Assembly: GCA_903916735.1 (NCBI GenBank)
Contig: CAIWXX010000043.1
Span: 1-64,000, forward strand
Direction: 5' to 3'
From: an uncultured Acidobacteriota bacterium
GTDB lineage: Bacteria > Acidobacteriota > CAIWXX01
DNA length: 64,000 nt
Within the stretch, counting starts at the first letter, position 1. Every line of letters starts with the position of its first letter. The notes under the pieces were generated by a model. It was not told where the DNA came from, ran no database searches, and saw only the letters and a list, made by a program, of their open reading frames with translations. The translations under genes and the position numbers were made by a program. This document shows, in pieces, positions 1 through 64,000 of the stretch.

Positions 1-602
1 ACCGAAAGGAAGACATATTCCTGTTTCGTAACAATTCCATCGTTATCCAGGTCCATCGATCTGAAATTTTCGCGTGCCTGTGCTTTGACATCGTCGTGCG
101 ACCAGAGAGTTGTTTGAGTTGCATCCGAGGCGCCAAAAGACTGCTGTGTGACATAGGCATAATAATCTGAGATCGTGATCGCACCGCTATGGTCGATATC
201 CAGTGCATCGAATCCCGGGAGATCATTCACAGCGGTGGCTTTGGATGCATGGATATCGGTTGTAGTGCCGATGTGATATCGCATCAATTCCTCCGGCGAC
301 ATCACGCCATTTGAATCCGTGTCCATGGCTTCAAATTCCTTCTCAACCCCGGCCAGATACTCTTCCAGATTCAGCTTTTCGTCCACATTTGTGTCGTAAT
401 AACCGAACTTCGTCCGGCCATAAAGCTTGAATTCCTCAGGAGTCACTTTGCCGTCGGCATTCGCATCCATCTTTTGGAATTCAGCGTCAGCCTGCTCTCC
501 GTTCTTGGCCGTCGATTTTGCCTCCGGTTGCTTCGGAGTGTCTGCGTAGCCGGTGAGAAGGCCGATTGAGAGAAGCACGAGAATTAACATCAAGGGTTTC
601 AT
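1..602 (-). CDS. Secreted EF-hand calcium-binding protein (3' end beyond window)
   Basis: The reading frame starts with ATG at 602 and stays open to the window edge, giving about 200 residues without a stop. The first 20 residues form a signal peptide ending in TGYA. Five EF-hand loops of 12 residues follow, at about 46-57, 70-81, 94-105, 135-146 and 184-195. Examples are DANADGKVTPEE and DLDNDGIVTKQE, with Asp/Asn at positions 1, 3 and 5 and an acidic last residue, so they should bind calcium. The protein is therefore probably an exported calcium-binding protein of the calerythrin/calmodulin-like type. The partner and role cannot be read from the sequence. The start is well placed after a GGAAA stretch but has no strong ribosome binding site. 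A second, unrelated-looking EF-hand protein lies at 11689-12216. Confidence 0.8.
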   Translation of the reverse strand, partial: MKPLMLILVLLSIGLLTGYADTPKQPEAKSTAKNGEQADAEFQKMDANADGKVTPEEFKLYGRTKFGYYDTNVDEKLNLEEYLAGVEKEFEAMDTDSNGVMSPEELMRYHIGTTTDIHASKATAVNDLPGFDALDIDHSGAITISDYYAYVTQQSFGASDATQTTLWSHDDVKAQARENFRSMDLDNDGIVTKQEYVFLS

Positions 603-715
603 TGGATTTTCCTTTCCAGTGTGATATTCCGCCCTATTACTATTCAGCCACTTCTATCATGCTGGTCTAAGTATAAGCGATAGGGAGGCTGGGATCGAGC
701 GTGTCATCGAAGACA

Positions 716-1471
716 TCATCGTATGCGGATCCCGGCGCCTGTGAGTGCAGAGACGAAAAGCCCCACCCAGTTTTTATTAGCGGCAGGATTCGCAGGGCTT
801 GGATGAGGCACACCGGCCACGTGGATGCCGGTCCCTTCGAGCGCCTTCCGGGCGCGTTCTTCAGCGAATCGGCCGATTCCGATGACATGGCGAGGTTGTA
901 AAACTTCAGTAGTGCGCTTCAATGCCCGATCGCAAACGACATAGAGCGCGATTCGATCTTTGATGGGCATGTGATCCGGCGTCCGATTGCGACCTGCTTC
1001 ATCAAAAAATGCGAGCGGGCAGTAGTTCAAGATGAAGAACCGTTTGAAAAATCCTTGAGGTGTACCGAACGTTTCGCGTGCCCAGCCCCAAAGGCGCCGG
1101 CCACTCACTTCGCTTCGCCGGCATTCCATCCCCACAACCGGACGTCCTGAGTGCTCTTTCGCGGGCCTGCCGACGTGCGATTCAATTCGGAGCCAATCCT
1201 GTACGGTTCGAATTTCGCCAAACGGTATGCCCGTTTGTACCATGCCCCATGGTCCTGGATTCATGCCGAGAAAAACCACTTCTTTGGGCGGGGTTGCGTA
1301 CTTCAATAGATACGCGACATAGGAATCGCGAGCATAGAGGAGTGGATTATAGACATGGGTGACTGGGGCTGAAAATCTAAGTGATTCGACATCCTTCGAC
1401 AAATCGTCGGCTATGCGAATAAGTTTCGATGTGCCGGTTCGAGGAGTGATCGAGCTTGAGGGCCGCTTCAT
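716..1471 (-). CDS. SMUG1-type uracil-DNA glycosylase
   Basis: This 251-residue protein should remove uracil, and probably oxidised pyrimidines, from DNA to start base-excision repair in the cytoplasm. Both catalytic motifs of the SMUG1 branch of the UDG superfamily are visible. Motif 1 is GMNPGPWGM at residues 69-77, followed by QTGIPFG; the Asn is the water-activating residue. Motif 2 is HPSPANP at 223-229, with the base-contacting His. The frame can be extended to 1702, but that would run across the promoter and start of the divergent gene at 1580, so I chose the ATG at 1471. SMUG1 is best known from animals, but bacterial members exist, for example in Geobacter. The family call is firm. 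Substrate breadth is inferred. Confidence 0.9.
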   Translation of the reverse strand: MKRPSSSITPRTGTSKLIRIADDLSKDVESLRFSAPVTHVYNPLLYARDSYVAYLLKYATPPKEVVFLGMNPGPWGMVQTGIPFGEIRTVQDWLRIESHVGRPAKEHSGRPVVGMECRRSEVSGRRLWGWARETFGTPQGFFKRFFILNYCPLAFFDEAGRNRTPDHMPIKDRIALYVVCDRALKRTTEVLQPRHVIGIGRFAEERARKALEGTGIHVAGVPHPSPANPAANKNWVGLFVSALTGAGIRIR

Positions 1472-1519
1472 TATCTTCTGCTCAGGTAAGGGTCCTTGTC
1501 GTACGCCCGAAAGTTGTCT

Positions 1520-1548
1520 TTGACAGCCGGTTGAGATAAGCCTAAAAT
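1520..1548 (+). promoter_or_regulatory. Sigma70-type promoter for the coiled-coil protein gene
   Basis: TTGACA at 1520-1525 and TAAAAT at 1543-1548 are separated by exactly 17 bases, 31 bases before the ATG at 1580. It sits between divergent genes and points to the right. Confidence 0.6.
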
Positions 1549-1579
1549 CATAGGCGAGATTATACAGGAGAAAAAGCGT

Positions 1580-2194
1580 ATGAAGCAGCTGACAATCCTT
1601 TCGGTGTTGGCCCTTACGATCGGCCTGTCGGCAGGCAATTTCGTGTATTCTCAGAGCCTTGCGGAAATCGCCAAGCAAGAGCGGGAAAAGCAGAAGGCTC
1701 AAGACAAAGATAAAAATCCCAAATCGACGAAGGTGTACACCAATGGCGATCTCGACAAACTAAAGGGCGACCATGTTTCCGCGGTGAGCACCGAGACGTC
1801 GCCTGCGCCGGCAACCACTGATGGTGAGAAGGCCGAGAATACCGATAGTACAGGTCAGAAAGATGGCCAGACAGCCGACAAACCCGATGCACAGAAGGAA
1901 GCGCCAAAGGACGAAGCCTATTGGCGCCAGAGAGCTGCTGCAGCTCAGCAGGCTAAAGACCGGGCAAAAGAGAGATACGATCTCCTCCTCCTGAAGCAGC
2001 AGACTTTAAACAATAAGTTCTACAACCTTTCGGATCCGGCACAACGGGATGCCCTTGGCGTCGAACTTGCGAAGCTAGGTTCTGAAATCGAGCAGTCAAA
2101 GCAAGAAGCAATCGATGCGGCCCAGGCTGTGATCAATCTTCAGGATGAGGGCCGAAAGGCTCAAGCTCTGCCGGGCTGGCTGCGCACAGACTAA
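1580..2194 (+). CDS. Secreted charged coiled-coil protein of unknown function
   Basis: The 204-residue product begins with a typical signal peptide (MKQLTILSVLALTIGLSAG, cleavage near VYSQS). The start of the mature part, SLAEIAKQEREKQK, is followed by a TKVYTNGDLDKLKG stretch. I recognise this pair as a recurring N-terminal signature of short exported proteins in Acidobacteria and some Deltaproteobacteria. A low-complexity linker rich in Thr, Asp, Gln and Lys covers about residues 65-110. A helical, probably coiled-coil segment of about residues 115-195 (EAYWRQRAAAAQQAKDR...) completes it. No enzymatic motif is visible. It has its own promoter and stands alone between a divergent glycosylase gene and a long non-coding gap. 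Function unknown. Confidence 0.75.
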   Translation: MKQLTILSVLALTIGLSAGNFVYSQSLAEIAKQEREKQKAQDKDKNPKSTKVYTNGDLDKLKGDHVSAVSTETSPAPATTDGEKAENTDSTGQKDGQTADKPDAQKEAPKDEAYWRQRAAAAQQAKDRAKERYDLLLLKQQTLNNKFYNLSDPAQRDALGVELAKLGSEIEQSKQEAIDAAQAVINLQDEGRKAQALPGWLRTD

Positions 2195-2856
2195 CCGGCG
2201 CTGGTCTCTCGCATCGGGCAACTCGCGGCCTCTTGCTTCGCTTGTTGCCTGCGATCGGCGTCTTTGCGTGTATGCAATGCAGAAATATGAAAACACCATC
2301 TCGTGTCTTCAGATCTTGGCGTCTTTGCACTAAAATCCTTCAATCTTATTTCCGAAATTCACCCCGGATAATTCTACAGAGATGGAGTTATTGCACTCCG
2401 TGGAAACTGACGGCTTGATGTTGAATAAAAACATGAACTGCTGAACGGCAATCTCATGGATACCTCCTTTCCAATGCTCACGCTTGTCAACAATCGAATA
2501 CATGTAAACTTTTGTTGACAATCTTCTGATTTGCCTTCGTCCTGACTCGATAGATTCGGCTCGAAAAAGAGCGCCTCCGCTTTGGGTGTTGGAACTCAGC
2601 CACATTAACTCTCCTTTCTTGTTGAATCCTCAATCATTTCCAGGTTCGAAGCGCGATCGGCGGCGAATTGCCGCGTCTCTTGTCATCTGATCTAAAAGGC
2701 CGCGGCTGATCCCTCATTTGGGATTACATCCATGTGTGTCAACTCTGGTTGACAAGGGATCCTCCAGCAAGCTCAAGGAAATCATCGCGTTATCTGGATG
2801 CGGACTCTGGCACGGCATAAGCAAATGTCTATCGACGAAAGGAGGAAGATAAAAAC
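2195..2856. other. Long intergenic region with TTGTCAAC/GTTGACAA inverted repeats
   Basis: I see no convincing gene in these 660 bases. The region holds two inverted repeats built from the same half-site. TTGTCAAC (2484-2491) faces GTTGACAA (2514-2521) across 22 bases, and TGTCAAC-TCTG-GTTGACA lies at 2737-2754, about 100 bases before the pilin operon. A minus-strand AAAGGAGGT lies 4 bases before an ATG at 2457 that opens only a 27-codon frame. Confidence 0.6.
2737..2754. promoter_or_regulatory. Palindromic operator-like site upstream of the pilin operon
   Basis: TGTCAAC and GTTGACA form a perfect 7-base inverted repeat around TCTG, the layout expected for a dimeric helix-turn-helix repressor or activator. 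The same half-sites recur at 2484-2521. The bound regulator is unknown and none is encoded next to it. Confidence 0.4.
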
Positions 2857-3195
2857 ATGGGATTCAATTTGTTGGAAGCTATGTTGGGTTCAACAATTTT
2901 TCTTTTCGGCGCTGTTGCAGCTGCTCCGCTTCTCACGGAAACAGCTCGAGCCTGCCACAGGTCGGAAGATCTGCTCCGGGCGACAACGGTGGCGCAAAAG
3001 CACCTGAATTCAATTCGCACGGCCATTCGCAAGGGGGAGGACGCGTACTCCGAGGCCATCGAGAAGGAAGGGTTCCGCCTCGTGCAATCCGTTGATGGTT
3101 CCGATCCGGGATTTTATCGGCTCTCTATTTATGTTTTTCCCAAGAACGAGCCGCGGATGCTGGTTGAGCTGATCAGCCTTGTGGAAAAGCCATGA
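2857..3195 (+). CDS. Minor type IV pilin-like protein (PilV-like position)
   Basis: This 112-residue protein begins MG|FNLLEAMLGSTIF, a minimal two-residue leader before a prepilin peptidase site with Glu at +5 and a hydrophobic helix. It should be an inner-membrane minor pilin or pseudopilin that joins a type IV pilus or secretion pseudopilus. The soluble part (about residues 30-112) has no family I can name. The start is set by an AAAGGAGG ribosome binding site 12 bases upstream. It is the first gene of a four-gene pilin-like cluster ending at 5962, and its stop overlaps the next start (ATGA). The order resembles the PilV-PilW-PilX-FimT clusters of other bacteria, but sequence similarity outside the N-terminus is not obvious. 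Confidence 0.75.
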   Translation: MGFNLLEAMLGSTIFLFGAVAAAPLLTETARACHRSEDLLRATTVAQKHLNSIRTAIRKGEDAYSEAIEKEGFRLVQSVDGSDPGFYRLSIYVFPKNEPRMLVELISLVEKP

Positions 3196-3989
3196 CACTC
3201 GCAGAAGCCCTGGTTTCATTGGTGGTAACTCTGATGTTCGTCATTTCAGCGTTCGGATATTTCTCGGCGGCTCGGGATATGGCTGTACGCATGAGCGGAG
3301 AATTATTCGATGCCGATCTGCTCCGCCTCGTTGCCGACACACTGGTACGCGATCTGAGTTTCAGCGGGTCCGGCATTCGGCTCCAAGGAGACGGCTTCAC
3401 GCCGCTTGTGCTGGGTGAGCAACCTGCTGGGAAGGATTGGTCCGAGTCAGTGACGGTCTATTCGAACATCGCCGGGAAGGAGGTCATCCTTTGCGATGAG
3501 GTTGAGATCGGCAATAAGGCGATTCGAGCTGCCGGGACATCTATTCAGAGCGGTGACAGGCTTCTGATGAGATCGCTCAGCGATTGGCAGGTTGTCCGCG
3601 TGGATCGTGTCAGCGTATCGGGTGGCATTACAATGATCACGCTGCATGATGATCCTCGCGGCAACTTCAGCACAGCCTGCGGTGTGACCGTCATCTCTTA
3701 CTCATTCGATCGCAGGAAGCGCAAGCTTTCGCGAAGCGAAAATGGGGGTTCGCCGCAACCTCTTCTGGAAAATTGCACCGACTTCAAACTTCGTCTCGAG
3801 AATCGGATCACTGGAGAAAGGATGTCCGGGAGCGTGACAGAGGAGGGGTTGCTCATGACCGAACTGGCTGTTGAAGTCGCCAGTGGTGGGCGCATGGCAG
3901 AACGCCGATTTCCTTTCTTGCTCGATCTTCTAAGTTCAAAATTTCTTGGAAGGCCGGGCTCATCGCTGCAGCATGAAAGTCCGCTGTAA
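3192..3989 (+). CDS. PilW-like minor pilin, apparently leaderless
   Basis: The 265-residue protein starts MTLAEALVSLVVTLMFVISAFGYFSA, which looks like the mature N-terminus of a pilin (Glu at position 5 followed by a hydrophobic helix) without any preceding leader. In-frame codons upstream reach a stop at 3165-3167 without an ATG, GTG or TTG, so a longer leader cannot be added in this reading. The rest is a beta-rich soluble domain of PilW size with a late Cys pair (VILCDE and ENCTDF). It overlaps the preceding gene by four bases and is followed 12 bases later by the PilX-like gene, so all are probably co-translated. Prepilin peptidase processing is uncertain. Confidence 0.7.
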   Translation: MTLAEALVSLVVTLMFVISAFGYFSAARDMAVRMSGELFDADLLRLVADTLVRDLSFSGSGIRLQGDGFTPLVLGEQPAGKDWSESVTVYSNIAGKEVILCDEVEIGNKAIRAAGTSIQSGDRLLMRSLSDWQVVRVDRVSVSGGITMITLHDDPRGNFSTACGVTVISYSFDRRKRKLSRSENGGSPQPLLENCTDFKLRLENRITGERMSGSVTEEGLLMTELAVEVASGGRMAERRFPFLLDLLSSKFLGRPGSSLQHESPL

Positions 3990-4001
3990 AGGGGGGTTCA
4001 G

Positions 4002-5516
4002 ATGAGGTCATTTGTTCATAAAATAGTTGCGGGAGAGCAAGGGAGCGCTTTGTTACTGGCACTCATTCTCTTGACCGTTTTGGTGATGGTCGGAGGAGCA
4101 GTTGTACTGATCTCCCGCGGATCGGCCATGGCTGCTTCGCAGCGCGCCAGAAGCTTTGAAGCCGGATCCGCCGCGGAAGCGGCTATCAGCACGCTCATTG
4201 AAAATCTGAATGTAGCACTCGGCTCGGATCAACTCCGCCAAGATCTAGCCGGCACGTTCATGGCGGCACCGGTTGAAGCCCAACGGCATGTTGAGGAAAG
4301 ACTCCGGCAACTTGATATTCCGTTCGAATCGAGGGCCGGGACATTGTGCCTGAAGGGCGATATCAAATGGCACGCTGATTGTGTCCATGAAGATGACCCT
4401 CGAATTTACAATGCCACATTCCTGCTCGACGCATCGGGATCAGCAAAGAATGCCACGGCGACGGCGTTCCTTAAGTTGAGTGGTGATGTCCTCATCAGTA
4501 TTGGGCATCTGCCTTCGAGTCACTATGAAGCCGTGGTTGGCGACGGATTGATTGCGGATCAGCGTGAGTATCAAGGCCCGGTGAGAGTCGAGCCTGGTGG
4601 CGGGATCGGCCCCGGCACAACCTTCTGGAAGGATCTCGAACTGGGGCCGGAACATGTGGATGGTTTGGAGGATTCCATCAGGAGAGCGGGATTAAAGACA
4701 GGGTTGGGGGCGATGGATGCAACGGATTCGCTCTTACAAAACAATTTGGAAGATCTGACATGGGACAAGTTGAGATTGTTACTGAAGCTGGAAACTGCAA
4801 ATCTGCCGCCGCCACCCGGCATTTTCTTCGACGAAAATCGCGCCATTTTCATCGAAGGCGATGTCATTGAAATGATCCTGGCGTCCCAGGGGCCTGATGA
4901 ACAGATGGTCGGGATGCATCATTCGGCGCTGGGCGATGTGACTCTTCGAATTCGGCCCGAGTTCACAAGTGTCCTCGTCGATGGGGTACCCCAGTCCACA
5001 ATCTTTGGTGCGCGTGATCGAATCGTGGTCCATGGGAGAATCGATTCCCTCGGCGGAGGCATCGTGGATGGGATGGGTGCTGTCATTGCCTCTCCGGACA
5101 TTCTTGAAAAATCCATTTCCTCGATCTCCATGCCGCTCACAATTGCGGCTTCCTCCGGAATGACGATCCGCGACCATATTCTGGCATCGAGTGAGATCCC
5201 ACTGGGCCTGCTTTCCCTTCAGATCGCCGGCGACGGCGAACCTGGTTTCACGATCATGGCTCCCGGTCGAAATTTAAGGATCGATGCGCACCTTTATCTC
5301 AAAGGAGGCTCTGTCAAAGCCGAATGTCAAAAGGTCGCTGTGCATTCACTGGCGGTCGTCGGAGGCGGTAGGATCGAGTCAGCGGTCATACACACTGAAT
5401 ATTTGCCGCGTGCCGAGGGCGGTTTTCAGCGACCGCCTGGGTTCCCTGCTTCCCGGCAGGTGGTTGCTTACATCGGCTGGCCGGTCGCTCGCAGTATTCA
5501 GCCTGCTTTTGAATGA
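4002..5516 (+). CDS. PilX-like protein with N-terminal pilin helix
   Basis: The 504-residue protein begins MRSFVHKIVAGEQG|SALLLALILLTVLVMVGG. This is the basic leader, Gly and long hydrophobic helix typical of PilX_N proteins, which lack Glu at +5. PilX proteins are minor pilins that help pilus assembly and surface contact. The remaining approximately 450 residues are long for the family. They read as beta-rich, with repeated Gly-rich turns (for example GPVRVEPGGGIGPGTTF and GRIDSLGGGIVDGMGA) that resemble a polymer-forming or beta-helix fold. That fold is inferred, not recognised. The gene sits between a PilW-like gene and a FimT-like gene, with overlap of its stop and the ATG-rich start region of the next gene. 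Confidence 0.7.
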   Translation: MRSFVHKIVAGEQGSALLLALILLTVLVMVGGAVVLISRGSAMAASQRARSFEAGSAAEAAISTLIENLNVALGSDQLRQDLAGTFMAAPVEAQRHVEERLRQLDIPFESRAGTLCLKGDIKWHADCVHEDDPRIYNATFLLDASGSAKNATATAFLKLSGDVLISIGHLPSSHYEAVVGDGLIADQREYQGPVRVEPGGGIGPGTTFWKDLELGPEHVDGLEDSIRRAGLKTGLGAMDATDSLLQNNLEDLTWDKLRLLLKLETANLPPPPGIFFDENRAIFIEGDVIEMILASQGPDEQMVGMHHSALGDVTLRIRPEFTSVLVDGVPQSTIFGARDRIVVHGRIDSLGGGIVDGMGAVIASPDILEKSISSISMPLTIAASSGMTIRDHILASSEIPLGLLSLQIAGDGEPGFTIMAPGRNLRIDAHLYLKGGSVKAECQKVAVHSLAVVGGGRIESAVIHTEYLPRAEGGFQRPPGFPASRQVVAYIGWPVARSIQPAFE

Positions 5517-5533
5517 GTGGAAGGAGAAGAATC

Positions 5534-5962
5534 ATGCAAAGAGGATTCAGTATTCTCGAGTTGCTCGTGGTTATGGCTCTGATCGCCATTTGTCTGACCA
5601 TCACGATGCCCGTCCTCGCCAACATGGAAACCCGCTATTCCGTAAAATCGGCCACGTCGACATTGACACTGGACCTGCTGGCGATGCGGTATCGAGCGGT
5701 TTCTGAGAATGCAGGCTATCGGTTAAGAGTCGATGCTCCAAATGCGTATGTCATTGAGAAAAAAACCTCGGGTGAATGGATTGAAAGGCGGCGACGGGTT
5801 TTCAATGAACGTGTGACAATCGAAACGAATAATGATCCGGTCTTTACACGAGATGGCTCTGTGACAAGCATGTCGACGACATATGTCGGGTGCTACGGGC
5901 GCAGGTACAGCAAGGTCTCGATCGCTATCACCGGCAGGGTTAAGGTGGAGAAATTGAATTGA
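5534..5962 (+). CDS. GspH/FimT-like pseudopilin
   Basis: The product is 142 residues with a classic class III signal, MQRG|FSILELLVVMALIAICLTITMP, so it has Glu at +5 and a hydrophobic N-terminal helix. The soluble part (RYSVKSATSTLTLDLLAMRYRAVSENAGYRLRV, split here by turns) matches the GspH/FimT pattern. I chose the ATG at 5534 because GGAAGGAG lies 8 bases before it; an in-frame ATG at 5513 would break the usual short leader. It ends the four-gene pilin-like operon and is followed by a strong terminator. Its probable role is assembly or priming of a type IV pilus or pseudopilus. No ATPase, platform or secretin gene lies in this window, so the machine it serves is encoded elsewhere. Confidence 0.8.
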   Translation: MQRGFSILELLVVMALIAICLTITMPVLANMETRYSVKSATSTLTLDLLAMRYRAVSENAGYRLRVDAPNAYVIEKKTSGEWIERRRRVFNERVTIETNNDPVFTRDGSVTSMSTTYVGCYGRRYSKVSIAITGRVKVEKLN

Positions 5963-6066
5963 TACAGACTCCAAATGAATGCCCTTGAAATGAAGTCGCT
6001 TGAGTCGGTGCAATCTGAGTGAAGAATCCGGAAAAGGAAACACATCTCTTCGCAGCGCTTATTAAT

Positions 6067-6124
6067 GGGGGTGTCCTGGATCGAGCGTTGATGGCCGCTC
6101 GATGAAGCGCCCCCCACTTTTTCT
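6067..6124 (+). terminator. Rho-independent terminator after the pilin-like operon
   Basis: An inner perfect 8-base stem (ATCGAGCG with CGCTCGAT) is extended by GGGGGTG pairing with CGCCCCC. It is followed by ACTTTTTCTT. Confidence 0.75.
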
Positions 6125-6427
6125 TAGAATGTTGCCGTCAGCATACCGTATCCAAATCATTGCTATCGACCCCATGGCCGCGACACAATCTGCATGAGCG
6201 TTTGAGGTGGCAAAGAAAATAGCAAAAATCAAAATATTTCCGGAAGTCGTCGTCCCTGAATTTATTGGTTATCCTCTTGTTTATTTTACTCGGCTTCGCG
6301 TCGGAGGCACTCCTCCCCATAGTGTGCGATGCCCTCCAAATCGAGATGGGAACGGAGCGGGAAAGGGCACGGGTTTCTTGATACGGGTTTGAGCAAGCTG
6401 CGACTCTTACTCGCGGATCGGGGTGAT

Positions 6428-6457
6428 TTGACTCTTCTTGTTGCTCTTTGCTACGAT
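6428..6457 (+). promoter_or_regulatory. Promoter for tRNA-Gly(CCC) and the bactofilin gene
   Basis: TTGACT at 6428-6433 and TACGAT at 6452-6457 are 18 bases apart and lie 22 bases before the tRNA. The preceding stretch from the terminator to here shows no gene. Confidence 0.5.
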
Positions 6458-6478
6458 GATGATGGTCGATATTGGAGG

Positions 6479-6554
6479 GCGGGCATAGCTCAGTTGGTAG
6501 AGTACAAGCTTCCCAAGCTTGGTGTCGCGGGTTCGACCCCCGTTGCCCGCTCCA
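6479..6554 (+). tRNA. tRNA-Gly (anticodon CCC)
   Basis: A full cloverleaf folds here. The GCGGGCA/TGCCCGC acceptor, D arm AGTTGGTA, anticodon loop TTCCCAA and T loop TTCGACC are all present, and the 3' CCA is encoded. The length is 76 bases. The bactofilin gene begins 13 bases after it, so the two are probably co-transcribed. Confidence 0.95.
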
Positions 6555-6567
6555 TGAAAGAGCTAAA

Positions 6568-7065
6568 TTGGGACTCTTCGGAGACACAAAGACACTGAAA
6601 ACGCCGCCCGCTGGTCCTTCTTCTGCGTCCGGCTCAGGGCAGCTTGGACTGCCACCTTCGCAGCTTCGCACGCCCTGCACGATCCTTGGACAGTCATTGG
6701 ACATCAGCGGCGAGATGACTTCTGATGAAGACGTCATCATCGAAGGAAAATTTTCCGGACGGCTGACATGTGCCGCTCGAATTACAGTTGGCCGGACCGG
6801 CCAGGTGGAGGCCGAGCTTTTCGGCACGATCATCCAAATCAGCGGGAAGGTCAAGGGCAATCTGACGGCCCGACAAAAAATTGAAATTATCGCGAGCGGT
6901 TTTCTGGAAGGGAATATCCGCACTCCCAAGGTCATCGTCGCAGAGGGCGCCATCTTTAAGGGCAATGTCGAAATGCCTTCCGAGGAAGCGATTTCTAAGC
7001 AGAATCCAGCAAGCCACCAAGGCGCGTCTGCTGCAGCGTCCACTGCCGCTCAATCCAAGAAATAG
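6568..7065 (+). CDS. Bactofilin (polymer-forming cytoskeletal protein)
   Basis: The core from about residue 35 to 140 (TILGQSLDISGEMTSDEDVIIEG, split by turns, then the G-x-hydrophobic repeats of GRLTCAARITVG and GNIRTPKVIVAEGAIFKGNV) is the bactofilin/DUF583 right-handed beta-helix. Bactofilins polymerise without nucleotide at the inner membrane and organise cell shape, wall growth or pili. Flexible Pro/Ser and Ala/Ser-rich tails flank the core, as usual. The frame extends back through the tRNA, which cannot be coding. I therefore set the start at TTG 6568 (MGLFGDTKTL), with a weak AAAGAG before it; the exact start is uncertain. No M23 peptidase gene lies next to it, unlike many bactofilin loci. 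Confidence 0.85.
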   Translation: MGLFGDTKTLKTPPAGPSSASGSGQLGLPPSQLRTPCTILGQSLDISGEMTSDEDVIIEGKFSGRLTCAARITVGRTGQVEAELFGTIIQISGKVKGNLTARQKIEIIASGFLEGNIRTPKVIVAEGAIFKGNVEMPSEEAISKQNPASHQGASAAASTAAQSKK

Positions 7066-7139
7066 CTCATATTCGACTCATGAGAGTGGAATCGATGCCG
7101 CGTGCAGGCAGATCTTTTCATCATTGTTACCTCTCGCGA

Positions 7140-7168
7140 TTGGCCCCGCTATCCGAAATCGTTATAAT
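7140..7168 (+). promoter_or_regulatory. Sigma70-type promoter for the M24 protein gene
   Basis: TTGGCC at 7140-7145, a 17-base spacer and a perfect TATAAT at 7163-7168 stand 72 bases before the start codon. Confidence 0.65.
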
Positions 7169-7240
7169 CTATAGTGCCTTGGTTCAGTCGGAACATCGAC
7201 CGGCGGGGGCGATGGCAGGGCGTCGATAAAGGAGAAACTG

Positions 7241-8413
7241 ATGGAACTGGATCGCATTCAACAATACCTGCAAGACAATAAACTGGACGGCTGGTTACTC
7301 TACGATTTCCAGGGGCTCAACCCAATAGCGCTTCGAATGATCGGGCGTGAAGAAGCAATGCTGACACGGCGCTGGTATTACATGATTCCCGCTGAAGGAA
7401 GCCCGGTCGCACTCGCCCATAAGATCGAGGAATATCATTTCAAGGGTCTCCCCGGGCGCCTGAAAACCTTCACCAGCTGGCAATCGATGGAGAAGGGCCT
7501 GAAGGACATATTGAAAGGCAAGGCGCGGGTTGCGATGGAATACAGCCCTCGATGCGCCATCCCCTATATCTCCCGTGTTGATGCGGGCACCATCGAATTG
7601 GTCCGAGCATTTGGTGCCGAAGTCATCTCCTCGGCCGACATGGTTCAATACTTCACGAGCCGGTGGACGGAAGCGGAATTTGAGACCCATAAGCAGGCCG
7701 CGACCAACCTCGTTCATATCGTCCAATTGGGGTTCGCTGAAATCGCCCGACGCATCAATGCCGGGGATGCCGCTGATGAATTCGGGATCCAGGAATTCAT
7801 TTGGCAGAAATTCGCTGAAATGGGAATGATTTCCGAAGACCGCCCCATCGTCGCGGTCAACGAAAATTCCGGCAGCCCTCACTACATGCCTTCAACAACC
7901 ATGTCAAAGCCGATTAATAAGGGCGACTTTGTGCTCTTCGATATCTGGGCGAAGATGAATGTGCCGTCATCCATCTATGCCGATATTACCTGGGTCGGGT
8001 TTGTCGGGGATGGTGTTCCCACCAAATATCAAGAGATTTTCGAGATCGTCGCCGGTGCCCGCGATGAGGCCTTGAATCTCGTGATGCATTCTGTCCGGGA
8101 AGGAAAACCTCTTCGAGGGTGGGAGGTCGATGATGCAGCTCGTAACTTCATTGGGAAAACCGGGTACGGTCCCTTCTTCATCCACCGCGCCGGCCATTCA
8201 ATCGGCTATCAGGATCATTTCACCGGAGCCAACATGGACAACCTCGAAAGTCGCGATGAACGCACATTGATCGAAGGAATCGGCTTCAGCATTGAGCCCG
8301 GGATTTACCAGAAAGAGTTCGGCATCAGGAGCGAGATCAATGTTTTCATCGGCGCGACCGAGGCCATCTGCACAACGGCCGCACAGAAGGAAATCATCGC
8401 GATCCTGAAGTGA
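7241..8413 (+). CDS. M24 family metallopeptidase (Xaa-Pro aminopeptidase-like)
   Basis: The 390-residue protein has the creatinase/aminopeptidase P layout: an N-terminal domain to about residue 145 and a pita-bread catalytic domain after it. All five expected metal ligands are visible: D234, D248 (in IYADIT), H319 (in RAGHSIG), E352 (in SIEPGIY) and E365 (in IRSEINVF). H214 (in GSPHY) matches the additional catalytic His. It should therefore bind two metal ions and cleave a peptide, probably N-terminal to proline, in the cytoplasm; no signal peptide is present. The exact substrate cannot be deduced. AAAGGAG precedes the ATG by 6 bases. It is a single-gene unit with its own promoter. Confidence 0.85.
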   Translation: MELDRIQQYLQDNKLDGWLLYDFQGLNPIALRMIGREEAMLTRRWYYMIPAEGSPVALAHKIEEYHFKGLPGRLKTFTSWQSMEKGLKDILKGKARVAMEYSPRCAIPYISRVDAGTIELVRAFGAEVISSADMVQYFTSRWTEAEFETHKQAATNLVHIVQLGFAEIARRINAGDAADEFGIQEFIWQKFAEMGMISEDRPIVAVNENSGSPHYMPSTTMSKPINKGDFVLFDIWAKMNVPSSIYADITWVGFVGDGVPTKYQEIFEIVAGARDEALNLVMHSVREGKPLRGWEVDDAARNFIGKTGYGPFFIHRAGHSIGYQDHFTGANMDNLESRDERTLIEGIGFSIEPGIYQKEFGIRSEINVFIGATEAICTTAAQKEIIAILK

Positions 8414-8575
8414 GTTTCCAGTTGTCGGTTGCCGGTGCCTTGATCAACCATCATGATCTTCAGGGAAAGTGCCGGCATCAAAAGGCACTGCGCGCGGTGG
8501 CCATCATCCGGAAACGATGATCATTGATCTGGTCTTAAGGATTGATCGCAAATGCGGCGAGACAAGAGTTGACTG

Positions 8576-10171
8576 ATGCTCTTCAATAGATCTTCATCCA
8601 AAATCCTGTTGGCAATTCTCGCTTCGATCCTGCTCTTCTTTGTATTTTTCGAAGAGAGCGGTCGTGTACGTTTGTGGGATCCCGATGAGAGCTATTATGC
8701 GCAGGCGCCGAGGGAGATGGTTGAACGAGGCGACTTCATGTGCATCGTCTTCAATGGCGAACCGCTCTATGACAAGCCGGCCTTTTTTTACTGGCTGACC
8801 CTTGCGGCTCAGACCATCGGCGGCGTGACGGAACATGCCATCCGTTTTCCATCGGCCCTGGCGGCTGTCCTCATCGTCACGATTGTGTTTCTGTGGAGCC
8901 GGCGCGGGGAAATGGGCGCGCCTGTCGGGTGGGCGAGTGCTCTGATTGCTTCTACGAGTGTAGAATTTTTTGTCTTTTCACGGATCGCGACCCCCGACAT
9001 GACCCTCACTTTTTTCCTCCTCGCGACCCTCTTCGGCTTTTACAGATTTCTTGAAGGCGGCGAACGCCCGAGGGATCTTGCTCTGGCATGGGCTGCTGCC
9101 GGCCTTGGTTCTTTCACGAAAGGGCCTGTCGGCCTTGTCTTGCCGCTCCTCTGTGTGGTCGCCTATCTGCTGACCCAGAAACAAATTCGCAGATTCGGCT
9201 CGCTCTTCCGGCCGATCCCCATACTCTTGTTCGCCGCTTTGGCACTCCCCTGGTACCTCTACATGTCCTTGTGGCATCCCGACTACGTCTGGACTTTTCT
9301 TGTTGAACATAACCTGAAGCGTTTTACCAGCCCCATGTACCACCACGCTCAGCCGTTCTGGTATTTCGTGCCGGTTTTTATAGCGGGGATTTTTCCATGG
9401 CTTTTTCATCTGCTATCGGAAATACGGAGTGCGATCCGTGAGAAGCACCGCCTCTTCGCACTCGCTTCCATCACTGTTATCATCCTGTTCTTTTCACCGT
9501 CAGGCTCAAAGCTCCCCGGCTATATACTAGCGGCCTTCCCGCTGGCGGCTATAGTTGCCGGACCGGCTGTCCTCTCCGTCGGGCGTCGATGCATCTTACT
9601 GAACGCTCTCCTCGTCATGCAGATCCTTGCAATCGCGCTTCTATCGCAGTCCATGATCTTCAAAGAGAATCTGATCCTCTTCAGTGAACCGGCCCTCCCG
9701 TCGCTTCTCATGATTCTGACGGTTGTTGTGGCGAGCGGAGCAGCATGTTTCATGCTACCATTGAGGAGTTGGGCTCAGGTCGTGGCTGGAGCCTGCGCGG
9801 TTCTAAGCTGCATGGCGGCAATGGGAGGACTGGAGACTTACAAGCCGGCTGAGCGAATTCTTCAGGATGTGGCCGCTCGCGGCAACCCCCCGTTTGCTAC
9901 TCTCCGCCTGCAGCGACGCGAATCGCCTTTTCTGCCGAGTCTTGTTTACTACTATGGTGCAGGCATTCCTGAGCTTCGCAATCGTGCTGATCTGATCTCC
10001 TTTTTCAAGCATAAAGAAAGAATCCTCTGTATCGTCAATCAGAAGGATTTCCAGCAAGTGCCTTGGGAAAGCTGGCTTCCCTTGTACCGCATCGCCGATT
10101 ATACCGACATCAATTACACGGCTGTGCTCATCTCGAACCGACCCGATAGTGACGTGCGTCAGCAAAAATAA
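8576..10171 (+). CDS. GT39/ArnT-like membrane glycosyltransferase
   Basis: The 531-residue protein has about a dozen hydrophobic segments. An early periplasmic loop carries the motif LWDPDESYYAQAPREM at about residues 33-48, where Asp-35 and the D-E pair correspond to the catalytic acidic residues of ArnT and protein O-mannosyltransferases. GEPLYDKPAFFYW follows and is also conserved in the family. Such enzymes move a sugar from a polyprenyl phosphate onto lipid A, protein or another acceptor on the periplasmic side. The acceptor is unknown here. The soluble C-terminal part (about residues 425-531) is less conserved. It is monocistronic as far as I can see, with no terminator recognised, and is followed by a region of mobile-element debris. 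Confidence 0.8.
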   Translation: MLFNRSSSKILLAILASILLFFVFFEESGRVRLWDPDESYYAQAPREMVERGDFMCIVFNGEPLYDKPAFFYWLTLAAQTIGGVTEHAIRFPSALAAVLIVTIVFLWSRRGEMGAPVGWASALIASTSVEFFVFSRIATPDMTLTFFLLATLFGFYRFLEGGERPRDLALAWAAAGLGSFTKGPVGLVLPLLCVVAYLLTQKQIRRFGSLFRPIPILLFAALALPWYLYMSLWHPDYVWTFLVEHNLKRFTSPMYHHAQPFWYFVPVFIAGIFPWLFHLLSEIRSAIREKHRLFALASITVIILFFSPSGSKLPGYILAAFPLAAIVAGPAVLSVGRRCILLNALLVMQILAIALLSQSMIFKENLILFSEPALPSLLMILTVVVASGAACFMLPLRSWAQVVAGACAVLSCMAAMGGLETYKPAERILQDVAARGNPPFATLRLQRRESPFLPSLVYYYGAGIPELRNRADLISFFKHKERILCIVNQKDFQQVPWESWLPLYRIADYTDINYTAVLISNRPDSDVRQQK

Positions 10172-10211
10172 TCCAATTTTCCTTCGCTAATCCTGATACT
10201 GAACGCATCCC

Positions 10212-10289
10212 TTAGTGTCTAAATGGCGAAATGTCGACGCGAAATGGCAAGATCTTCGGAATATGCAAGATCCCATCCGAACCTCTTAG
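10212..10289. repeat. Dispersed repeat, copy 1 (partner at 53610-53674)
   Basis: This stretch repeats the core found at 53610-53674, with about 22 identical bases around GGCAAGATCTTCGG and few differences in the flanks. Copy 1 has an extra 13 bases that duplicate the CGAAAT motif. On the minus strand both copies read as similar peptides (DGILHIPKILPFR here, DAILHVPKILPFR there), so they may be coding remnants. TTCGGA and TCCGAA inside can form a stem. Confidence 0.7.
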
Positions 10290-10384
10290 TATCTGATCGC
10301 TCATCATCATAGACGGAGTCGGAGCCTCCTGTTGCGTTTGTTGCTGAGCGGCATCTTGAGAAGGGTAGAGCCATCCTTTATCCT

Positions 10385-10860
10385 TTGTGTTGCTGTATCG
10401 GCTTTGATCGACAAGGGTTGTCACCCAGCTGATATTTGATGAGGCGCATTTTCAGCGGTACGATGCCGAGTTCTGGATGCTTACGCATGATTTCGTGCCG
10501 CGTTGCGGAAGATGGATCAATAGAGGCAATGATGTCGGTTTGCTGACTTGAGAAAAAATCTCGAATCACGGAATAGGTGCTTTCTTGCAGACGAAAAAAC
10601 GCATGGATTTCCGACTTGTCATGCTGATGGAGCATGTTGTAGGAGAAATACCCTCTGTCGTAAACAACGACATCGTCTTTTTCCAACACCGCCAAGTGCC
10701 GCTCAGCGCAAGAACGCTCGTCGGTGTGGGGTACCAGGTTGAAATCAAAGGGGATCTTTGATTTCAAAAAACAAACACTTAGCCTGTTGATCTGTGAAAT
10801 GGATGCTTCGTAGAATAAAAACGAATGCCATTGGATGGAGGGGAGGCCCTGTACCCTCCC
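10385..10860 (-). pseudogene. Remnant of an IS4-type transposase
   Basis: The minus-strand frame from about 10850 to 10425 reads INRLSVCFLKSKIPFDF, then DVVVYDRGYFSYNMLHQH and later KMRLIKYQLGD. The YDRGYFSY block and the LRLIKY-like block are hallmarks of the DDE domain of IS4-family transposases. After LGD the similarity jumps to another frame (VTTLVDQSRYS), showing a frameshift near 10425, and then stops. The N-terminal third and the C-terminal Glu region are missing. No clear terminal inverted repeats bound it. It is a non-functional fragment sitting in a 700-base gap that also holds the dispersed repeat at 10212. Confidence 0.75.
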
Positions 10861-10881
10861 CTGCAGCCCGTGCTGGCACTC

Positions 10882-11433
10882 TCAGAACCGGACGCCGAAA
10901 TTGACGACCGCGTTCGTGTCGACACCACTTTTGAAGATTCGATTCACCTCAAGATCAGCTGTGAGGGAACGGAACTCGATGCCGCCAAACGCATGGAATG
11001 AACCCTTAGTTCCTGAAAAGCTGCTGAAATCCACGCCTTCGATTGAGGCCCTCGATGTTCCGTGCGCTAAACCTAGGCCGGCGCCGACAAATGGTGAAAT
11101 CGAGGATTTCACTTTCGGCGCAAAGCGGCAGTTGCCGTAAAACGCATAAATGTTCCCCGATGTTGTGTAGTCGACACCCGACAGAGTCCCGCTGTAGCCG
11201 AGGTGTTGGAACTGGAGCTCGGGACCGATTGCGAACAGATCGCTGAGGCCGATGTCCAGCCCTCCCTTGTAGACGAGTCTGTCCGAAAAACCGAGAGGCT
11301 CACTGTAGTCGCCATTCATGATGATCCCCATTTTCAGGAAGGGGCTGATGTCGCCGGCGGTCGCTAGTGTGGCGGCGCCGAGAAAAACGGCTGTGCTCAT
11401 TCCTGCGATCATAACCACGTGTGCAGTCTTCAT
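10882..11433 (-). CDS. Outer-membrane beta-barrel protein, 183 residues
   Basis: A signal peptide (MKTAHVVMIAGMSTAVFLGAA, cleavage near ATAG) is followed by alternating amphipathic strands such as PFVGAGLGLAHG and FHAFGGIEF. The protein ends in NFGVRF, with the terminal Phe used by the BAM machinery. Size and pattern fit an eight-stranded barrel of the OmpX/OmpA-barrel type. Its function may be adhesion, porin-like or structural; the sequence does not decide. The start at 11433 is set by AAGGAG just before it; an upstream in-frame ATG at 11457 would spoil the signal peptide. It is divergent from the EF-hand gene at 11689. Confidence 0.75.
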   Translation of the reverse strand: MKTAHVVMIAGMSTAVFLGAATLATAGDISPFLKMGIIMNGDYSEPLGFSDRLVYKGGLDIGLSDLFAIGPELQFQHLGYSGTLSGVDYTTSGNIYAFYGNCRFAPKVKSSISPFVGAGLGLAHGTSRASIEGVDFSSFSGTKGSFHAFGGIEFRSLTADLEVNRIFKSGVDTNAVVNFGVRF

Positions 11434-11688
11434 AACGATTTTCTCCTTCTTTATCATATGTCGTTTTTTTGTTCATCACCGCCATGGTGATGCCCATTGC
11501 TCGACGAGCCTTCCCTGCCATATGGCGTCCGTTCTTTTGTCATGACGTCCAAGGATAAGCCGAGATCAAAAGGAATGCTTCAAAGGCGTGTAAAAGATTG
11601 GTTAAGGATGTAAATCCTGCTAAGGAGCCGTCGAATCGGGTCGATACAGTGAGTGAGGCTAGAAAGCAGAAAAGAAGGAGATCATCAA

Positions 11689-12216
11689 ATGGCAATCGAT
11701 GCGATCGGCGGAGCGAGTGGGTTCAACCTGACGCAGATGGCGCAGGATATTTTCAAGAAACTTGACTCGAACAACGATGGCGGCATCGACAAATCAGAGC
11801 TGCAATCGGCGATGAAAAAGACTGATCAGAACGTCGACAAGATCTTCAGTGAAGCCGATGCCAATGGCGATGGCAAGATCGACAAGACTGAAAACGAGAA
11901 TATTCTCAAGAAAATGGGTGAGCAGGCTCCCCCGCAATCAGGCGGCATGCCTCCGGGCGGTGCACAAAAATCGTCCGCGCCCAGGGACAGTTCCCAAACG
12001 AGCAACACGACGACTTATGACAAGAAGGATCTGAATCAAGACGGAACTGTCTCCATTCTGGAAGAACTCGTTTACGCCCTGAAGCATCCAAATGAAAGCG
12101 ACTCCAACATCAACGCCCTAATCAGCAAGCTCCAGAGTGACACAACCTACAGCCAACAAGGGAGCATGGCTGCGGACAAGACCGGAACGCAGAGTCTGTT
12201 TGATATAACCGGTTAG
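11689..12216 (+). CDS. Cytoplasmic-type EF-hand protein, 175 residues
   Basis: There is no signal peptide. Two consecutive canonical loops, [12 protein letters not shown] (about 28-39) and [12 protein letters not shown] (about 60-71), form one EF-hand pair. A third loop, [12 protein letters not shown] (about 114-125), follows a Pro/Gly/Ser/Gln-rich linker. Each has acidic or Asn residues at 1, 3 and 5 and Glu at 12, so calcium binding is likely. The N-terminus ([14 protein letters not shown]) is reminiscent of short secreted EF-hand proteins without a cleavable signal, but I cannot assign it. AGAAGGAG lies 9 bases before the ATG at 11689; the longer frame starting at 11653 has no such site. 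Role unknown; calcium sensing or buffering is the obvious guess. Confidence 0.8.
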
Positions 12217-12277
12217 TATTGTCGGGTGCTGCGTCCGCAGCGCCCAGCATCGGCGCGGCATTCCCCTCCGAAGGGCC

Positions 12278-12660
12278 TTATTCGTAGTGCAGAGCGTCGA
12301 TGGGATCGAGCCGAGCCGCCTTGCGAGCCGGGTAAAAGCCGAAGAAAATGCCGATGGCAGCGCTGAAGTAGAAAGCGCCGACGATTGATTCCGGAGAGAC
12401 GAGCGTCACCCCATCCCATTTGAGAAGAGAGCATCTGCGAACTGCATATGCCGACGGCGATCCCGACGAGGCCTTCGTCGATGCTGAGCGTGACGGCTTC
12501 GATTAAGAACTGGAGCAGGATATCCCGCTCGCGCGCGCGGACGGCCATCCGTATGCCGATTTCCCGGGTTCTCTCGGTGTGACGCCGACCAGCATGATGT
12601 TCATGATGCCAATGCCGCCCACAAGCAAAAGCAAGAGCACTCCCGCTATGATGCCGGCGG
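12278..12660 (-). pseudogene. Decayed C-terminus of a MacB-like ABC permease
   Basis: Read on the minus strand in three frames, the segment gives [26 protein letters not shown]. It then continues as [20 protein letters not shown] in a shifted frame, and finally as [21 protein letters not shown] before TAA at 12280-12278. These are the standard last two membrane segments of MacB/FtsX-type permeases. At least two frameshifts are needed, and the gene is truncated at about 12660, where a different pseudogene begins on the other strand. It is non-functional. Confidence 0.85.
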
Positions 12661-12903
12661 TGCGACATGCCATTCGGGATCGTGTTCGGTGCCTGAATAC
12701 AGGCGCGGATGACTATGTCGCCAAACCGTTCGATCTGGCCGAGTTGATGCTACACGTTTGCGCGCGATCATCCGCAGATCTGCCAGCCAGGCGCAGCCGG
12801 TTCTGGAGATCGGCGATGTTGTGATCGACACAGCCGCGAGGATCATTTCGTGTGGAGGAACAGTCATCACACTCACCGCTCGGGAGTATGCACTAGTCGA
12901 GGC
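12661..12903 (+). pseudogene. Decayed OmpR-family response regulator fragment
   Basis: The plus strand reads [25 protein letters not shown], the end of a receiver domain with its conserved Lys (here AKPF). After one frameshift it continues as VLEIGDVVIDTAARIISCGG and ITLTAREYALVE, the start of a winged-helix output domain. Both ends are missing, including the phospho-acceptor Asp region. It directly abuts the MacB-like remnant in opposite orientation, so the locus was joined by deletion or rearrangement. Confidence 0.85.
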
Positions 12904-12917
12904 TGATGGCAGCGATA

Positions 12918-13673
12918 TTACTCATGCGGCGACGCCTTAACGATTCGACGGAAAGCCTGCAGAAACTGAGGCATCCAGTTCTTTTCCACACTGTATCCGT
13001 GCCCCACATGAGGGAGCGAGACGACTTCGCCTTTCCGGACTTGTATGACGTACTTTTCAGTCGCCTGGTGGCTGCAGATTGTGTCGATAGTTCCTTGTAG
13101 AGCGATCCAGGGCGCCATCAAGTGTTTGGCGGGTGAAAACAGGAGGCCTTTGCCGTGAGGCCTGACGATCCATTCCAGTCCTTCAGATTTGCACGGCAGA
13201 TTTGTGAGGAGAAGATCCTGGCAAAATCCCAGACTGATAGCGCCGTCAAAAGTGCCAGGCTCGGATTGAGCGAGCGCCGCGTAGACAAGAGTCGCGCCTG
13301 ATGAGTACCCAACAAGAATCGGCATGTGGCGCCGCTTGATTCCGCACTTCTCCTGAACATGCTTTCCGAGACTATTAAAATCGCCGGCGAAATCGGCGCA
13401 CTCTCTGGATGAGTGCATGAGTGATTTAAGATAGGTTCTGATATCAATGCCTACAATCAGAGCCTTCTCAACGGTGAGGCGTCTTGCCATATTCACGACG
13501 CCGAGTTTCCAGCCTTCATCGCCGGAAACGAAAAGAACAACCGATGACGGATTGCCGGCCGGTCGATAGATCGACACGTCACCGAAGCGTCCGAATGCCG
13601 TCTTTTCTTTCGCTGCAACCAATGTTGAGAACATGACGAGAAACAAAGTGACCAGAGTGCGCACAAATTTCAT
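12918..13673 (-). CDS. VirJ/AcvB-like periplasmic alpha/beta hydrolase
   Basis: The 251-residue protein has a signal peptide (about residues 1-21, ending LVAAK) and the VirJ domain landmarks. FVSGDEGW is at about 48-55, the nucleophile elbow GYSSG at 122-126 (S124), and an acidic residue lies in GTIDT (D197). The His is in HVGHGYS (H225). These suggest a complete Ser-Asp-His triad and export to the periplasm. AcvB in Agrobacterium hydrolyses lysyl-phosphatidylglycerol; the substrate here is not known. The gene begins 33 bases after the STT3-like gene on the same strand, so the two are probably co-transcribed, which suggests a shared envelope lipid or glycan role. Confidence 0.75.
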   Translation of the reverse strand: MKFVRTLVTLFLVMFSTLVAAKEKTAFGRFGDVSIYRPAGNPSSVVLFVSGDEGWKLGVVNMARRLTVEKALIVGIDIRTYLKSLMHSSRECADFAGDFNSLGKHVQEKCGIKRRHMPILVGYSSGATLVYAALAQSEPGTFDGAISLGFCQDLLLTNLPCKSEGLEWIVRPHGKGLLFSPAKHLMAPWIALQGTIDTICSHQATEKYVIQVRKGEVVSLPHVGHGYSVEKNWMPQFLQAFRRIVKASPHE

Positions 13674-13706
13674 TGGTGAATAACTCCTATACGCATGTGT
13701 TCCTGC

Positions 13707-16073
13707 CTACTGAGCCGACTTCGGAGCAAGATTCACGATGATCCTATCTCCCGAGACCACCTGCATCTCTGTCAGTTCGAATTGCTTCGTGTGATTCCCA
13801 TCGCCGGCAGTCATTGTCTGAGTCCTGACCTGGCCGTTGAGCCCCGATGCATAGGGGATACGCACGGCTACTCGGCCTGCGGCGTCGCTTTGAGCGATCG
13901 TTGTCCAGGTAAAGACTCGGCTGGTGTTTGTTCGAATGGGAATTGTGACGACCACGAGGGTTGACGGCTGGGCATTTTCAATCGAAACATCAGCCCCCGT
14001 CACGATGCCGAATAGCTTGAGCTGGTTTTCGCGGATCCTGTCCCCTGGATTCGTCGGGGGAGTTTCGAAAAGCAGCCGGTAGGCGCCGAGGGCCGGTATT
14101 TTTGCCCATTTCAATCCGATGCCGTCGAAGAAGTATAAACGAGATGCCGGCAACGGCCAGAACTCGTCATTGATCTGCATCGACCATCCCTTCCACCAGT
14201 CCCGACTGATCCGGATCGGCTTTGGAGCTGTCGACGGCGCGAAGCCCGAAAGTATGTGCGCATCTTTTGACGGATTAGAAAGCAATATGAACCCGATATG
14301 CCGCCGCGTGATCACCGCCTCGGCCGCTTCAGGATTTGATGCGAGGTAGAACGCCGCAGAATCTTCCATTGCGTTCGCTCCGCCATCGATTCCGAATGGC
14401 GATGCGATGACCGGCTTCGCTGCGAAATATTGAATCGCGTGCCCCAGGTCCCATGTTGCAAGGACAGCTTCGCGTCCGGGCATTTGCGAGGAGGGTCCGC
14501 GGAGTCGTGTTAAAAGAGGGGCGCTTTGTGCGATATGGGGTGCCTCCTGAACAGTCCCTGGTGCCAGATAGGGCAGAGCCGGAACAAGAATGATGAAGGT
14601 GCCCATGATCAGAACAAAATATGTCGGCACGGGGTGTCGAAATAGTGAGTTGCCATGCAAATATCCGTTCAGAGATTCGAGACCGAGTGCCATCCAAAGA
14701 ACTGCCGGAATGGCCAGGTACAGCGAAAACCGAGAACGCGCGATCGTGAGAAAAAAGAGTAGCCCGCCCCAGTACGCCAGGAATGCCAATTGGAAGTGCT
14801 GTCCGGAGCGAAGGCGCCATTCACTTACGAAAGCCAGGATGCACAGCGGCATGAAGAGCAGCACAAGGCCGAAATGATGCAGGATGTGCATGAATTCAGC
14901 TCGCAAAGGGATCCATCCGCTGAATAGAAGGGGTTGGAATTCCTCGATTGTGGCATACCATGTGTTGGTTGCGCCAAGAGCCCACAACCCTCGCGTTACG
15001 CTTTCGCGAAATCCCGGCACGAGAGCCAATGCCAATCCGGCTGAGGGAAACGATGCGATCAGGACTTCGATGACTCGGCGACCAGGACCTGTCCCAGCCG
15101 GCTGGAGGCGGCGCACAAGCAGGATCAGCCCGGCGAAAGCCGCTGTCAAACACACGAGAAGGAGGTGGAACGAAGTCACTCCCATGATGATCGTCTTCTT
15201 GAGCTGTTGAGGAGCGAATAGGGCCAGTGATAGGAGGAGGGTTCCGGCACCCCATAAAGTCCCCATCCAAAGGGCACGAACAGGATCAGCCGGCGCATTG
15301 TCAAGCGGCACGAAAATATGCCACATCGCCGTGAATACCCCGATCAAAAGCAGATAGAAGGCGCTCCCTTGCCAGTTCCAGAAAGCGATGGCAATCCCCA
15401 GCCCCAGCAAGATGGAAGCGCCGTTCCGGCCCCAAAACGTGGGACTCCTGCTCAGCGATGCTGAAAGGAATGCCAGGATGATCCAACAACTTGCCACAAG
15501 CTCCATCGAATGCTGGTCGGGGCGCCCCAGAATCGTGAACTCCACGTTCACGGGGAGAAGCGCGAGAAGAAAGGCGGCTATCCATCCGGCACGCCGATCA
15601 AGAATCCTGGATCCCAGCACGCCGGCCAGCGTGAGGATTATGATCCCGAGAATGACAGGAAGAACAGCGGCCACGCGTTCCACGGCAGCGGGTGTGCCAC
15701 CAAGAATTTTCGCCGGGACGGCGATCAGATAATCGAAGAGCGGCGACCAGAGAATATCAGCCCCGTAGGGATAGTTCATGGACGGATCATTCCATTGAAC
15801 TCGAGGGAAGTTCTCCACAATCCGCTGCGCGCGCAGGACATGGTAGTAAGGATCCGAGTCGACAAGGAAGTGGATCCGGTCCGGCCCGAATACTTGCTTC
15901 CATGATACAAGACGGACCGCTGTTGCGACGGTCACCAGGATGCAGAGCATGATGGCCATGCTTTTGATGCTCCGACCCCGGCCTTCGACGTGATGACGCC
16001 GTTCTCCAGCGACACTCGACCGATCAATCTGTTCCTTAGCTTGGTTCCGTTTTGAGTTCTTTTTCTTGCTCAT
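13707..16073 (-). CDS. STT3/PglB-like oligosaccharyltransferase
   Basis: This 788-residue protein has a charged cytoplasmic N-terminus, about 12-13 membrane segments and a periplasmic C-terminal domain. Family motifs are visible. DSDPYYH at 72-78 is the first-loop metal motif, and GRPDQHSME around 183-191 corresponds to the DHH-type second motif. TIEE at 375-378 matches the TIxE sequon-binding motif, and TWDLG at 540-544 stands where WWDYG is expected. It should transfer a lipid-linked oligosaccharide to Asn of exported proteins, or be a relative with another acceptor. The altered WWDYG motif weakens the N-glycosylation call. There is no pgl sugar-synthesis cluster in the window; the GT39 gene and VirJ-like hydrolase are nearby. 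Confidence 0.8.
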   Translation of the reverse strand: MSKKKNSKRNQAKEQIDRSSVAGERRHHVEGRGRSIKSMAIMLCILVTVATAVRLVSWKQVFGPDRIHFLVDSDPYYHVLRAQRIVENFPRVQWNDPSMNYPYGADILWSPLFDYLIAVPAKILGGTPAAVERVAAVLPVILGIIILTLAGVLGSRILDRRAGWIAAFLLALLPVNVEFTILGRPDQHSMELVASCWIILAFLSASLSRSPTFWGRNGASILLGLGIAIAFWNWQGSAFYLLLIGVFTAMWHIFVPLDNAPADPVRALWMGTLWGAGTLLLSLALFAPQQLKKTIIMGVTSFHLLLVCLTAAFAGLILLVRRLQPAGTGPGRRVIEVLIASFPSAGLALALVPGFRESVTRGLWALGATNTWYATIEEFQPLLFSGWIPLRAEFMHILHHFGLVLLFMPLCILAFVSEWRLRSGQHFQLAFLAYWGGLLFFLTIARSRFSLYLAIPAVLWMALGLESLNGYLHGNSLFRHPVPTYFVLIMGTFIILVPALPYLAPGTVQEAPHIAQSAPLLTRLRGPSSQMPGREAVLATWDLGHAIQYFAAKPVIASPFGIDGGANAMEDSAAFYLASNPEAAEAVITRRHIGFILLSNPSKDAHILSGFAPSTAPKPIRISRDWWKGWSMQINDEFWPLPASRLYFFDGIGLKWAKIPALGAYRLLFETPPTNPGDRIRENQLKLFGIVTGADVSIENAQPSTLVVVTIPIRTNTSRVFTWTTIAQSDAAGRVAVRIPYASGLNGQVRTQTMTAGDGNHTKQFELTEMQVVSGDRIIVNLAPKSAQ

Positions 16074-16353
16074 CTAAATATCCACGCCGCTATTTATACT
16101 ATGCGGGCCTTATCTTGCGCTACACCGCTCCAACGTTGCTTTGACTCTTATTCGACGGCATTCTCGGAATCCCTCGGGCTTCCTGGGTATTGTCAAACCA
16201 GTTGGGTTGGACGTTGGTTGCTCCAGAGGAGCAGAGCCGCAGAAGAGCGGAGGTAAGCCGGCCCATCGGCACTTCCGCGCCTCTGCCGATTCGGTGCGAA
16301 AAAAATCTCATCCTCAGTCTCGTTGCCACTGGATGATGGTTCGTCCGCCTGCT

Positions 16354-16382
16354 TTGACACAGGGCAGTCGCTATGTTAGTGT
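16354..16382 (+). promoter_or_regulatory. Probable promoter for rpsO-pnp
   Basis: A perfect TTGACA at 16354-16359 is followed after 17 bases by TAGTGT at 16377-16382, 49 bases before the rpsO start. The -10 element is weak. The 270 bases upstream (16074-16350) show nothing I can name. Confidence 0.45.
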
Positions 16383-16430
16383 TTGCGGCGAAACAGAAGA
16401 GAAAAGAAAGAGAGAGAAGGAGACGACGCG

Positions 16431-16700
16431 GTGAGTCTGACGACAGAACAGAAGAGCGGGATCATAGGGCAGTACAAAGTGCATGGATCAGACACGGGAT
16501 CGCCGGAAGTGCAGATAGCTCTGATCTCGAACCGCATTGCGTACCTGATGGACCATTTCAAGATCCACAAAAAGGATCACCACTCACGCCATGGGCTGTT
16601 GAAGCTTGTTGGTCAGAGGCGGCGGTTGCTGGATTACTTGAAGAAAAAGGAAATCAGCAGGTACCGAGGCATCATCAAGCGACTGGGCATTCGGAAGTAG
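16431..16700 (+). CDS. rpsO: 30S ribosomal protein S15
   Basis: The product is exactly 89 residues, the usual S15 length, and shows the signatures [27 protein letters not shown] and [11 protein letters not shown]15 binds the central domain of 16S rRNA and starts platform assembly. The start is GTG at 16431 with AAGGAG 9 bases before; an upstream in-frame start would add a Lys/Arg/Glu-rich extension absent from the family. The rpsO-pnp order is widely conserved. In E. coli S15 represses its own translation. I see no comparable pseudoknot here with certainty. Confidence 0.97.
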
Positions 16701-16755
16701 CGCTCTTTCGCTGGATATTCGATTGGCTCCATGCGTGAGCCGCCAACAAGTGAGG

Positions 16756-16781
16756 CGCCGGCATACGTGTGCCTGCCGGTG
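16756..16781 (+). other. Hairpin between rpsO and pnp
   Basis: CGCCGGCA (16756-16763) pairs with TGCCGGTG (16774-16781), with one G-T wobble, across a 10-base loop, followed by TCTTATT. In E. coli this spacer carries a terminator and an RNase III site through which PNPase limits its own mRNA. The position suggests a similar role, which is inference. Confidence 0.5.
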
Positions 16782-16861
16782 TCTTATTCACTCATCCCCT
16801 CCGGTGGGATATTCCACCATTCTCTCACTCACCGAATCGCATCTCTGAATTTGGAGGAAAC

Positions 16862-19090
16862 ATGATTCATTACGAACAGATGGAACTTGGAGGGCGAATT
16901 CTCTCCATTGAAACCGGTCGACTGGCGAAGCAGGCGCATGGATCGGCACTCGTTAAATACGGGGACACCGTTGTGCTTGTGACGGCCTGCGCCAAGGACG
17001 AACCGAAGGAAAATGTCGATTTCCTGCCGCTGACAGTTGATTATCGCGAAAACACCTACGCCGCCGGCAAAATTCCCGGGGGCTTCTTCAAACGCGAAGG
17101 ACGTCCGAACGAAAAAGAAATAGTGACGAGCCGCCTCATTGACCGCCCGCTTCGGCCGCTCTTTCCGAAAGGGTGGCATAACGAAACGCAGGTCATCGGG
17201 CTGGTTCTTTCCGCCGATCTCGAAAACGATCCTGATACCATCAGCATCACGGCTGCGTCGACAGCTCTGTACCTTTCTAAGATCCCTTTCACAACGCCGA
17301 TCGCCGGCGTGCGGGTTGGATATATTGACGGTCAGTTTGTAGTCAATCCAACGAGTGAGTTGCTGAAGACGAGCCTGTTGAATCTGATGGTGGCAGCGAG
17401 CATGGATGCGATCGTGATGGTCGAGGCTGGAGCGAAGGAGCTCAACGAGGACATCCTGGTGGACGCCATCTCGTTCGCCCACGAAAACATTCGCCAGATT
17501 ATCCAGCTACAACTCCGGCTGTATGAAAAACTCGGCATTCGGAAGCTTGATGTTAGTGACGAGAAGATCGATCCGACGTTGCTCGATGAGGCGCGCTCGA
17601 AACTGACTCCGTCTCTGCTCGAGGCCCTTCACCGTCCCGGGAAACTCAACAGCGAAGCCGCCGTCGCGGCACTCTCGAAGAGCTACATTGCTGAAGCCGG
17701 CGAGGATGAAGCCAAGGCCGCTTTGCATAACTACATCTTCCATACAGTCAAGAAGGAAGTCGTCCGCAGGGAAATCCTTATTAACCGGCGTCGTTTTGAC
17801 GGCCGTGCATTCGATCAGATCCGCGATATCACGTGCGAGGTTGGGGTGCTTCCCAGGACTCATGGTTCGGCGGTTTTTACGCGCGGAGAGACCCAGGCTC
17901 TCGTCACTGCCACTCTCGGCACCGGTGAAGACGTCCAGCGAATGGACCTGCTGGCCGGCGAGTATGAAAAGAAGTTTATGCTGCACTACAACTTCCCACC
18001 CTTCAGCGTCGGGGAAGTGGGCCGGGTTATCGGCCCCGGGCGGCGCGAGATCGGGCATGGGGCCCTGGCCGAGAGAGCGATTCTCGCGATGATGCCTCTT
18101 GATGACTCTTTCCCCTATACGGTGAGACTTGTTTCCGACATTCTCGAAAGCAACGGCTCCTCATCGATGGCCTCAATCTGTGGCGGCGTTCTGGCTCTGA
18201 TGGATGCCGGCGTGCCGCTCAAGGCTCCGATCGCCGGAGTCGCCATGGGACTCATCAAGGAAGGCGATGCCTATTCCGTTCTGACGGATATCGCCGGCGT
18301 CGAAGACCATTACGGCGATATGGATTTCAAAGTCGCTGGTTCCCGTGATGGAATCACAGCCCTGCAGATGGATATCAAGATCACCGGCATCACGCCGGAA
18401 ATCATGCGGGAAGCACTTCGGCAGGCTCGTGAAGGACGATTCTTCATTCTCGACAAAATGATGGTGACACTCGGGCGGCCCCGCGAAATGATCTCCCCCT
18501 GGGCGCCTCGCATCATCAGTATTAAGATCCCCATCAGCAAAATCGGCGAACTGATCGGACCGGGAGGAAAAACCATCCGAAGCATCATCGATCAGACGGG
18601 CGTTAAGATCGACGTGAGCGACGATGGAAAGGTCTGCATTGCCTCCAACGACGAAACCGCTGCCCGGCGGGCCGTGCAGATGGTTGAGGAACTGACGGCC
18701 GAGGCTGAACTGGGCAAGGTATACCTGGGAACGGTCGTCCGGGTCGAGACCTATGGGGCTTTCGTGCAGATACTTCCAAAGTCCGACGGCCTTCTGCACA
18801 TTTCGGAAATTGCTGACTATCGTGTCCGTGAAGTCAGGGATGAGATCAAAGAAGGGGACAAAATTCTGGTCAAGGTGATCGGAATAGATGCGGATAAACG
18901 GATTAAATTGAGCCGTCGGGCGGTAACTAAAGAGGAGGGTGGACCTGGGCCTTCACCCAATCAACCACCCCGGCAAGGTGATGAACAAACTCAACCATCC
19001 GGTTATCAACGGGAAGGCGGCTCCGGCGGGCAGCCTCCTCGCGAACATGACAGGCGTCCCCGAGATGATCGGAGAGGTCCGCGACGATAG
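16862..19090 (+). CDS. pnp: Polynucleotide phosphorylase
   Basis: The 742-residue enzyme degrades RNA 3' to 5' with phosphate, releasing nucleoside diphosphates, as a trimer and often in a degradosome. Two RNase PH domains are present at about 10-140 and 315-530; the second carries DFKVAGSRDGITALQMD with the catalytic Asp residues. A KH domain follows at about 555-615 (IGPGGKTIRSIIDQTG), then an S1 domain at about 620-690 (VETYGAFVQILP...GLLHISE). The last 50 residues are a disordered Gly/Pro/Gln/Arg-rich tail. TTGGAGG stands 6 bases before the ATG at 16862; the frame is open to 16769 but that part is not PNPase-like. It is co-transcribed with rpsO and leads into three pseudopilin genes. Confidence 0.97.
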   Translation: MIHYEQMELGGRILSIETGRLAKQAHGSALVKYGDTVVLVTACAKDEPKENVDFLPLTVDYRENTYAAGKIPGGFFKREGRPNEKEIVTSRLIDRPLRPLFPKGWHNETQVIGLVLSADLENDPDTISITAASTALYLSKIPFTTPIAGVRVGYIDGQFVVNPTSELLKTSLLNLMVAASMDAIVMVEAGAKELNEDILVDAISFAHENIRQIIQLQLRLYEKLGIRKLDVSDEKIDPTLLDEARSKLTPSLLEALHRPGKLNSEAAVAALSKSYIAEAGEDEAKAALHNYIFHTVKKEVVRREILINRRRFDGRAFDQIRDITCEVGVLPRTHGSAVFTRGETQALVTATLGTGEDVQRMDLLAGEYEKKFMLHYNFPPFSVGEVGRVIGPGRREIGHGALAERAILAMMPLDDSFPYTVRLVSDILESNGSSSMASICGGVLALMDAGVPLKAPIAGVAMGLIKEGDAYSVLTDIAGVEDHYGDMDFKVAGSRDGITALQMDIKITGITPEIMREALRQAREGRFFILDKMMVTLGRPREMISPWAPRIISIKIPISKIGELIGPGGKTIRSIIDQTGVKIDVSDDGKVCIASNDETAARRAVQMVEELTAEAELGKVYLGTVVRVETYGAFVQILPKSDGLLHISEIADYRVREVRDEIKEGDKILVKVIGIDADKRIKLSRRAVTKEEGGPGPSPNQPPRQGDEQTQPSGYQREGGSGGQPPREHDRRPRDDRRGPRR

Positions 19091-19097
19091 ACAGGAA

Positions 19098-19643
19098 ATG
19101 CAGGCGTGTGATTCACAAGTCGAACCCACTCAGGCCACGCCTGAACCTCTGAAGACGACGCCCGGGACGCGGCGATTAGAACGCGGGATTCGCAGCGTCG
19201 CGGGCGTTTCTCTCATCGAACTAGTCGTCACGGTTGCCATCCTGGGAGTCCTCGCGGCGATGATTGTCCCATTGGCCCAGGTTTCGATCCAGCGCGAAAG
19301 AGAGATCGAATTACGCAGGGCTTTACGGGAGATCAGATCGGCCATCGACGAATATAAAAAGACGGCTGATGCCGGGCGGATCGCCATCAAATTCGAATCA
19401 CGAGGATATCCTCCAACCCTGAAGGCGCTCGTTGAAGGAGTTGAGGAAGTCGGGAAAATCAACCGGAAACTCAAATTTCTCCGACGAATCCCAGTCGATC
19501 CGATGACAAATTCCACAGATTGGGGCCTTCGGTCCTATCAAGACGATTTTGACTCGACCACATGGGGCGAACAGAATGTGTACGATGTTTATTCGAAATC
19601 AACAAAAAAGGGGCTGGACGGCTCGCCCTATAATACCTGGTAA
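19098..19643 (+). CDS. GspG-like type II secretion pseudopilin 1
   Basis: The 181-residue product has an unusually long leader of 36 residues, then the prepilin site SVAG|VSLIELVVTVAILGVLAAM with Glu at +5. The amphipathic continuation QREREIELRRALREIRSAID and a C-terminal domain with YPPTLKALVEGV and RRIPVDPMT follow; these are the usual features of GspG/PulG-like major pseudopilins. The protein should be cleaved by prepilin peptidase and anchored in the inner membrane. ATG at 19098 lies 7 bases after the pnp stop but has only AGG as a ribosome binding site, so translation may be coupled to pnp. First of three tandem, mutually related genes (to 20843). Confidence 0.8.
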   Translation: MQACDSQVEPTQATPEPLKTTPGTRRLERGIRSVAGVSLIELVVTVAILGVLAAMIVPLAQVSIQREREIELRRALREIRSAIDEYKKTADAGRIAIKFESRGYPPTLKALVEGVEEVGKINRKLKFLRRIPVDPMTNSTDWGLRSYQDDFDSTTWGEQNVYDVYSKSTKKGLDGSPYNTW

Positions 19644-19647
19644 AAAT

Positions 19648-20127
19648 ATGAAGTCGCAATTCCTGGTTCCGAGCTCTGTACCCCGCACTCGGAACTCCGG
19701 ATTCCGGAAGGAGGCCGGCTTTACACTCATCGAGTTGATGGTGGTCATTGCCCTCATCGGTATCCTCGCAGGAATGGCCGTCGCGCAGTATCGAACGGCA
19801 ACGATAAGAGCCAAGGAGGCGGTCCTCAAGGAGGACCTCTATCAGTTAAGGCGTCTCATTGACCAGTACTATGCCGATAAGAAGAAATATCCACCAAGTC
19901 TCGATAGCTTCATCGAAGCCGGCTACATGAAAAAAATTCCAACCGATCCGATCACTCAATCATCAACATCGTGGGTCGTCGTCCGAGAAGAAGTGCCGAC
20001 TGATCAGCAAACCACATCGCCGGTTGAAGGGGCCGCGGATCAACAGCCACCCGAGCCAGGGGTCATTGATGTGAAAAGCGGATCCGAGGTGGTTTCGCTG
20101 GATGGAACGTCTTATAATGAGTGGTAA
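19648..20127 (+). CDS. GspG-like type II secretion pseudopilin 2
   Basis: The 159-residue protein has a 24-residue leader, then KEAG|FTLIELMVVIALIGILAGMAV, the cleanest class III signal in the cluster. YRTATIRAKEAVLKEDLYQLR, KKKYPPSLDSFIEAGY and KKIPTDPIT follow, with the C-terminal SLDGTSYNEW that also ends gene 1 (GSPYNTW). This is the GspG fold: a long helix plus a short beta domain whose Pro/Asp-rich loop often binds calcium. It starts 4 bases after the stop of gene 1. A short inverted repeat (GTTCCGAG at 19666-19673, CTCGGAAC at 19688-19695) lies inside the leader-coding part. Confidence 0.85.
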   Translation: MKSQFLVPSSVPRTRNSGFRKEAGFTLIELMVVIALIGILAGMAVAQYRTATIRAKEAVLKEDLYQLRRLIDQYYADKKKYPPSLDSFIEAGYMKKIPTDPITQSSTSWVVVREEVPTDQQTTSPVEGAADQQPPEPGVIDVKSGSEVVSLDGTSYNEW

Positions 20128-20177
20128 GTGTGCGCCGAAAACCCCGACCTTCCGGGGCCCGTGAAAGCAAGGGTGTC

Positions 20178-20843
20178 ATGAGCCACCTGAGATCGCCGGC
20201 GCAGGGCTCGGTTCAAGACAGGACGGGTGAATCAGGCTTTACCCTCATAACGCTCCTTATCGTGTGTTCGTTGATGATCATCTTCCTGGGAGTTGCTGTC
20301 GAGCAGTGGAGTTCGATCATGCGACGGGAGAGGGAAGAGGAGCTCATCTTTCGCGGCGAGCAAATTGTCGATGCCATCCGCTTCTACCAGAAACGCTTTC
20401 GCGGCGGATACCCGCCCAGCCTGAAGGTGCTGGTCGATCAGAAATTTTTGCGCAAATTGTACAAGGATCCGATGACCGAGAAAGGTCAGTGGAATCTGGT
20501 GCTCCTCGGACAAGGGGGCGGAGCCAGAAATTTTGTTTTCCTGCCTGACACGGAAGAGAAGCAAATGGGGCAGGCCATGATGATTGTCGGCGTTGTCAGC
20601 CAGAGCAAAGAAAAATCGGCGCGCATCTATAACGAAGCCATAACTTACGACAAGTGGGTCTTTACGGTTTTCGATCAGCGCAAAGGCGGCGCCAAAGGGC
20701 CGGGGGATCTCAAGCGTGAGCAGCGCCGGCGCGGAGTTCCGTCGGATGAAGCGACTCCAGATCAATCACTCGATCAGGAGGAATCGTCCCCGGATGGCGA
20801 GTCATCAGAACAACCGGATGGTGAGTCGGGCGAACCACAATGA
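20178..20843 (+). CDS. GspG-like pseudopilin 3 lacking Glu at +5
   Basis: The 221-residue product has the site GESG|FTLITLLIVCSLMIIFLG, in which position +5 is Thr, not Glu. The rest resembles genes 1 and 2: RREREEELIFRGEQIVDAIR, YPPSLKVLVDQKFLRK and KDPMTEKGQW. The C-terminal 45 residues are Asp/Glu/Ser/Gln-rich and probably disordered. Loss of Glu5 is known for GspK, the tip pseudopilin, so this protein may cap a fibre made by genes 1 and 2. I took ATG 20178, which has AAGGGTG upstream; GTG at 20121, overlapping the previous stop, is an alternative. A GspK assignment is not supported by size or fold. Confidence 0.75.
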   Translation: MSHLRSPAQGSVQDRTGESGFTLITLLIVCSLMIIFLGVAVEQWSSIMRREREEELIFRGEQIVDAIRFYQKRFRGGYPPSLKVLVDQKFLRKLYKDPMTEKGQWNLVLLGQGGGARNFVFLPDTEEKQMGQAMMIVGVVSQSKEKSARIYNEAITYDKWVFTVFDQRKGGAKGPGDLKREQRRRGVPSDEATPDQSLDQEESSPDGESSEQPDGESGEPQ

Positions 20844-21024
20844 GAGCCGGATCTTCGTCGGCATGGAGTGTGATGTCGTTTGTCTGTTTCAGCATTCTAA
20901 TGCGTTATTTGTGATCATCCTTTGAGCCACCGATGAACCTGATATCGCCGAGATGGGGCTTACGTGCCGGCATTCACTTGTGTTCATCCCCTCATTCAAT
21001 CCCTATTCCATCCATGATGAGAGC

Positions 21025-22200
21025 ATGATTTCTTCTACCACAACCACATCGAATCGCCTTTCATTGGAGCATAACGAGGGGCTCGACATTTTCATTGCGG
21101 CGGGCGAGGCATCGGGCGATCTTCATGGCGCGCATCTCGTGAAAGCGATCCATGAACAATCGCCTCACTGCCGGGTCTTTGGCCTGGGAGGGAGTGCCCT
21201 GGCAGTGCAGGGCGCCGAGTTGATCGTCCGGAATGACGATATTGCCGTCACGGGAATCATTGAAGTGGCTTCGCATTTCCGGGCGATACGCGCCGGCTTT
21301 CACCGCTTGCTGCAAGAAGCCGGTCGGCGCCGCCCGGCACTCGCCATTCTCATCGACTATCCTGATTTCAACCTGCGCCTGGCGGCGAAGCTCAAACGAC
21401 TGGGCATCCCGATCATGTACTACATCAGCCCGCAGCTATGGGCATGGAGGCGCGGGCGCATTCGAACGATCAAGCGACACGTCGACCATATGGTTGTCAT
21501 TCTTCCTTTTGAAGCAAAATTGTACGCCGACGCTGGAATCCCTGTGACTTTCGTCGGTCACCCGCTGAAAGAGACCGTTCATCCATCGATGACACGGGAG
21601 GAATTTTTCGCCGCAATTGATCGGCATCCAGATCGCCCTCTGGTGACTCTGCTTCCTGGAAGCCGGCGGAAAGAGGTCGTTCATCACCTCCCGGTGCTGG
21701 CGTCAGCCGTTACCTTGCTGAAGCGACCCATCGAGCTACTCATCGCCAAGGCGCCGACTGTCGATCGCGCTCTCATCGAGTCACTGGCCCCCGGCATTCG
21801 GATTCTGGAAGATGGTATTTATGATGCACTGGCGTATTCGGATGTCGTCGCCACATCATGCGGAACGGCGACTCTGGAGACGGCTTTGAGTGGAACCCCG
21901 ATGATCACCTTTTATCGGCTCTCGCGACTGACCTACTTTCTTGGAAGGCCGCTTGTACGGATGAAAACATTCGCAATGTGCAATATCCTGGCGGGCCGGC
22001 GTATCGTACCAGAGCTTATTCAGGAAAATTTCACACCGGAACGAGTCGCTTCTGAGTTGGAGAAGCTCCTTGCAGGGGATCGCGTGCGACAGGAAATGCG
22101 AGCGGGCCTTGCGGAAATCCGTGAGCAACTCGGCCCGCCGGGCGCTGCGTCTCGAGCTGCCGCCATTGCCCTCGGGTTGGCCGGGCACGACGGGAAGTAA
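21025..22200 (+). CDS. lpxB: Lipid-A-disaccharide synthase
   Basis: LpxB joins UDP-2,3-diacylglucosamine and lipid X to give the disaccharide core of lipid A, at the inner face of the cytoplasmic membrane. The 391-residue protein shows the family motifs GEASGDLHG (27-35), DYPDFNLRLA, YYISPQLWAWR, LPGSRRKEV and SCGTATLETAL. This proves that the organism makes lipid A and so has an LPS-type outer membrane. The start is uncertain: ATG 21025 puts about 20 extra residues before the family's usual start, while the longer frame to 20953 is unlikely. It stands alone rather than beside lpxA/lpxD/fabZ, which are not in the window. Confidence 0.93.
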   Translation: MISSTTTTSNRLSLEHNEGLDIFIAAGEASGDLHGAHLVKAIHEQSPHCRVFGLGGSALAVQGAELIVRNDDIAVTGIIEVASHFRAIRAGFHRLLQEAGRRRPALAILIDYPDFNLRLAAKLKRLGIPIMYYISPQLWAWRRGRIRTIKRHVDHMVVILPFEAKLYADAGIPVTFVGHPLKETVHPSMTREEFFAAIDRHPDRPLVTLLPGSRRKEVVHHLPVLASAVTLLKRPIELLIAKAPTVDRALIESLAPGIRILEDGIYDALAYSDVVATSCGTATLETALSGTPMITFYRLSRLTYFLGRPLVRMKTFAMCNILAGRRIVPELIQENFTPERVASELEKLLAGDRVRQEMRAGLAEIREQLGPPGAASRAAAIALGLAGHDGK

Positions 22201-22336
22201 AAACCAAAGAATTTCTCGTCATGTCCACGTCGGATGTGATGTGTTTTTTTGACTTGTTCATGATGACGATGACGACGAGGACTGTGATGTTGATTGCAGG
22301 AATTTTGGTGCCGAAACCAAAAATTGATTCGCCCAC

Positions 22337-22365
22337 TTGAATTTTATGACGCGGTGCGTTATATC
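22337..22365 (+). promoter_or_regulatory. Sigma70-type promoter for the PhaR-like gene
   Basis: TTGAAT at 22337-22342, a 17-base spacer and TATATC at 22360-22365 lie 22 bases before the ATG. Confidence 0.5.
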
Positions 22366-22387
22366 TCTTAAGTGAGAGGAGGGTTGC

Positions 22388-23002
22388 ATGAGCTACCTCA
22401 TCAAGAGATATTCGAACAGGAAGCTCTATGACACGGAGCGTCGATCGTACACGACGTTGACCGGGATTGCGGATCTCATCCGTTCGGGTGGTGAAGAGAT
22501 CGAGGTTCGTGATGAAACGACCGGACAGGACATCACAGCGATCATCATGGCGCAGATCATCCAGGAAGAAGCCAGGTGGAGGAAGCCGGCGGCGATGGCC
22601 GAAGCGCTTCAAAGGCTGATTCGTGGCGGAGCTGAATCAATGAGAGAAATGGCCGCTCATTATGCGCCTCGCGTGGCCTCATCAATCAGGCAAATCGTCA
22701 CAGAAGGCAGGGAGGCGGCTCAACAGGGCCATCGCCGCCTCAAGGAAGAGGCCGGGGATGTTCTGCAGGAAATCGACAGGCTCCGTACCCGTTTCCTCGA
22801 AAGACGCGGCTTGACCCGGACTCAGACACAGGACCTCATCCGTAAGATCGATGCGTTGAATGCGAAATTGGACGAATTCAGGAAGTCGGGACGCCGCAAA
22901 GTTCTCGGAAAAAAACCGGCACGGACATCCGAAAAAACTGTCGGAACCAAGCGACGAATAACCGGGAAAAAGGAGATGATCGATGGCGCGAAAAGCGACT
23001 AA
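22388..23002 (+). CDS. Polyhydroxyalkanoate synthesis regulator (PhaR-like DNA-binding)
   Basis: The first 60 residues (YLIKRYSNRKLYDTERRSY, then IADLIRSGGEEIEVRD and GQDITAIIMAQII) match the PHB_acc_N/PhaR DNA-binding domain. The rest of the 204-residue protein is helical and Arg/Glu/Lys-rich, with a basic C-terminus, probably a coiled coil. PhaR-type proteins bind PHA granules and repress phasin genes when no polymer is present. Its 3' end overlaps the phasin-like gene by 20 bases, so the two are translationally linked. AGTGAGAGGAGGG supplies a strong ribosome binding site. No PHA synthase, thiolase or reductase gene is seen in this window, so a PHA role is from family knowledge only. Confidence 0.8.
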   Translation: MSYLIKRYSNRKLYDTERRSYTTLTGIADLIRSGGEEIEVRDETTGQDITAIIMAQIIQEEARWRKPAAMAEALQRLIRGGAESMREMAAHYAPRVASSIRQIVTEGREAAQQGHRRLKEEAGDVLQEIDRLRTRFLERRGLTRTQTQDLIRKIDALNAKLDEFRKSGRRKVLGKKPARTSEKTVGTKRRITGKKEMIDGAKSD

Positions 23003-23339
23003 CAAGAGAGAACCCAAAGGCAAGACGACTCGGAAATCCTTAGCCAAAGATATCTGGCTCGCGGCGCTCGGCGCCTGTTCTCTTGCTGAAGAGGAAGCGA
23101 CGGCGTTTGTGAAAAAGCTGGTGGAGCGAGGATCGTTGTCCGGGGAAGAAGGTAAGAACCTTCTCGACGAATTGAAAGCGAAGTTGAAAAGCGGCGGTGG
23201 CGACATCGGCCGGCTGCTGGAGATCGGGGTTTCAAAAACTCTTGAACGGTTCAATATTCCATCGAAAGATGAGATTCGAGAACTGACGCGCAAGGTGGAC
23301 GAGCTCGTGAAGAAGATGGATACCTTTCGTTCGAAGTAA
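22983..23339 (+). CDS. Phasin family (granule-associated) protein
   Basis: The 118-residue protein has a basic start (MARKATNKREPKGKTTRKSL), then LAKDIWLAALGACSLAEEEATAF and FVKKLVERG, the phasin pattern found in PhaF/PhaI-like proteins (PF05597-type). An amphipathic helix continues to a heptad-rich tail (DEIRELTRKVDELVKKMD) that could form a coiled coil. Phasins coat polyhydroxyalkanoate granules and control their size; the same fold also appears in proteins unrelated to storage. It overlaps the PhaR-like gene. GAAAAAGGAG before the ATG and the overlap support the start. Confidence 0.75.
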   Translation: MARKATNKREPKGKTTRKSLAKDIWLAALGACSLAEEEATAFVKKLVERGSLSGEEGKNLLDELKAKLKSGGGDIGRLLEIGVSKTLERFNIPSKDEIRELTRKVDELVKKMDTFRSK

Positions 23340-23777
23340 CCAGTTCCTGATTGTTTCCAGGAAAAATGCATGCCCATGTTTGTTTCCGGGTCTCGGTCAT
23401 CCCAATAAGATTTTTAATTTCATGATCACGCCGATCCGGGCGATGTGAGGAATCGGCAATCTGTATTCAGGGATTTGGCCGCTGTTTCGATGAGAGGCTC
23501 TCAAAGGTTGTGCAATTCTCTCGATCCTGCGACACTGTAGGAAGGTGCTGATCCGGCTTGATTTTCCTGGCCGATTCGACGGGCATTACTTGAAGAAAGC
23601 GTGGATGTCATGTCCGATGTGAATTCTGACAATCGCTGTCTTATTCGTTGGCGATGGCAGCAATGATATTGGTGATGAGATCCGAGCTACGGATTTCGGA
23701 GGGAATTTTCCCCTTGCATTTTCAAAATTCGATGGTAGGATTGCCATTTGTGCCGGTCGCCCGGCTCGTAGGTGCGG
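23340..23777. other. Gap before the tRNA-tuf cluster
   Basis: I see no gene in these 440 bases. A weak candidate promoter, TTGCAT (23714-23719) and TAGGAT (23736-23741) with 16 bases between, lies 37 bases before tRNA-Thr(TGT). The earlier 370 bases show nothing I can name. Confidence 0.45.
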
Positions 23778-23853
23778 GCTGGCGTAGCTCAGCTGGTAGA
23801 GCAGCTGATTTGTAATCAGCGGGTCAGGGGTTCAAATCCCTTCGCCAGCTCCA
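23778..23853 (+). tRNA. tRNA-Thr (anticodon TGT)
   Basis: The cloverleaf is complete. The acceptor is GCTGGCG/CGCCAGC, the anticodon loop TTTGTAA gives TGT, the T loop is TTCAAAT, and the 3' CCA is encoded. First of three tRNAs before tuf. Confidence 0.96.
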
Positions 23854-23923
23854 AGAGCACACCGGGGTTTTTCGGGGCTCCGGGATGGGAAAGGGATCGT
23901 GTCTGGAGTTGTTTTTTCGAGGA

Positions 23924-24011
23924 GGACGGGTGGTCGAGCGGTCAATGGCACTGGGCTGTAAACCCAGCGATCTTCGGGTCTACGGAGGTTCAAATCCTTC
24001 CCCGTCCACCA
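23924..24011 (+). tRNA. tRNA-Tyr (anticodon GTA)
   Basis: This is a class II tRNA of 88 bases with a long variable arm. The acceptor is GGACGGG/CCCGTCC, the anticodon loop CTGTAAA gives GTA, and the 3' CCA is encoded. Confidence 0.96.
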
Positions 24012-24037
24012 TGACATTTTGCGTTACGGAAAATGCT

Positions 24038-24113
24038 GCCCACGTGGCTCAGTCGGTAGAGCACATCCTTGGTAAGGATGAGGTCATCAGTTCGATTCTG
24101 ATCGTGGGCTCCA
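24038..24113 (+). tRNA. tRNA-Thr (anticodon GGT)
   Basis: The acceptor is GCCCACG/CGTGGGC, the anticodon loop TTGGTAA gives GGT, the T loop is TTCGATT, and the 3' CCA is encoded. It lies 38 bases before the tuf start. Confidence 0.96.
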
Positions 24114-24151
24114 TGAATATTTGCCATAATCAGTAGGAGGATTGATCAGCG

Positions 24152-25351
24152 ATGGCCAAACCTAAATTCGCTCGGAACAAACCGCACGTAAATGTGGGTA
24201 CGATTGGTCACATCGATCACGGCAAGACGACACTCACCGCAGCCATCACCAAGACTCTCGCGTTGAAGGGGCTTTCCGAGCCCAAGTCGTATGATGATGT
24301 TGCCAAAGCCGATGCCAAGAACTTCCGGCGCGATGCCACGAAGATCCTGACAGTCGCACTGGCGCACGTCGAATACACGACTACCAAGCGGCACTATGCT
24401 CATATCGATTGCCCGGGCCACGCTGACTACGTGAAGAACATGGTCACGGGGGCGGCTCAAATGGACGGTGCGATCCTGGTGGTTTCTGCAGCCGATGGAC
24501 CAATGCCGCAGACTCGCGAGCACATTCTGCTGGCGCGTCAGGTGAACGTCCCTCAGATTGTCGTCTTCTTGAACAAGGTGGACGTGGTCGATGATCCCGA
24601 GTTGCTCGATCTTGTCGAGCTCGAAGTTCGTGACCTGCTCAACAAGTACCAGTTCCCCGGCGACACAGTGCCGATTATTCGTGGATCGGCTCTCAAGGCT
24701 CTGCAGAATCCCGAAGCCGAAGGGAAATGTATCTGGGATCTGATGGATGCGATCGACACTTTCATCCCGGATCCTGTTCGTGACATTGACAAGCCTTTCT
24801 TGATGAGCGTCGAGGACATTTTCTCGATCACGGGCCGCGGCACTGTCGTCACGGGTCGTATTGAGAGAGGCCGTGTGAAGGTGGGCGAGGAAATCGAGAT
24901 CGTCGGACTGGGCGAAACACGGAAGCGGACAGTGACAGGTGTGGAGATGTTCCGCAAAGTGCTCGATGAAGGCCAGGCCGGAGATAACGTCGGAATTCTC
25001 CTGCGCGGCACGGAAAAAACCGAGGTCGATAAGGGAATGGTTCTTGCCAAACCCAGCTCCATCACGCCTCACAAGAAGTTCAAAGGCAACGTCTACGTCT
25101 TGACGAAGGAAGAAGGCGGTCGTCATACCCCGTTCTTCAAAGGCTACCGACCTCAGTTCTTCTTCCGCACAACCGACGTAACGGGCAATGCCGAACTGGC
25201 TGAAGGCGTTGAAATGGTGATGCCGGGCGATACCTGTTTGCTCGATATCGACCTCATCAGCCCGATCGCCATGGAGAAGGGTTTGCGCTTCGCGATCCGC
25301 GAAGGCGGCAAGACCGTCGGCGCCGGCACGATCACGGATATCGTCGAATAG
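24152..25351 (+). CDS. tuf: Elongation factor Tu
   Basis: EF-Tu carries aminoacyl-tRNA to the ribosome as a GTP complex. The 399-residue protein has the G1 motif [14 protein letters not shown], the G2-like switch region, G3 [11 protein letters not shown] and G4 NKVD. Domains 2 and 3 (about 212-399) include the conserved [11 protein letters not shown]. The length is typical. AGGAGG lies 10 bases before the ATG. It directly follows three tRNA genes, as in the tufB operon of E. coli, and is followed by rpmG, tRNA-Trp, secE and nusG. Confidence 0.98.
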
Positions 25352-25383
25352 GGTATAGCCTTCAGGGAAGGTAAGAAGAAGAT

Positions 25384-25545
25384 ATGGCGGCGACAGTTCG
25401 GGAGATTATTCAGCTGCAGTGCGGCGAATGCAAGCGCCGTAACTACTCGACAACCAAGAACAAGAAGAAGACTACTGAGCGGTTGGAGTTGAAGAAATTC
25501 TGCCGTTTCTGTCGTCATCACACTCTTCACAAAGAGGTGAAATAG
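25384..25545 (+). CDS. rpmG: 50S ribosomal protein L33, zinc-binding form
   Basis: This 53-residue protein is too short for many ORF lists but clear by content: [20 protein letters not shown], then [19 protein letters not shown]-type sequence. Two CxxC pairs (CGEC and CRFC) show that it is the zinc-ribbon (C+) form. L33 sits near the E site of the large subunit. It begins 32 bases after tuf and precedes tRNA-Trp and secE, a layout seen in many bacteria. GGAAGGTAAGAAG lies before the ATG. Confidence 0.95.
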
Positions 25546-25578
25546 GCTCTGAATTAAATTCGGATCCCGGAGAACTGC

Positions 25579-25655
25579 AGGCCAGTAGCTCTAACGGCTA
25601 GAGCGCCGGTCTCCAAAACCGGATGTTGGGGGTTCAAATCCCTCCTGGCCTGCCA
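25579..25655 (+). tRNA. tRNA-Trp (anticodon CCA)
   Basis: The acceptor is AGGCCAG/CTGGCCT, the anticodon loop CTCCAAA gives CCA, the T loop is TTCAAAT, and the 3' CCA is encoded (77 bases). Placement between rpmG and secE is common in bacteria. Confidence 0.96.
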
Positions 25656-25709
25656 AATGTGACCACGAGATGACCGCGCGAGCGGAAACATATCAGGAGC
25701 AGCGAAAAG

Positions 25710-25907
25710 GTGATTGAGAGGATCAGGTCCTTCCTTACAGAAGTCAGTGCGGAACTGAAAAAGGTCACGTGGCCGCAGCGCAAGGAGGTTCGGAACACGA
25801 CCGTCGTCGTCATTGTCTCGGTTTTCTTTTTCGGGTTCTACCTCTTTATCGTGGACCTCATCTTTGCGCATTTGATCCGGACGATTCAATCGAGTGTTTT
25901 CAAATAG
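25710..25907 (+). CDS. secE: Preprotein translocase subunit SecE
   Basis: SecE clamps SecY in the inner-membrane Sec channel. This short single-span version has 65 residues: MIERIRSFLTEVSAELKKVTWP, in which the conserved EL-KKVTWP amphipathic helix is evident, then one membrane segment (TTVVVIVSVFFFGFYLFIVD). The start is GTG at 25710, with AGGAGC upstream. It is followed by nusG after 89 bases, the near-universal order. Confidence 0.95.
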   Translation: MIERIRSFLTEVSAELKKVTWPQRKEVRNTTVVVIVSVFFFGFYLFIVDLIFAHLIRTIQSSVFK

Positions 25908-25996
25908 GGGTGGTTTTCTGGTGAAATGGATTCAGGATGGACAAAGCAGCCATGCGGAGTGGGGCGGCGTGACAGCGCGGGGTCGATGAGGGATTT

Positions 25997-26530
25997 ATGA
26001 GTAAAGAATGGTACGTCGTTCACACCTACTCGGGGTTCGAGAGGAAGGTTGCTGAAAGCTTGCGCCAGCGTGCCAAGGCCTTCAATATGACGGATCAGAT
26101 CGGTGAGATCATCATTCCGACGGAGAACGTCGTCGAGATTCGTGGAGGCAAGAAAGTCGTCACAACCAAGAGGTTTTGTCCGGGGTACATCCTTGTCGAG
26201 ATGGACCTTAACGACAGGACCTGGCACACGGTGAAAGAGACGGCGAAGGTGACAGGTTTTGTCGGCTCCGGCATCCGACCGACACCGCTCAGTGAAGATG
26301 AAGTTGCCAGAATCAAGAATCAGGTAACGACGGCTCAGGATAAGCCCAAGATGAAGCATCTGTTCGAGAGGGGCGATTCGGTTCGAATTGTGGATGGCCC
26401 CTTTTCGAATTTCGCAGGGGTTGTCGAGCAGGTCAATCCGGAACGCAACACGGTGAAGGTGATGGTTCCTATTTTCGGCCGGGACATTCCTGTCGAGCTG
26501 GATTTTCTCCAGGTCGAGAAGTCTCTGTGA
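25997..26530 (+). CDS. nusG: Transcription termination/antitermination protein NusG
   Basis: NusG binds the RNA polymerase clamp, reduces pausing and couples transcription to Rho or the ribosome. The 177-residue protein has the NGN domain (WYVVHTYSGFERKVAESL, FCPGYILVEM and GFVGSG) and a C-terminal KOW domain (GDSVRIVDGPFSNFAGVV, residues about 124-141). The length is normal, without the extra insertion domain of some phyla. The start ATG is preceded by GATGAGGGATTT. Confidence 0.97.
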   Translation: MSKEWYVVHTYSGFERKVAESLRQRAKAFNMTDQIGEIIIPTENVVEIRGGKKVVTTKRFCPGYILVEMDLNDRTWHTVKETAKVTGFVGSGIRPTPLSEDEVARIKNQVTTAQDKPKMKHLFERGDSVRIVDGPFSNFAGVVEQVNPERNTVKVMVPIFGRDIPVELDFLQVEKSL

Positions 26531-26559
26531 CAACGAGAAGACGATATTCAATGGATACA

Positions 26560-26664
26560 GTGAGAGCGTGCGAGAGTGAGAGCGTGCGAGGGACATCTGC
26601 GGCAACTAATCTCACTCGCCTATGCCATCCTCGCTCTCACCACCAAAAACTCTCACGCTCGCAC
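26560..26664. repeat. Tandem and inverted GTGAGAGCGTGCGAG repeats
   Basis: A 16-base unit (GTGAGAGCGTGCGAGA) occurs twice in tandem at 26560-26591, with one difference at the last base. Its relatives recur in inverse orientation at 26630-26640 and 26650-26664. GTGCGAG-a-GTGAGAG and the complement of the last copy match at 14 of 15 bases, so the transcript between nusG and tRNA-Gly can fold into a hairpin. Confidence 0.65.
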
Positions 26665-26674
26665 TGCCAACAAG

Positions 26675-26750
26675 GCGGGAGTAACTCAGGTGGTAGAGTC
26701 ATAGCCTTCCAAGCTATTGGTCGCGGGTTCGAGTCCCGTCTCCCGCTCCA
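26675..26750 (+). tRNA. tRNA-Gly (anticodon TCC)
   Basis: The acceptor is GCGGGAG/CTCCCGC, the anticodon loop CTTCCAA gives TCC, and the 3' CCA is encoded (76 bases). It lies inside the nusG-rplK interval, 33 bases before rplK. Confidence 0.96.
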
Positions 26751-26783
26751 GACTTTCGGAACAGCACTTATGGAGTACGTTCG

Positions 26784-27203
26784 ATGAAAAAGGTCATCGC
26801 GCAGGTAAAACTGCAAATTCCAGCCGGCAAGGCGACGCCGGCTCCGCCCGTCGGCACGGCGCTCGGTCCCCATGGTTTGAACATCATGGATTTCTGCAAA
26901 GCGTTTAATGCGAAAACGCAGGGACAGGAAGGGCTGATCATTCCAGCTGTGGTGACGGTTTTCGCCGACCGTTCCTATACATTCATCACTAAAACGCCGC
27001 CCACCGCGGTTCTGATCAAGAGAGCTGCGGCTCTCGCGAAAGGCTCCGCAGAGCCGAACAAAACCAAGGTCGGAAAGATTACCGAGAAGCAGGCTGAGGA
27101 GATCGCCAAGACAAAACTAGTTGATCTCAACTGCTACGACCTGGCTGCGGCGATCAAGATCGTCAAGGGCACGGCTCGCAGCATGGGCGTAGACGTCGTC
27201 TAG
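26784..27203 (+). CDS. rplK: 50S ribosomal protein L11
   Basis: The 139-residue protein shows the L11 signatures [34 protein letters not shown] and the C-terminal RNA-binding [11 protein letters not shown]11 forms the GTPase-associated centre and is needed for RelA activation. It starts 33 bases after tRNA-Gly and is 13 bases from rplA. Confidence 0.97.
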
Positions 27204-27216
27204 GAGAAGAAGGGCA

Positions 27217-27915
27217 ATGGCAGAGGGGAAGAAGATCAAGGCCGCGCGGGCTCAGGTCGTCGGCAAGCCCAATTACACGCTTGAGGAGGCGATGGAGCTC
27301 GTCGAAAAGGCCAAATTCGCCAAATTTGATGAAACAGTGGAAATGTCACTCCGGCTGGGTGTTGATCCCAAGCATGCAGATCAACAGGTTCGCGGGACCA
27401 TTGTTTTGCCGCATGGCATCGGGAAGACCAAGAAAGTCCTCGTCGTCGCATCCGGTGAAAAGATGAAGGAAGCCGAAGATGCCGGGGCGGACATGGTCGC
27501 CGGTGAAGAGATCATCGAGAAGATCCAGGGTGGATGGATGGACTTCGAAGCGATGGTCGCAACTCCCGACATGATGAAATCCGTCGGAAAGCTCGGGAAG
27601 GTGCTCGGGCCGCGCGGCCTGATGCCGAACCCGAAAACCGGAACGGTTACTTTCGACGTCGGCAAGGCTGTCCAGGAGATCAAGGCCGGAAAAGTGGAGT
27701 ACCGGTTGGATAAAACCGCTATCATTCACGCTCCGGTGGGAAAGATATCCTTCGGCGCAAAGAAGCTATATGAGAACGCCCGGGCTCTGCTCGAGGCCAT
27801 CGCGAAGGCAAAACCAGCGACCTCCAAGGGTCGATATATGAAGAGCCTGACCTTTTCCTCGTCGATGGGGCCGGGAGTGAAAGTGAATTTACAGACGTTG
27901 GAGTTTGCAAAGTAG
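27217..27915 (+). CDS. rplA: 50S ribosomal protein L1
   Basis: The 232-residue L1 includes [22 protein letters not shown]-type opening residues, the [13 protein letters not shown] strand, and [14 protein letters not shown], its best-known signature. It forms the L1 stalk near the E site and in many bacteria represses the L11-L1 message by binding its leader. AGGAGAAGAAGG lies before the ATG. Confidence 0.97.
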
Positions 27916-27971
27916 GGGTGTGCCTCGCCACGCCCTTGCTACGACAATCCCGTCTCGCATAGGAGAAAAAC

Positions 27972-28496
27972 ATGAACCGCACTGAGAAGGCCGCCGAGAT
28001 CCAGAGACTCGAAGCGGAATTTCAGAAGACTGAAAACGCCTTCCTTGTGAGCCTCGCCGGTCTCAAGGTTGCGCAGGTGATGGAACTACGCCGGCAGATT
28101 CGATCGACGTCTTCGAAATGTCGAGTGATCAAGAATACGCTCGCCGAGCTCGCCGCTTCAAAGACGGCTCTGAAGGATTTCACAAAGGACCTGAAAGGGC
28201 CGGCCGCGATTGCCTACACCTATGCCAAAGACCCGTCATCGCTGGCGAAAGTCATTCATGCCTTCTCAAAAGCGAATCCAAAGATGGGTATCCGCGCCGG
28301 GTTCGTACAAGGCAAGATTGTTGTCCCCGAAAAAATCGTCGAGATCTCGATGCTGCCTTCACGCGGGGAGCTTCTCAGCAAGCTGGCCTTTCTCCTGGCG
28401 CAACCGATCGCACGCTTCGGCATGGTTCTCGCTGCTCCACTCCAACAGATGGGCACTGTTCTGGGGCAGGTCATGGATAAGAGAGGGAGTGCGTAG
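27972..28496 (+). CDS. rplJ: 50S ribosomal protein L10
   Basis: The 174-residue protein has the L10 pattern: an N-terminal rRNA-binding domain (VSLAGLKVAQVMELRRQIR, VIKNTLAELA and LKGPAAIAYT) and a C-terminal helix for L7/L12 dimers (about 135-174). L10 anchors the stalk. The 56-base rplA-rplJ spacer is too short for a large L10 leader like that of E. coli. Confidence 0.95.
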   Translation: MNRTEKAAEIQRLEAEFQKTENAFLVSLAGLKVAQVMELRRQIRSTSSKCRVIKNTLAELAASKTALKDFTKDLKGPAAIAYTYAKDPSSLAKVIHAFSKANPKMGIRAGFVQGKIVVPEKIVEISMLPSRGELLSKLAFLLAQPIARFGMVLAAPLQQMGTVLGQVMDKRGSA

Positions 28497-28565
28497 AACC
28501 GTTTCGGGAATATCTGACTAGCAGTTCGTTGTCCGAAAACGTATCATTTACCTTAGGAGGATAGG

Positions 28566-28955
28566 ATGTCGACGTTCACGAAGGAAGAATTCTTCCAGTA
28601 TATCGACAAGCTGACGGTGCTGGAGTTGTCGGAGCACGTCAAGGAATTCGAGAGCCGGTACGGCGTATCGGCAGCGGCGGCGGTTGCAGTGGCCGCTCCG
28701 TCAGGTGCTCCATCTGCAGCCGCAGCAGCTCAGGTCGAGGAGCAGACTGAGTTCACAGTCGTGCTCATGGGGTACGGTGCCAATAAGATTAACGTCATCA
28801 AGGCTGTTCGCGAGGTGACAAGCCTCGGTCTCAAGGAAGCAAAGGATTTGGTTGACGGCGTGCCGAAGAATGTCAAGGAAGGGATTTCCAAGGACGAGGC
28901 AGCGACAATCAAGAAAAAGCTTGAAGAGGCCGGTGCGACGGTCGAGGTCAAGTAA
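28566..28955 (+). CDS. rplL: 50S ribosomal protein L7/L12
   Basis: The 129-residue protein has the dimerisation N-terminus ([18 protein letters not shown]), an Ala/Pro-rich hinge (about 37-60), and the factor-binding C-terminal domain with [20 protein letters not shown] and [17 protein letters not shown] lies 5 bases before the ATG. It is followed by a structured 253-base spacer before rpoB. Confidence 0.97.
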
Positions 28956-29027
28956 AACGAGACGAGACGCGCCTGGAGTGTGGATATTTCTCACACCGTT
29001 TGGCAGGCCGGGAAGGCCGTCATGCGC

Positions 29028-29077
29028 TGTGGAGCGGGGCGGGCCGTCCGCCCTTCCACAAGTCGGAAGTGTGGAAA
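29028..29077 (+). promoter_or_regulatory. Alternative hairpins in the rplL-rpoB spacer
   Basis: TGTGG (29028-29032) can pair with CCACA (29056-29060) around a GGGCGG/CCGCCC stem (29037-29053). The same CCACA can instead pair within TTCCACA/TGTGGAA (29054-29060 with 29070-29076). The two folds are mutually exclusive. Further stems follow: CTCCCG (29089-29094) with CGGGAG (29104-29109), and GTTCTCT with AGAGAAC. In E. coli this spacer holds an attenuator; an attenuation role here is inferred. Confidence 0.45.
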
Positions 29078-29208
29078 ATGCGCTTGAGCTCCCGGCGCAA
29101 AGGCGGGAGTGCATCGGGTTCTCTGTGGCGGAGTCCGGTCCCCCGGAGAGAGAACACGGGAAGCGATTTCCCTTTGACAAAGGGCCCTGGTTAAGGAGTT
29201 CCTAGAAA

Positions 29209-32200
29209 ATGCAAGAGTCGTCTCTTCCAGAGAAAACGAATCCGTATCCGACGCGCGAGCGGTGCGACTTCTCGCGCATCCCGGTGGCCATCCCGATCCC
29301 TAATCTGATCGAGGTGCAGAAGAAGTCATATGAGAAATTTCTGCAGATGGATCTTCTGCCTTCGGAGAGAGAGGATATCGGGCTGCAGGCTGTCTTTAAG
29401 AGTGTCTTTCCAATAACGGATTTTCGCGACACATGCTCGTTGGAGTTCAAGGACTACTCGATTGGGACCTGGGAATGCAAGTGCGGCAAGCTCAAGGGAG
29501 TCTCCTATCTCAAGAGAACCTGCCGGAGTTGCAATAAAAAGATCAGCAAGACCGAATACGAAACCTACGGGCAGAAGTGTCCCTATTGCGCAGCCGAAGG
29601 GCAGATCGTTCTCTCCACCTGTGATAATTGCGGCGATTCGGTCAGGCTGTCCATCAAGAATGATGTTTTTGAGTGTCAGGAAAAGGGGATGACCTTCGCG
29701 GTCCCCCTCAAGGTGACGGTCCTCCTCGTCATGCGGGATAAGAGCGAAACGGGAGTTCGAACCATTCGCGATATCAAGGAGCAAGAGGTTTATTTCGGCG
29801 ACATCCCTCTCATGACCGACAAGGGAACCTTCATTATCAACGGCACAGAAAGAGTCATCGTCAGCCAGTTGCACAGATCCCCGGGTGTCTTCTTCGAATC
29901 GAGCGATCGTAAGACTCATTTTGCCGCGCGTGTCATTCCCTATCGTGGCACATGGGTCGATTACGAAATCGATCTGAAGAGCGGCCTGACGGTGCGCCTG
30001 GACAAAAAGAAGAAATTCCCGGCCACCGTGTTCCTCCGCGCTCTCGGGTACAAGAACGATGAAGAGATTCTGAAAGCCTTCTACAAGGTGGACAAGGTCT
30101 CGGTGATCAACAACGAATTCGTGTTCCCGCTCACCGACAACGTCATCGGATGCAAGATTCGGGATGAGGTGATCCACCCATCGAACAAAGAAGTGCTGCT
30201 CGCGGCCGATCGCAAGATCACAACATCGGCTCTCCACGCGATGCAGAAAGCCGGCATCAAGACAATCCGGCTTGACGTCGAGGAGATGGAGAATGTGTTT
30301 TCGGCGAGCGCCATCATCGATCGCGAGACAGGCGAAGAAATACTGGCGATGAACGAGATGATGGGGCCGGGAATCTACAGCCGGATTCTCGAAAAGTCCG
30401 TGCCGGAATTCGAAGTTTTCTTCCCGGAAAAAGATGACATCGGCAATACGGTCAGCGATGCCGTGAAAAAGGATGTCATCAAGACGAGCGGTAAGGCTCA
30501 GGAGGAAATCTACAAGAAACTGCGGCAGGGGGAGCATGCGACCGAGGAGGCCGCGAAGTCCCTGATCTACGATCTCTTCTTCAATTCCAAGAAATACGAC
30601 TTCTCCAGAGTCGGCCGCCTCAAGTTCAATATCAAGCTTGGACTCCAAACCCCGCTCCAGGAGAAAGTCCTGAAGCCTTACGACTATGTCGAAGTCATCC
30701 GATACTTGCTCAAGTTGCGCAAGGGGATCGGCGACCTGGACGACATCGATCATTTGGGCAACAGGCGTGTCCGATCCGTCGGCGAGCTGCTTGAAAACCA
30801 TTTCCGTCAAGGCCTTGCTCGCATGGAGCGGACCATCAAGGAGAAGATGAGCGTCTATCAGGAACTCTCGACTGCCATGCCGCATGATCTCATCAACGCC
30901 AAGCCTGTCATGGCGGCAATTCGCGAGTTCTTCGGCAGTTCGCAGATGTCGCAGTTCATGGATCAGACGAACCCGCTGTCCGAAATCACGCACAAGCGGC
31001 GGCTGTCGGCTCTCGGGCCCGGCGGTCTCAGCCGCGAACGCGCGGGATTCGAAGTCCGCGATGTGCACCCGAGCCATTACGGAAGGATCTGTCCGATTGA
31101 AACGCCGGAAGGTCCCAACATCGGGCTCATCTCGTCACTCAGCTGCTACGCGCGCATCGATGAGTACGGCTTCATTCAGAACCCGTATCGGAGGGTTGGT
31201 GGAGGGCGTTTGCTCACGCACTACCAGATCCTCATGCCAGGCGATTCCAAATATAAACCGGGAGATGTCGTCGAAAAATCTGAGCTCAACTCGGAGATGA
31301 CTTCGTTGAAGCGTCGTGTCAAAACGCCGCCTACCTATGAGCCGCATGCTTTTTATCTCTCGGCATGGGAAGAAGATAAATACGTCATCGCTCAGGCCAA
31401 TATCGAGGTGAATGATGACGGGTTGATTTCCGCCACTCGCGTGAATGCACGCCAGGGAGGCAACCCCAAGCTGGTGCAACGCGAGCAGGTTGATTATGTC
31501 GATGTTTCGCCGAAGCAGATTGTTTCAGTCGCAGCGGCTCTCATTCCATTCCTCGAACACGACGATGCCAACCGCGCTCTGATGGGATCGAACATGCAGA
31601 GGCAGGCAGTGCCGCTTCTGCGAGCCGAGTCGCCGATCGTCGGCACCGGCATGGAAGGCATCACGGCGCGGGATTCCGGCGCCGTTGTGGCCGCTCGCCG
31701 CAGCGGCATTGTGGATGCGGTCGATTCCCAGCGGATCATCATTCGCGTTGAGGATGTCGAAGGCGGCCCACTCGGTGGCGAAATCGGAGCCGATCTGTAT
31801 CCGATGGTCAAGTTCCGCCGATCAAATCAGAATACATGCATCAACCAGAAACCGATCGTCAAGAGAGGCGACCGCGTTTTGCGCGGCCAGCCGATCGCTG
31901 ACGGCCCCTGCACCGACAATGGCGAACTGGCGCTCGGGCGCAACGTCCTCGCCGCTTTCATGCCATGGCGTGGTTACAACTTCGAAGATGCGATCCTGAT
32001 CAGCGAAAAACTGGTGAAGGATGACTCCTTCACGTCGATCCATATCGAGGAGTTTGAGATCGAAGCCCGCGAGACGAAGCTCGGGCCCGAAGAAATCACT
32101 CGCGATATTCCGAATCAGAGCGAGACGGCTCTGCGCAACCTGGATGAATCCGGAATCATCCGTATCGGAGCGTCGGTTAAACAGGGGGACATCCTCGTTG

Positions 32201-33498
32201 GAAAGGTCACTCCCAAAGGCGACACTCAGCTCTCGCCCGAAGAGAAGCTCCTGAAAGCCATCTTCGGCGAAAAGGCTCAGGACGTCCGCGACGCCAGCCT
32301 CACCTGCCCACCGGGCATCGAGGGGATCGTCGCCGATGTGAAGATCTTCACACGGAAAGGACAGGAGAAGGACGGTCGCGCGCTGCAAATCGAAGAGGAT
32401 GAAATCAGCCGGATGCGGAAGAACCTCGAGGATGAGATCCGCATCATCAGCGACGAGAAATACAATCGCATCGTGGAAATCCTCATCGGCCAATCTCTCA
32501 TCTCAGACTATCTCGAAGACAAGACAGGGCGGAAGATCCTTTCGAAGAAAACGCAGCTTGAACGGGACAGCCTGCGGACGCTCAGCCTGCAGGAGCTCAA
32601 GAGGCTCCGCGTCGCCAACAAAACCGAAATCGATTTGAAGATCGCCGATATCGAGAGCAAAGCCAAGAAGCAGATTGACAGTCTCAAGGAGAACGTCAAA
32701 GAGAAGGAAGAGGCTTTGAAACGCGGCGACGAGCTGTCTCCGGGCGTCAACAAGATGGTCAAGGTCTACGTCGCCATGAAGCGCAAGCTGTCGGTTGGCG
32801 ACAAGATGGCCGGCCGTCACGGAAACAAGGGCGTCATCGCCCGCATTCTGCCGGAAGAAGATATGCCATATCTTCCCGACGGAACCCCGGTTGAAATCGT
32901 GCTCAATCCGCTGGGCGTGCCGAGCCGTATGAATGTCGGCCAGATCCTGGAGACTCACCTTGGCTGGGCCGGTCATGTTCTGGGCCTGTATTTCTCGACA
33001 CCTGTTTTCGATGGTGCACGCGAATTGGATATCAAGGAGTTCCTGAAGAAAGCCGGTCTGCCGTTTACCGGAAAATCGAGACTCTCCGACGGCATGACAG
33101 GGATTCCATTTGAACAGGAAGTGACTGTCGGCTACATTTACATGTTGAAGCTCTCGCACATGGTCGATGACAAAATCCATGCCCGTTCCATCGGGCCATA
33201 TTCGCTGATCACCCAACAGCCGCTTGGCGGCAAAGCGCAATTCGGCGGCCAGCGATTCGGCGAAATGGAAGTTTGGGCACTCGAAGCCTACGGCGCTGCG
33301 CACATCCTGCAGGAACTTCTGACTGCGAAATCAGACGATGTGACCGGACGTGCCAAAATCTATGAGGCGATCGTCAAGGGCGACGCCAGCTTCGAACCCG
33401 GCCTTCCCGAATCGTTCAATGTACTCGTCCGCGAACTCCAGAGCCTTTGCCTCGACGTCGAGTTCTTGAAAAAGGAACCGCCTGAGGCGAACGGCTAG
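29209..33498 (+). CDS. rpoB: RNA polymerase subunit beta with a cysteine-rich insertion
   Basis: The beta subunit of RNA polymerase has 1429 residues. Standard blocks are intact: [18 protein letters not shown], the rifampicin region [43 protein letters not shown] and the C-terminal [26 protein letters not shown]. The usual short link in the N-terminal lobe is replaced, between [11 protein letters not shown] and [12 protein letters not shown] (about residues 88-150), by a segment with four cysteine pairs. They are C90/C92, C105/C108, C124/C127 and C138/C141, which probably bind zinc. The wild-type residues at the rifampicin pocket suggest sensitivity, not tested. It is followed by rpoC after 11 bases. 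Confidence 0.97.
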
Positions 33499-33509
33499 GT
33501 AGCGGGAGG

Positions 33510-37661
<4,152 letters not shown>

Positions 37662-37806
37662 GTTGGATAGATATAACGTGATTGACGTGAACGACAGCTT
37701 TGGGTGGCGGACTCAAGTCCAGGACAACCTTGCTTGCTGTCGTTCTCTCATCGTGAACACGAGACGTCGCTTTGCGAAGGATCTCGCATGCTCATCAGGA
37801 GGAAGA

Positions 37807-38922
37807 ATGAAGATTGCACGATTCGGTACGCTGATCGCACTCATCCTGACGGCGGGTTCGCTGCTCGCCCAGCAAACGCCGCCCCCATCGCCGAAACCAC
37901 AGGCTACTCCACCGGCCGTACCCGAGAAGCCGGCTTTTCCGCCGGTCATCGCCAAGGCACTCGATGATGTTATTTTGAGCGGGGTCGATCGGATTGACAC
38001 GCACTTGAAGTATATCAAGACCTTGTACATGCCGTCGGTTCCGGGCAAGGTCCAAGCTGTACTCATTTTCGAGATGTTCCCGGCCAATCTGAAATTGGCC
38101 GTCGTCGCGCCTCCAGTTCCAGGCGTCCCGGCAACTCCAGCTTCTTCGGCATCCAAACCTGCAGCTCCAGCTGCTCCGGCAACCCCCGCCGCGCCCGGGC
38201 AACCGCCGACTCCGCCGGCGGCTCCTCCAGCCCCGATCCGTGTGGATGTCTTTCTGCGGCTGACTCGTGCCGATGCGACCGGCGCCTTTGTTCCCTATGA
38301 TGATATCGGTCTTATCTACCTGGAACCCGAAGAGCAAGCAACTGGGTACGCGATGTATACAGTATCGCTCCCGATGGATCCAGGCTCCTACAAACTGCTG
38401 ATGGCGATTGCCGATGAGAAACTCGAAAAGGTTGCAACGACTCGCACCGAGCTGGTTCTGCCTGATCCATCCGTTGTCAAGGGATCACTCGAAACAACTC
38501 CGATCATCTTTGCCAATTCCATCAAGCAACTCGATCCATCGGCACGTGAAATGAGAGCAACCGTGCGAAAGGGTGACTTCATGTTTTCGGTTCTCGATAT
38601 TCAGCCGAAACTTGATAATATTTTCGCAGTCGGGGATTCGAAAGAGATCTTTTACTTCGTTTTCGGAGGACGCCCTGATCTGAACCTGCAGCCTCCGAAA
38701 TTCAATCTCGAAGTCACCTACACGCTGAAGAAAGGCAATGAGAGCGTCATCAAGTTCGCCAAGCAGGCTTTCCCGATGCCTCTGATCAATCATCCGTTGC
38801 CGCTTCAGATGCAGGAGAAGGACAAAACTCTGGCTCCCGGCCTGTATTCACTCGCCATCGATATTCAAGATAAGGTCGGCGACGGGAAATTGAAAACGGA
38901 AATTCCAATCGAGATCAAGTAA
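37807..38922 (+). CDS. Secreted protein with Pro/Ala-rich linker, unknown function
   Basis: The 371-residue protein has a signal peptide (MKIARFGTLIALILTAGSLLAQ) and a short Pro-rich start. It then has a domain with DDVILSGVDRIDTHLKYIKTL, a Pro/Ala-rich linker of about 55 residues (about 103-145), and a beta-rich C-terminal domain (about 150-371) that ends KTEIPIEIK. No enzymatic motif is recognised. It may be an envelope or periplasmic scaffold. The ATG at 37807 is preceded by CAGGAGG; the frame before it (from 37663) has no ribosome binding site. It is 145 bases after rpoC and is followed by a strong terminator, so it could be read through from the rpoBC operon. Confidence 0.7.
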   Translation: MKIARFGTLIALILTAGSLLAQQTPPPSPKPQATPPAVPEKPAFPPVIAKALDDVILSGVDRIDTHLKYIKTLYMPSVPGKVQAVLIFEMFPANLKLAVVAPPVPGVPATPASSASKPAAPAAPATPAAPGQPPTPPAAPPAPIRVDVFLRLTRADATGAFVPYDDIGLIYLEPEEQATGYAMYTVSLPMDPGSYKLLMAIADEKLEKVATTRTELVLPDPSVVKGSLETTPIIFANSIKQLDPSAREMRATVRKGDFMFSVLDIQPKLDNIFAVGDSKEIFYFVFGGRPDLNLQPPKFNLEVTYTLKKGNESVIKFAKQAFPMPLINHPLPLQMQEKDKTLAPGLYSLAIDIQDKVGDGKLKTEIPIEIK

Positions 38923-38952
38923 AGCGACAGCTTCACCTCGGTTGATATTTTC

Positions 38953-39010
38953 AAGCCGGGGATGGAGGGGAGTTCACAAAAACCTCCGCTGCATTCCCGG
39001 CTTTCTTCTT
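38953..39010 (+). terminator. Terminator after the secreted protein gene
   Basis: A long imperfect hairpin: AAGCCGGGGATGGAGG pairs with CCTCC...CATTCCCGGCTT, with a T-rich tail (TTTCTTCTT). It lies 31 bases after the stop codon. Confidence 0.7.
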
Positions 39011-39291
39011 GAGATGATCGAAAGCCGCCGCGGAGAAATGGGGCGGCTATCCCGACTTCCGCAACTGGGGCATGTTTCACCACCAATCGATTAATTTCTC
39101 ATAAAAATTCTCTAAAGGTCGGCACCACAGAAGGGGGGATTTTTCTCCCCTATTTGGCTTTGAGCCGAGAAGATTTTTGAGGGGGGTTGAGTCGGCAAAT
39201 CATGTTTCAGCCGAGCGAGTAGGATGCGGTGGTCTTTTTCGGGTTGAGTGTGGCGTGATAGAAGGAAGAGGCCATTGTCAGTGGTGGGAAG

Positions 39292-39507
39292 GTGGACATC
39301 ATTGGAAGTACTGTGTGCGGGGCAATCCTCGGAGGGGTAGTTGTTGGAGTCGCCTTGTACTTCTGGAACCAAAGGAAGACTGTTCACAGTCGCGATAATA
39401 CGACTCCGATTTTGAGCGATCCGGGGCTTACTGCCCAAATGTGTTTACACACTTCTCAACGGAACCACTTTCATGAGATCGGCAAAATCATCGTCATCGA
39501 GAATTGA
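39292..39507 (+). CDS. Possible small single-span membrane protein
   Basis: A GTG-started 71-codon frame gives MDIIGSTVCGAILGGVVVGVALYFWNQRK, a convincing N-out membrane segment with a positive stop-transfer end. The frame then becomes hydrophilic without recognisable features. The ribosome binding site is poor (GGGAAG immediately before the GTG). It could be a small regulatory membrane protein or a chance frame. Confidence 0.3.
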   Translation: MDIIGSTVCGAILGGVVVGVALYFWNQRKTVHSRDNTTPILSDPGLTAQMCLHTSQRNHFHEIGKIIVIEN

Positions 39508-39776
39508 CTCTTATGGTGTCATCACAGCTTGAACTATTTATCCTCTCCGTTTCCTTATTGCAGCGGAGAGCTTATCAATAAACACATCCTTTTGGTGCAC
39601 AAGAAAATTATTGAGGAAATAGGTAGAAATACGCATCAATAAATTTCGTGTTTTTTAGTATGATCATCAGTAATGAATTTTTGGAAAATCGTTCGGCGAT
39701 TACTCACAGCATGACATAATCGAAGCACGCGAATGAATGTCGGAGGCCTCAGTAACTCGAAGTCCTCCCCTGGGAA

Positions 39777-39785
39777 TGATATAAT
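39777..39785 (+). promoter_or_regulatory. Extended -10 promoter for the cytochrome operon
   Basis: TGA-TATAAT at 39777-39785 is a perfect extended -10 element, 109 bases before the ATG at 39894. No good -35 is found, as is usual for this promoter type. Confidence 0.5.
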
Positions 39786-39893
39786 GATAACGCTTTTTCG
39801 AAGCCGGCAATCAGTAGGGAAACCGATTTGGATTCATTGGCATTTGCCGTATCGATGTCACAAACCACCAGGCTTGCTCAAGGAGGAAAGATC

Positions 39894-41186
39894 ATGAGTA
39901 ACCGCCGGCCCCGGTTCAGTCAATCAGTGGTGTGCGCCATGGTTGTCGCATCATGGCTCATCGTTTTTAAGTCTCCTCTTTTCGCCATCCCGGCTTTCGC
40001 AAGGAAATACGATACCAAGTGCTCCAGTTGTCACACGATTTTCCCCCGGCTCAACAAAACAGGCTACCTTTCCAAACGATTAGGCTACAGCATGCCGCCA
40101 GATATGGAAGAGGATAAGCCTGTGCCGAAGATTCACTCGGCCGACAAAAACATCAGGTGGAACTTGGGTGATACATTGGCTCTCGTCTTTCAAACCAGCG
40201 CCACATACGATAAGACCGGCGCCCCAGAGGAGCCATCCACTACCAACAACAGCCTCAACCTGGACAATGCCCTGCTCTTCCTGGGAGGGACGATCCCGGA
40301 AAGCAATTTCTCTTATTTTGGCGAGTACAAACTTTACGAAGATGGGGAGACGGCCCTCGAGAAAGTCCTTGTACAGTATACCCATGGCAACGTCAGGCAA
40401 AGCTTCTTCGTCAAGGGCGGCAAGATGCAGCTCCAGGAAACATCCGGTTTCCGCGGTTCTGACCCACTCGGGCTTTTCAGGGAAGGCCCTCTCATGTTCA
40501 CCGCGGTTGATCCAAATCTCTTCACAATGGATCAAGCTCCAACAACCATCGCTGCTGGGTTTACATGGGCGTCCATGTACTACAAGCAGGTCCTCGGCCT
40601 GACAATGAAAGTCACAAACGGCCTCAACGCCGATGGAAGCGAGATTGTTCAAGATTCAGAGAAGCACTCCAAGGACGTGTGGTTGCAGGCGGACTATCTC
40701 TTCGGGCCCGATGGCGGAGTCTCATTCATGGGCTATTTTGGACGTAAGTACCAGGTTCAAAACGAAGGCCTCGAAAACGAGTTTGAGTATTATCCGAGGA
40801 TCCGGAGGTGGGGCGTTTTCGGCAACTACCTTTTCTTCGACAAGCTGGACACGATAACGGGATACATGCATGGCCGAGATGATTGGAAGTGGGAATCGAA
40901 TGATACGATTCTCAACTACAAGAACGACTCGTGGTATGGCGAGGTGGACTATTACCTTCAAACGGGATTCGCCGCCACGGCACGATACGATTGGATGCGC
41001 GAGAAATTCGATCTACAGGACGGTTTTCTGCGGACTCGTGCATGGACGCTGGGGCTGCAGAAAACACTCACCAAACAGGGCAACCTTTGTGCGCGGTTGA
41101 GCTATATGGATCAAAAGATCACCGACCCCGCCGATCAGATCCAGACCGAAAAGCATCTGGCCGCCGACATTCGGTTGGGCTGGTGA
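39894..41186 (+). CDS. Cyc2-like fused outer-membrane cytochrome c-porin
   Basis: The 430-residue protein has a signal peptide (about residues 1-32). A single haem site follows in the order PAFARKYDTKCSSCHTIFPRLN (C43, C46, H47; split after Cys46 when read), then GYLSKRLGYSMP. About 350 residues of amphipathic beta-strands ending in DIRLGW complete it. The haem region, with FAR before CxxCH and then P-LN and GY, is the signature of Cyc2, the fused cytochrome-porin of iron-oxidising bacteria. By analogy it should sit in the outer membrane with the haem in or near the barrel lumen and pass electrons across it. CAAGGAGG precedes the ATG at 39894. The following genes encode a cytochrome bc-type complex. 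Direction of electron flow and substrate are unknown. Confidence 0.75.
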   Translation: MSNRRPRFSQSVVCAMVVASWLIVFKSPLFAIPAFARKYDTKCSSCHTIFPRLNKTGYLSKRLGYSMPPDMEEDKPVPKIHSADKNIRWNLGDTLALVFQTSATYDKTGAPEEPSTTNNSLNLDNALLFLGGTIPESNFSYFGEYKLYEDGETALEKVLVQYTHGNVRQSFFVKGGKMQLQETSGFRGSDPLGLFREGPLMFTAVDPNLFTMDQAPTTIAAGFTWASMYYKQVLGLTMKVTNGLNADGSEIVQDSEKHSKDVWLQADYLFGPDGGVSFMGYFGRKYQVQNEGLENEFEYYPRIRRWGVFGNYLFFDKLDTITGYMHGRDDWKWESNDTILNYKNDSWYGEVDYYLQTGFAATARYDWMREKFDLQDGFLRTRAWTLGLQKTLTKQGNLCARLSYMDQKITDPADQIQTEKHLAADIRLGW

Positions 41187-41206
41187 ACCAGAACGGAGGA
41201 AAATAA

Positions 41207-41641
41207 ATGAAATTCAAAAACAGTACTCTCACACTCTTGATCGGCACGTGCATCGCTGTCACACTGGCATTCGTTGTTATGGCCTGGGCGCAGGAGCAGG
41301 GCAAGCTTCTTTTACCCCAGGACAAAGGCCCGGATAAGCTGGACGTTTCTTCCTATCCCAAGCCGATCCAGGATGACTATAAGGTTTTTGCCGAAAAATG
41401 CCCCAAGTGCCATACACTCGCTCGAGGGCTCAACACCATGATGACTCAGGATGAATGGAGTCGCTACGTCAAGCGAATGATGCACAAGCCCAATTCAGGG
41501 ATCAATGAATCTCAGGGGAAACAGATATTTGATTTCCTGGTCTATGACGAAACTAACCGGAAGGATAAGGATCCTAAATCCTTTAATCGATCGCTGACCG
41601 ATGAGGAGCTGGAAAAACTCAAAGCCGGCGAAGGGCATTGA
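41207..41641 (+). CDS. Periplasmic monoheme cytochrome c
   Basis: The 144-residue protein has an N-terminal signal or anchor (about 10-29, ending AWAQ), and one haem motif, EKCPKCHTLARGLN (C65, C68, H69). The following EWSRYVKRMMHKPNSGI and FDFLVYDETNRK are typical of a family of small cytochromes I have seen beside bc-type complexes. A methionine in 78-92 may be the sixth ligand. It should shuttle electrons between the outer-membrane cytochrome and the bc-type complex. It starts 20 bases after the Cyc2-like gene with GGAGG, so it is translated from the same message. Confidence 0.85.
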   Translation: MKFKNSTLTLLIGTCIAVTLAFVVMAWAQEQGKLLLPQDKGPDKLDVSSYPKPIQDDYKVFAEKCPKCHTLARGLNTMMTQDEWSRYVKRMMHKPNSGINESQGKQIFDFLVYDETNRKDKDPKSFNRSLTDEELEKLKAGEGH

Positions 41642-41761
41642 GCAGATGCTGAAGCCCAATGCGCCTGTCTTCAGCCCCTCTGAACCAAGGACGGGCGCAT
41701 ACGGCTTTTGTTTGAGCATTGATCATGCGATTTAACGGGGTTGTCACAAGAACAAATAGTG

Positions 41762-42223
41762 ATGCCTAATTCCGAGACAAACACACGGACTCGCCGCGAA
41801 TTCTTCGCCAATGTCGTCATGGGCTCCGGCCTGCTGCTTGGCCTTGGCGGCCTGGCCGCACGATTTGCCGAGTTCCTGTATCCGGTCGTGCCGCCTCAGA
41901 AGCTCATCAAAGCCCTGGCAGGCAAGCTGAGTGATATTCCCAAAGGCGGGGCGCGCATGTTCAATCCTCTGGATGCACATGTCATGATCGTCGATGATGG
42001 GACTCAATTGCTGGCCTTCTCGGCCGTCTGCACTCACCTCGGATGCCTCGTCCATTGGGACAGCCAAGCGGAGCGGTTCGTCTGCCCATGCCATCACGGC
42101 GTTTATGACACCGACGGCAATGTCGTGTCCGGCCCGCCGCCGAGGCCGCTCGAACGAATCAAGCTGGCCATCGAAGGCGACCAGATTTTTGTGTTCCTGG
42201 CAGTGCGGGAAGAACCGACATGA
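41762..42223 (+). CDS. Rieske iron-sulfur protein of a cytochrome bc-type complex
   Basis: The 153-residue protein begins with a twin-arginine-type sequence, TRTRREFFANVVMG, and a membrane anchor, as expected for Tat-exported Rieske proteins. Cluster ligands are intact: box I CTHLGC (C90, H92) and box II CPCHHG (C108, H111), with C95 and C110 to form the disulfide. The protein accepts electrons from quinol bound at cytochrome b and passes them to a cytochrome c. Starts are ambiguous: ATG 41762, with a TTG at 41741 as an alternative. Its stop overlaps the cytochrome b start by 4 bases. Confidence 0.9.
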   Translation: MPNSETNTRTRREFFANVVMGSGLLLGLGGLAARFAEFLYPVVPPQKLIKALAGKLSDIPKGGARMFNPLDAHVMIVDDGTQLLAFSAVCTHLGCLVHWDSQAERFVCPCHHGVYDTDGNVVSGPPPRPLERIKLAIEGDQIFVFLAVREEPT

Positions 42224-43257
42224 AACGATTGATCAACTGGCTTCATGAACGCGTCCCCATCAGCGCCGAATCACTGCGCGAGCCTCTTCGGGAACCATTG
42301 CCGGTGCAGCTGAAGCAGTGGGTGTTCTGCCTCGGAGGCACTCCCCTGATGCTGTTCTGCATACTGGCATGCACGGGGATTCTCATGACGTTTTATTACG
42401 TCCCCAGCCCGACGCATGCCTACGATAGTGTCCAGTCCATCACGTCCCATGTGCGACTCGGATGGTTTATCCGCGGCATCCACCGTGCGGCATCGCATCT
42501 GATGATTTTTACGGTGCTGCTGCATATGATCCGCGTGTTCAGCACGCGATCCTATCGCCGGCCGCGCGAATTGAACTGGATTTTTGGAGTCGCGTCGTTT
42601 CTGACGGTGCTCGGTTTCGGCTTCACGGGCTATTCTCTCGTCTATGATCAACGCTCCTATTGGGCTACCACCGTCGGCACGAATCTGCTCGGCGAAACGC
42701 CGATCATCGGAAAAATGTTGCTGTACCTCATCCGAGGCGGGCCGGATGTGAATCCCAATACACTGACCCGGCTCTATGATTTTCATGTCGGCGTCCTTCC
42801 CACAATCCTGGCGCTGCTGATTGTCTCGCACTTGATCCTCGTCCGGCTGCACGGTGTCGCTCGTTTGGAAAACGATCCGCGTACCGAGACATATCCGTTT
42901 TTTCCGGATCATGTTTTACGGGAATGCGTCATTGGCATGCTCCTTCTGGTCGCTCTCATCAGCTATGTGATTCTCTTTCCACCAGACATGGGGCCTCGAG
43001 CGAATCCGATTGAGACGCCATCGGAAATCCGACCGGAATGGTACTTCTTCCCATCGTATCGCTGGTTGAAATTGGTGCCTTTGCAAATCGGCCTTTTGGG
43101 CAGCATGCTGTATGTCGCCTGCATGTTTCTGTGGCCATTCATCGATGCCGCGTTCGAACGAGTGGCGCCACGCCGCCGCCTGGGGCAGATCCTGGGCATG
43201 TGCGGGTTTCTGGTGACGATCATCTTCCTTGTATGGGAAGCGGTTGCTGGGATGTGA
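42220..43257 (+). CDS. Cytochrome b, b6-type with fused subunit IV region
   Basis: The 345-residue protein has about seven or eight membrane helices. The b-haem ligands are H88/H102 and H189/H204; the 14- and 15-residue spacings are those of cytochrome b6 rather than mitochondrial-type cytochrome b. FCLGG at 36-40 places a Cys exactly where b6 binds the extra haem c(n). The C-terminal part has the quinol-site RPEWYFFPSY and then three helices, so b6 and a shortened subunit IV are fused. It catalyses quinol oxidation and reduction in the inner membrane together with the Rieske protein. It overlaps the Rieske gene; the 170-base gap to the next cytochrome holds nothing I can name. Confidence 0.92.
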   Translation: MKRLINWLHERVPISAESLREPLREPLPVQLKQWVFCLGGTPLMLFCILACTGILMTFYYVPSPTHAYDSVQSITSHVRLGWFIRGIHRAASHLMIFTVLLHMIRVFSTRSYRRPRELNWIFGVASFLTVLGFGFTGYSLVYDQRSYWATTVGTNLLGETPIIGKMLLYLIRGGPDVNPNTLTRLYDFHVGVLPTILALLIVSHLILVRLHGVARLENDPRTETYPFFPDHVLRECVIGMLLLVALISYVILFPPDMGPRANPIETPSEIRPEWYFFPSYRWLKLVPLQIGLLGSMLYVACMFLWPFIDAAFERVAPRRRLGQILGMCGFLVTIIFLVWEAVAGM

Positions 43258-43427
43258 GCAAGGTCACGTCGCAGTCGGCATTGGGGCGTTGATGTTACAA
43301 AGCAAAAATCTCTGGAAACACTATGATTGAGGTTTTAATTTTTCTTTCGCCTCTGCCGGTTCAACAATTTTCCGATTCAGCACTGGTTTAATTTGGGCGT
43401 TACTGCTGGTACGTGAGGGGGCTTGTC

Positions 43428-43895
43428 ATGAATTTGATCGTCGAGAAAGTAATGGTCGGCATTCTCGGACTGATGTTGTTCACTTCGGTGATGGTCGTCG
43501 GCATCATCGATGCCCGGCATCGAATGCAAGCGAAGGCGGAAGCGACGCCGCGCGCCGTCATGAATCCACAGCTCGATCGAGGCCGTGAAGTTTTTGAAAA
43601 ATTCAGCTGTGTCTCCTGCCATGGAATCGACGGCAAGGGTGGCATCAGCAATTACAATGCGCAAACGGCTCAGCTGGTACCTCCTCTAACGTATGTCGCG
43701 GACAGCTACTCGAAGGCGGAGTTGAGCGACAAAATTCTCCACGGTGTGAGACTGGTGGAAAAGCTGGACGCTAATGGCCCGACGCCGCCTCTCTATATGC
43801 CTGCGTTCAAGGGAATTATTTCCGACCAGGACCTCGATCTCCTCATCGGCTACCTTAACAGCCTGATGCCGAAAAAAAGCAAAGACTCTTGGTGA
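43428..43895 (+). CDS. Membrane-anchored monoheme cytochrome c
   Basis: The 155-residue protein has an N-terminal membrane helix (about 8-27, VMVGILGLMLFTSVMVVGII), then a cytochrome c domain with CVSCHG (C61, C64, H65) and PLYMPAFKGIISDQDLDLLIGYL, in which Met in YMPAF is the likely sixth ligand. This is a class I c-type domain used as a redox partner or c1 substitute for bc-type complexes. GAGGGG stands before the ATG at 43428; the frame is open to a GTG at 43413. It probably receives electrons from the Rieske protein. Terminal oxidases are not in this window. Confidence 0.85.
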   Translation: MNLIVEKVMVGILGLMLFTSVMVVGIIDARHRMQAKAEATPRAVMNPQLDRGREVFEKFSCVSCHGIDGKGGISNYNAQTAQLVPPLTYVADSYSKAELSDKILHGVRLVEKLDANGPTPPLYMPAFKGIISDQDLDLLIGYLNSLMPKKSKDSW

Positions 43896-44421
43896 GAGCC
43901 GTTGGAAGCTGAGCGACCTCAATCCGCTCCGGACATTTCAGCTGGTTCATACGCATCCCCAAACGGCCGGCGCACTCTGGCTCAGAAAGAGAATATTGGC
44001 GTTAGGGTTTGGGAGATGCCTGTTTGAATCCTTTTTCCATCAACACCCGGAAGGCTGCGGGTTTCTGCTCCTGGTCGATGAACTGGGGAATGCGTTCGAT
44101 CCGGCTGCAAAACGCTTCATTCCTTCTGCATCTCGCATCTTGCCTGGATGCACTTTTCTCGGCGCCGACAAGTGCCGAAGAAAGAGGTACCGAGGATCGT
44201 ACTGGTGACGCGAACCTTGCAGGATAGGGCCGTGATGTTTTTAGCGAGGTTCCTCTTTCGGTGACCTGAATCGCGATGTCCTAAGGAACCATTCGATATT
44301 GCTGAAGAAAGGACAGTCTGTTCGTATGATGGGACAGAAATTTCTCCGCACCACAATGTTTTTGTATAAGATACAAGATGGCATGACTCCTGCTAATACC
44401 GAAGCGGAGGAGATGAAAACA
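43896..44421. other. Gap after the cytochrome operon
   Basis: I see no gene in these 525 bases. A possible -10-like TATAAG lies near 44366 without a clear -35 element. Confidence 0.4.
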
Positions 44422-44898
44422 ATGAAAAACGCACTGGTACTTGGAATGATCGCCGCCCTGCTGTTGACGACGACAGCCTCTGCCGTCGATGTTAATAAGC
44501 CAGGCAATCATATTGCCGTTATTGAGAAGAAGACGAGCGATGGACCGTCGGCCGCAAAGACGATGTCCGAATTCGGCCTGGCCCCTCGTGTCACACTCTC
44601 TCTGGCATCGACCCTCACGAGCAACATAGAAAATCGAGGGACAATGACATGGAACGATCCGGATAATAAAGTGATCTCCGTTTTCCTGACCATCTTTTTT
44701 CATGATGGTGATGTGGCCACTGTGACTCTCTTCGATACGAGAGAAGGCGATACTCCGGCAAGCAAAGGCCGGGTCACATTCGGTCTGACACCAGCAGGCT
44801 ACAACCCGCCGCTCGGTAGTAACGGCTTTGCCTATGTCACCGTGACTGATCAGACATGGAACATCACGCAGACGTCGACGAGTTTTCTGGTACGGTAA
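44422..44898 (+). CDS. Small secreted beta-rich protein, unknown
   Basis: The 158-residue protein has a signal peptide (MKNALVLGMIAALLLTTTASA) and a soluble part without cysteines or recognised motifs. It has alternating hydrophobic strands such as ISVFLTIFF, GFAYVTVTD and RVTFGLTPAG, so a small beta-sandwich is likely. ATG 44422 lies after GGAGGAG, spaced better than the in-frame ATG at 44413. It stands alone before a bidirectional hairpin and the convergent M23 gene. I do not recognise it. Confidence 0.65.
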   Translation: MKNALVLGMIAALLLTTTASAVDVNKPGNHIAVIEKKTSDGPSAAKTMSEFGLAPRVTLSLASTLTSNIENRGTMTWNDPDNKVISVFLTIFFHDGDVATVTLFDTREGDTPASKGRVTFGLTPAGYNPPLGSNGFAYVTVTDQTWNITQTSTSFLVR

Positions 44899-44912
44899 GA
44901 AATAATATCCCG

Positions 44913-44965
44913 GCTTTCAGCGATCGGCCCTCAGGAGCTTCGCCTCGAGGCTGATCGCTGAAAGC
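44913..44965. terminator. Bidirectional hairpin between convergent genes
   Basis: GCTTTCAGCGATC (44913-44925) pairs perfectly with GATCGCTGAAAGC (44953-44965). It sits between the plus gene ending at 44898 and the minus gene ending at 45083. No T-run follows on either strand. Confidence 0.5.
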
Positions 44966-45082
44966 ATTTCGCATCCCTGCCACACACCGCGTTCCCGCAT
45001 TAATTGCAGCTTCAGAATTCAATTTCCGATCGGCCGGCCATGGAAGAGAATTGATAATAATGCCGAATGAACCCGGCCACGC

Positions 45083-47626
45083 TTACTTCAGGTAGAATAC
45101 CGCGCTCTTGGGAACCGCATAATTCCCAGCCTGATCGCGTGCCGTTACGTGCAGGTAGTGCCGCCCGAGTCGCAACTGAGCGGGCAGGACACTCGCAGCC
45201 CAGTGCCGATCCGGATCGTATTCGGTTTCGAGACGGCGGCCATCAAGAGTGACACGGATTGAGCTCTCGTCGACGCCTTTTCCATAATCATTGACGTCGA
45301 CAAGAATCGCCTTGAAACTATCGCTGTCCACCCTGGCTTTCGGCTTCGGATTCACGAATTCGATCGTTGGTGGAGCAAGATCTTCAAGAAGACCGTAAAG
45401 CCCCAATCGTCGAACGTAGGTTGAAGTGACCCGACCCGCTCGGTCAATGCTTGTGGGTTCGTAAACCCAGTATCCGGCAGGATCCCAGCTATAGATGCCG
45501 AGCCTGTTGGGCAGGTGAATTGTCGAAGGGAATCGCATCTGAATTCGCGCCGGTCGTGCCAGAGGCTCGCCTTCCGGGAAGATTCGAAAATTATCACCAA
45601 CCTGGCGAAGTCGCGAATCTGTCGACGGCGCGCCAGTCAAGATCCATAGCCAAAAATCAGAATACGCTGCCCCCTGATCAAATGTCAGAAGGATGTTTCT
45701 TTCGACGAACCGCTGAGAACTGGTGGCGATAACTCGACGGAGTTGGAGCTGGATCGATCCCCCGGGAATATCAACTGTGGCCGCGGTGCTCTCCGGGTGA
45801 GGATCAATCGATGCCATGAATCGGTGCTCATCCCGTGCCCGAAACACGAGGAGCTCTTCGGTGCCATCTGAGTATTTCAGGTGGCTTATGCCGTTCCATC
45901 CAGAGGGCATACGATCGAAGGAGAGGCCGATCGAAACAAAATTTCTCGCGGGGAGTACATCGGTGCGCACCTCGGCCTGCTGCGATTTCCACGGAAGAAG
46001 GAACGAAAAAGCGGTGCCGGTGTTTTGAGAAGCTCGGGAGAACTCAATCTGAGCGTAGACTCGCTTGCTTCTAAGAGACGGACGCTGGAATGATCGCGTC
46101 AGCGAGCCGGATGCAAAATTGGCCAGCGCTCGGTCCGTCCATGGATCGAATCCCACCACTCGCAAAGAGTAAGCCACAGGTTCTTTCAACGAAACCGTCA
46201 GCCGGCCTTCCGGATCGACATTGACGGAACGGAGAGGTGAAAGCATCGATGAAAGCAGATCGACGGTGGCGAGAGTGCAATAGGGCGATTCGTCACTCGC
46301 ATATCCTCGGATGATGGCGCGAGTCGAAAAGAATGGATTGGCGATTTGGAAATTGATCTTGCCTGAAGCACCTATTACGTCTTGAAGAGGGGCGGGAGAA
46401 AAAGTCGCGCCGTCATCAAAGGATATCTCGATCCTGGGTGAAGCTGTGACACCGCCCCGCACCGTCCACGGCATCTCGAAATGGCCGGCCGTCACTTCGC
46501 GCGCATCTCCGAATTCCAACGTCGCCGCTTGCGGAACAATGAGCTCTCCGACAGCCTTCGTGGTGTTCCCCCAGAAGTCGGCCGCTTCAATCACCAGCCG
46601 GTGGTGGCCTGGAGGCAATTTCTCGATCGGCAGGCGGCAGTTGTCGATCGGCATGAATGCACCGGATCTAGGATCCAAAGCGTAGGTGAAGGCGGCCGGA
46701 GCACGCCCATTTCTGTTGAGGTCGTAGATCAAACCAACCCGCAGAGCCTCGGTGAGGCTGAAGCGGTCGCTCTTGGCGGAGTAGATTGTGGCTCCGTCAA
46801 GGCTCACTGAGAGTGCATAGATATGGCATGAATTGTCGATCGTGCCTTCCATATCAAAGGCCGTGACAAGGAGGCGAAGTGGAGGCTCCACAACAACAGG
46901 CCGCAACCAGGCGGGAGAGCCGAGCCTGGTATCGAATGGAAATGTTTTCGGCTGCGTGTCACCGAACACGCAGGCGTCGGCGCCGTCTGGGATGAGAGTC
47001 GCCGAAATAATAGTGGGAGGAGTGGAATCGCCGGTCCAGGCCATCCCGGCGAGAAATGGATTGACCTGAATGAACTCGCCCATCCGTGTTTCGAAATGAA
47101 GATGCGGTAACCCGGCGCCGCTTTCGCCGCTGTACCCGATGACTTGCCCCTGCTTCACAGGGATTGGAACATCGATGTAAACATTTTCCGGATACTTGGC
47201 ATGACGCACTCTCCGTGCTTCGTCCATTACATCTTCGAGTTTCAGGGTTTCGTTTTCGAAGCGTTCGAGGTGCGCATAGACAGTGACCCACCCGTCGGAG
47301 TGACGGATATAGATGACATTGCCATAGCCTCGCCGTTCAACCTTGATCCTGTAGATATCACCATCGGCCGCAGCGAAAACCTTGTATCCGGATTCTCCAT
47401 CGGTTCGAAAATCGATCCCGCCATGCAGATGGTCTCGGCGATATTCACCAAATGTGGAGCTGAAGCCGTCGTTAATTTCGAGCGGCCAGATGAAGCGAGG
47501 CGATGGGGATGTCTGTTGCTGCTCGGATGCGATTAGGGGAAGAGCCGAAATGAAGGCGAGAAAGCAGGCGCAAGAGAGGGGGAGAGGCATGCGAGATGAT
47601 GGATGAAGCACCACTGCCGTCACCAT
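45083..47626 (-). CDS. Large secreted M23 (LytM) metallopeptidase
   Basis: The 847-residue protein starts with a signal peptide. An M23 domain follows at about 45-200: HGGID (H68, D72), YAHLE (H119) and LPHLHFE (H175, H177) give the full zinc and catalytic set. It should cleave peptidoglycan cross-bridges or stems in the periplasm, unless it serves as a degenerate activator, which the intact ligands argue against. The remaining 650 residues are beta-rich, probably immunoglobulin-like domains; the end reads RDQAGNYAVPKSAVFYLK. The start is uncertain: ATG 47626, or ATG 47590, which lacks a basic n-region. It is convergent with the small secreted gene. Confidence 0.8.
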   Translation of the reverse strand: MVTAVVLHPSSRMPLPLSCACFLAFISALPLIASEQQQTSPSPRFIWPLEINDGFSSTFGEYRRDHLHGGIDFRTDGESGYKVFAAADGDIYRIKVERRGYGNVIYIRHSDGWVTVYAHLERFENETLKLEDVMDEARRVRHAKYPENVYIDVPIPVKQGQVIGYSGESGAGLPHLHFETRMGEFIQVNPFLAGMAWTGDSTPPTIISATLIPDGADACVFGDTQPKTFPFDTRLGSPAWLRPVVVEPPLRLLVTAFDMEGTIDNSCHIYALSVSLDGATIYSAKSDRFSLTEALRVGLIYDLNRNGRAPAAFTYALDPRSGAFMPIDNCRLPIEKLPPGHHRLVIEAADFWGNTTKAVGELIVPQAATLEFGDAREVTAGHFEMPWTVRGGVTASPRIEISFDDGATFSPAPLQDVIGASGKINFQIANPFFSTRAIIRGYASDESPYCTLATVDLLSSMLSPLRSVNVDPEGRLTVSLKEPVAYSLRVVGFDPWTDRALANFASGSLTRSFQRPSLRSKRVYAQIEFSRASQNTGTAFSFLLPWKSQQAEVRTDVLPARNFVSIGLSFDRMPSGWNGISHLKYSDGTEELLVFRARDEHRFMASIDPHPESTAATVDIPGGSIQLQLRRVIATSSQRFVERNILLTFDQGAAYSDFWLWILTGAPSTDSRLRQVGDNFRIFPEGEPLARPARIQMRFPSTIHLPNRLGIYSWDPAGYWVYEPTSIDRAGRVTSTYVRRLGLYGLLEDLAPPTIEFVNPKPKARVDSDSFKAILVDVNDYGKGVDESSIRVTLDGRRLETEYDPDRHWAASVLPAQLRLGRHYLHVTARDQAGNYAVPKSAVFYLK

Positions 47627-47735
47627 TCGAATGTCGCCATTGCCGAATAGTATGCCGATTGATCAGCTCATAGTTCGCGGAAATGTCTGCTTGCCGCCGG
47701 ATCCCACCGCATCACTTTTTCACACGCTCACATTC

Positions 47736-48263
47736 TCACGCAACAGGCGGCGCCGGCGGCGGCAGCGGAGGCGGCGCTTGCAGCGTTTGCTGTTTCTTGG
47801 CGAACAGAGCCGAACCGAGCAGCCCGCCGAGAGTTCCGAAGATCGAAAAGAGAATTCCGGAAACGATCAGGACGGCGATGATGATCGTGAGGATGACGAA
47901 CCGCCCGTTCAAGAAATGGCCGTAGAACTGCTCGATTCCACCGGGCATCCCGGGAATACGGCGCATTTGATCCATCTGGTGTCTCAACATCCGCAGCCCC
48001 AAGAAGGGAATCGAGACTGATAGAACAATTGTGACGATGCACGCTCCAACAAGGCCGCTCAAGAGTCCTGCCAGTGCGCCATCCCCAGGCGAGATTTTGC
48101 CCTGGTTCTGTTCGGCCAGGAAATAAACAGCCAGGACGCCTCCCACAACAACCCAGAGACAGCAGACACAGTTGCCGGCACTGATGATGGGGATGACGGA
48201 TAGAAGCCCGCTTGCAAGTCCACCAATGATCGCCGGCTTGAAATAGTTCTGTTGGCCATTCAT
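47736..48263 (-). CDS. Small polytopic membrane protein
   Basis: The 175-residue protein has four hydrophobic segments (around 13-30, 33-50, 68-88 and 123-150). It has a CVCC motif near residue 33 and a Gln/Pro/Ala-rich C-terminal tail. It resembles uncharacterised Gly-rich membrane proteins; I cannot assign a function. Its start overlaps the stop of the DUF2085 gene (ATGA), so the two are co-translated. Confidence 0.6.
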   Translation of the reverse strand: MNGQQNYFKPAIIGGLASGLLSVIPIISAGNCVCCLWVVVGGVLAVYFLAEQNQGKISPGDGALAGLLSGLVGACIVTIVLSVSIPFLGLRMLRHQMDQMRRIPGMPGGIEQFYGHFLNGRFVILTIIIAVLIVSGILFSIFGTLGGLLGSALFAKKQQTLQAPPPLPPPAPPVA

Positions 48264-48877
48264 GTGACACTCCCTTGTTTAAGTTGGCGAAGAGCTCCCG
48301 TCATGACAATAGTTCTCTCTGTTTCCAGGCTCGTCGTACGGAGAAAGTGACCGGCGATCAGGCCGAGTGCCGTTCCAAACGGAAAGGTCGCGAAAAATCG
48401 CGATAGGTTGCCTGTCGGAAATCCGAGCTTCTCCGCTGCCAATTCGAAAGCCGCAGGGAGAGCGGAGATGAATACGGCGACTCCGCCGGGTGAAATCGGA
48501 ATTCGCTCCGATTGCAATTTGGACGGCTGCAATTTCCTGACCCATTTGAAAACCGGCGCGCAAAAAAACACCCCGATCGGCAGTCCCGTATAGATTGCAG
48601 CGCACCGGGCACACACCATCATGAGCATTCCATTGACGACAAAAGACCGATCCGGCTGTTGGTGACAAAGCGCGGAAAAAGCCAGCCGAGCGATCAAATA
48701 AAACGGAGATCGTTGCAGGAGAAACGGCAGGAGCCAGATAATCGCAGGGCACAGCATCGTCCCTATTAGGAAAATGACGTACAAGTGCTTTCGAAACCGC
48801 ATGTGAAACGCATTATGCAGGAGCCGACGGAGACTCGCAACCTCAATCGTCCATTCCGATGCCGACTTTTTTACCAA
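48260..48877 (-). CDS. DUF2085 membrane protein
   Basis: The 205-residue protein shows the DUF2085 block: FSALCHQQPDRSFVVNG, then MVCARCAAIYTGLPIGVFF. It has about four membrane helices. The conserved Cys and His residues (CHQ, CARC) suggest metal or redox binding, but the family has no established function. The start is uncertain; the frame begins 140 bases after the SDR gene on the same strand. It overlaps the next membrane gene, suggesting a two-gene unit. Confidence 0.75.
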   Translation of the reverse strand: MVKKSASEWTIEVASLRRLLHNAFHMRFRKHLYVIFLIGTMLCPAIIWLLPFLLQRSPFYLIARLAFSALCHQQPDRSFVVNGMLMMVCARCAAIYTGLPIGVFFCAPVFKWVRKLQPSKLQSERIPISPGGVAVFISALPAAFELAAEKLGFPTGNLSRFFATFPFGTALGLIAGHFLRTTSLETERTIVMTGALRQLKQGSVT

Positions 48878-49023
48878 TGATCATATGCTCTTCGATAACA
48901 ATGCACGTGAAATCGGCTCTGTGGAAATCGAGGAGAACCAATGTCCCTCACGGAAGCAGATTGATAAATGAGAAAGTACGCCACCAAACGCACTTCCCCT
49001 CAGAGCCGTGCGGGCGCGAGCGG

Positions 49024-49809
49024 TTATGAAGGGCGATTGGCCATGAATGGCGGTTGAGTCTCGGCGACTCCCATGTCATCGGCCGCGTAATAAGCCACGA
49101 CCATCTGTTGAGTGCCGGGCCTCGTGTAAACATCCGCGCGAGGATGTTCAATGACCGATGCAATCACATTGGCGACTTCGTCGGCTGTCTGGGACCGAGG
49201 CATCGTACGCGAGTCCGGGCCGCCGTGCAGAGCATTCAATCCGAACTCAGTCGCCACCACACCTGGGTGGACGAGCGATACATGGATATCGGGGAAATCG
49301 GCGCTGAGCTCCATGCGGAGATTGGCGGTGAGTGAATTCAGCGCGTGCTTGGCGGCGGAATAGGCCGATCGAAACGAAACCATCGGCAGGCGGCTCAGCA
49401 TTGATGAGACATTGATGATATGCCCCCGCCTGCGTTCACGGAAGTGCGGTAGAATGGTCTGCATTCCATAGAGCGCCGACTTGACATTGACACGCATCAT
49501 CTCGTCAAAATCTTCATCTGTCAGCTCGGAAACGGAACAACTGATTCCGCGACCGGCATTATTGACCCACACGTCCACATGCCCGAACCGGGCGAGAGCC
49601 ACATCGAGTATGCGGCGGACATCCTCACGCCGCGTTACATCGGCCACCACCGCAACCGCATGCGGCCCCGATTGTGCAGCCACCTCAGCAAGCTCCCGCT
49701 CGCGCCGGGCCGCGAGCACCAACAGCCCGCCCTTGGCGCCGATCAGCCGCGCGAGCGCGGCGCCGATGCCTGAACTCGCGCCTGTAATCACGATGACTTG
49801 ATCTTTCAT
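49024..49809 (-). CDS. Short-chain dehydrogenase/reductase
   Basis: The 261-residue protein has the SDR cofactor motif TGASSGIG (about 8-15), NNAG (about 84-87), the active-site Ser in INVSSM and the YSAAK motif. It should be an NAD(P)-dependent oxidoreductase of the classical SDR family. The N-terminal Arg-rich stretch AARRERE suggests NADP preference. The substrate is not deducible. The ATG at 49809 follows GAGAGGT; the frame upstream to 49845 is not SDR-like. Confidence 0.9.
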   Translation of the reverse strand: MKDQVIVITGASSGIGAALARLIGAKGGLLVLAARRERELAEVAAQSGPHAVAVVADVTRREDVRRILDVALARFGHVDVWVNNAGRGISCSVSELTDEDFDEMMRVNVKSALYGMQTILPHFRERRRGHIINVSSMLSRLPMVSFRSAYSAAKHALNSLTANLRMELSADFPDIHVSLVHPGVVATEFGLNALHGGPDSRTMPRSQTADEVANVIASVIEHPRADVYTRPGTQQMVVAYYAADDMGVAETQPPFMANRPS

Positions 49810-50500
49810 ACCTCTCACTATAGCACACCAAAACAGGGCCGTCACTGTGGCGGCGGCAACCCGGATCTTGATGCCTCAAGATGGCCGCTGAGCTTCTGCT
49901 ACCGGCCCAACCTTTCAGCCGTGCGCTTTTGCGCCTTCCAATCCAAAACATTGAATTCGGCACATCGTCTGTGGCATTCAAACCCAGCAAACCGCCCTTC
50001 GTCACTCGCAGAAAATTATTCGACACTAAAATCACCAAAAATACTCCAGTAGCATATTAAATTCACCAATAAAAACAGGCTTTCACTAATTGAACAGAGC
50101 GGAATAGTTGCTCGATTAATGGCTTTGATGCCGCTGCTTACTGTTTGTTACCAAGGCACATTTTTCAGGGAGGAGTTAGTGTTCGCAGAAGTGCATTTCA
50201 ATCTTTGCTCGCAATAAAAAGGTCATTAATAAACAATAAGATACGCCCTAAATATTCCCGTGCCTGCACCATGTCTCAGCAATTCAAACCTTTGAACCAA
50301 ATCCAATTCGTTGGATTGAAAATGGGCTCAAAGTGCAACAAACCATTGAAAAGCGAGTGACAACTCTTGGCACCGAAATTGCTCAATATAGGGTGCAAGT
50401 AGCGATTTATAGTCGAAGGAGGTGGAAAATAAGAAGGCAAAAGGATTTGGGTATGATTTCGATATGTTCGCAAACATCATCAATTAGGAGGCTAAGCTAG
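49810..50500. other. Gap upstream of the TonB-dependent receptor gene
   Basis: No gene is seen in these 690 bases. The right half is AT-rich. A GAAGGAGGT at about 50416-50424 opens no useful frame, and I found no convincing promoter. Confidence 0.45.
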
Positions 50501-53392
50501 ATGAAATCTAACTGGTTGTTCGGGCTAGTGGCACTCGTGGCCGTCGCATTGGCGCCGGTTGTTGCCTATGCCCAGCAGAGCACTGGCGACATCTATGGCA
50601 CAGTCATGGATGAGACCGGTGGAGTGCTCCCCGGTGTCAGCATTACCCTGTCGGGTAACCTCATCGGGACGCTGAATCAAACCACGGGAGTCAATGGTGA
50701 CTTCCACTACATCCGTCTATCCCCTGGCGATTATGACCTTCAATGCCAGCTCGACGGTTTCTCGACATTCGTTCAGAAACAGGTCGTCGTCGTCACCGGC
50801 GGCGCTGTCAGCTTGAAGATCACCTTGAAGCCGACAACCGTCGCTGAAACAGTCACGGTTACTGCCGAACAGCCGATCCTCGACACCAAGAAAACCGGCG
50901 TCGGACAGAACGTGACGCAGGAAGTTCTCGCCAACATCCCGACAGCCCGCGATCCATGGGTTATCATGTCGATGGTTTCCGGTATCGTTGTTGACCGTGT
51001 CAACATCGCCGGAGCTGAAGGCGGCCAGCAGTCACAGTTCAACTCCCGCGGGGACGTCGGCGGCAACAACGCGATGTGGAACATGGACGGCGTTACAATC
51101 ACCGACATGTCCGCGGTTGGTAGTTCTCCGACCTACTACGACTTCGATGCGTTCGAAGAAGTCCAGGTGACCACGGGCGGTAACGATCCATCACAACAGA
51201 CCGGCGGCATGGGCATCAATTTCGTCACCAAGCGCGGCGGCGATGTGCCGAAGGGATCAGCCCGCTTCATCACGACGAGCACAGGTCTCCAGGGCGACAA
51301 CACCAAGGATCTGCATACGCCGGATCATGGCGGCGCCGAAACACTCGATGGTTATGGATGGAACCCGCTTTTCAGACGCGTTCAGCTCGCCAAGCTCCGT
51401 GACTACGGAATCGAAATCGGCGGCCCGGTCATCAAGGAAAAAGCATGGTACTGGGGCGCCGTCGGCCTTCAGGACATCCAGGTGATCGCCGTGAATGGCG
51501 CACCCGACAATACTCAATTGGAAAACCTCAGCTTCAAGGTGAACTCGCAGCTGTCGCAGTCAGCCAGCGCCACCTTCATGATTTATCGTGGCAACAAGGT
51601 CAAGAGAGGGCGCGATGCCGGTGCAACGCGACCGACTGAAACCACATGGAACCAGTCAGGCCCGACCCCGATCTACAAGGCTGAACTCAGCTACATCGTG
51701 AATCCGAATTTCTACATCAACGGCAAATACGGTTTTGTCGGCAACGGTTTCGGATTCACGCCTCTTGGCGGCAACGCGCTCGCAACACGTGACGCGGATG
51801 CCGTTTGGCACCATTCCTATTACTACTTGGATAACAATCGGCACGGCGCACAGGTTTCAATCGACAGCAACTACTTCCTGAGCGCACTGGGTGGAAACCA
51901 CGAATTCAAGTTCGGGTTCCAGTATCGTTATGCCAACGACATCGAATCTGCATGGTGGTATGGCGACATCGTGGCCGATGCAGCGACTGGTACGGCATGG
52001 ATCACGCGCAAAGGCCAGAATAATTGCAAGGCGAAGTACACCTCACTCTATGCCGGCGACACCTTCACGAAGGGCAAGCTGACATTGAACCTCGGTGTTC
52101 GCTTCGATCGGCAGAATGGTTCCCTCAGGGCGCATAGTGCACCGGCGAGCGCAAGCTATCCGAATCTGCTGCCGGCTATCAACGTCGCCGCCAGCACCAC
52201 TCCGTTCACATGGAACGATGTTTCCCCAAGACTTGGGATGACATATGACATCGTGGGCGATGGGAAAACGATCATTCGTGCCAGCTTCGCTCGGTACGCC
52301 GATCAGCTCTCGGCTGGCGATGTAAACTACACGGATCCGTTGTCTTGGGCGCAGTCCGAACTCGACTACCTGTGGACCGATCTCAATAACGACGGCTACG
52401 CTCAGTCGAACGAAATCGATTGGGCAACAGGTCCAGTCGGAATGTACTACGTCGATCCGATCGATCCAACGAGCGCCCGGCCGACGACCTACGTCGATCC
52501 GAACCTCACCGCTCCAAAGAGACTCGAATTCATCGTCGGCGGTGAACATGAGGTTATGAATAACTTCTCGGTCGGCGCCAACTTCGTCTACCGCCAGGCG
52601 AACAACTACACCTGGAGAGTCGGCACCGACTACAAGAACCCCGGCGCTCCATACACCTACAACGATTATGAAGCCGTGGTTTACTCTGGAACCCTTCCTG
52701 ACGGTACAGCCTACTCCATGCCTTACTACAGACTGAAAGCAAGCCGAGCCGGTATGGTCGGCGCAGGCATTGATTGGCTGTATACGAACCAGCAGGATTA
52801 CAAAGAGAAGTATCAGGCTCTCGAAATCTTCGCAACCAAGCGCCTCAGCAACAAGTGGATGTTGAACGCCTCCTTCAACTACCAGAAGGACCGCGGCTAC
52901 TGGAACGGCACAGCCGGCATTGCCGATCCCACGAACGTCCATGACGGCGAAGATCTCGTATTCCGATCCGGCTCCAGCGGCAAAGCCAACTACTACATTG
53001 GAACTCCGAAATGGCAGTTCCTGTTGAACGGCATGTACCAACTGCCATATCAGGTCAACGTATCCGCCAACTTGATCAGCCGCGACGGATTCCCGCTCGT
53101 CTATTACAGTGCCAGATACTACGTTGATCCGGGAGTCACTGAGAAAGACCTCCGGGTGGAGACAATCAATACCAGGAAATATCCCAAGATGATGGAGCTC
53201 GATGTCCGCATTTCCAAGGGAGTTTCCCTGGGCGACAAGGGCAACATCAACCTCGACATGGATGTGTTCAACATTTTCAACAAGAGCACACCACTCCATC
53301 TCAGAGAACAGCTGAGACTGTCCTCCACCGGAATGGTCACCGATCTGATGTATCCTAGAACTGTCAGATTGGGACTCCGGTACTCCTTCTAG
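50501..53392 (+). CDS. Oar-like TonB-dependent receptor with N-terminal CarboxypepD_reg domain
   Basis: The 963-residue protein has a signal peptide (1-24, ending AYAQ). A carboxypeptidase-regulatory-like beta-sandwich covers about 27-110 (GDIYGTVMDETGGVLPGVSI and SPGDYDLQC). A TonB plug follows at about 115-260 (AEQPILDTKKTGVGQNV, DGVTITDMSA and FVTKRGGD). The 22-strand barrel ends in LGLRYSF. It should import a large substrate, perhaps a glycan, peptide or siderophore, across the outer membrane with TonB energy; Oar proteins in Myxococcus serve in secretion or signalling. Acidobacteria have many such paralogues. AGGAGG lies 10 bases before the ATG. A perfect terminator follows. Confidence 0.93.
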   Translation: MKSNWLFGLVALVAVALAPVVAYAQQSTGDIYGTVMDETGGVLPGVSITLSGNLIGTLNQTTGVNGDFHYIRLSPGDYDLQCQLDGFSTFVQKQVVVVTGGAVSLKITLKPTTVAETVTVTAEQPILDTKKTGVGQNVTQEVLANIPTARDPWVIMSMVSGIVVDRVNIAGAEGGQQSQFNSRGDVGGNNAMWNMDGVTITDMSAVGSSPTYYDFDAFEEVQVTTGGNDPSQQTGGMGINFVTKRGGDVPKGSARFITTSTGLQGDNTKDLHTPDHGGAETLDGYGWNPLFRRVQLAKLRDYGIEIGGPVIKEKAWYWGAVGLQDIQVIAVNGAPDNTQLENLSFKVNSQLSQSASATFMIYRGNKVKRGRDAGATRPTETTWNQSGPTPIYKAELSYIVNPNFYINGKYGFVGNGFGFTPLGGNALATRDADAVWHHSYYYLDNNRHGAQVSIDSNYFLSALGGNHEFKFGFQYRYANDIESAWWYGDIVADAATGTAWITRKGQNNCKAKYTSLYAGDTFTKGKLTLNLGVRFDRQNGSLRAHSAPASASYPNLLPAINVAASTTPFTWNDVSPRLGMTYDIVGDGKTIIRASFARYADQLSAGDVNYTDPLSWAQSELDYLWTDLNNDGYAQSNEIDWATGPVGMYYVDPIDPTSARPTTYVDPNLTAPKRLEFIVGGEHEVMNNFSVGANFVYRQANNYTWRVGTDYKNPGAPYTYNDYEAVVYSGTLPDGTAYSMPYYRLKASRAGMVGAGIDWLYTNQQDYKEKYQALEIFATKRLSNKWMLNASFNYQKDRGYWNGTAGIADPTNVHDGEDLVFRSGSSGKANYYIGTPKWQFLLNGMYQLPYQVNVSANLISRDGFPLVYYSARYYVDPGVTEKDLRVETINTRKYPKMMELDVRISKGVSLGDKGNINLDMDVFNIFNKSTPLHLREQLRLSSTGMVTDLMYPRTVRLGLRYSF

Positions 53393-53415
53393 TTAGCTGC
53401 AAAGTTAACTCTCTT

Positions 53416-53450
53416 AGCCCCGGACCGGCCGGTCCGGGGCTTTTTATTTT
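53416..53450 (+). terminator. Strong rho-independent terminator after the receptor gene
   Basis: AGCCCCGGACCGG (53416-53428) pairs perfectly with CCGGTCCGGGGCT (53429-53441), followed by TTTTATTTTT. Confidence 0.9.
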
Positions 53451-53609
53451 TGAAATGTGCGCGCCAAGGAAATCGATCGTGAAGTGGTTTTCCAGCTTAG
53501 TGCTACTCCCTTCAGGGCTGCGGCAAACCCCGCGTCATCGATTATGAAGGCAGATGGAAACCGTGATAGAAGCAGATGTCGTCAACGTCCATGTCCACGA
53601 CCACGTTAT

Positions 53610-53674
53610 TTAGTGTTTAAGCGGCGAAATGGCAAGATCTTCGGAACATGCAAGATCGCATCCGAACTTCTTAG
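53610..53674. repeat. Dispersed repeat, copy 2 (partner at 10212-10289)
   Basis: This copy carries the same 22-base core and flanks as copy 1, with a few substitutions. On the minus strand it reads SSDAILHVPKILPFRR. It lies in a 490-base gap (53393-53886) that otherwise holds only the terminator and a promoter. Confidence 0.7.
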
Positions 53675-53834
53675 GAATGCAGGAAGTAAGGAAACCGGAA
53701 ACGAATCGACCGATGCCGGCACGCTACCTTCCGTTCCTGCCTTCCTGGCTTCCTGAGAGGTCCGGAGTCGCCCCGGGTGGTGCGCCTCACCGTCTTTGGT
53801 TCAGGCTCCGCCAGGGTTTACGGAGAATGCCGGG

Positions 53835-53863
53835 TTGACACCCATGCCTGCTACTGGTTATAA
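53835..53863 (+). promoter_or_regulatory. Sigma70-type promoter for the TPR gene
   Basis: A perfect TTGACA (53835-53840), a 17-base spacer and TTATAA (53858-53863) lie 24 bases before the ATG at 53887. Confidence 0.65.
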
Positions 53864-53886
53864 AAGGGTGTGGAGGTAAGGAAGTC

Positions 53887-54822
53887 ATGAAAAGAATCAA
53901 CACCCTGGCCCTCGTCTTTATGATCTCAACAGCGTTGTGCTTTGGTCAAACATGGAGAGGCAAGGGACGTCTCGAAGGTACAATCAAGGATTCTGATGGG
54001 AAACCGATTGCGAATGCCACGATCAAGCTCACCAACGTGAGATACGGCGGGAGCTTCGAAATCCATTCGGACAAAGATGGAAAATGGGTCGCCGGCGGCA
54101 TCAGCGGCGGCAACTGGAATATCGACATCGGCGCTCCTGGTTTCGCTCTCAAGCAACTCTCGGATTATGTCAGTGAAACTGCCAGGAATAAGACCATCGA
54201 CATCATTTTGGATCGCGATCAGAATGGAACCGGGGCGGGCGGAGTCACAGCCGGTCAACTGGCCGAAGCGCAGAAAATTCTTGCGACCGGCAATGATCTG
54301 TTCAATCAAGGCAAGTTTCCTGAAGCACTCGCAGAGTACCAGGCCATTCTGGCCAAAAATCCCGATCTCACTGTCGTGAACATCAATATTGCCAACTGCT
54401 ATTATGAGATGAAGCAATTGGACAAGGCGATCGAATCTCTCAATGCCGTACTCGCCAAAGAACCGACCTCAGTTGATGTTATTACGCGTCTTGGCAACAT
54501 TTACGCCGAAATGGGGAATCTGGACAAGGCGATGGAGTATTTCAACAAAATCGACCAGACAACAATCAGAAATCCCACGACCTTTTATAACATCGGCGTT
54601 CTCCTCTACAACAACCAGAAAGTGCCTCAGGCGATCGACTATTTTAATAAAACCATCGGAATCGATCCGAATTTCGCCGACGGCTATTTTCAGCTCGGCT
54701 TGTGCTATGTCAACCAGAATGAGCTTCCGAAGGCGAAAGAAGCCTTCAATAAATTCCTTGCGATTGCCCCGCCCGATGATCCGAATGTCCCCAACGTTCA
54801 GGCCATTCTGAAATCACTTTAG
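53887..54822 (+). CDS. Secreted TPR protein with CarboxypepD_reg-like domain
   Basis: The 311-residue protein has a signal peptide (about 1-20). A carboxypeptidase-regulatory-like domain covers about 27-110 (GKGRLEGTIKDSDGKPIANA and ATIKLTNVRYGG). A Gly-rich linker and about five TPR repeats (130-305) follow, such as LFNQGKFPEALAEYQAIL and GVLLYNNQKVPQAIDYF. It probably acts as a periplasmic scaffold. It is placed after the TonB-dependent receptor with its own promoter. GGAGGTAAGGAA precedes the ATG. The exact role is unknown. Confidence 0.8.
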   Translation: MKRINTLALVFMISTALCFGQTWRGKGRLEGTIKDSDGKPIANATIKLTNVRYGGSFEIHSDKDGKWVAGGISGGNWNIDIGAPGFALKQLSDYVSETARNKTIDIILDRDQNGTGAGGVTAGQLAEAQKILATGNDLFNQGKFPEALAEYQAILAKNPDLTVVNINIANCYYEMKQLDKAIESLNAVLAKEPTSVDVITRLGNIYAEMGNLDKAMEYFNKIDQTTIRNPTTFYNIGVLLYNNQKVPQAIDYFNKTIGIDPNFADGYFQLGLCYVNQNELPKAKEAFNKFLAIAPPDDPNVPNVQAILKSL

Positions 54823-54837
54823 CTGCTATTTTCGCGT

Positions 54838-54870
54838 TGAGGATTCGCCGGAATACATGGCGAATCCTCA
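54838..54870. terminator. Perfect 12-base hairpin between convergent genes
   Basis: TGAGGATTCGCC (54838-54849) and GGCGAATCCTCA (54859-54870) pair without mismatch 16 bases after the TPR gene stop. There is no T-run. The remaining 175 bases to 55046 hold nothing I can name. Confidence 0.5.
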
Positions 54871-55045
54871 GTGGTTCCACACAACAAAACACTCGCTCTC
54901 CCTGGTGTCGTGGCCTCAGCGCTTCTCTATGTATTTCGAAGCCGCCATGCGGCCGCCGAGTTGCGCTTTTCAGCCAGAGATGAGAGCAGACCCGCCTGGT
55001 TGGTTATGGCTCTGCTGCGTTCGGTAATGGCCGGCAAGGCCCTCT

Positions 55046-57067
55046 TTACTTCACCTCAGCGAGCCGGCTCTTCAATGCCGGTTGATCCGGAAAAATCTTC
55101 AGGGAGTTTTGCCAGGTTTTGACGGCGTCCTGCTTTTGTCCGGCAGCTAAATAGCACTCACCGATGGCGTTCATGATTCGATAGTCGGTACCGTGGAGTG
55201 CCGTGTAGTGATTGTAACTTGCAACAGCATTGGCATACTGCCGTGCTGCCTGCTGAGCGCCGGCCAGAAAGAGGAAGGCTTCCTCATTTTTGAAATCAGG
55301 GCGGGCAACAACCGGTGTCAGAATATCGATCACCCGCTGGTACTCCTTCTTCGCGAGAAATGCTCGGGCAAGACCGATCTGGAATTCCGGCACATCCGGG
55401 TGATTCTTCGCACCGTCCTCATAGAGTGAGAAGGCAGTCGCATCATCACCCTTTCGGCTATATTCATCGGCGATAATCAAATCATAGACGAAGACCTTAT
55501 CAGCCGGCAGGACCTTGGAATACACCCAGGGAGTCGGCACTTTGGATGTCGGGGAAATTGAGAAGGTCACTGATTGGCTGCCAATGACGCTTCCATTCGT
55601 TCCGATCAGGTTGATCCGTTCGGTATAGTCGCCGGCCACGAGATCACTCGTTGGAAGCGGCAGTTTGTAATGTGAATCCACGGAAATCTCAGACAGAGAC
55701 TTCTCAACTGTCGACCCTGTCTCCTGTCCTTTGACCGTTTCAGCGCGAACACTCTTCACTCCATCTGGGGAGCCTGCAATCTGGAAAAGCAGCGTCAGAG
55801 GAGTCCCTCGGAGATAGGCATGTTGAGGCCGAATATCCGGGAGATCGTGATCATACTGAAATGGACGCGGGCTTCCTTCCAGGACATCGATCCGGCTAGC
55901 GAGCATCGGCTCAAGCAATGTCACCCCACTCGTTTCTCCCGGTACATCAACAGTCGTTTCCAAATCGGAAAATTCCTTGCTGGTGACGTTCTTGACGAGC
56001 ATGGTGTACTTCAGGTGACCCGGGACGACGGGGAACATATCCGTCAGGCACATCGAGTTGGCTTTCACCATGTTGAGCGTGGGCTCATCGAATTCCATCG
56101 GATGGTTCTTTGTGAATTCGTAAATAAGGCGGCCTTTCGCATCCTCGATCTTTCCGTAAATTTTGAAAGCGGCAAAATATTTCTTTTCGTATTGATCCAC
56201 CGAGAGAGATTTCGGTTCGATCGCATAGTGGAGGAAATACCGTCCCGACGCGCCGCGGATGATGCGAACCGTGTATCGGCACTCGATGAAGGTGAGTGAA
56301 TAATCGGATTCAATCTGGGTTTTGTATTTCGCCACCTTTTCGGCATAGCGCGAATCGATCATCTTACGGGGGTATGCTTCAATGTTGCTGAGGAGCAATT
56401 CAGAACCAATGTTTGCGCCCTGGCGGTATTCGCGCTCGCCCAGGAGAAGGCTCAATGAATACTCAGCCAGCGTGGCGTCTGACTCCTTCAGATCTTCATA
56501 GACCTGATCGTAGTTCGTCGAATCTCCCTTGTAAGCACGGAAAAGACTGGCGGGCCCATCCGATCCTGGATGATAGAGCCGGTATCCGCCCATTCCGTGT
56601 GGTTGGAAAAACATGACATTGAAACCGGAGGGAAATCCATATTCAGTCTTGCCGAGATAAAACCAAGTTTCCACCGGAACTGTTTCCAATGTTTCAGCGA
56701 AATGTTCAACCGTCTTCGGCGCCCCGAGGATGATATAGATTCGCCCTCGATCGGTCCGCCATCCTTTCATCGGCTGGTCGATGAAGTATGTATTGGCATA
56801 GGCGATCCGGCGGTAGTGATCATCGCGAAATTCATTGGTCGGTGTCCCTGGAGTGGGATCACGTTGCGCCCAAAACGCATCAATAAAGAAGTCATGGTCT
56901 TTATCGGTGGTGAGTGTCAAAAAGACCTGCTTCTCGATCGGGGTGATGATGTATGGGACTTCCTCGGTGAGCCACACACGATATTTCTCTGGAAGGTCTT
57001 TGACATCGATTCCAAAAGCCGAAACCGCTTGAAAAAGGGCAAAGAAGACAATCAATCTGGTTTTCAT
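55046..57067 (-). CDS. GWxTD domain protein with C-terminal TPR
   Basis: The 673-residue protein has a signal peptide (1-17), then the GWxTD domain with WLTEEVPYIITPIEKQVFL, AFWAQRDPTPGTPTNEFRDD and the name-giving GWRTDRGRIYIILG (G102-D106). A beta-rich middle region follows (about 200-520). TPR repeats cover about 530-665 (YEDGAKNHPDVPEFQIGLA and GECYLAAGQKQDAVKTW). GWxTD proteins are common in Acidobacteria and Bacteroidetes and have no firm function. It is followed upstream on the same strand by the sulfatase-like/TPR gene 39 bases away, so the two are probably in one operon. Confidence 0.85.
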   Translation of the reverse strand: MKTRLIVFFALFQAVSAFGIDVKDLPEKYRVWLTEEVPYIITPIEKQVFLTLTTDKDHDFFIDAFWAQRDPTPGTPTNEFRDDHYRRIAYANTYFIDQPMKGWRTDRGRIYIILGAPKTVEHFAETLETVPVETWFYLGKTEYGFPSGFNVMFFQPHGMGGYRLYHPGSDGPASLFRAYKGDSTNYDQVYEDLKESDATLAEYSLSLLLGEREYRQGANIGSELLLSNIEAYPRKMIDSRYAEKVAKYKTQIESDYSLTFIECRYTVRIIRGASGRYFLHYAIEPKSLSVDQYEKKYFAAFKIYGKIEDAKGRLIYEFTKNHPMEFDEPTLNMVKANSMCLTDMFPVVPGHLKYTMLVKNVTSKEFSDLETTVDVPGETSGVTLLEPMLASRIDVLEGSPRPFQYDHDLPDIRPQHAYLRGTPLTLLFQIAGSPDGVKSVRAETVKGQETGSTVEKSLSEISVDSHYKLPLPTSDLVAGDYTERINLIGTNGSVIGSQSVTFSISPTSKVPTPWVYSKVLPADKVFVYDLIIADEYSRKGDDATAFSLYEDGAKNHPDVPEFQIGLARAFLAKKEYQRVIDILTPVVARPDFKNEEAFLFLAGAQQAARQYANAVASYNHYTALHGTDYRIMNAIGECYLAAGQKQDAVKTWQNSLKIFPDQPALKSRLAEVK

Positions 57068-57106
57068 AATTGTATTTCCGATCCTTACGGCCTGACCAGT
57101 GACTCA

Positions 57107-59296
57107 CTAACCGCCGGAACGGCGGCCGGCCATCCGGCGACCCTCAGCTGCGATTTGATCGGCCTTTTCTTTCTCACCGATTGATCGCAGGAAATTGGAC
57201 ATGACAGCATACGCTTCCGGGTTCATTGGTTTGAGTTCATTGAAAAGCCCCACAGCATCTTTGCGCCGGCCCTCCTGCAGGAGTAGCTGAGCCAATCCGA
57301 TGCGGGCTCCGGCATTCCCCGCCATACCAGCCAGTTCATCTCGATATTCCTTCTCGGCTCCGGCAAGGTCGCCCTTCAGAGCCAATAGATAGGCGATGGA
57401 ATAATGGAGATTCGGCAGGATAAGTTGTGACTCTCTCTTCTTCAGCTCATTCTCGGCGCGCCTGAAGAGCTCCAGCGCTTCAGCCGAATGGCCGGCCTGA
57501 AATTCGATAATTCCTTTCGCATAATACGGCAAGGGAAGGGTCGGATCGAGTTGTACGGCTTGATCAAAGGCTTTAGTTGCAGCAGCCGCGGTCTTCTTGG
57601 AGAAGAGTATCTGTCCTTTCAGCTCGTATGCCTTTGCAAGAGATCCGTTCACTCCCAGAGCCTGATTGATTGAATGCAGAGCCTCATCATGCATTCCCAT
57701 CTTCCAGAAGATTCGCGCCACCAGCATCAACGACTGAGCGTTGGTTGACCTCAATTCCGCAACCCGATGCAACACAACAGTCGCCTCATCGACACGCTTC
57801 AGCCGGTAGAGGCATCGCCCGAGCATCTCCAGAACATCCCCCATGTCGGGGCTTTCATCGATGATTTTCCGGAAGACGGCAGCAGCGCCGGCATCATCGC
57901 CCGTCCGGTGCAGATGAAGACCTTTCCTGAATTCATCGATGAGATAGATCTTGTCCTTTGGATCGGGGAGCGCGGCATTTGGAGTCCCGATGGCAGTTGA
58001 CGCAACGCCGATGTAGCCGAGTGCTTGCAGCTTTTCCAGCTCCTCCTGAGTCATCTCGGCTGGAGCCTCAATCGAACTGCTAGATATGATCCTGTCGATC
58101 TGAGATCGGTACTGCCCGGCCTTCGACGAAAGGGTCGCAGCCACATTCTGATGCTCGCTTCCATCTGTCTTCAAATCATAGAGTTCTTCCTTGGGAGCCT
58201 TGATGTACTTGTAGGTGGCATCGGTCAGCGAGTACAGCTCGCTCCATCCGAAATGATATCGCGGGTAGAGGGATTCGGAATAGATCGCTCTCTTCACATC
58301 TCCACCCTGCAGGATGCCGATCAAGGATTTCCCCTGATAGGGCAGAGTGGATTTGATCCCGTAGAAGTCGAGTATCGTCGGAAGGAGATCGATATGCTGG
58401 ACGGGCGTCTGAACGCGGCGACCTGCGAATGCATTTTTCGGGAACTTGATCGCCAGAGGAACATGGATGGTATCGTTATAAATGAAGACGCCATGTTCTG
58501 ATTCACCGTGATCGCCCAGCCCCTCGCCGTGATCGCCGGTGAAGATAATGAGTGAGCGATCGTAGAGATCCTTGTCTCGCAGAGTTTGAAGAAAAGAGCC
58601 GACGAGCCCGTCGGTGTAGGCGATTTCGCCATCGTACAGCCTGCCGGCATAACGCGATGCGAAAGGCTCGGGGGGTGTATAAGGCGCGTGCGGTTCGTAG
58701 AGGTGAAGGAAGAGAAAGAAGCGGCGGGAATCATCCCGGCCATCCAGCCACGAACGGGCCGCGGCAATCGTGTCTTGGCCCTTTCGTTGGAGCTCCGCGA
58801 TCGTCACTTCCGCTTTCTCACGCTTCATGTGCCCATCATATGTATCGAAGCCCCGACTGATCCGCGTCTCTTCCCGCAGCACATAGGATGAAATGAAACC
58901 GCCGGTGTCAAATCCTTCTTTTTTCAAGATGGAAGCGGCCGTCACCTGGTCGGGCTTGACGAAGAACCCGAGATTGTCCCTTACGCCATGTTCGAAAGGA
59001 AGCAACCCGGTCAAGATCGATGTGTGCGAGGGAAGCGTTTGCGGGCAATGTGAATAGCAGTGTTCGAAGAAAACCGCATCTTTGAAAAAGCGATCAATCT
59101 CCGGCGTCTCCACATTCTGATCTCCATAGGCGGGGAGGTGATCCGCACGCAGCGTATCGATGGAGATGAGAATCACCGGAGCGGTCGTCCGCCATTGTAC
59201 CGGATCCGGTGTTCTCTTGCATGACATTGACGCCGCAAGCAAGGCTGTGACGACGCAGCAGAGGAAAAAAATCGGCGAGCTTTTTCCGGTCGACAT
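57107..59296 (-). CDS. Sulfatase-fold protein with TPR repeats, Thr nucleophile
   Basis: The 729-residue protein has an N-terminal signal or anchor, ending near ASMSC, and an alkaline-phosphatase-superfamily domain (about 38-400). VILISIDTLRADH (D47) and DHGEGLGDHGESEHG supply metal ligands. The catalytic position reads CPQTLPSHTSILTG, with Thr-87 where sulfatases have the formylglycine Cys or Ser. It is therefore unlikely to be a formylglycine sulfatase; a phosphatase or phospho(ethanolamine) transferase-like activity is possible. TPR repeats fill about 480-715. ATG 59296 is preferred over 59314. It is divergent from a paralogue at 59760. Confidence 0.85.
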   Translation of the reverse strand: MSTGKSSPIFFLCCVVTALLAASMSCKRTPDPVQWRTTAPVILISIDTLRADHLPAYGDQNVETPEIDRFFKDAVFFEHCYSHCPQTLPSHTSILTGLLPFEHGVRDNLGFFVKPDQVTAASILKKEGFDTGGFISSYVLREETRISRGFDTYDGHMKREKAEVTIAELQRKGQDTIAAARSWLDGRDDSRRFFLFLHLYEPHAPYTPPEPFASRYAGRLYDGEIAYTDGLVGSFLQTLRDKDLYDRSLIIFTGDHGEGLGDHGESEHGVFIYNDTIHVPLAIKFPKNAFAGRRVQTPVQHIDLLPTILDFYGIKSTLPYQGKSLIGILQGGDVKRAIYSESLYPRYHFGWSELYSLTDATYKYIKAPKEELYDLKTDGSEHQNVAATLSSKAGQYRSQIDRIISSSSIEAPAEMTQEELEKLQALGYIGVASTAIGTPNAALPDPKDKIYLIDEFRKGLHLHRTGDDAGAAAVFRKIIDESPDMGDVLEMLGRCLYRLKRVDEATVVLHRVAELRSTNAQSLMLVARIFWKMGMHDEALHSINQALGVNGSLAKAYELKGQILFSKKTAAAATKAFDQAVQLDPTLPLPYYAKGIIEFQAGHSAEALELFRRAENELKKRESQLILPNLHYSIAYLLALKGDLAGAEKEYRDELAGMAGNAGARIGLAQLLLQEGRRKDAVGLFNELKPMNPEAYAVMSNFLRSIGEKEKADQIAAEGRRMAGRRSGG

Positions 59297-59759
59297 CTTC
59301 AAATCACTTTCCACGATGGAATTGTTCGCATTGATCTTTTTGATCTCTCAGGTTCGGATCCGGTCATCAGGCTTCCAGCAGCGTTGCCTTTGGGCACGAT
59401 TTTTGAAAGCCGGTTCATGAGAACTGCCTCGGATACTCTTCCCAGGAAATGATGGGAAGTCTAGGCACCAAGGCTGATGATCAACGGAACCAATAATGGC
59501 CCTCGCGCCAATTTCAACAAAATCATTACCTCGCCACACTCATAAGACAACTCCCCACCTTCTTTAGAATTCATCGCTCCTTCTTCCCTTATCTTGCCCT
59601 GATCGATGACCACATGACCGACAGAGCACGCAAGGCCCTTTCGTCCTTATCTCCAGAGGCCGCGTCAATCTTCTCTCCCATGCAGTCAGATTGTAGACCG
59701 AAATCGGTAAATTGCAAACCCCCGAGTACCCGGACTATCATGAGTGAATGAGGCACGTC
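59297..59759. other. Divergent intergenic region between the two sulfatase-like genes
   Basis: This 460-base spacer must contain promoters for both genes, but I found no clear -35/-10 pair. No gene is supported inside it. Confidence 0.4.
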
Positions 59760-61862
59760 ATGAATTCCTCCAACGCGGCATGGCTTCTCATTGCCGCTTT
59801 CTTTCTTTTTTTCAACGGATGCAAACGGACAACCGGTCACTCCGGGATTTTTGCAAATTCATCAGTGCTTCTGGTGACCATCGATACCGTTCGAGCCGAT
59901 CATCTTGGGTGCTATGGTTACAAAACAGCATCAACACCCACAATCGATGGGTTGGCTGCTTCCGGCGGCCGCTTTGCCCGCGCCTACGCGCACAATGTCG
60001 TGACTCTTCCCTCGCATGCCAATATTTTATCCGGGCTTTATCCTATCCAGCACGGCATTCGTGATAACACGGGATTTCGGTTTCCGAAAAATGCGGATAC
60101 CGTCGCGACACTTCTGAAAGCCCGCGGATTCGCATGCGGGGCATTTATTGGAGCTTTCCCCGTGGATTCCCGATTCGGGCTCGATCGTGGATTCGATGTT
60201 TATGACGAATCCTATGGAGACACAACGCGCGCGCAGGATTTCCGTTTTGTGGAACGCCGGGCGGAAGAGGTCATCACGCCTTTCTTGAATTGGCTGGATC
60301 AGCAGAAGAAAGGGACTCGGTGGTTCGCGTGGGTCCATCTCTACGACGCCCATTCTCCATATGATCCCCCTGAACCTTATCGGACACAATTCGCCGGAAG
60401 GCTCTATGAGGGCGAGATCGCCTATGTCGATGCCCAGATCGGACGCGCGCTCGATCATTTGCGCGAAACGGGATGGCTTGGATCGACATATGTGATCATC
60501 ACCGCGGATCATGGTGAAGGCCTCGGTGATCACAACGAACCTACACACGGCATTTTCGCATACGAAGCGACCCTGCACATCCCGCTGGTCATCGCCGGCC
60601 CTGGGATCGCTCCCGGAGTTGTACGCTCGACGGTCCGCCACATCGATATCCTCCCGACGATCCTCGATCTCACAGGCAGCGTAATTCCAGGCATCCTCAA
60701 TGGAAAGAGCCTGCAGCCGCTTCTTTTCGGCCACAGCGACCCGGCAGGTGGTCGGGACCTCTACTTCGAAGCAATCAGTGCAAGCCTCAATCGTGACTGG
60801 GCACCTCTCACAGGAGTCATCGCCGGCGCCTACAAATACATCGATCTCCCATTGCCGGAGCTCTATAACATCGAGAAGGACCCCGCAGAAGCCGTCAATT
60901 TAATAAACCAGGATCCGGAGAATGTCGCGCAATGTCGGAAGCAGCTTTCTTCAATGCTCGCGACCGGCCGCAAAATCCAGCGCATCGCCGAAGATCCATC
61001 GACAATTGAGCGGTTGAAAAGCCTCGGATATGTAAGCGGCAAAACTCAACCCAATGGCCTCCAGAGAGTGTATTCATCAGCAGACGATCCAAAAAACCTC
61101 ATTAATTTCGATAGCCAGTTGGATGATGGTATCGCCGCCGCATCGAGTGGAGACATGGAACGCGCACGAGTGATTTTTTCAAAAATCCTCGAAAAGCGTC
61201 CCACTATGAATATCGCAAGCGGCCACCTGGCATTTGTGTACCGCCAGATGGGAAAACCGGAGAAGGGCATCGAGGCCATCGAGAGATGTATCAAAGCCGG
61301 CGGCGAATCGGCGGATCTCTTGACTCGACTCGGCCTGTGCCTCGACGACGCCGGCCAGAGCGCGCGAGCGATCGAAATTCTGCAGAAGGCCGCGAAGCAA
61401 ACAGAAGACAACGCCGACGCTCTCACATATCTCGGTATGGCTTACGATCATCTCGGTCAAGCAGATCGTGCCATCGCCACTTTCGAACAGATCCTGGCAT
61501 CTGATCCCAGAGACGCAGCGGCTTACGCGAACTTGGGAGCCGTGTACCTTGGCAGGAAAGAATACAATCGAGCCATCCAGGTCCTCGATAAGGCTCTCCA
61601 GATCGATCCCAAATTCGCTTCAGCACATAATTCGATGGGGGTGGCCATGGCGAGCACAGGTAACATGGATGCCGCCATTTCAAGCTGGCGGCTGGCCGTC
61701 CAGTACGATCCCACTCAATACGACACGATATACAACCTAGCAATTCTTTTTCTTCGTCAGGGACGGGATCAAGACGCGCGGCCTTACATGGAGCTCTTCG
61801 TTCGAACGGCCCCGCCTGCCCGCTATGGGGCAGACATAGAAGAATTCAGGCGGATGCTGTAA
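59760..61862 (+). CDS. Lipoprotein-like sulfatase-fold protein with TPR repeats
   Basis: The 700-residue protein begins with a short lipoprotein-like signal ending FFNG|CKR (C21). The sulfatase/alkaline-phosphatase fold follows (about 34-370), with LVTIDTVRADHLG (D42) and ITADHGEGLGDHNEPTHG. The nucleophile site VVTLPSHANILSG again has Thr (T82) where sulfatases use Cys or Ser. TPR repeats cover about 440-690 (YEDN-type: LTYLGMAYDHLGQADRAIATF). A GAGG sits 6 bases before ATG 59760; ATG 59748 has none. It is a paralogue of the divergent gene. Probably an envelope hydrolase or transferase; substrate unknown. Confidence 0.85.
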   Translation: MNSSNAAWLLIAAFFLFFNGCKRTTGHSGIFANSSVLLVTIDTVRADHLGCYGYKTASTPTIDGLAASGGRFARAYAHNVVTLPSHANILSGLYPIQHGIRDNTGFRFPKNADTVATLLKARGFACGAFIGAFPVDSRFGLDRGFDVYDESYGDTTRAQDFRFVERRAEEVITPFLNWLDQQKKGTRWFAWVHLYDAHSPYDPPEPYRTQFAGRLYEGEIAYVDAQIGRALDHLRETGWLGSTYVIITADHGEGLGDHNEPTHGIFAYEATLHIPLVIAGPGIAPGVVRSTVRHIDILPTILDLTGSVIPGILNGKSLQPLLFGHSDPAGGRDLYFEAISASLNRDWAPLTGVIAGAYKYIDLPLPELYNIEKDPAEAVNLINQDPENVAQCRKQLSSMLATGRKIQRIAEDPSTIERLKSLGYVSGKTQPNGLQRVYSSADDPKNLINFDSQLDDGIAAASSGDMERARVIFSKILEKRPTMNIASGHLAFVYRQMGKPEKGIEAIERCIKAGGESADLLTRLGLCLDDAGQSARAIEILQKAAKQTEDNADALTYLGMAYDHLGQADRAIATFEQILASDPRDAAAYANLGAVYLGRKEYNRAIQVLDKALQIDPKFASAHNSMGVAMASTGNMDAAISSWRLAVQYDPTQYDTIYNLAILFLRQGRDQDARPYMELFVRTAPPARYGADIEEFRRML

Positions 61863-61863
61863 T

Positions 61864-62329
61864 ATGGGGCCAGGTCTTCACTTTTCACTTTTGTTTGCCA
61901 TTTGTCGAGCAATTCGAGGTTCGCGGCCAGCCGCCGGGTGTTCTCAGATTTCCGCTGGATGGTCTTCACTGCCATCGATACCGCCGAGGAACCTCCTCCC
62001 GTAGCGCTCGGCGATCTCCCTCACTGTCAGCAGAGAGTACCGCCTCTGGGCGTATAGCAGGATCTGCGCTCGACGCCTGGAGTGTTCATCTCGAAAGACA
62101 TCTTCCAGCACACAAAAGAACGAAAGAATCATTACGATTTCTTTCATGTCCCTGACAGCTGGGCCGTGCAAGATATTGCTGAACGATACGGGAAAGGCTC
62201 ATCTGCTGTCTCGATGGCGGTGAAGGCAACCAAGAGGGAATCTGAGAACGTTTCGAGTTTAGCTGTGAAACTTCAGCAGTTGGGTCAACGCCTGATTACG
62301 AAAAGTGAAAAATGAAGACCTGGCCCCAT
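61864..62329. mobile_element. Palindromic element with 29-base inverted ends, from a Y1/RAYT-type transposase
   Basis: The left end (61864-61892, starting ATGGGGCCAGGTCTTCA) and the right end (62301-62329, complement) match at 28 of 29 bases. Between them, both arms carry diverged, inverted copies of the same transposase C-terminus. The left arm reads REIAERYGR, with more on the minus strand; the right arm reads DIAERYGKGSSAVSMAVKA on the plus strand. The 466-base unit has no intact gene and is a non-autonomous element. It sits exactly between the convergent ends of the sulfatase-like gene and nuoN. Confidence 0.75.
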
Positions 62330-62350
62330 CTCTTGCTCTTGAGGCGGCGT

Positions 62351-63763
62351 TCACCTTGAATAGAGTGATTGGCTGAAGTATTGAATCCAATGCAGTAGGG
62401 AATCCGGACGGATTCCCAGGTAGAGAATTGCCGAGAGCATCAACCCAAGGCTGATCAGCAGAGGAACGGGTAATCGAACAGGCAATGGGACGAGGCGGCC
62501 CTCGGCCTCCTGGCTCATTGTAAGAATTATTCTTAGATAATAATAAAGTCCGACAACGCTATTGACGACCAGAATCAACAATAACCACCAGCATTGAGAC
62601 CAGATACCGGCTGAAAAAATCAAAAATTTGCCGACGAATCCCGCTGTCAACGGCATGCCTGCCAGGGAAAATAGAAAGATCGTAAAGAACATTGCCGACA
62701 CCGGTTGTTTCCAATAAAGACCGCGATAGTCATCCAGTGATGCCATTTCCTGATTCCAGCGGGAATAGGCCGTGATAATGCCGAAAGTTCCAAGATTGGT
62801 CAGTGTATAAATGATGAGGTAGAAGAACATGATTGACGATAATCTAATGCCGCCGACGTCGCCATAATTTTTAAAGAGATAAATGATCACCATCATGTAG
62901 CCGATATGAGCAATCGATGAATATGCCAGAATCCTTTTGATATTATTTTGAAGCAGAGCGCACGCGTTTCCAACAAACATCGACGCGATTGCGACGATGG
63001 CGATTGTGATCCAAACCAATTGACTGTTCATGCTCCCCTGCGCAATGTAGCGTAACAAGAAAACTCCGACAGCGCCTTTGGAAATGGACGCGATAAAAGC
63101 CGTCACGGGGGCGGGCGCCCCCTCGTAAACATCGGCCGTCCATAAATGAAAGGGCACGAGAGCGAGCTTGAAAAACAGCCCGACGAAGATCAATGGAAGC
63201 CCATAGCCTGAAAAGATGAGCCGGCCGCATTGAGCATAATTCAAGGCTACGCCGAAAAGTAAGAAAGCCGACGATGCCGATGCAAGGATCAGGTATTTGA
63301 CGCCGGCTTCCAGGTGGGGTTGCCGGCCGAAATATGCGATGAGGCCGTACAAGGACACCGAGAGGATCTCAAGACCGAGGAAAAAAGATGCAAAATGGTT
63401 GCTCGCTGCCAGCACCATCCCGCCCAATGTGCCGAGTAGGATGAGGATGAGGAATTCCTCTTTATTTCCCGGAAAATTTTTCAAATATTCGTAGGAGATC
63501 AGCAAGACACCGAGAGCCAGAAAAGCGAAGAACCCGATAAAAAATAATGCACAGGCATCAGTTTTAAAAAGCATGGAAGCTCGATCAACTTTGATGCACG
63601 ATCCCTTGATGAAAATAAAAGCCAGATCAAAAATGATCGTTGTTGTCGAGATGGCAAAGGCGAGTTGAAAATTTCGTTTCCATGCCGCCACCGGAATAAG
63701 TATGAGAATTCCACCACCAACCATCATTAACGGTATCAGAGAGAAGAGCTCTGATGTATTCAT
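62351..63763 (-). CDS. nuoN: NADH-quinone oxidoreductase subunit N
   Basis: NuoN is an antiporter-like membrane subunit of complex I that takes part in proton pumping. The 470-residue protein has about 14 helices. It carries the family features LGLEILSVSLYGLIAY (Glu and helix break) and FFKLALVPFHLWTADVYEGAPAPVTAF (the Lys and the conserved PFHxWxPDVYEGAP-type stretch). The start ATG overlaps the nuoM stop (ATGA), so they form an operon. It ends 21 bases beyond the mobile element. Confidence 0.95.
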   Translation of the reverse strand: MNTSELFSLIPLMMVGGGILILIPVAAWKRNFQLAFAISTTTIIFDLAFIFIKGSCIKVDRASMLFKTDACALFFIGFFAFLALGVLLISYEYLKNFPGNKEEFLILILLGTLGGMVLAASNHFASFFLGLEILSVSLYGLIAYFGRQPHLEAGVKYLILASASSAFLLFGVALNYAQCGRLIFSGYGLPLIFVGLFFKLALVPFHLWTADVYEGAPAPVTAFIASISKGAVGVFLLRYIAQGSMNSQLVWITIAIVAIASMFVGNACALLQNNIKRILAYSSIAHIGYMMVIIYLFKNYGDVGGIRLSSIMFFYLIIYTLTNLGTFGIITAYSRWNQEMASLDDYRGLYWKQPVSAMFFTIFLFSLAGMPLTAGFVGKFLIFSAGIWSQCWWLLLILVVNSVVGLYYYLRIILTMSQEAEGRLVPLPVRLPVPLLISLGLMLSAILYLGIRPDSLLHWIQYFSQSLYSR

Positions 63764-64000
63764 GAATGATCCTTAATGACCAAAACATCCCGCTTGACGA
63801 TAATCGCCGGTTCAAGGGGCGAAGTTGCATCAACAGGCTTTATACGGATCTGTTGGAGAGTGGGAGCGACGAGGTTCATCACCGGCTGAGGATAGACCCC
63901 CAGGAAGAGAATAATTGAGATCAATAGGCCCAGAATAATTGCTTCACGGTTGTAAAGGTCGGAAATCATGGGCGTGCCTTTTGGCTTTCCATGAAAGGCC
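63760..64000 (-). CDS. nuoM: 3' end of NADH-quinone oxidoreductase subunit M
   Basis: The frame is open to the window edge and ends at 63760 in ...VLVIKDHS. The visible part, AFHGKPKGTPMISDLYNRE and LGLLISIILFLGVYPQPVMN, matches the last helix and loop of NuoM. The 4-base overlap with nuoN confirms the complex I operon. The remainder lies outside the window. Confidence 0.9.
   Translation of the reverse strand, partial: AFHGKPKGTPMISDLYNREAIILGLLISIILFLGVYPQPVMNLVAPTLQQIRIKPVDATSPLEPAIIVKRDVLVIKDHS

Follow-up and report, generated by a model that had tools for sequence, protein, structure and literature searches.

Organisation of the locus

The window analysed here is a 64,000-nucleotide stretch of DNA from an uncultured Acidobacteriota bacterium, the genome of which is a 183-contig draft with 98.7% completeness. 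The initial annotation had described five consecutive genes encoding a barrel-fused cytochrome, a cytochrome c, a Rieske protein, a cytochrome b and an anchored cytochrome c. Inspection of the open reading frames in the window confirmed that all five are present on the + strand in this order, in agreement with the Pfam matches and motifs of their products. The cluster is tightly spaced, with a 4-bp overlap between the Rieske and cytochrome b genes, and ribosome-binding-like sequences (AGGAGG / GGAGG) are located upstream of genes 1 and 2.

An extended -10 promoter-like element, TGATATAAT (39777..39785, + strand), lies 109 nt 5' of the first ATG. Given that exact TGNTATAAT, found once in the window, occurred at least once in 37 of 100 shuffles, and that a two-hexamer promoter scan called no promoter and no -35 at 39777-39785, this element constitutes weak evidence. 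The extended -10 of the initial annotation is thus present as sequence, and its use as proof of a promoter was dropped owing to the frequency of the motif in the shuffles.

A Cyc2-like porin-cytochrome

The first gene (39894..41186, + strand) encodes a Cyc2-like protein of 430 aa, hereafter PCY, in which a monohaem cytochrome is joined to a barrel of the outer-membrane type, as indicated by a Cyc2 motif, an AlphaFold barrel, porin fold matches and a 46-member alignment. Searches of PCY against Pfam, NCBIfam and PDB sequences gave no significant match, so that the question of its family rests on the fold and the published motif. Published Cyc2 criteria comprise AXPXFAR[Q/K][T/Y] before a single CXXCH, PXL after it and a length of at least 365 residues, and the porin part is reported to have about 16 strands with likeness to OprP/OprO (PMC8406198). 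The haem domain motif of PCY, AIPAFARKYDTKCSSCHTIFPRL (residues 31-53; 39984..40052, + strand), is an exact match to AXPXFAR[Q/K][T/Y]-CXXCH-PXL (PMC8406198), reading AIPAFARKY-CSSCH-PRL around the only CXXCH in the protein. Together with a length above the 365-residue minimum, this bears out the Cyc2 haem signature proposed in the initial annotation.

AlphaFold models PCY as a barrel with about 16 strands (pLDDT 79.7, pTM 0.80), in which the haem loop is of low confidence (residues 41-51, pLDDT < 50). Comparison of the model with PDB structures returned OprP/OprO and other 16-strand porins (2o4v, E 2.8e-10; 4rjw, E 1.6e-9), as anticipated for a protein of this kind, and we infer an outer-membrane location from this predicted fold only. 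A plasmid collection gave three weak matches limited to the haem domain, which served as distant comparators and not as validated Cyc2 references. Similarity to two proteobacterial Cyc2-like proteins was likewise limited to the haem domain and the first strands.

The small cytochrome and the predicted bc-type complex

The second gene (41207..41641, + strand) encodes MonoC, a small monohaem periplasmic cytochrome c of 144 aa with an N-terminal signal or anchor and CPKCH at residue 65; against Pfam and NCBIfam it gave sub-threshold c-type matches only. It is followed by the gene of a 153-aa Rieske 2Fe-2S protein (41762..42223, + strand; alternative start TTG 41741; PF00355, E=1.2e-12) with a twin-arginine-type N-terminus (TRREFF) and intact cluster motifs (CTHLGC at residue 90, CPCH at 108), which is nearest to b6f-type Rieske proteins. 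The overlapping fourth gene (42220..43257, + strand) encodes a 345-aa b6-type cytochrome b with a fused subunit IV-like part (PF00033, Cytochrome_B, 1.2e-46; PF00032, Cytochrom_B_C, 1.4e-11), which aligns to cytochrome b6 with an E of 4e-48. Haem His pairs 88/102 and 189/204, a PEWY quinol site at 272 and a CLGG cysteine at 37 were located in its sequence. The last gene (43428..43895, + strand) encodes a membrane-anchored monohaem cytochrome c of 155 aa with an N-terminal hydrophobic stretch and CVSCH at residue 61 (PF00034, Cytochrom_C, 1.3e-11). Among Pfam and NCBIfam models it matches generic class I c, not c1 or f, and it is conserved in a divergent acidobacterial genome (G166). It is a candidate for the c-type subunit of the Rieske/b complex, and we infer that the three proteins form one complex.

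Relatives in other Acidobacteriota

The relatives of PCY comprise 57 named loci, all from Acidobacteriota, and within our scan PCY falls into a clade of this phylum only. Its homologues sit in redox surroundings, with MonoC directly after PCY in 48 of 49 homologous loci and a Rieske/cytochrome b complex behind the pair in 34 of 46, where genes for a GltD-like NAD(P) oxidoreductase and for a hexahaem cytochrome usually lie as well. One lineage has, in two loci, genes for a QrcA-like pentahaem cytochrome and a QrcB-like subunit behind the pair; this likeness to the Qrc menaquinone reductase is restricted to these loci, which lie on truncated contigs and score below cut-offs, and is absent from the window operon. 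Three kinds of electron complex thus occur with PCY-MonoC (GltD-Rieske-cytb-hexahaem, Rieske-cytb-monohaem and Qrc-like), and such replacement of the quinone enzyme while the pair stays the same provides natural evidence on which parts interact.

The five-gene order of the window recurs in G166, the PCY of which is 26% identical. Sister genome G005, from the same family as the source of the window, carries no PCY. The genome of the window holds a second cluster about 35 kb downstream (C43:79002-83947), encoding an NAD(P)/hexahaem Rieske/b complex without a porin-cytochrome. The window operon is thus a compact, rewired variant, with the original NAD(P)/hexahaem complex now placed about 35 kb downstream.

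Comparison with known systems

PCY resembles the Cyc2/Cyt572 family, the monohaem cytochrome-porins in the outer membrane of iron oxidisers (PMC8406198), in its signal peptide, single CXXCH, motif, length, 16-strand-type barrel and OprP/OprO neighbours, and differs in that its operon also encodes a small cytochrome and a Rieske/b complex. Acidithiobacillus, by contrast, has cyc2 in the rus operon and the bc1 complex in the separate pet operon. The window path shares with that of Acidithiobacillus ferrooxidans (Cyc2-rusticyanin-CycA1-bc1) an outer-membrane Cyc2, a periplasmic carrier, a bc-type complex and quinone, whereas the window cluster has neither rusticyanin nor cox genes, with another small monohaem cytochrome in the place of the carrier. 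The rus/pet pathway has been proposed both to oxidise Fe(II) and to reduce Fe(III) (PMC8790237).

The anammox Rieske/b complexes of Kuenenia have a parts list, namely a b6-like cytochrome b, a multihaem cytochrome c and an NAD(P) oxidoreductase, that is shared by the canonical acidobacterial cluster and by the second cluster in the window's genome; the description consulted for Kuenenia includes no Cyc2-like conduit (PMC12954380). In contrast to the anammox type, the window operon has no NAD(P) oxidoreductase or multihaem c, its c subunit being monohaem only. The window cytochrome b is also ExtP-like, as in the ExtP/ExtQ selenite/tellurite operon (NF040969/NF040970). At 217.3 bits it falls under the 290-bit cut-off of NF040969, and membership in the Geobacter ext system was dropped for this reason. 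The cytochrome b of a canonical relative reached 278 bits to ExtP and has an ExtQ-like part, both below curated cut-offs. We know of no Cyc2-like protein in ext operons.

Terminal oxidases and the direction of electron flow

Electron sinks were searched as COX1, COX2, CCP/MauG and NosZ. The window's genome showed no haem-copper oxidase (neither COX1 nor COX2), no CCP/MauG and no NosZ; it encodes cytochrome bd, a bc-type complex thus being present without the usual oxidase. A bd oxidase draws electrons from quinol only. A haem-copper oxidase could hide in the missing ~1.3% of the draft. COX1 is present in G005 and in seven PCY-bearing genomes, and the nearest porin-cytochrome relatives retain it, which limits the argument for export to the window's genome. 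Within that genome, the oxidase content as read from the sequence leans towards export.

We propose that the five genes may constitute an extracellular electron transfer operon running from quinol through the bc-type complex, MonoC and PCY to an outside acceptor, a reading to which we give about an even chance. The export path builds on the genes present in the operon, their conserved motifs, the barrel model, the linkage kept in other genomes and the lack of a haem-copper oxidase; the electron direction and the substrate, including iron, are our suggestion. The b6-type Rieske/cytochrome b complex would oxidise membrane quinol in a proton-pumping Q-cycle and pass a high-potential electron to MonoC (41207-41641) via the anchored cytochrome c (43428-43895). 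MonoC would reduce the one haem of PCY (39894-41186), which would sit where the barrel opens to the periplasm, and from this haem the electron may reach a dissolved acceptor of fairly high potential on the cell surface, with Fe(III) in soluble or chelated form or an electron shuttle as the likeliest candidates. Electrons could also pass inward through these components, from Fe(II) to quinone. The motif, the barrel model and the redox neighbourhoods support the outer-membrane-to-quinone path of the initial annotation, which had left uptake or export open; none of the three outcomes named there as refuting was encountered.

For such an inward path, PCY would oxidise dissolved Fe(II) or accept electrons from a cathode or shuttle, and MonoC would hand them to a bc-type complex working in reverse towards quinone, at the expense of proton-motive force and to the benefit of NAD(P)H or cytochrome bd. 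Those Cyc2 proteins that have been validated oxidise Fe(II), with electrons flowing inward (PMC8406198), Acidithiobacillus runs its bc1 complex uphill (PMC8790237, PMC10654088), and canonical relatives carry both the NAD(P) oxidoreductase and COX1. In the window's genome, however, the lack of COX1/COX2 leaves no downhill branch from cytochrome c to O2 to pay for uphill flow, and the bd oxidase would be fed by quinol alone; we regard uptake there as a rather doubtful, if serious, alternative. Unlikelier still is a partner other than iron, such as humics, phenazine-like shuttles, partner cells or oxyanions (selenite, as for the Geobacter ext genes), or a role in redox balancing and not respiration. 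ExtP is the nearest NCBIfam model to the window cytochrome b, though below cut-off, and the function of distant Cyc2 homologues is stated as uncertain (PMC8406198), but PCY carries the exact Cyc2 haem motif and the cluster has no ext-type multihaem conduit or rhodanese by Pfam and NCBIfam.

A chance adjacency of the porin-cytochrome pair to the Rieske/b genes might be suspected from the absence of PCY in G005 and from the different nearest relatives of the window PCY and the window cytochrome b. Since the gene order is kept in other genomes, the five-gene set is more than chance. The identical order in G166 makes a fortuitous neighbourhood unlikely on sequence grounds, and with the tight spacing, the 4-bp overlap and the near-constant PCY-MonoC linkage we consider it highly improbable. 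An assembly artefact fusing unrelated contigs, conceivable for a draft of 183 contigs, is barely credible against the order in G166 and the PCY-MonoC-bc-type arrangement in many independent assemblies.

Implications

Acidobacteria are among the commonest bacteria of soil, peat and mine drainage, and to our knowledge their genes for low-pH electron exchange with iron are poorly known. In the literature searched, subscription papers excepted, no account was found of an acidobacterial operon that joins a Cyc2-like protein to a Rieske/b complex. The PCY-MonoC pair recurs in acidobacteria of soil, peat and mine drainage, which suggests an undescribed acidobacterial route for electron trade with iron or other outside compounds. 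Going beyond the export path, we tentatively raise the possibility that Acidobacteriota hold a conserved, undescribed respiratory module that firmly couples a Cyc2-like outer-membrane conduit to Rieske/cytochrome b complexes, mostly of an anammox-like type with a cytoplasmic NAD(P) oxidoreductase. Such a complex could allow a split of the electrons from quinol, one branch leading to NAD(P)H and the other to an extracellular acceptor (or donor). The lineage of the window would have moved its conduit to another, simpler Rieske/b complex, and the conduit would be the only exit there for electrons of the cytochrome c branch, given the lack of cytochrome c oxidases. This lack makes the question of direction experimentally clear in the lineage, and the physical linkage of a Cyc2-like protein to a quinone enzyme offers a testable full path across both membranes.

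Organisation of the locus and its host

All five open reading frames that the initial annotation had placed in a row were found on the + strand between 39894 and 43895. They encode PCY (39894-41186, 430 aa), a Cyc2-like monohaem cytochrome fused to a barrel, MonoC (41207-41641), a Rieske protein (41762-42223), a cytochrome b (42220-43257) and an anchored cytochrome c (43428-43895), with a single overlap of 4 bp and a widest gap of 170 bp ahead of the fifth gene. The row is flanked on one side by a 419-aa ORF of unassigned function beside rpoC and on the other by a short ORF for a secreted protein. The contig (86.8 kb) belongs to a draft genome (5.37 Mb, 98.7% complete) assigned to the phylum Acidobacteriota on the ground that genomes of its phylum bear the named acidobacterial loci; a genome search of G005, of the same family and the sole other genome of the host's class in the collection, found this porin-cytochrome to be absent. 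Elsewhere in the window are an oligosaccharyl transferase of the STT3 type that bears an AglB_L1 domain (13707-16073, - strand), a protein uncommon among bacteria, and a divergent pair of sulfatase-TPR fusion proteins (57107-59314, - strand; 59748-61862, + strand) adjoining a GWxTD-TPR protein.

PCY as a Cyc2-like porin-cytochrome

Sequence searches of Pfam, NCBIfam and PDB with PCY gave no match. Keffer et al. 2021 (PMC8406198) defined Cyc2 as a protein of 365 aa or more that has a fused porin, with AXPXFAR[Q/K][T/Y] ahead of CXXCH and PXL behind it. Read against this pattern, the haem region of PCY is AIPAFARKY-DTK-CSSCH-TIF-PRL, bearing out the Cyc2 signature proposed from the sequence, and A31, P33, R37, C43, C46, H47, P51 and L53 are invariant across an alignment of 46 homologues. 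AlphaFold2 modelling on this alignment (pLDDT 79.7, pTM 0.80) predicted a barrel of about 16 strands after an N-terminal helical haem region, consistent with the barrel suspected initially; the haem loop was modelled with low confidence and the model contains no haem. Foldseek matched the model to 16-strand porins, including OprP (2o4v, E 2.8e-10) and OprO (4rjw, E 1.6e-9), both of which have also been reported for Mariprofundus Cyc2 (Keffer et al., PMC8406198). Compared in sequence with two plasmid-borne proteobacterial Cyc2-like proteins, not validated Cyc2, PCY is similar across its haem domain (residues 18-136 by hhalign, 97.7%, E 1.6e-12; BLASTP 40% over 45 aa). On plasmids of Methylocystis MJC1 (L140) and Caballeronia SBC1 (L141), Cyc2-motif proteins are followed by c-type cytochromes, and in SBC1 a HiPIP gene lies upstream.

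The probable Rieske/cytochrome b complex

The Rieske protein (P0003) contains both cluster motifs and a twin-arginine-type N-terminus. The cytochrome b (P0004) can be aligned with cytochrome b6 (E 4e-48) and has His pairs 88/102 and 189/204, PEWY at 272 and the CLGG segment, aligned to that of b6, whose cysteine carries haem cn in b6f; the C-terminal portion of P0004 matches Cytochrom_B_C/petD (Pfam, NCBIfam). The fifth gene product, P0005, belongs to the class I cytochromes c and is anchored. MonoC (P0002) is a small cytochrome with a single haem and gave weak family matches in Pfam and NCBIfam.

Conservation in Acidobacteriota

Cyc2 homologues have been recorded from many phyla, and in one network study (PMC10654088) Leptospirillum Cyt572 has Acidobacteria as some of its neighbours; we found no description of an acidobacterial PCY-MonoC-Rieske/b cluster in the open-access literature. 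The cyc2 and bc complex genes of Acidithiobacillus occupy separate operons, whereas here their counterparts share one. Scanning 84,980 species genomes with the PCY alignment yielded 57 loci, every one acidobacterial, with titles including Terriglobia, Bryobacterales, Acidobacteriaceae and Solibacteraceae MAGs. Isolate names (bog, palsa, fen) point to a peat origin for some, and bin names suggest mine drainage for others. Among loci with sufficient flanks, MonoC lies immediately 3' of PCY in 48 of 49, a Rieske/cytochrome b complex follows the pair in 34 of 46 (Qrc-like genes instead in two) and an NtrC-type regulator lies upstream in 40 of 51, counts that come from related MAGs and hence do not represent independent events.

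The canonical order is HK-NtrC-PCY-MonoC-GltD-like-Rieske-cytochrome b-hexahaem cytochrome c, with a GltD-like FAD/NAD(P) plus 4Fe-4S protein of about 612 aa and a cytochrome b of about 430 aa. This parts list equals that of the anammox Rieske/b complexes for which NAD(P)H formation by bifurcation has been proposed (PMC12954380). The Qrc-like case is one lineage (L073 and L075, the same as L031 and L033), in which PCY-MonoC is followed by a cytochrome c, a Band-7/SPFH protein, a QrcA-like pentahaem cytochrome and a QrcB-like molybdopterin-type subunit, where the contigs stop. A large second Cyc2-motif group (L009-L030; FARKYxxxCxxCHxxxPxLNxFG), mostly with no adjoining MonoC, occurs in about a quarter of the sampled acidobacterial genomes. 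Many acidobacterial genomes also carry Rieske-cytochrome b-octahaem cytochrome c clusters with no porin-cytochrome (L102-L129), several of them NtrC-controlled.

A rewired variant

Judged by gene content and trees, the operon in the window is a rewired variant of the canonical cluster. About 35 kb downstream, just outside the window (79002-83947 of the same contig, - strand; L138/L139), the host carries a second cluster encoding a GltD-like FAD/NAD(P)-4Fe-4S protein, Rieske, cytochrome b and hexahaem cytochrome c, that is, the canonical cluster minus HK, NtrC, PCY and MonoC, resembling the anammox NAD(P)H-linked complexes. In trees built by a quick method, with SH-aLRT the only support measure, PCY and the second-cluster cytochrome b share the sister locus L041 (WY3.bin21; SH-aLRT 96 and 99), where their counterparts stand in one operon. 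P0004 represents a different type: it groups as sister to the cytochrome b of genome G166 (58% identity, SH-aLRT 95), while more distant relatives of P0004 lie in Rieske-cytochrome b-octahaem clusters with no PCY. G166 has an identical five-gene order, with identities of 26% for PCY, 42% for MonoC, 47% for Rieske and 44% for the last cytochrome c, and its PCY falls outside the clade of the window's PCY, on a long branch of unsure position. The simplest reading is that PCY/MonoC pairs were joined to P0004-type Rieske/b genes more than once, or that one pair was replaced by another, and that PCY/MonoC and Rieske/b would be modular parts working together.

Direction of electron flow

Electron entry through this path, by Fe(II) oxidation with the bc complex running in reverse, is the less likely direction but a possible one: the Cyc2 proteins characterised so far oxidise iron, and the Cyc2/bc1 path of Acidithiobacillus has been proposed for either direction (PMC8790237). 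The host genome (draft, 98.7% complete) gave no match to COX1, COX2, CCP/MauG or NosZ; it contains cytochrome bd, two cytochrome b genes and several molybdopterin enzymes. It lacks COX1 and COX2 although G005, the only other genome of the family, has COX1, as do seven PCY-bearing genomes. Where no cytochrome c oxidase is present, electrons in a quinol-cytochrome c branch need some other way out; the operon would provide one across the outer membrane, which favours electron export in this organism. All conclusions derive from sequence, and both direction and substrate are inferred. Because the potentials of the Rieske protein and cytochromes c would be high, the acceptor should, from known potentials, likewise be a high-potential one, such as Fe(III) in dissolved or chelated form, Mn(IV) or shuttles.
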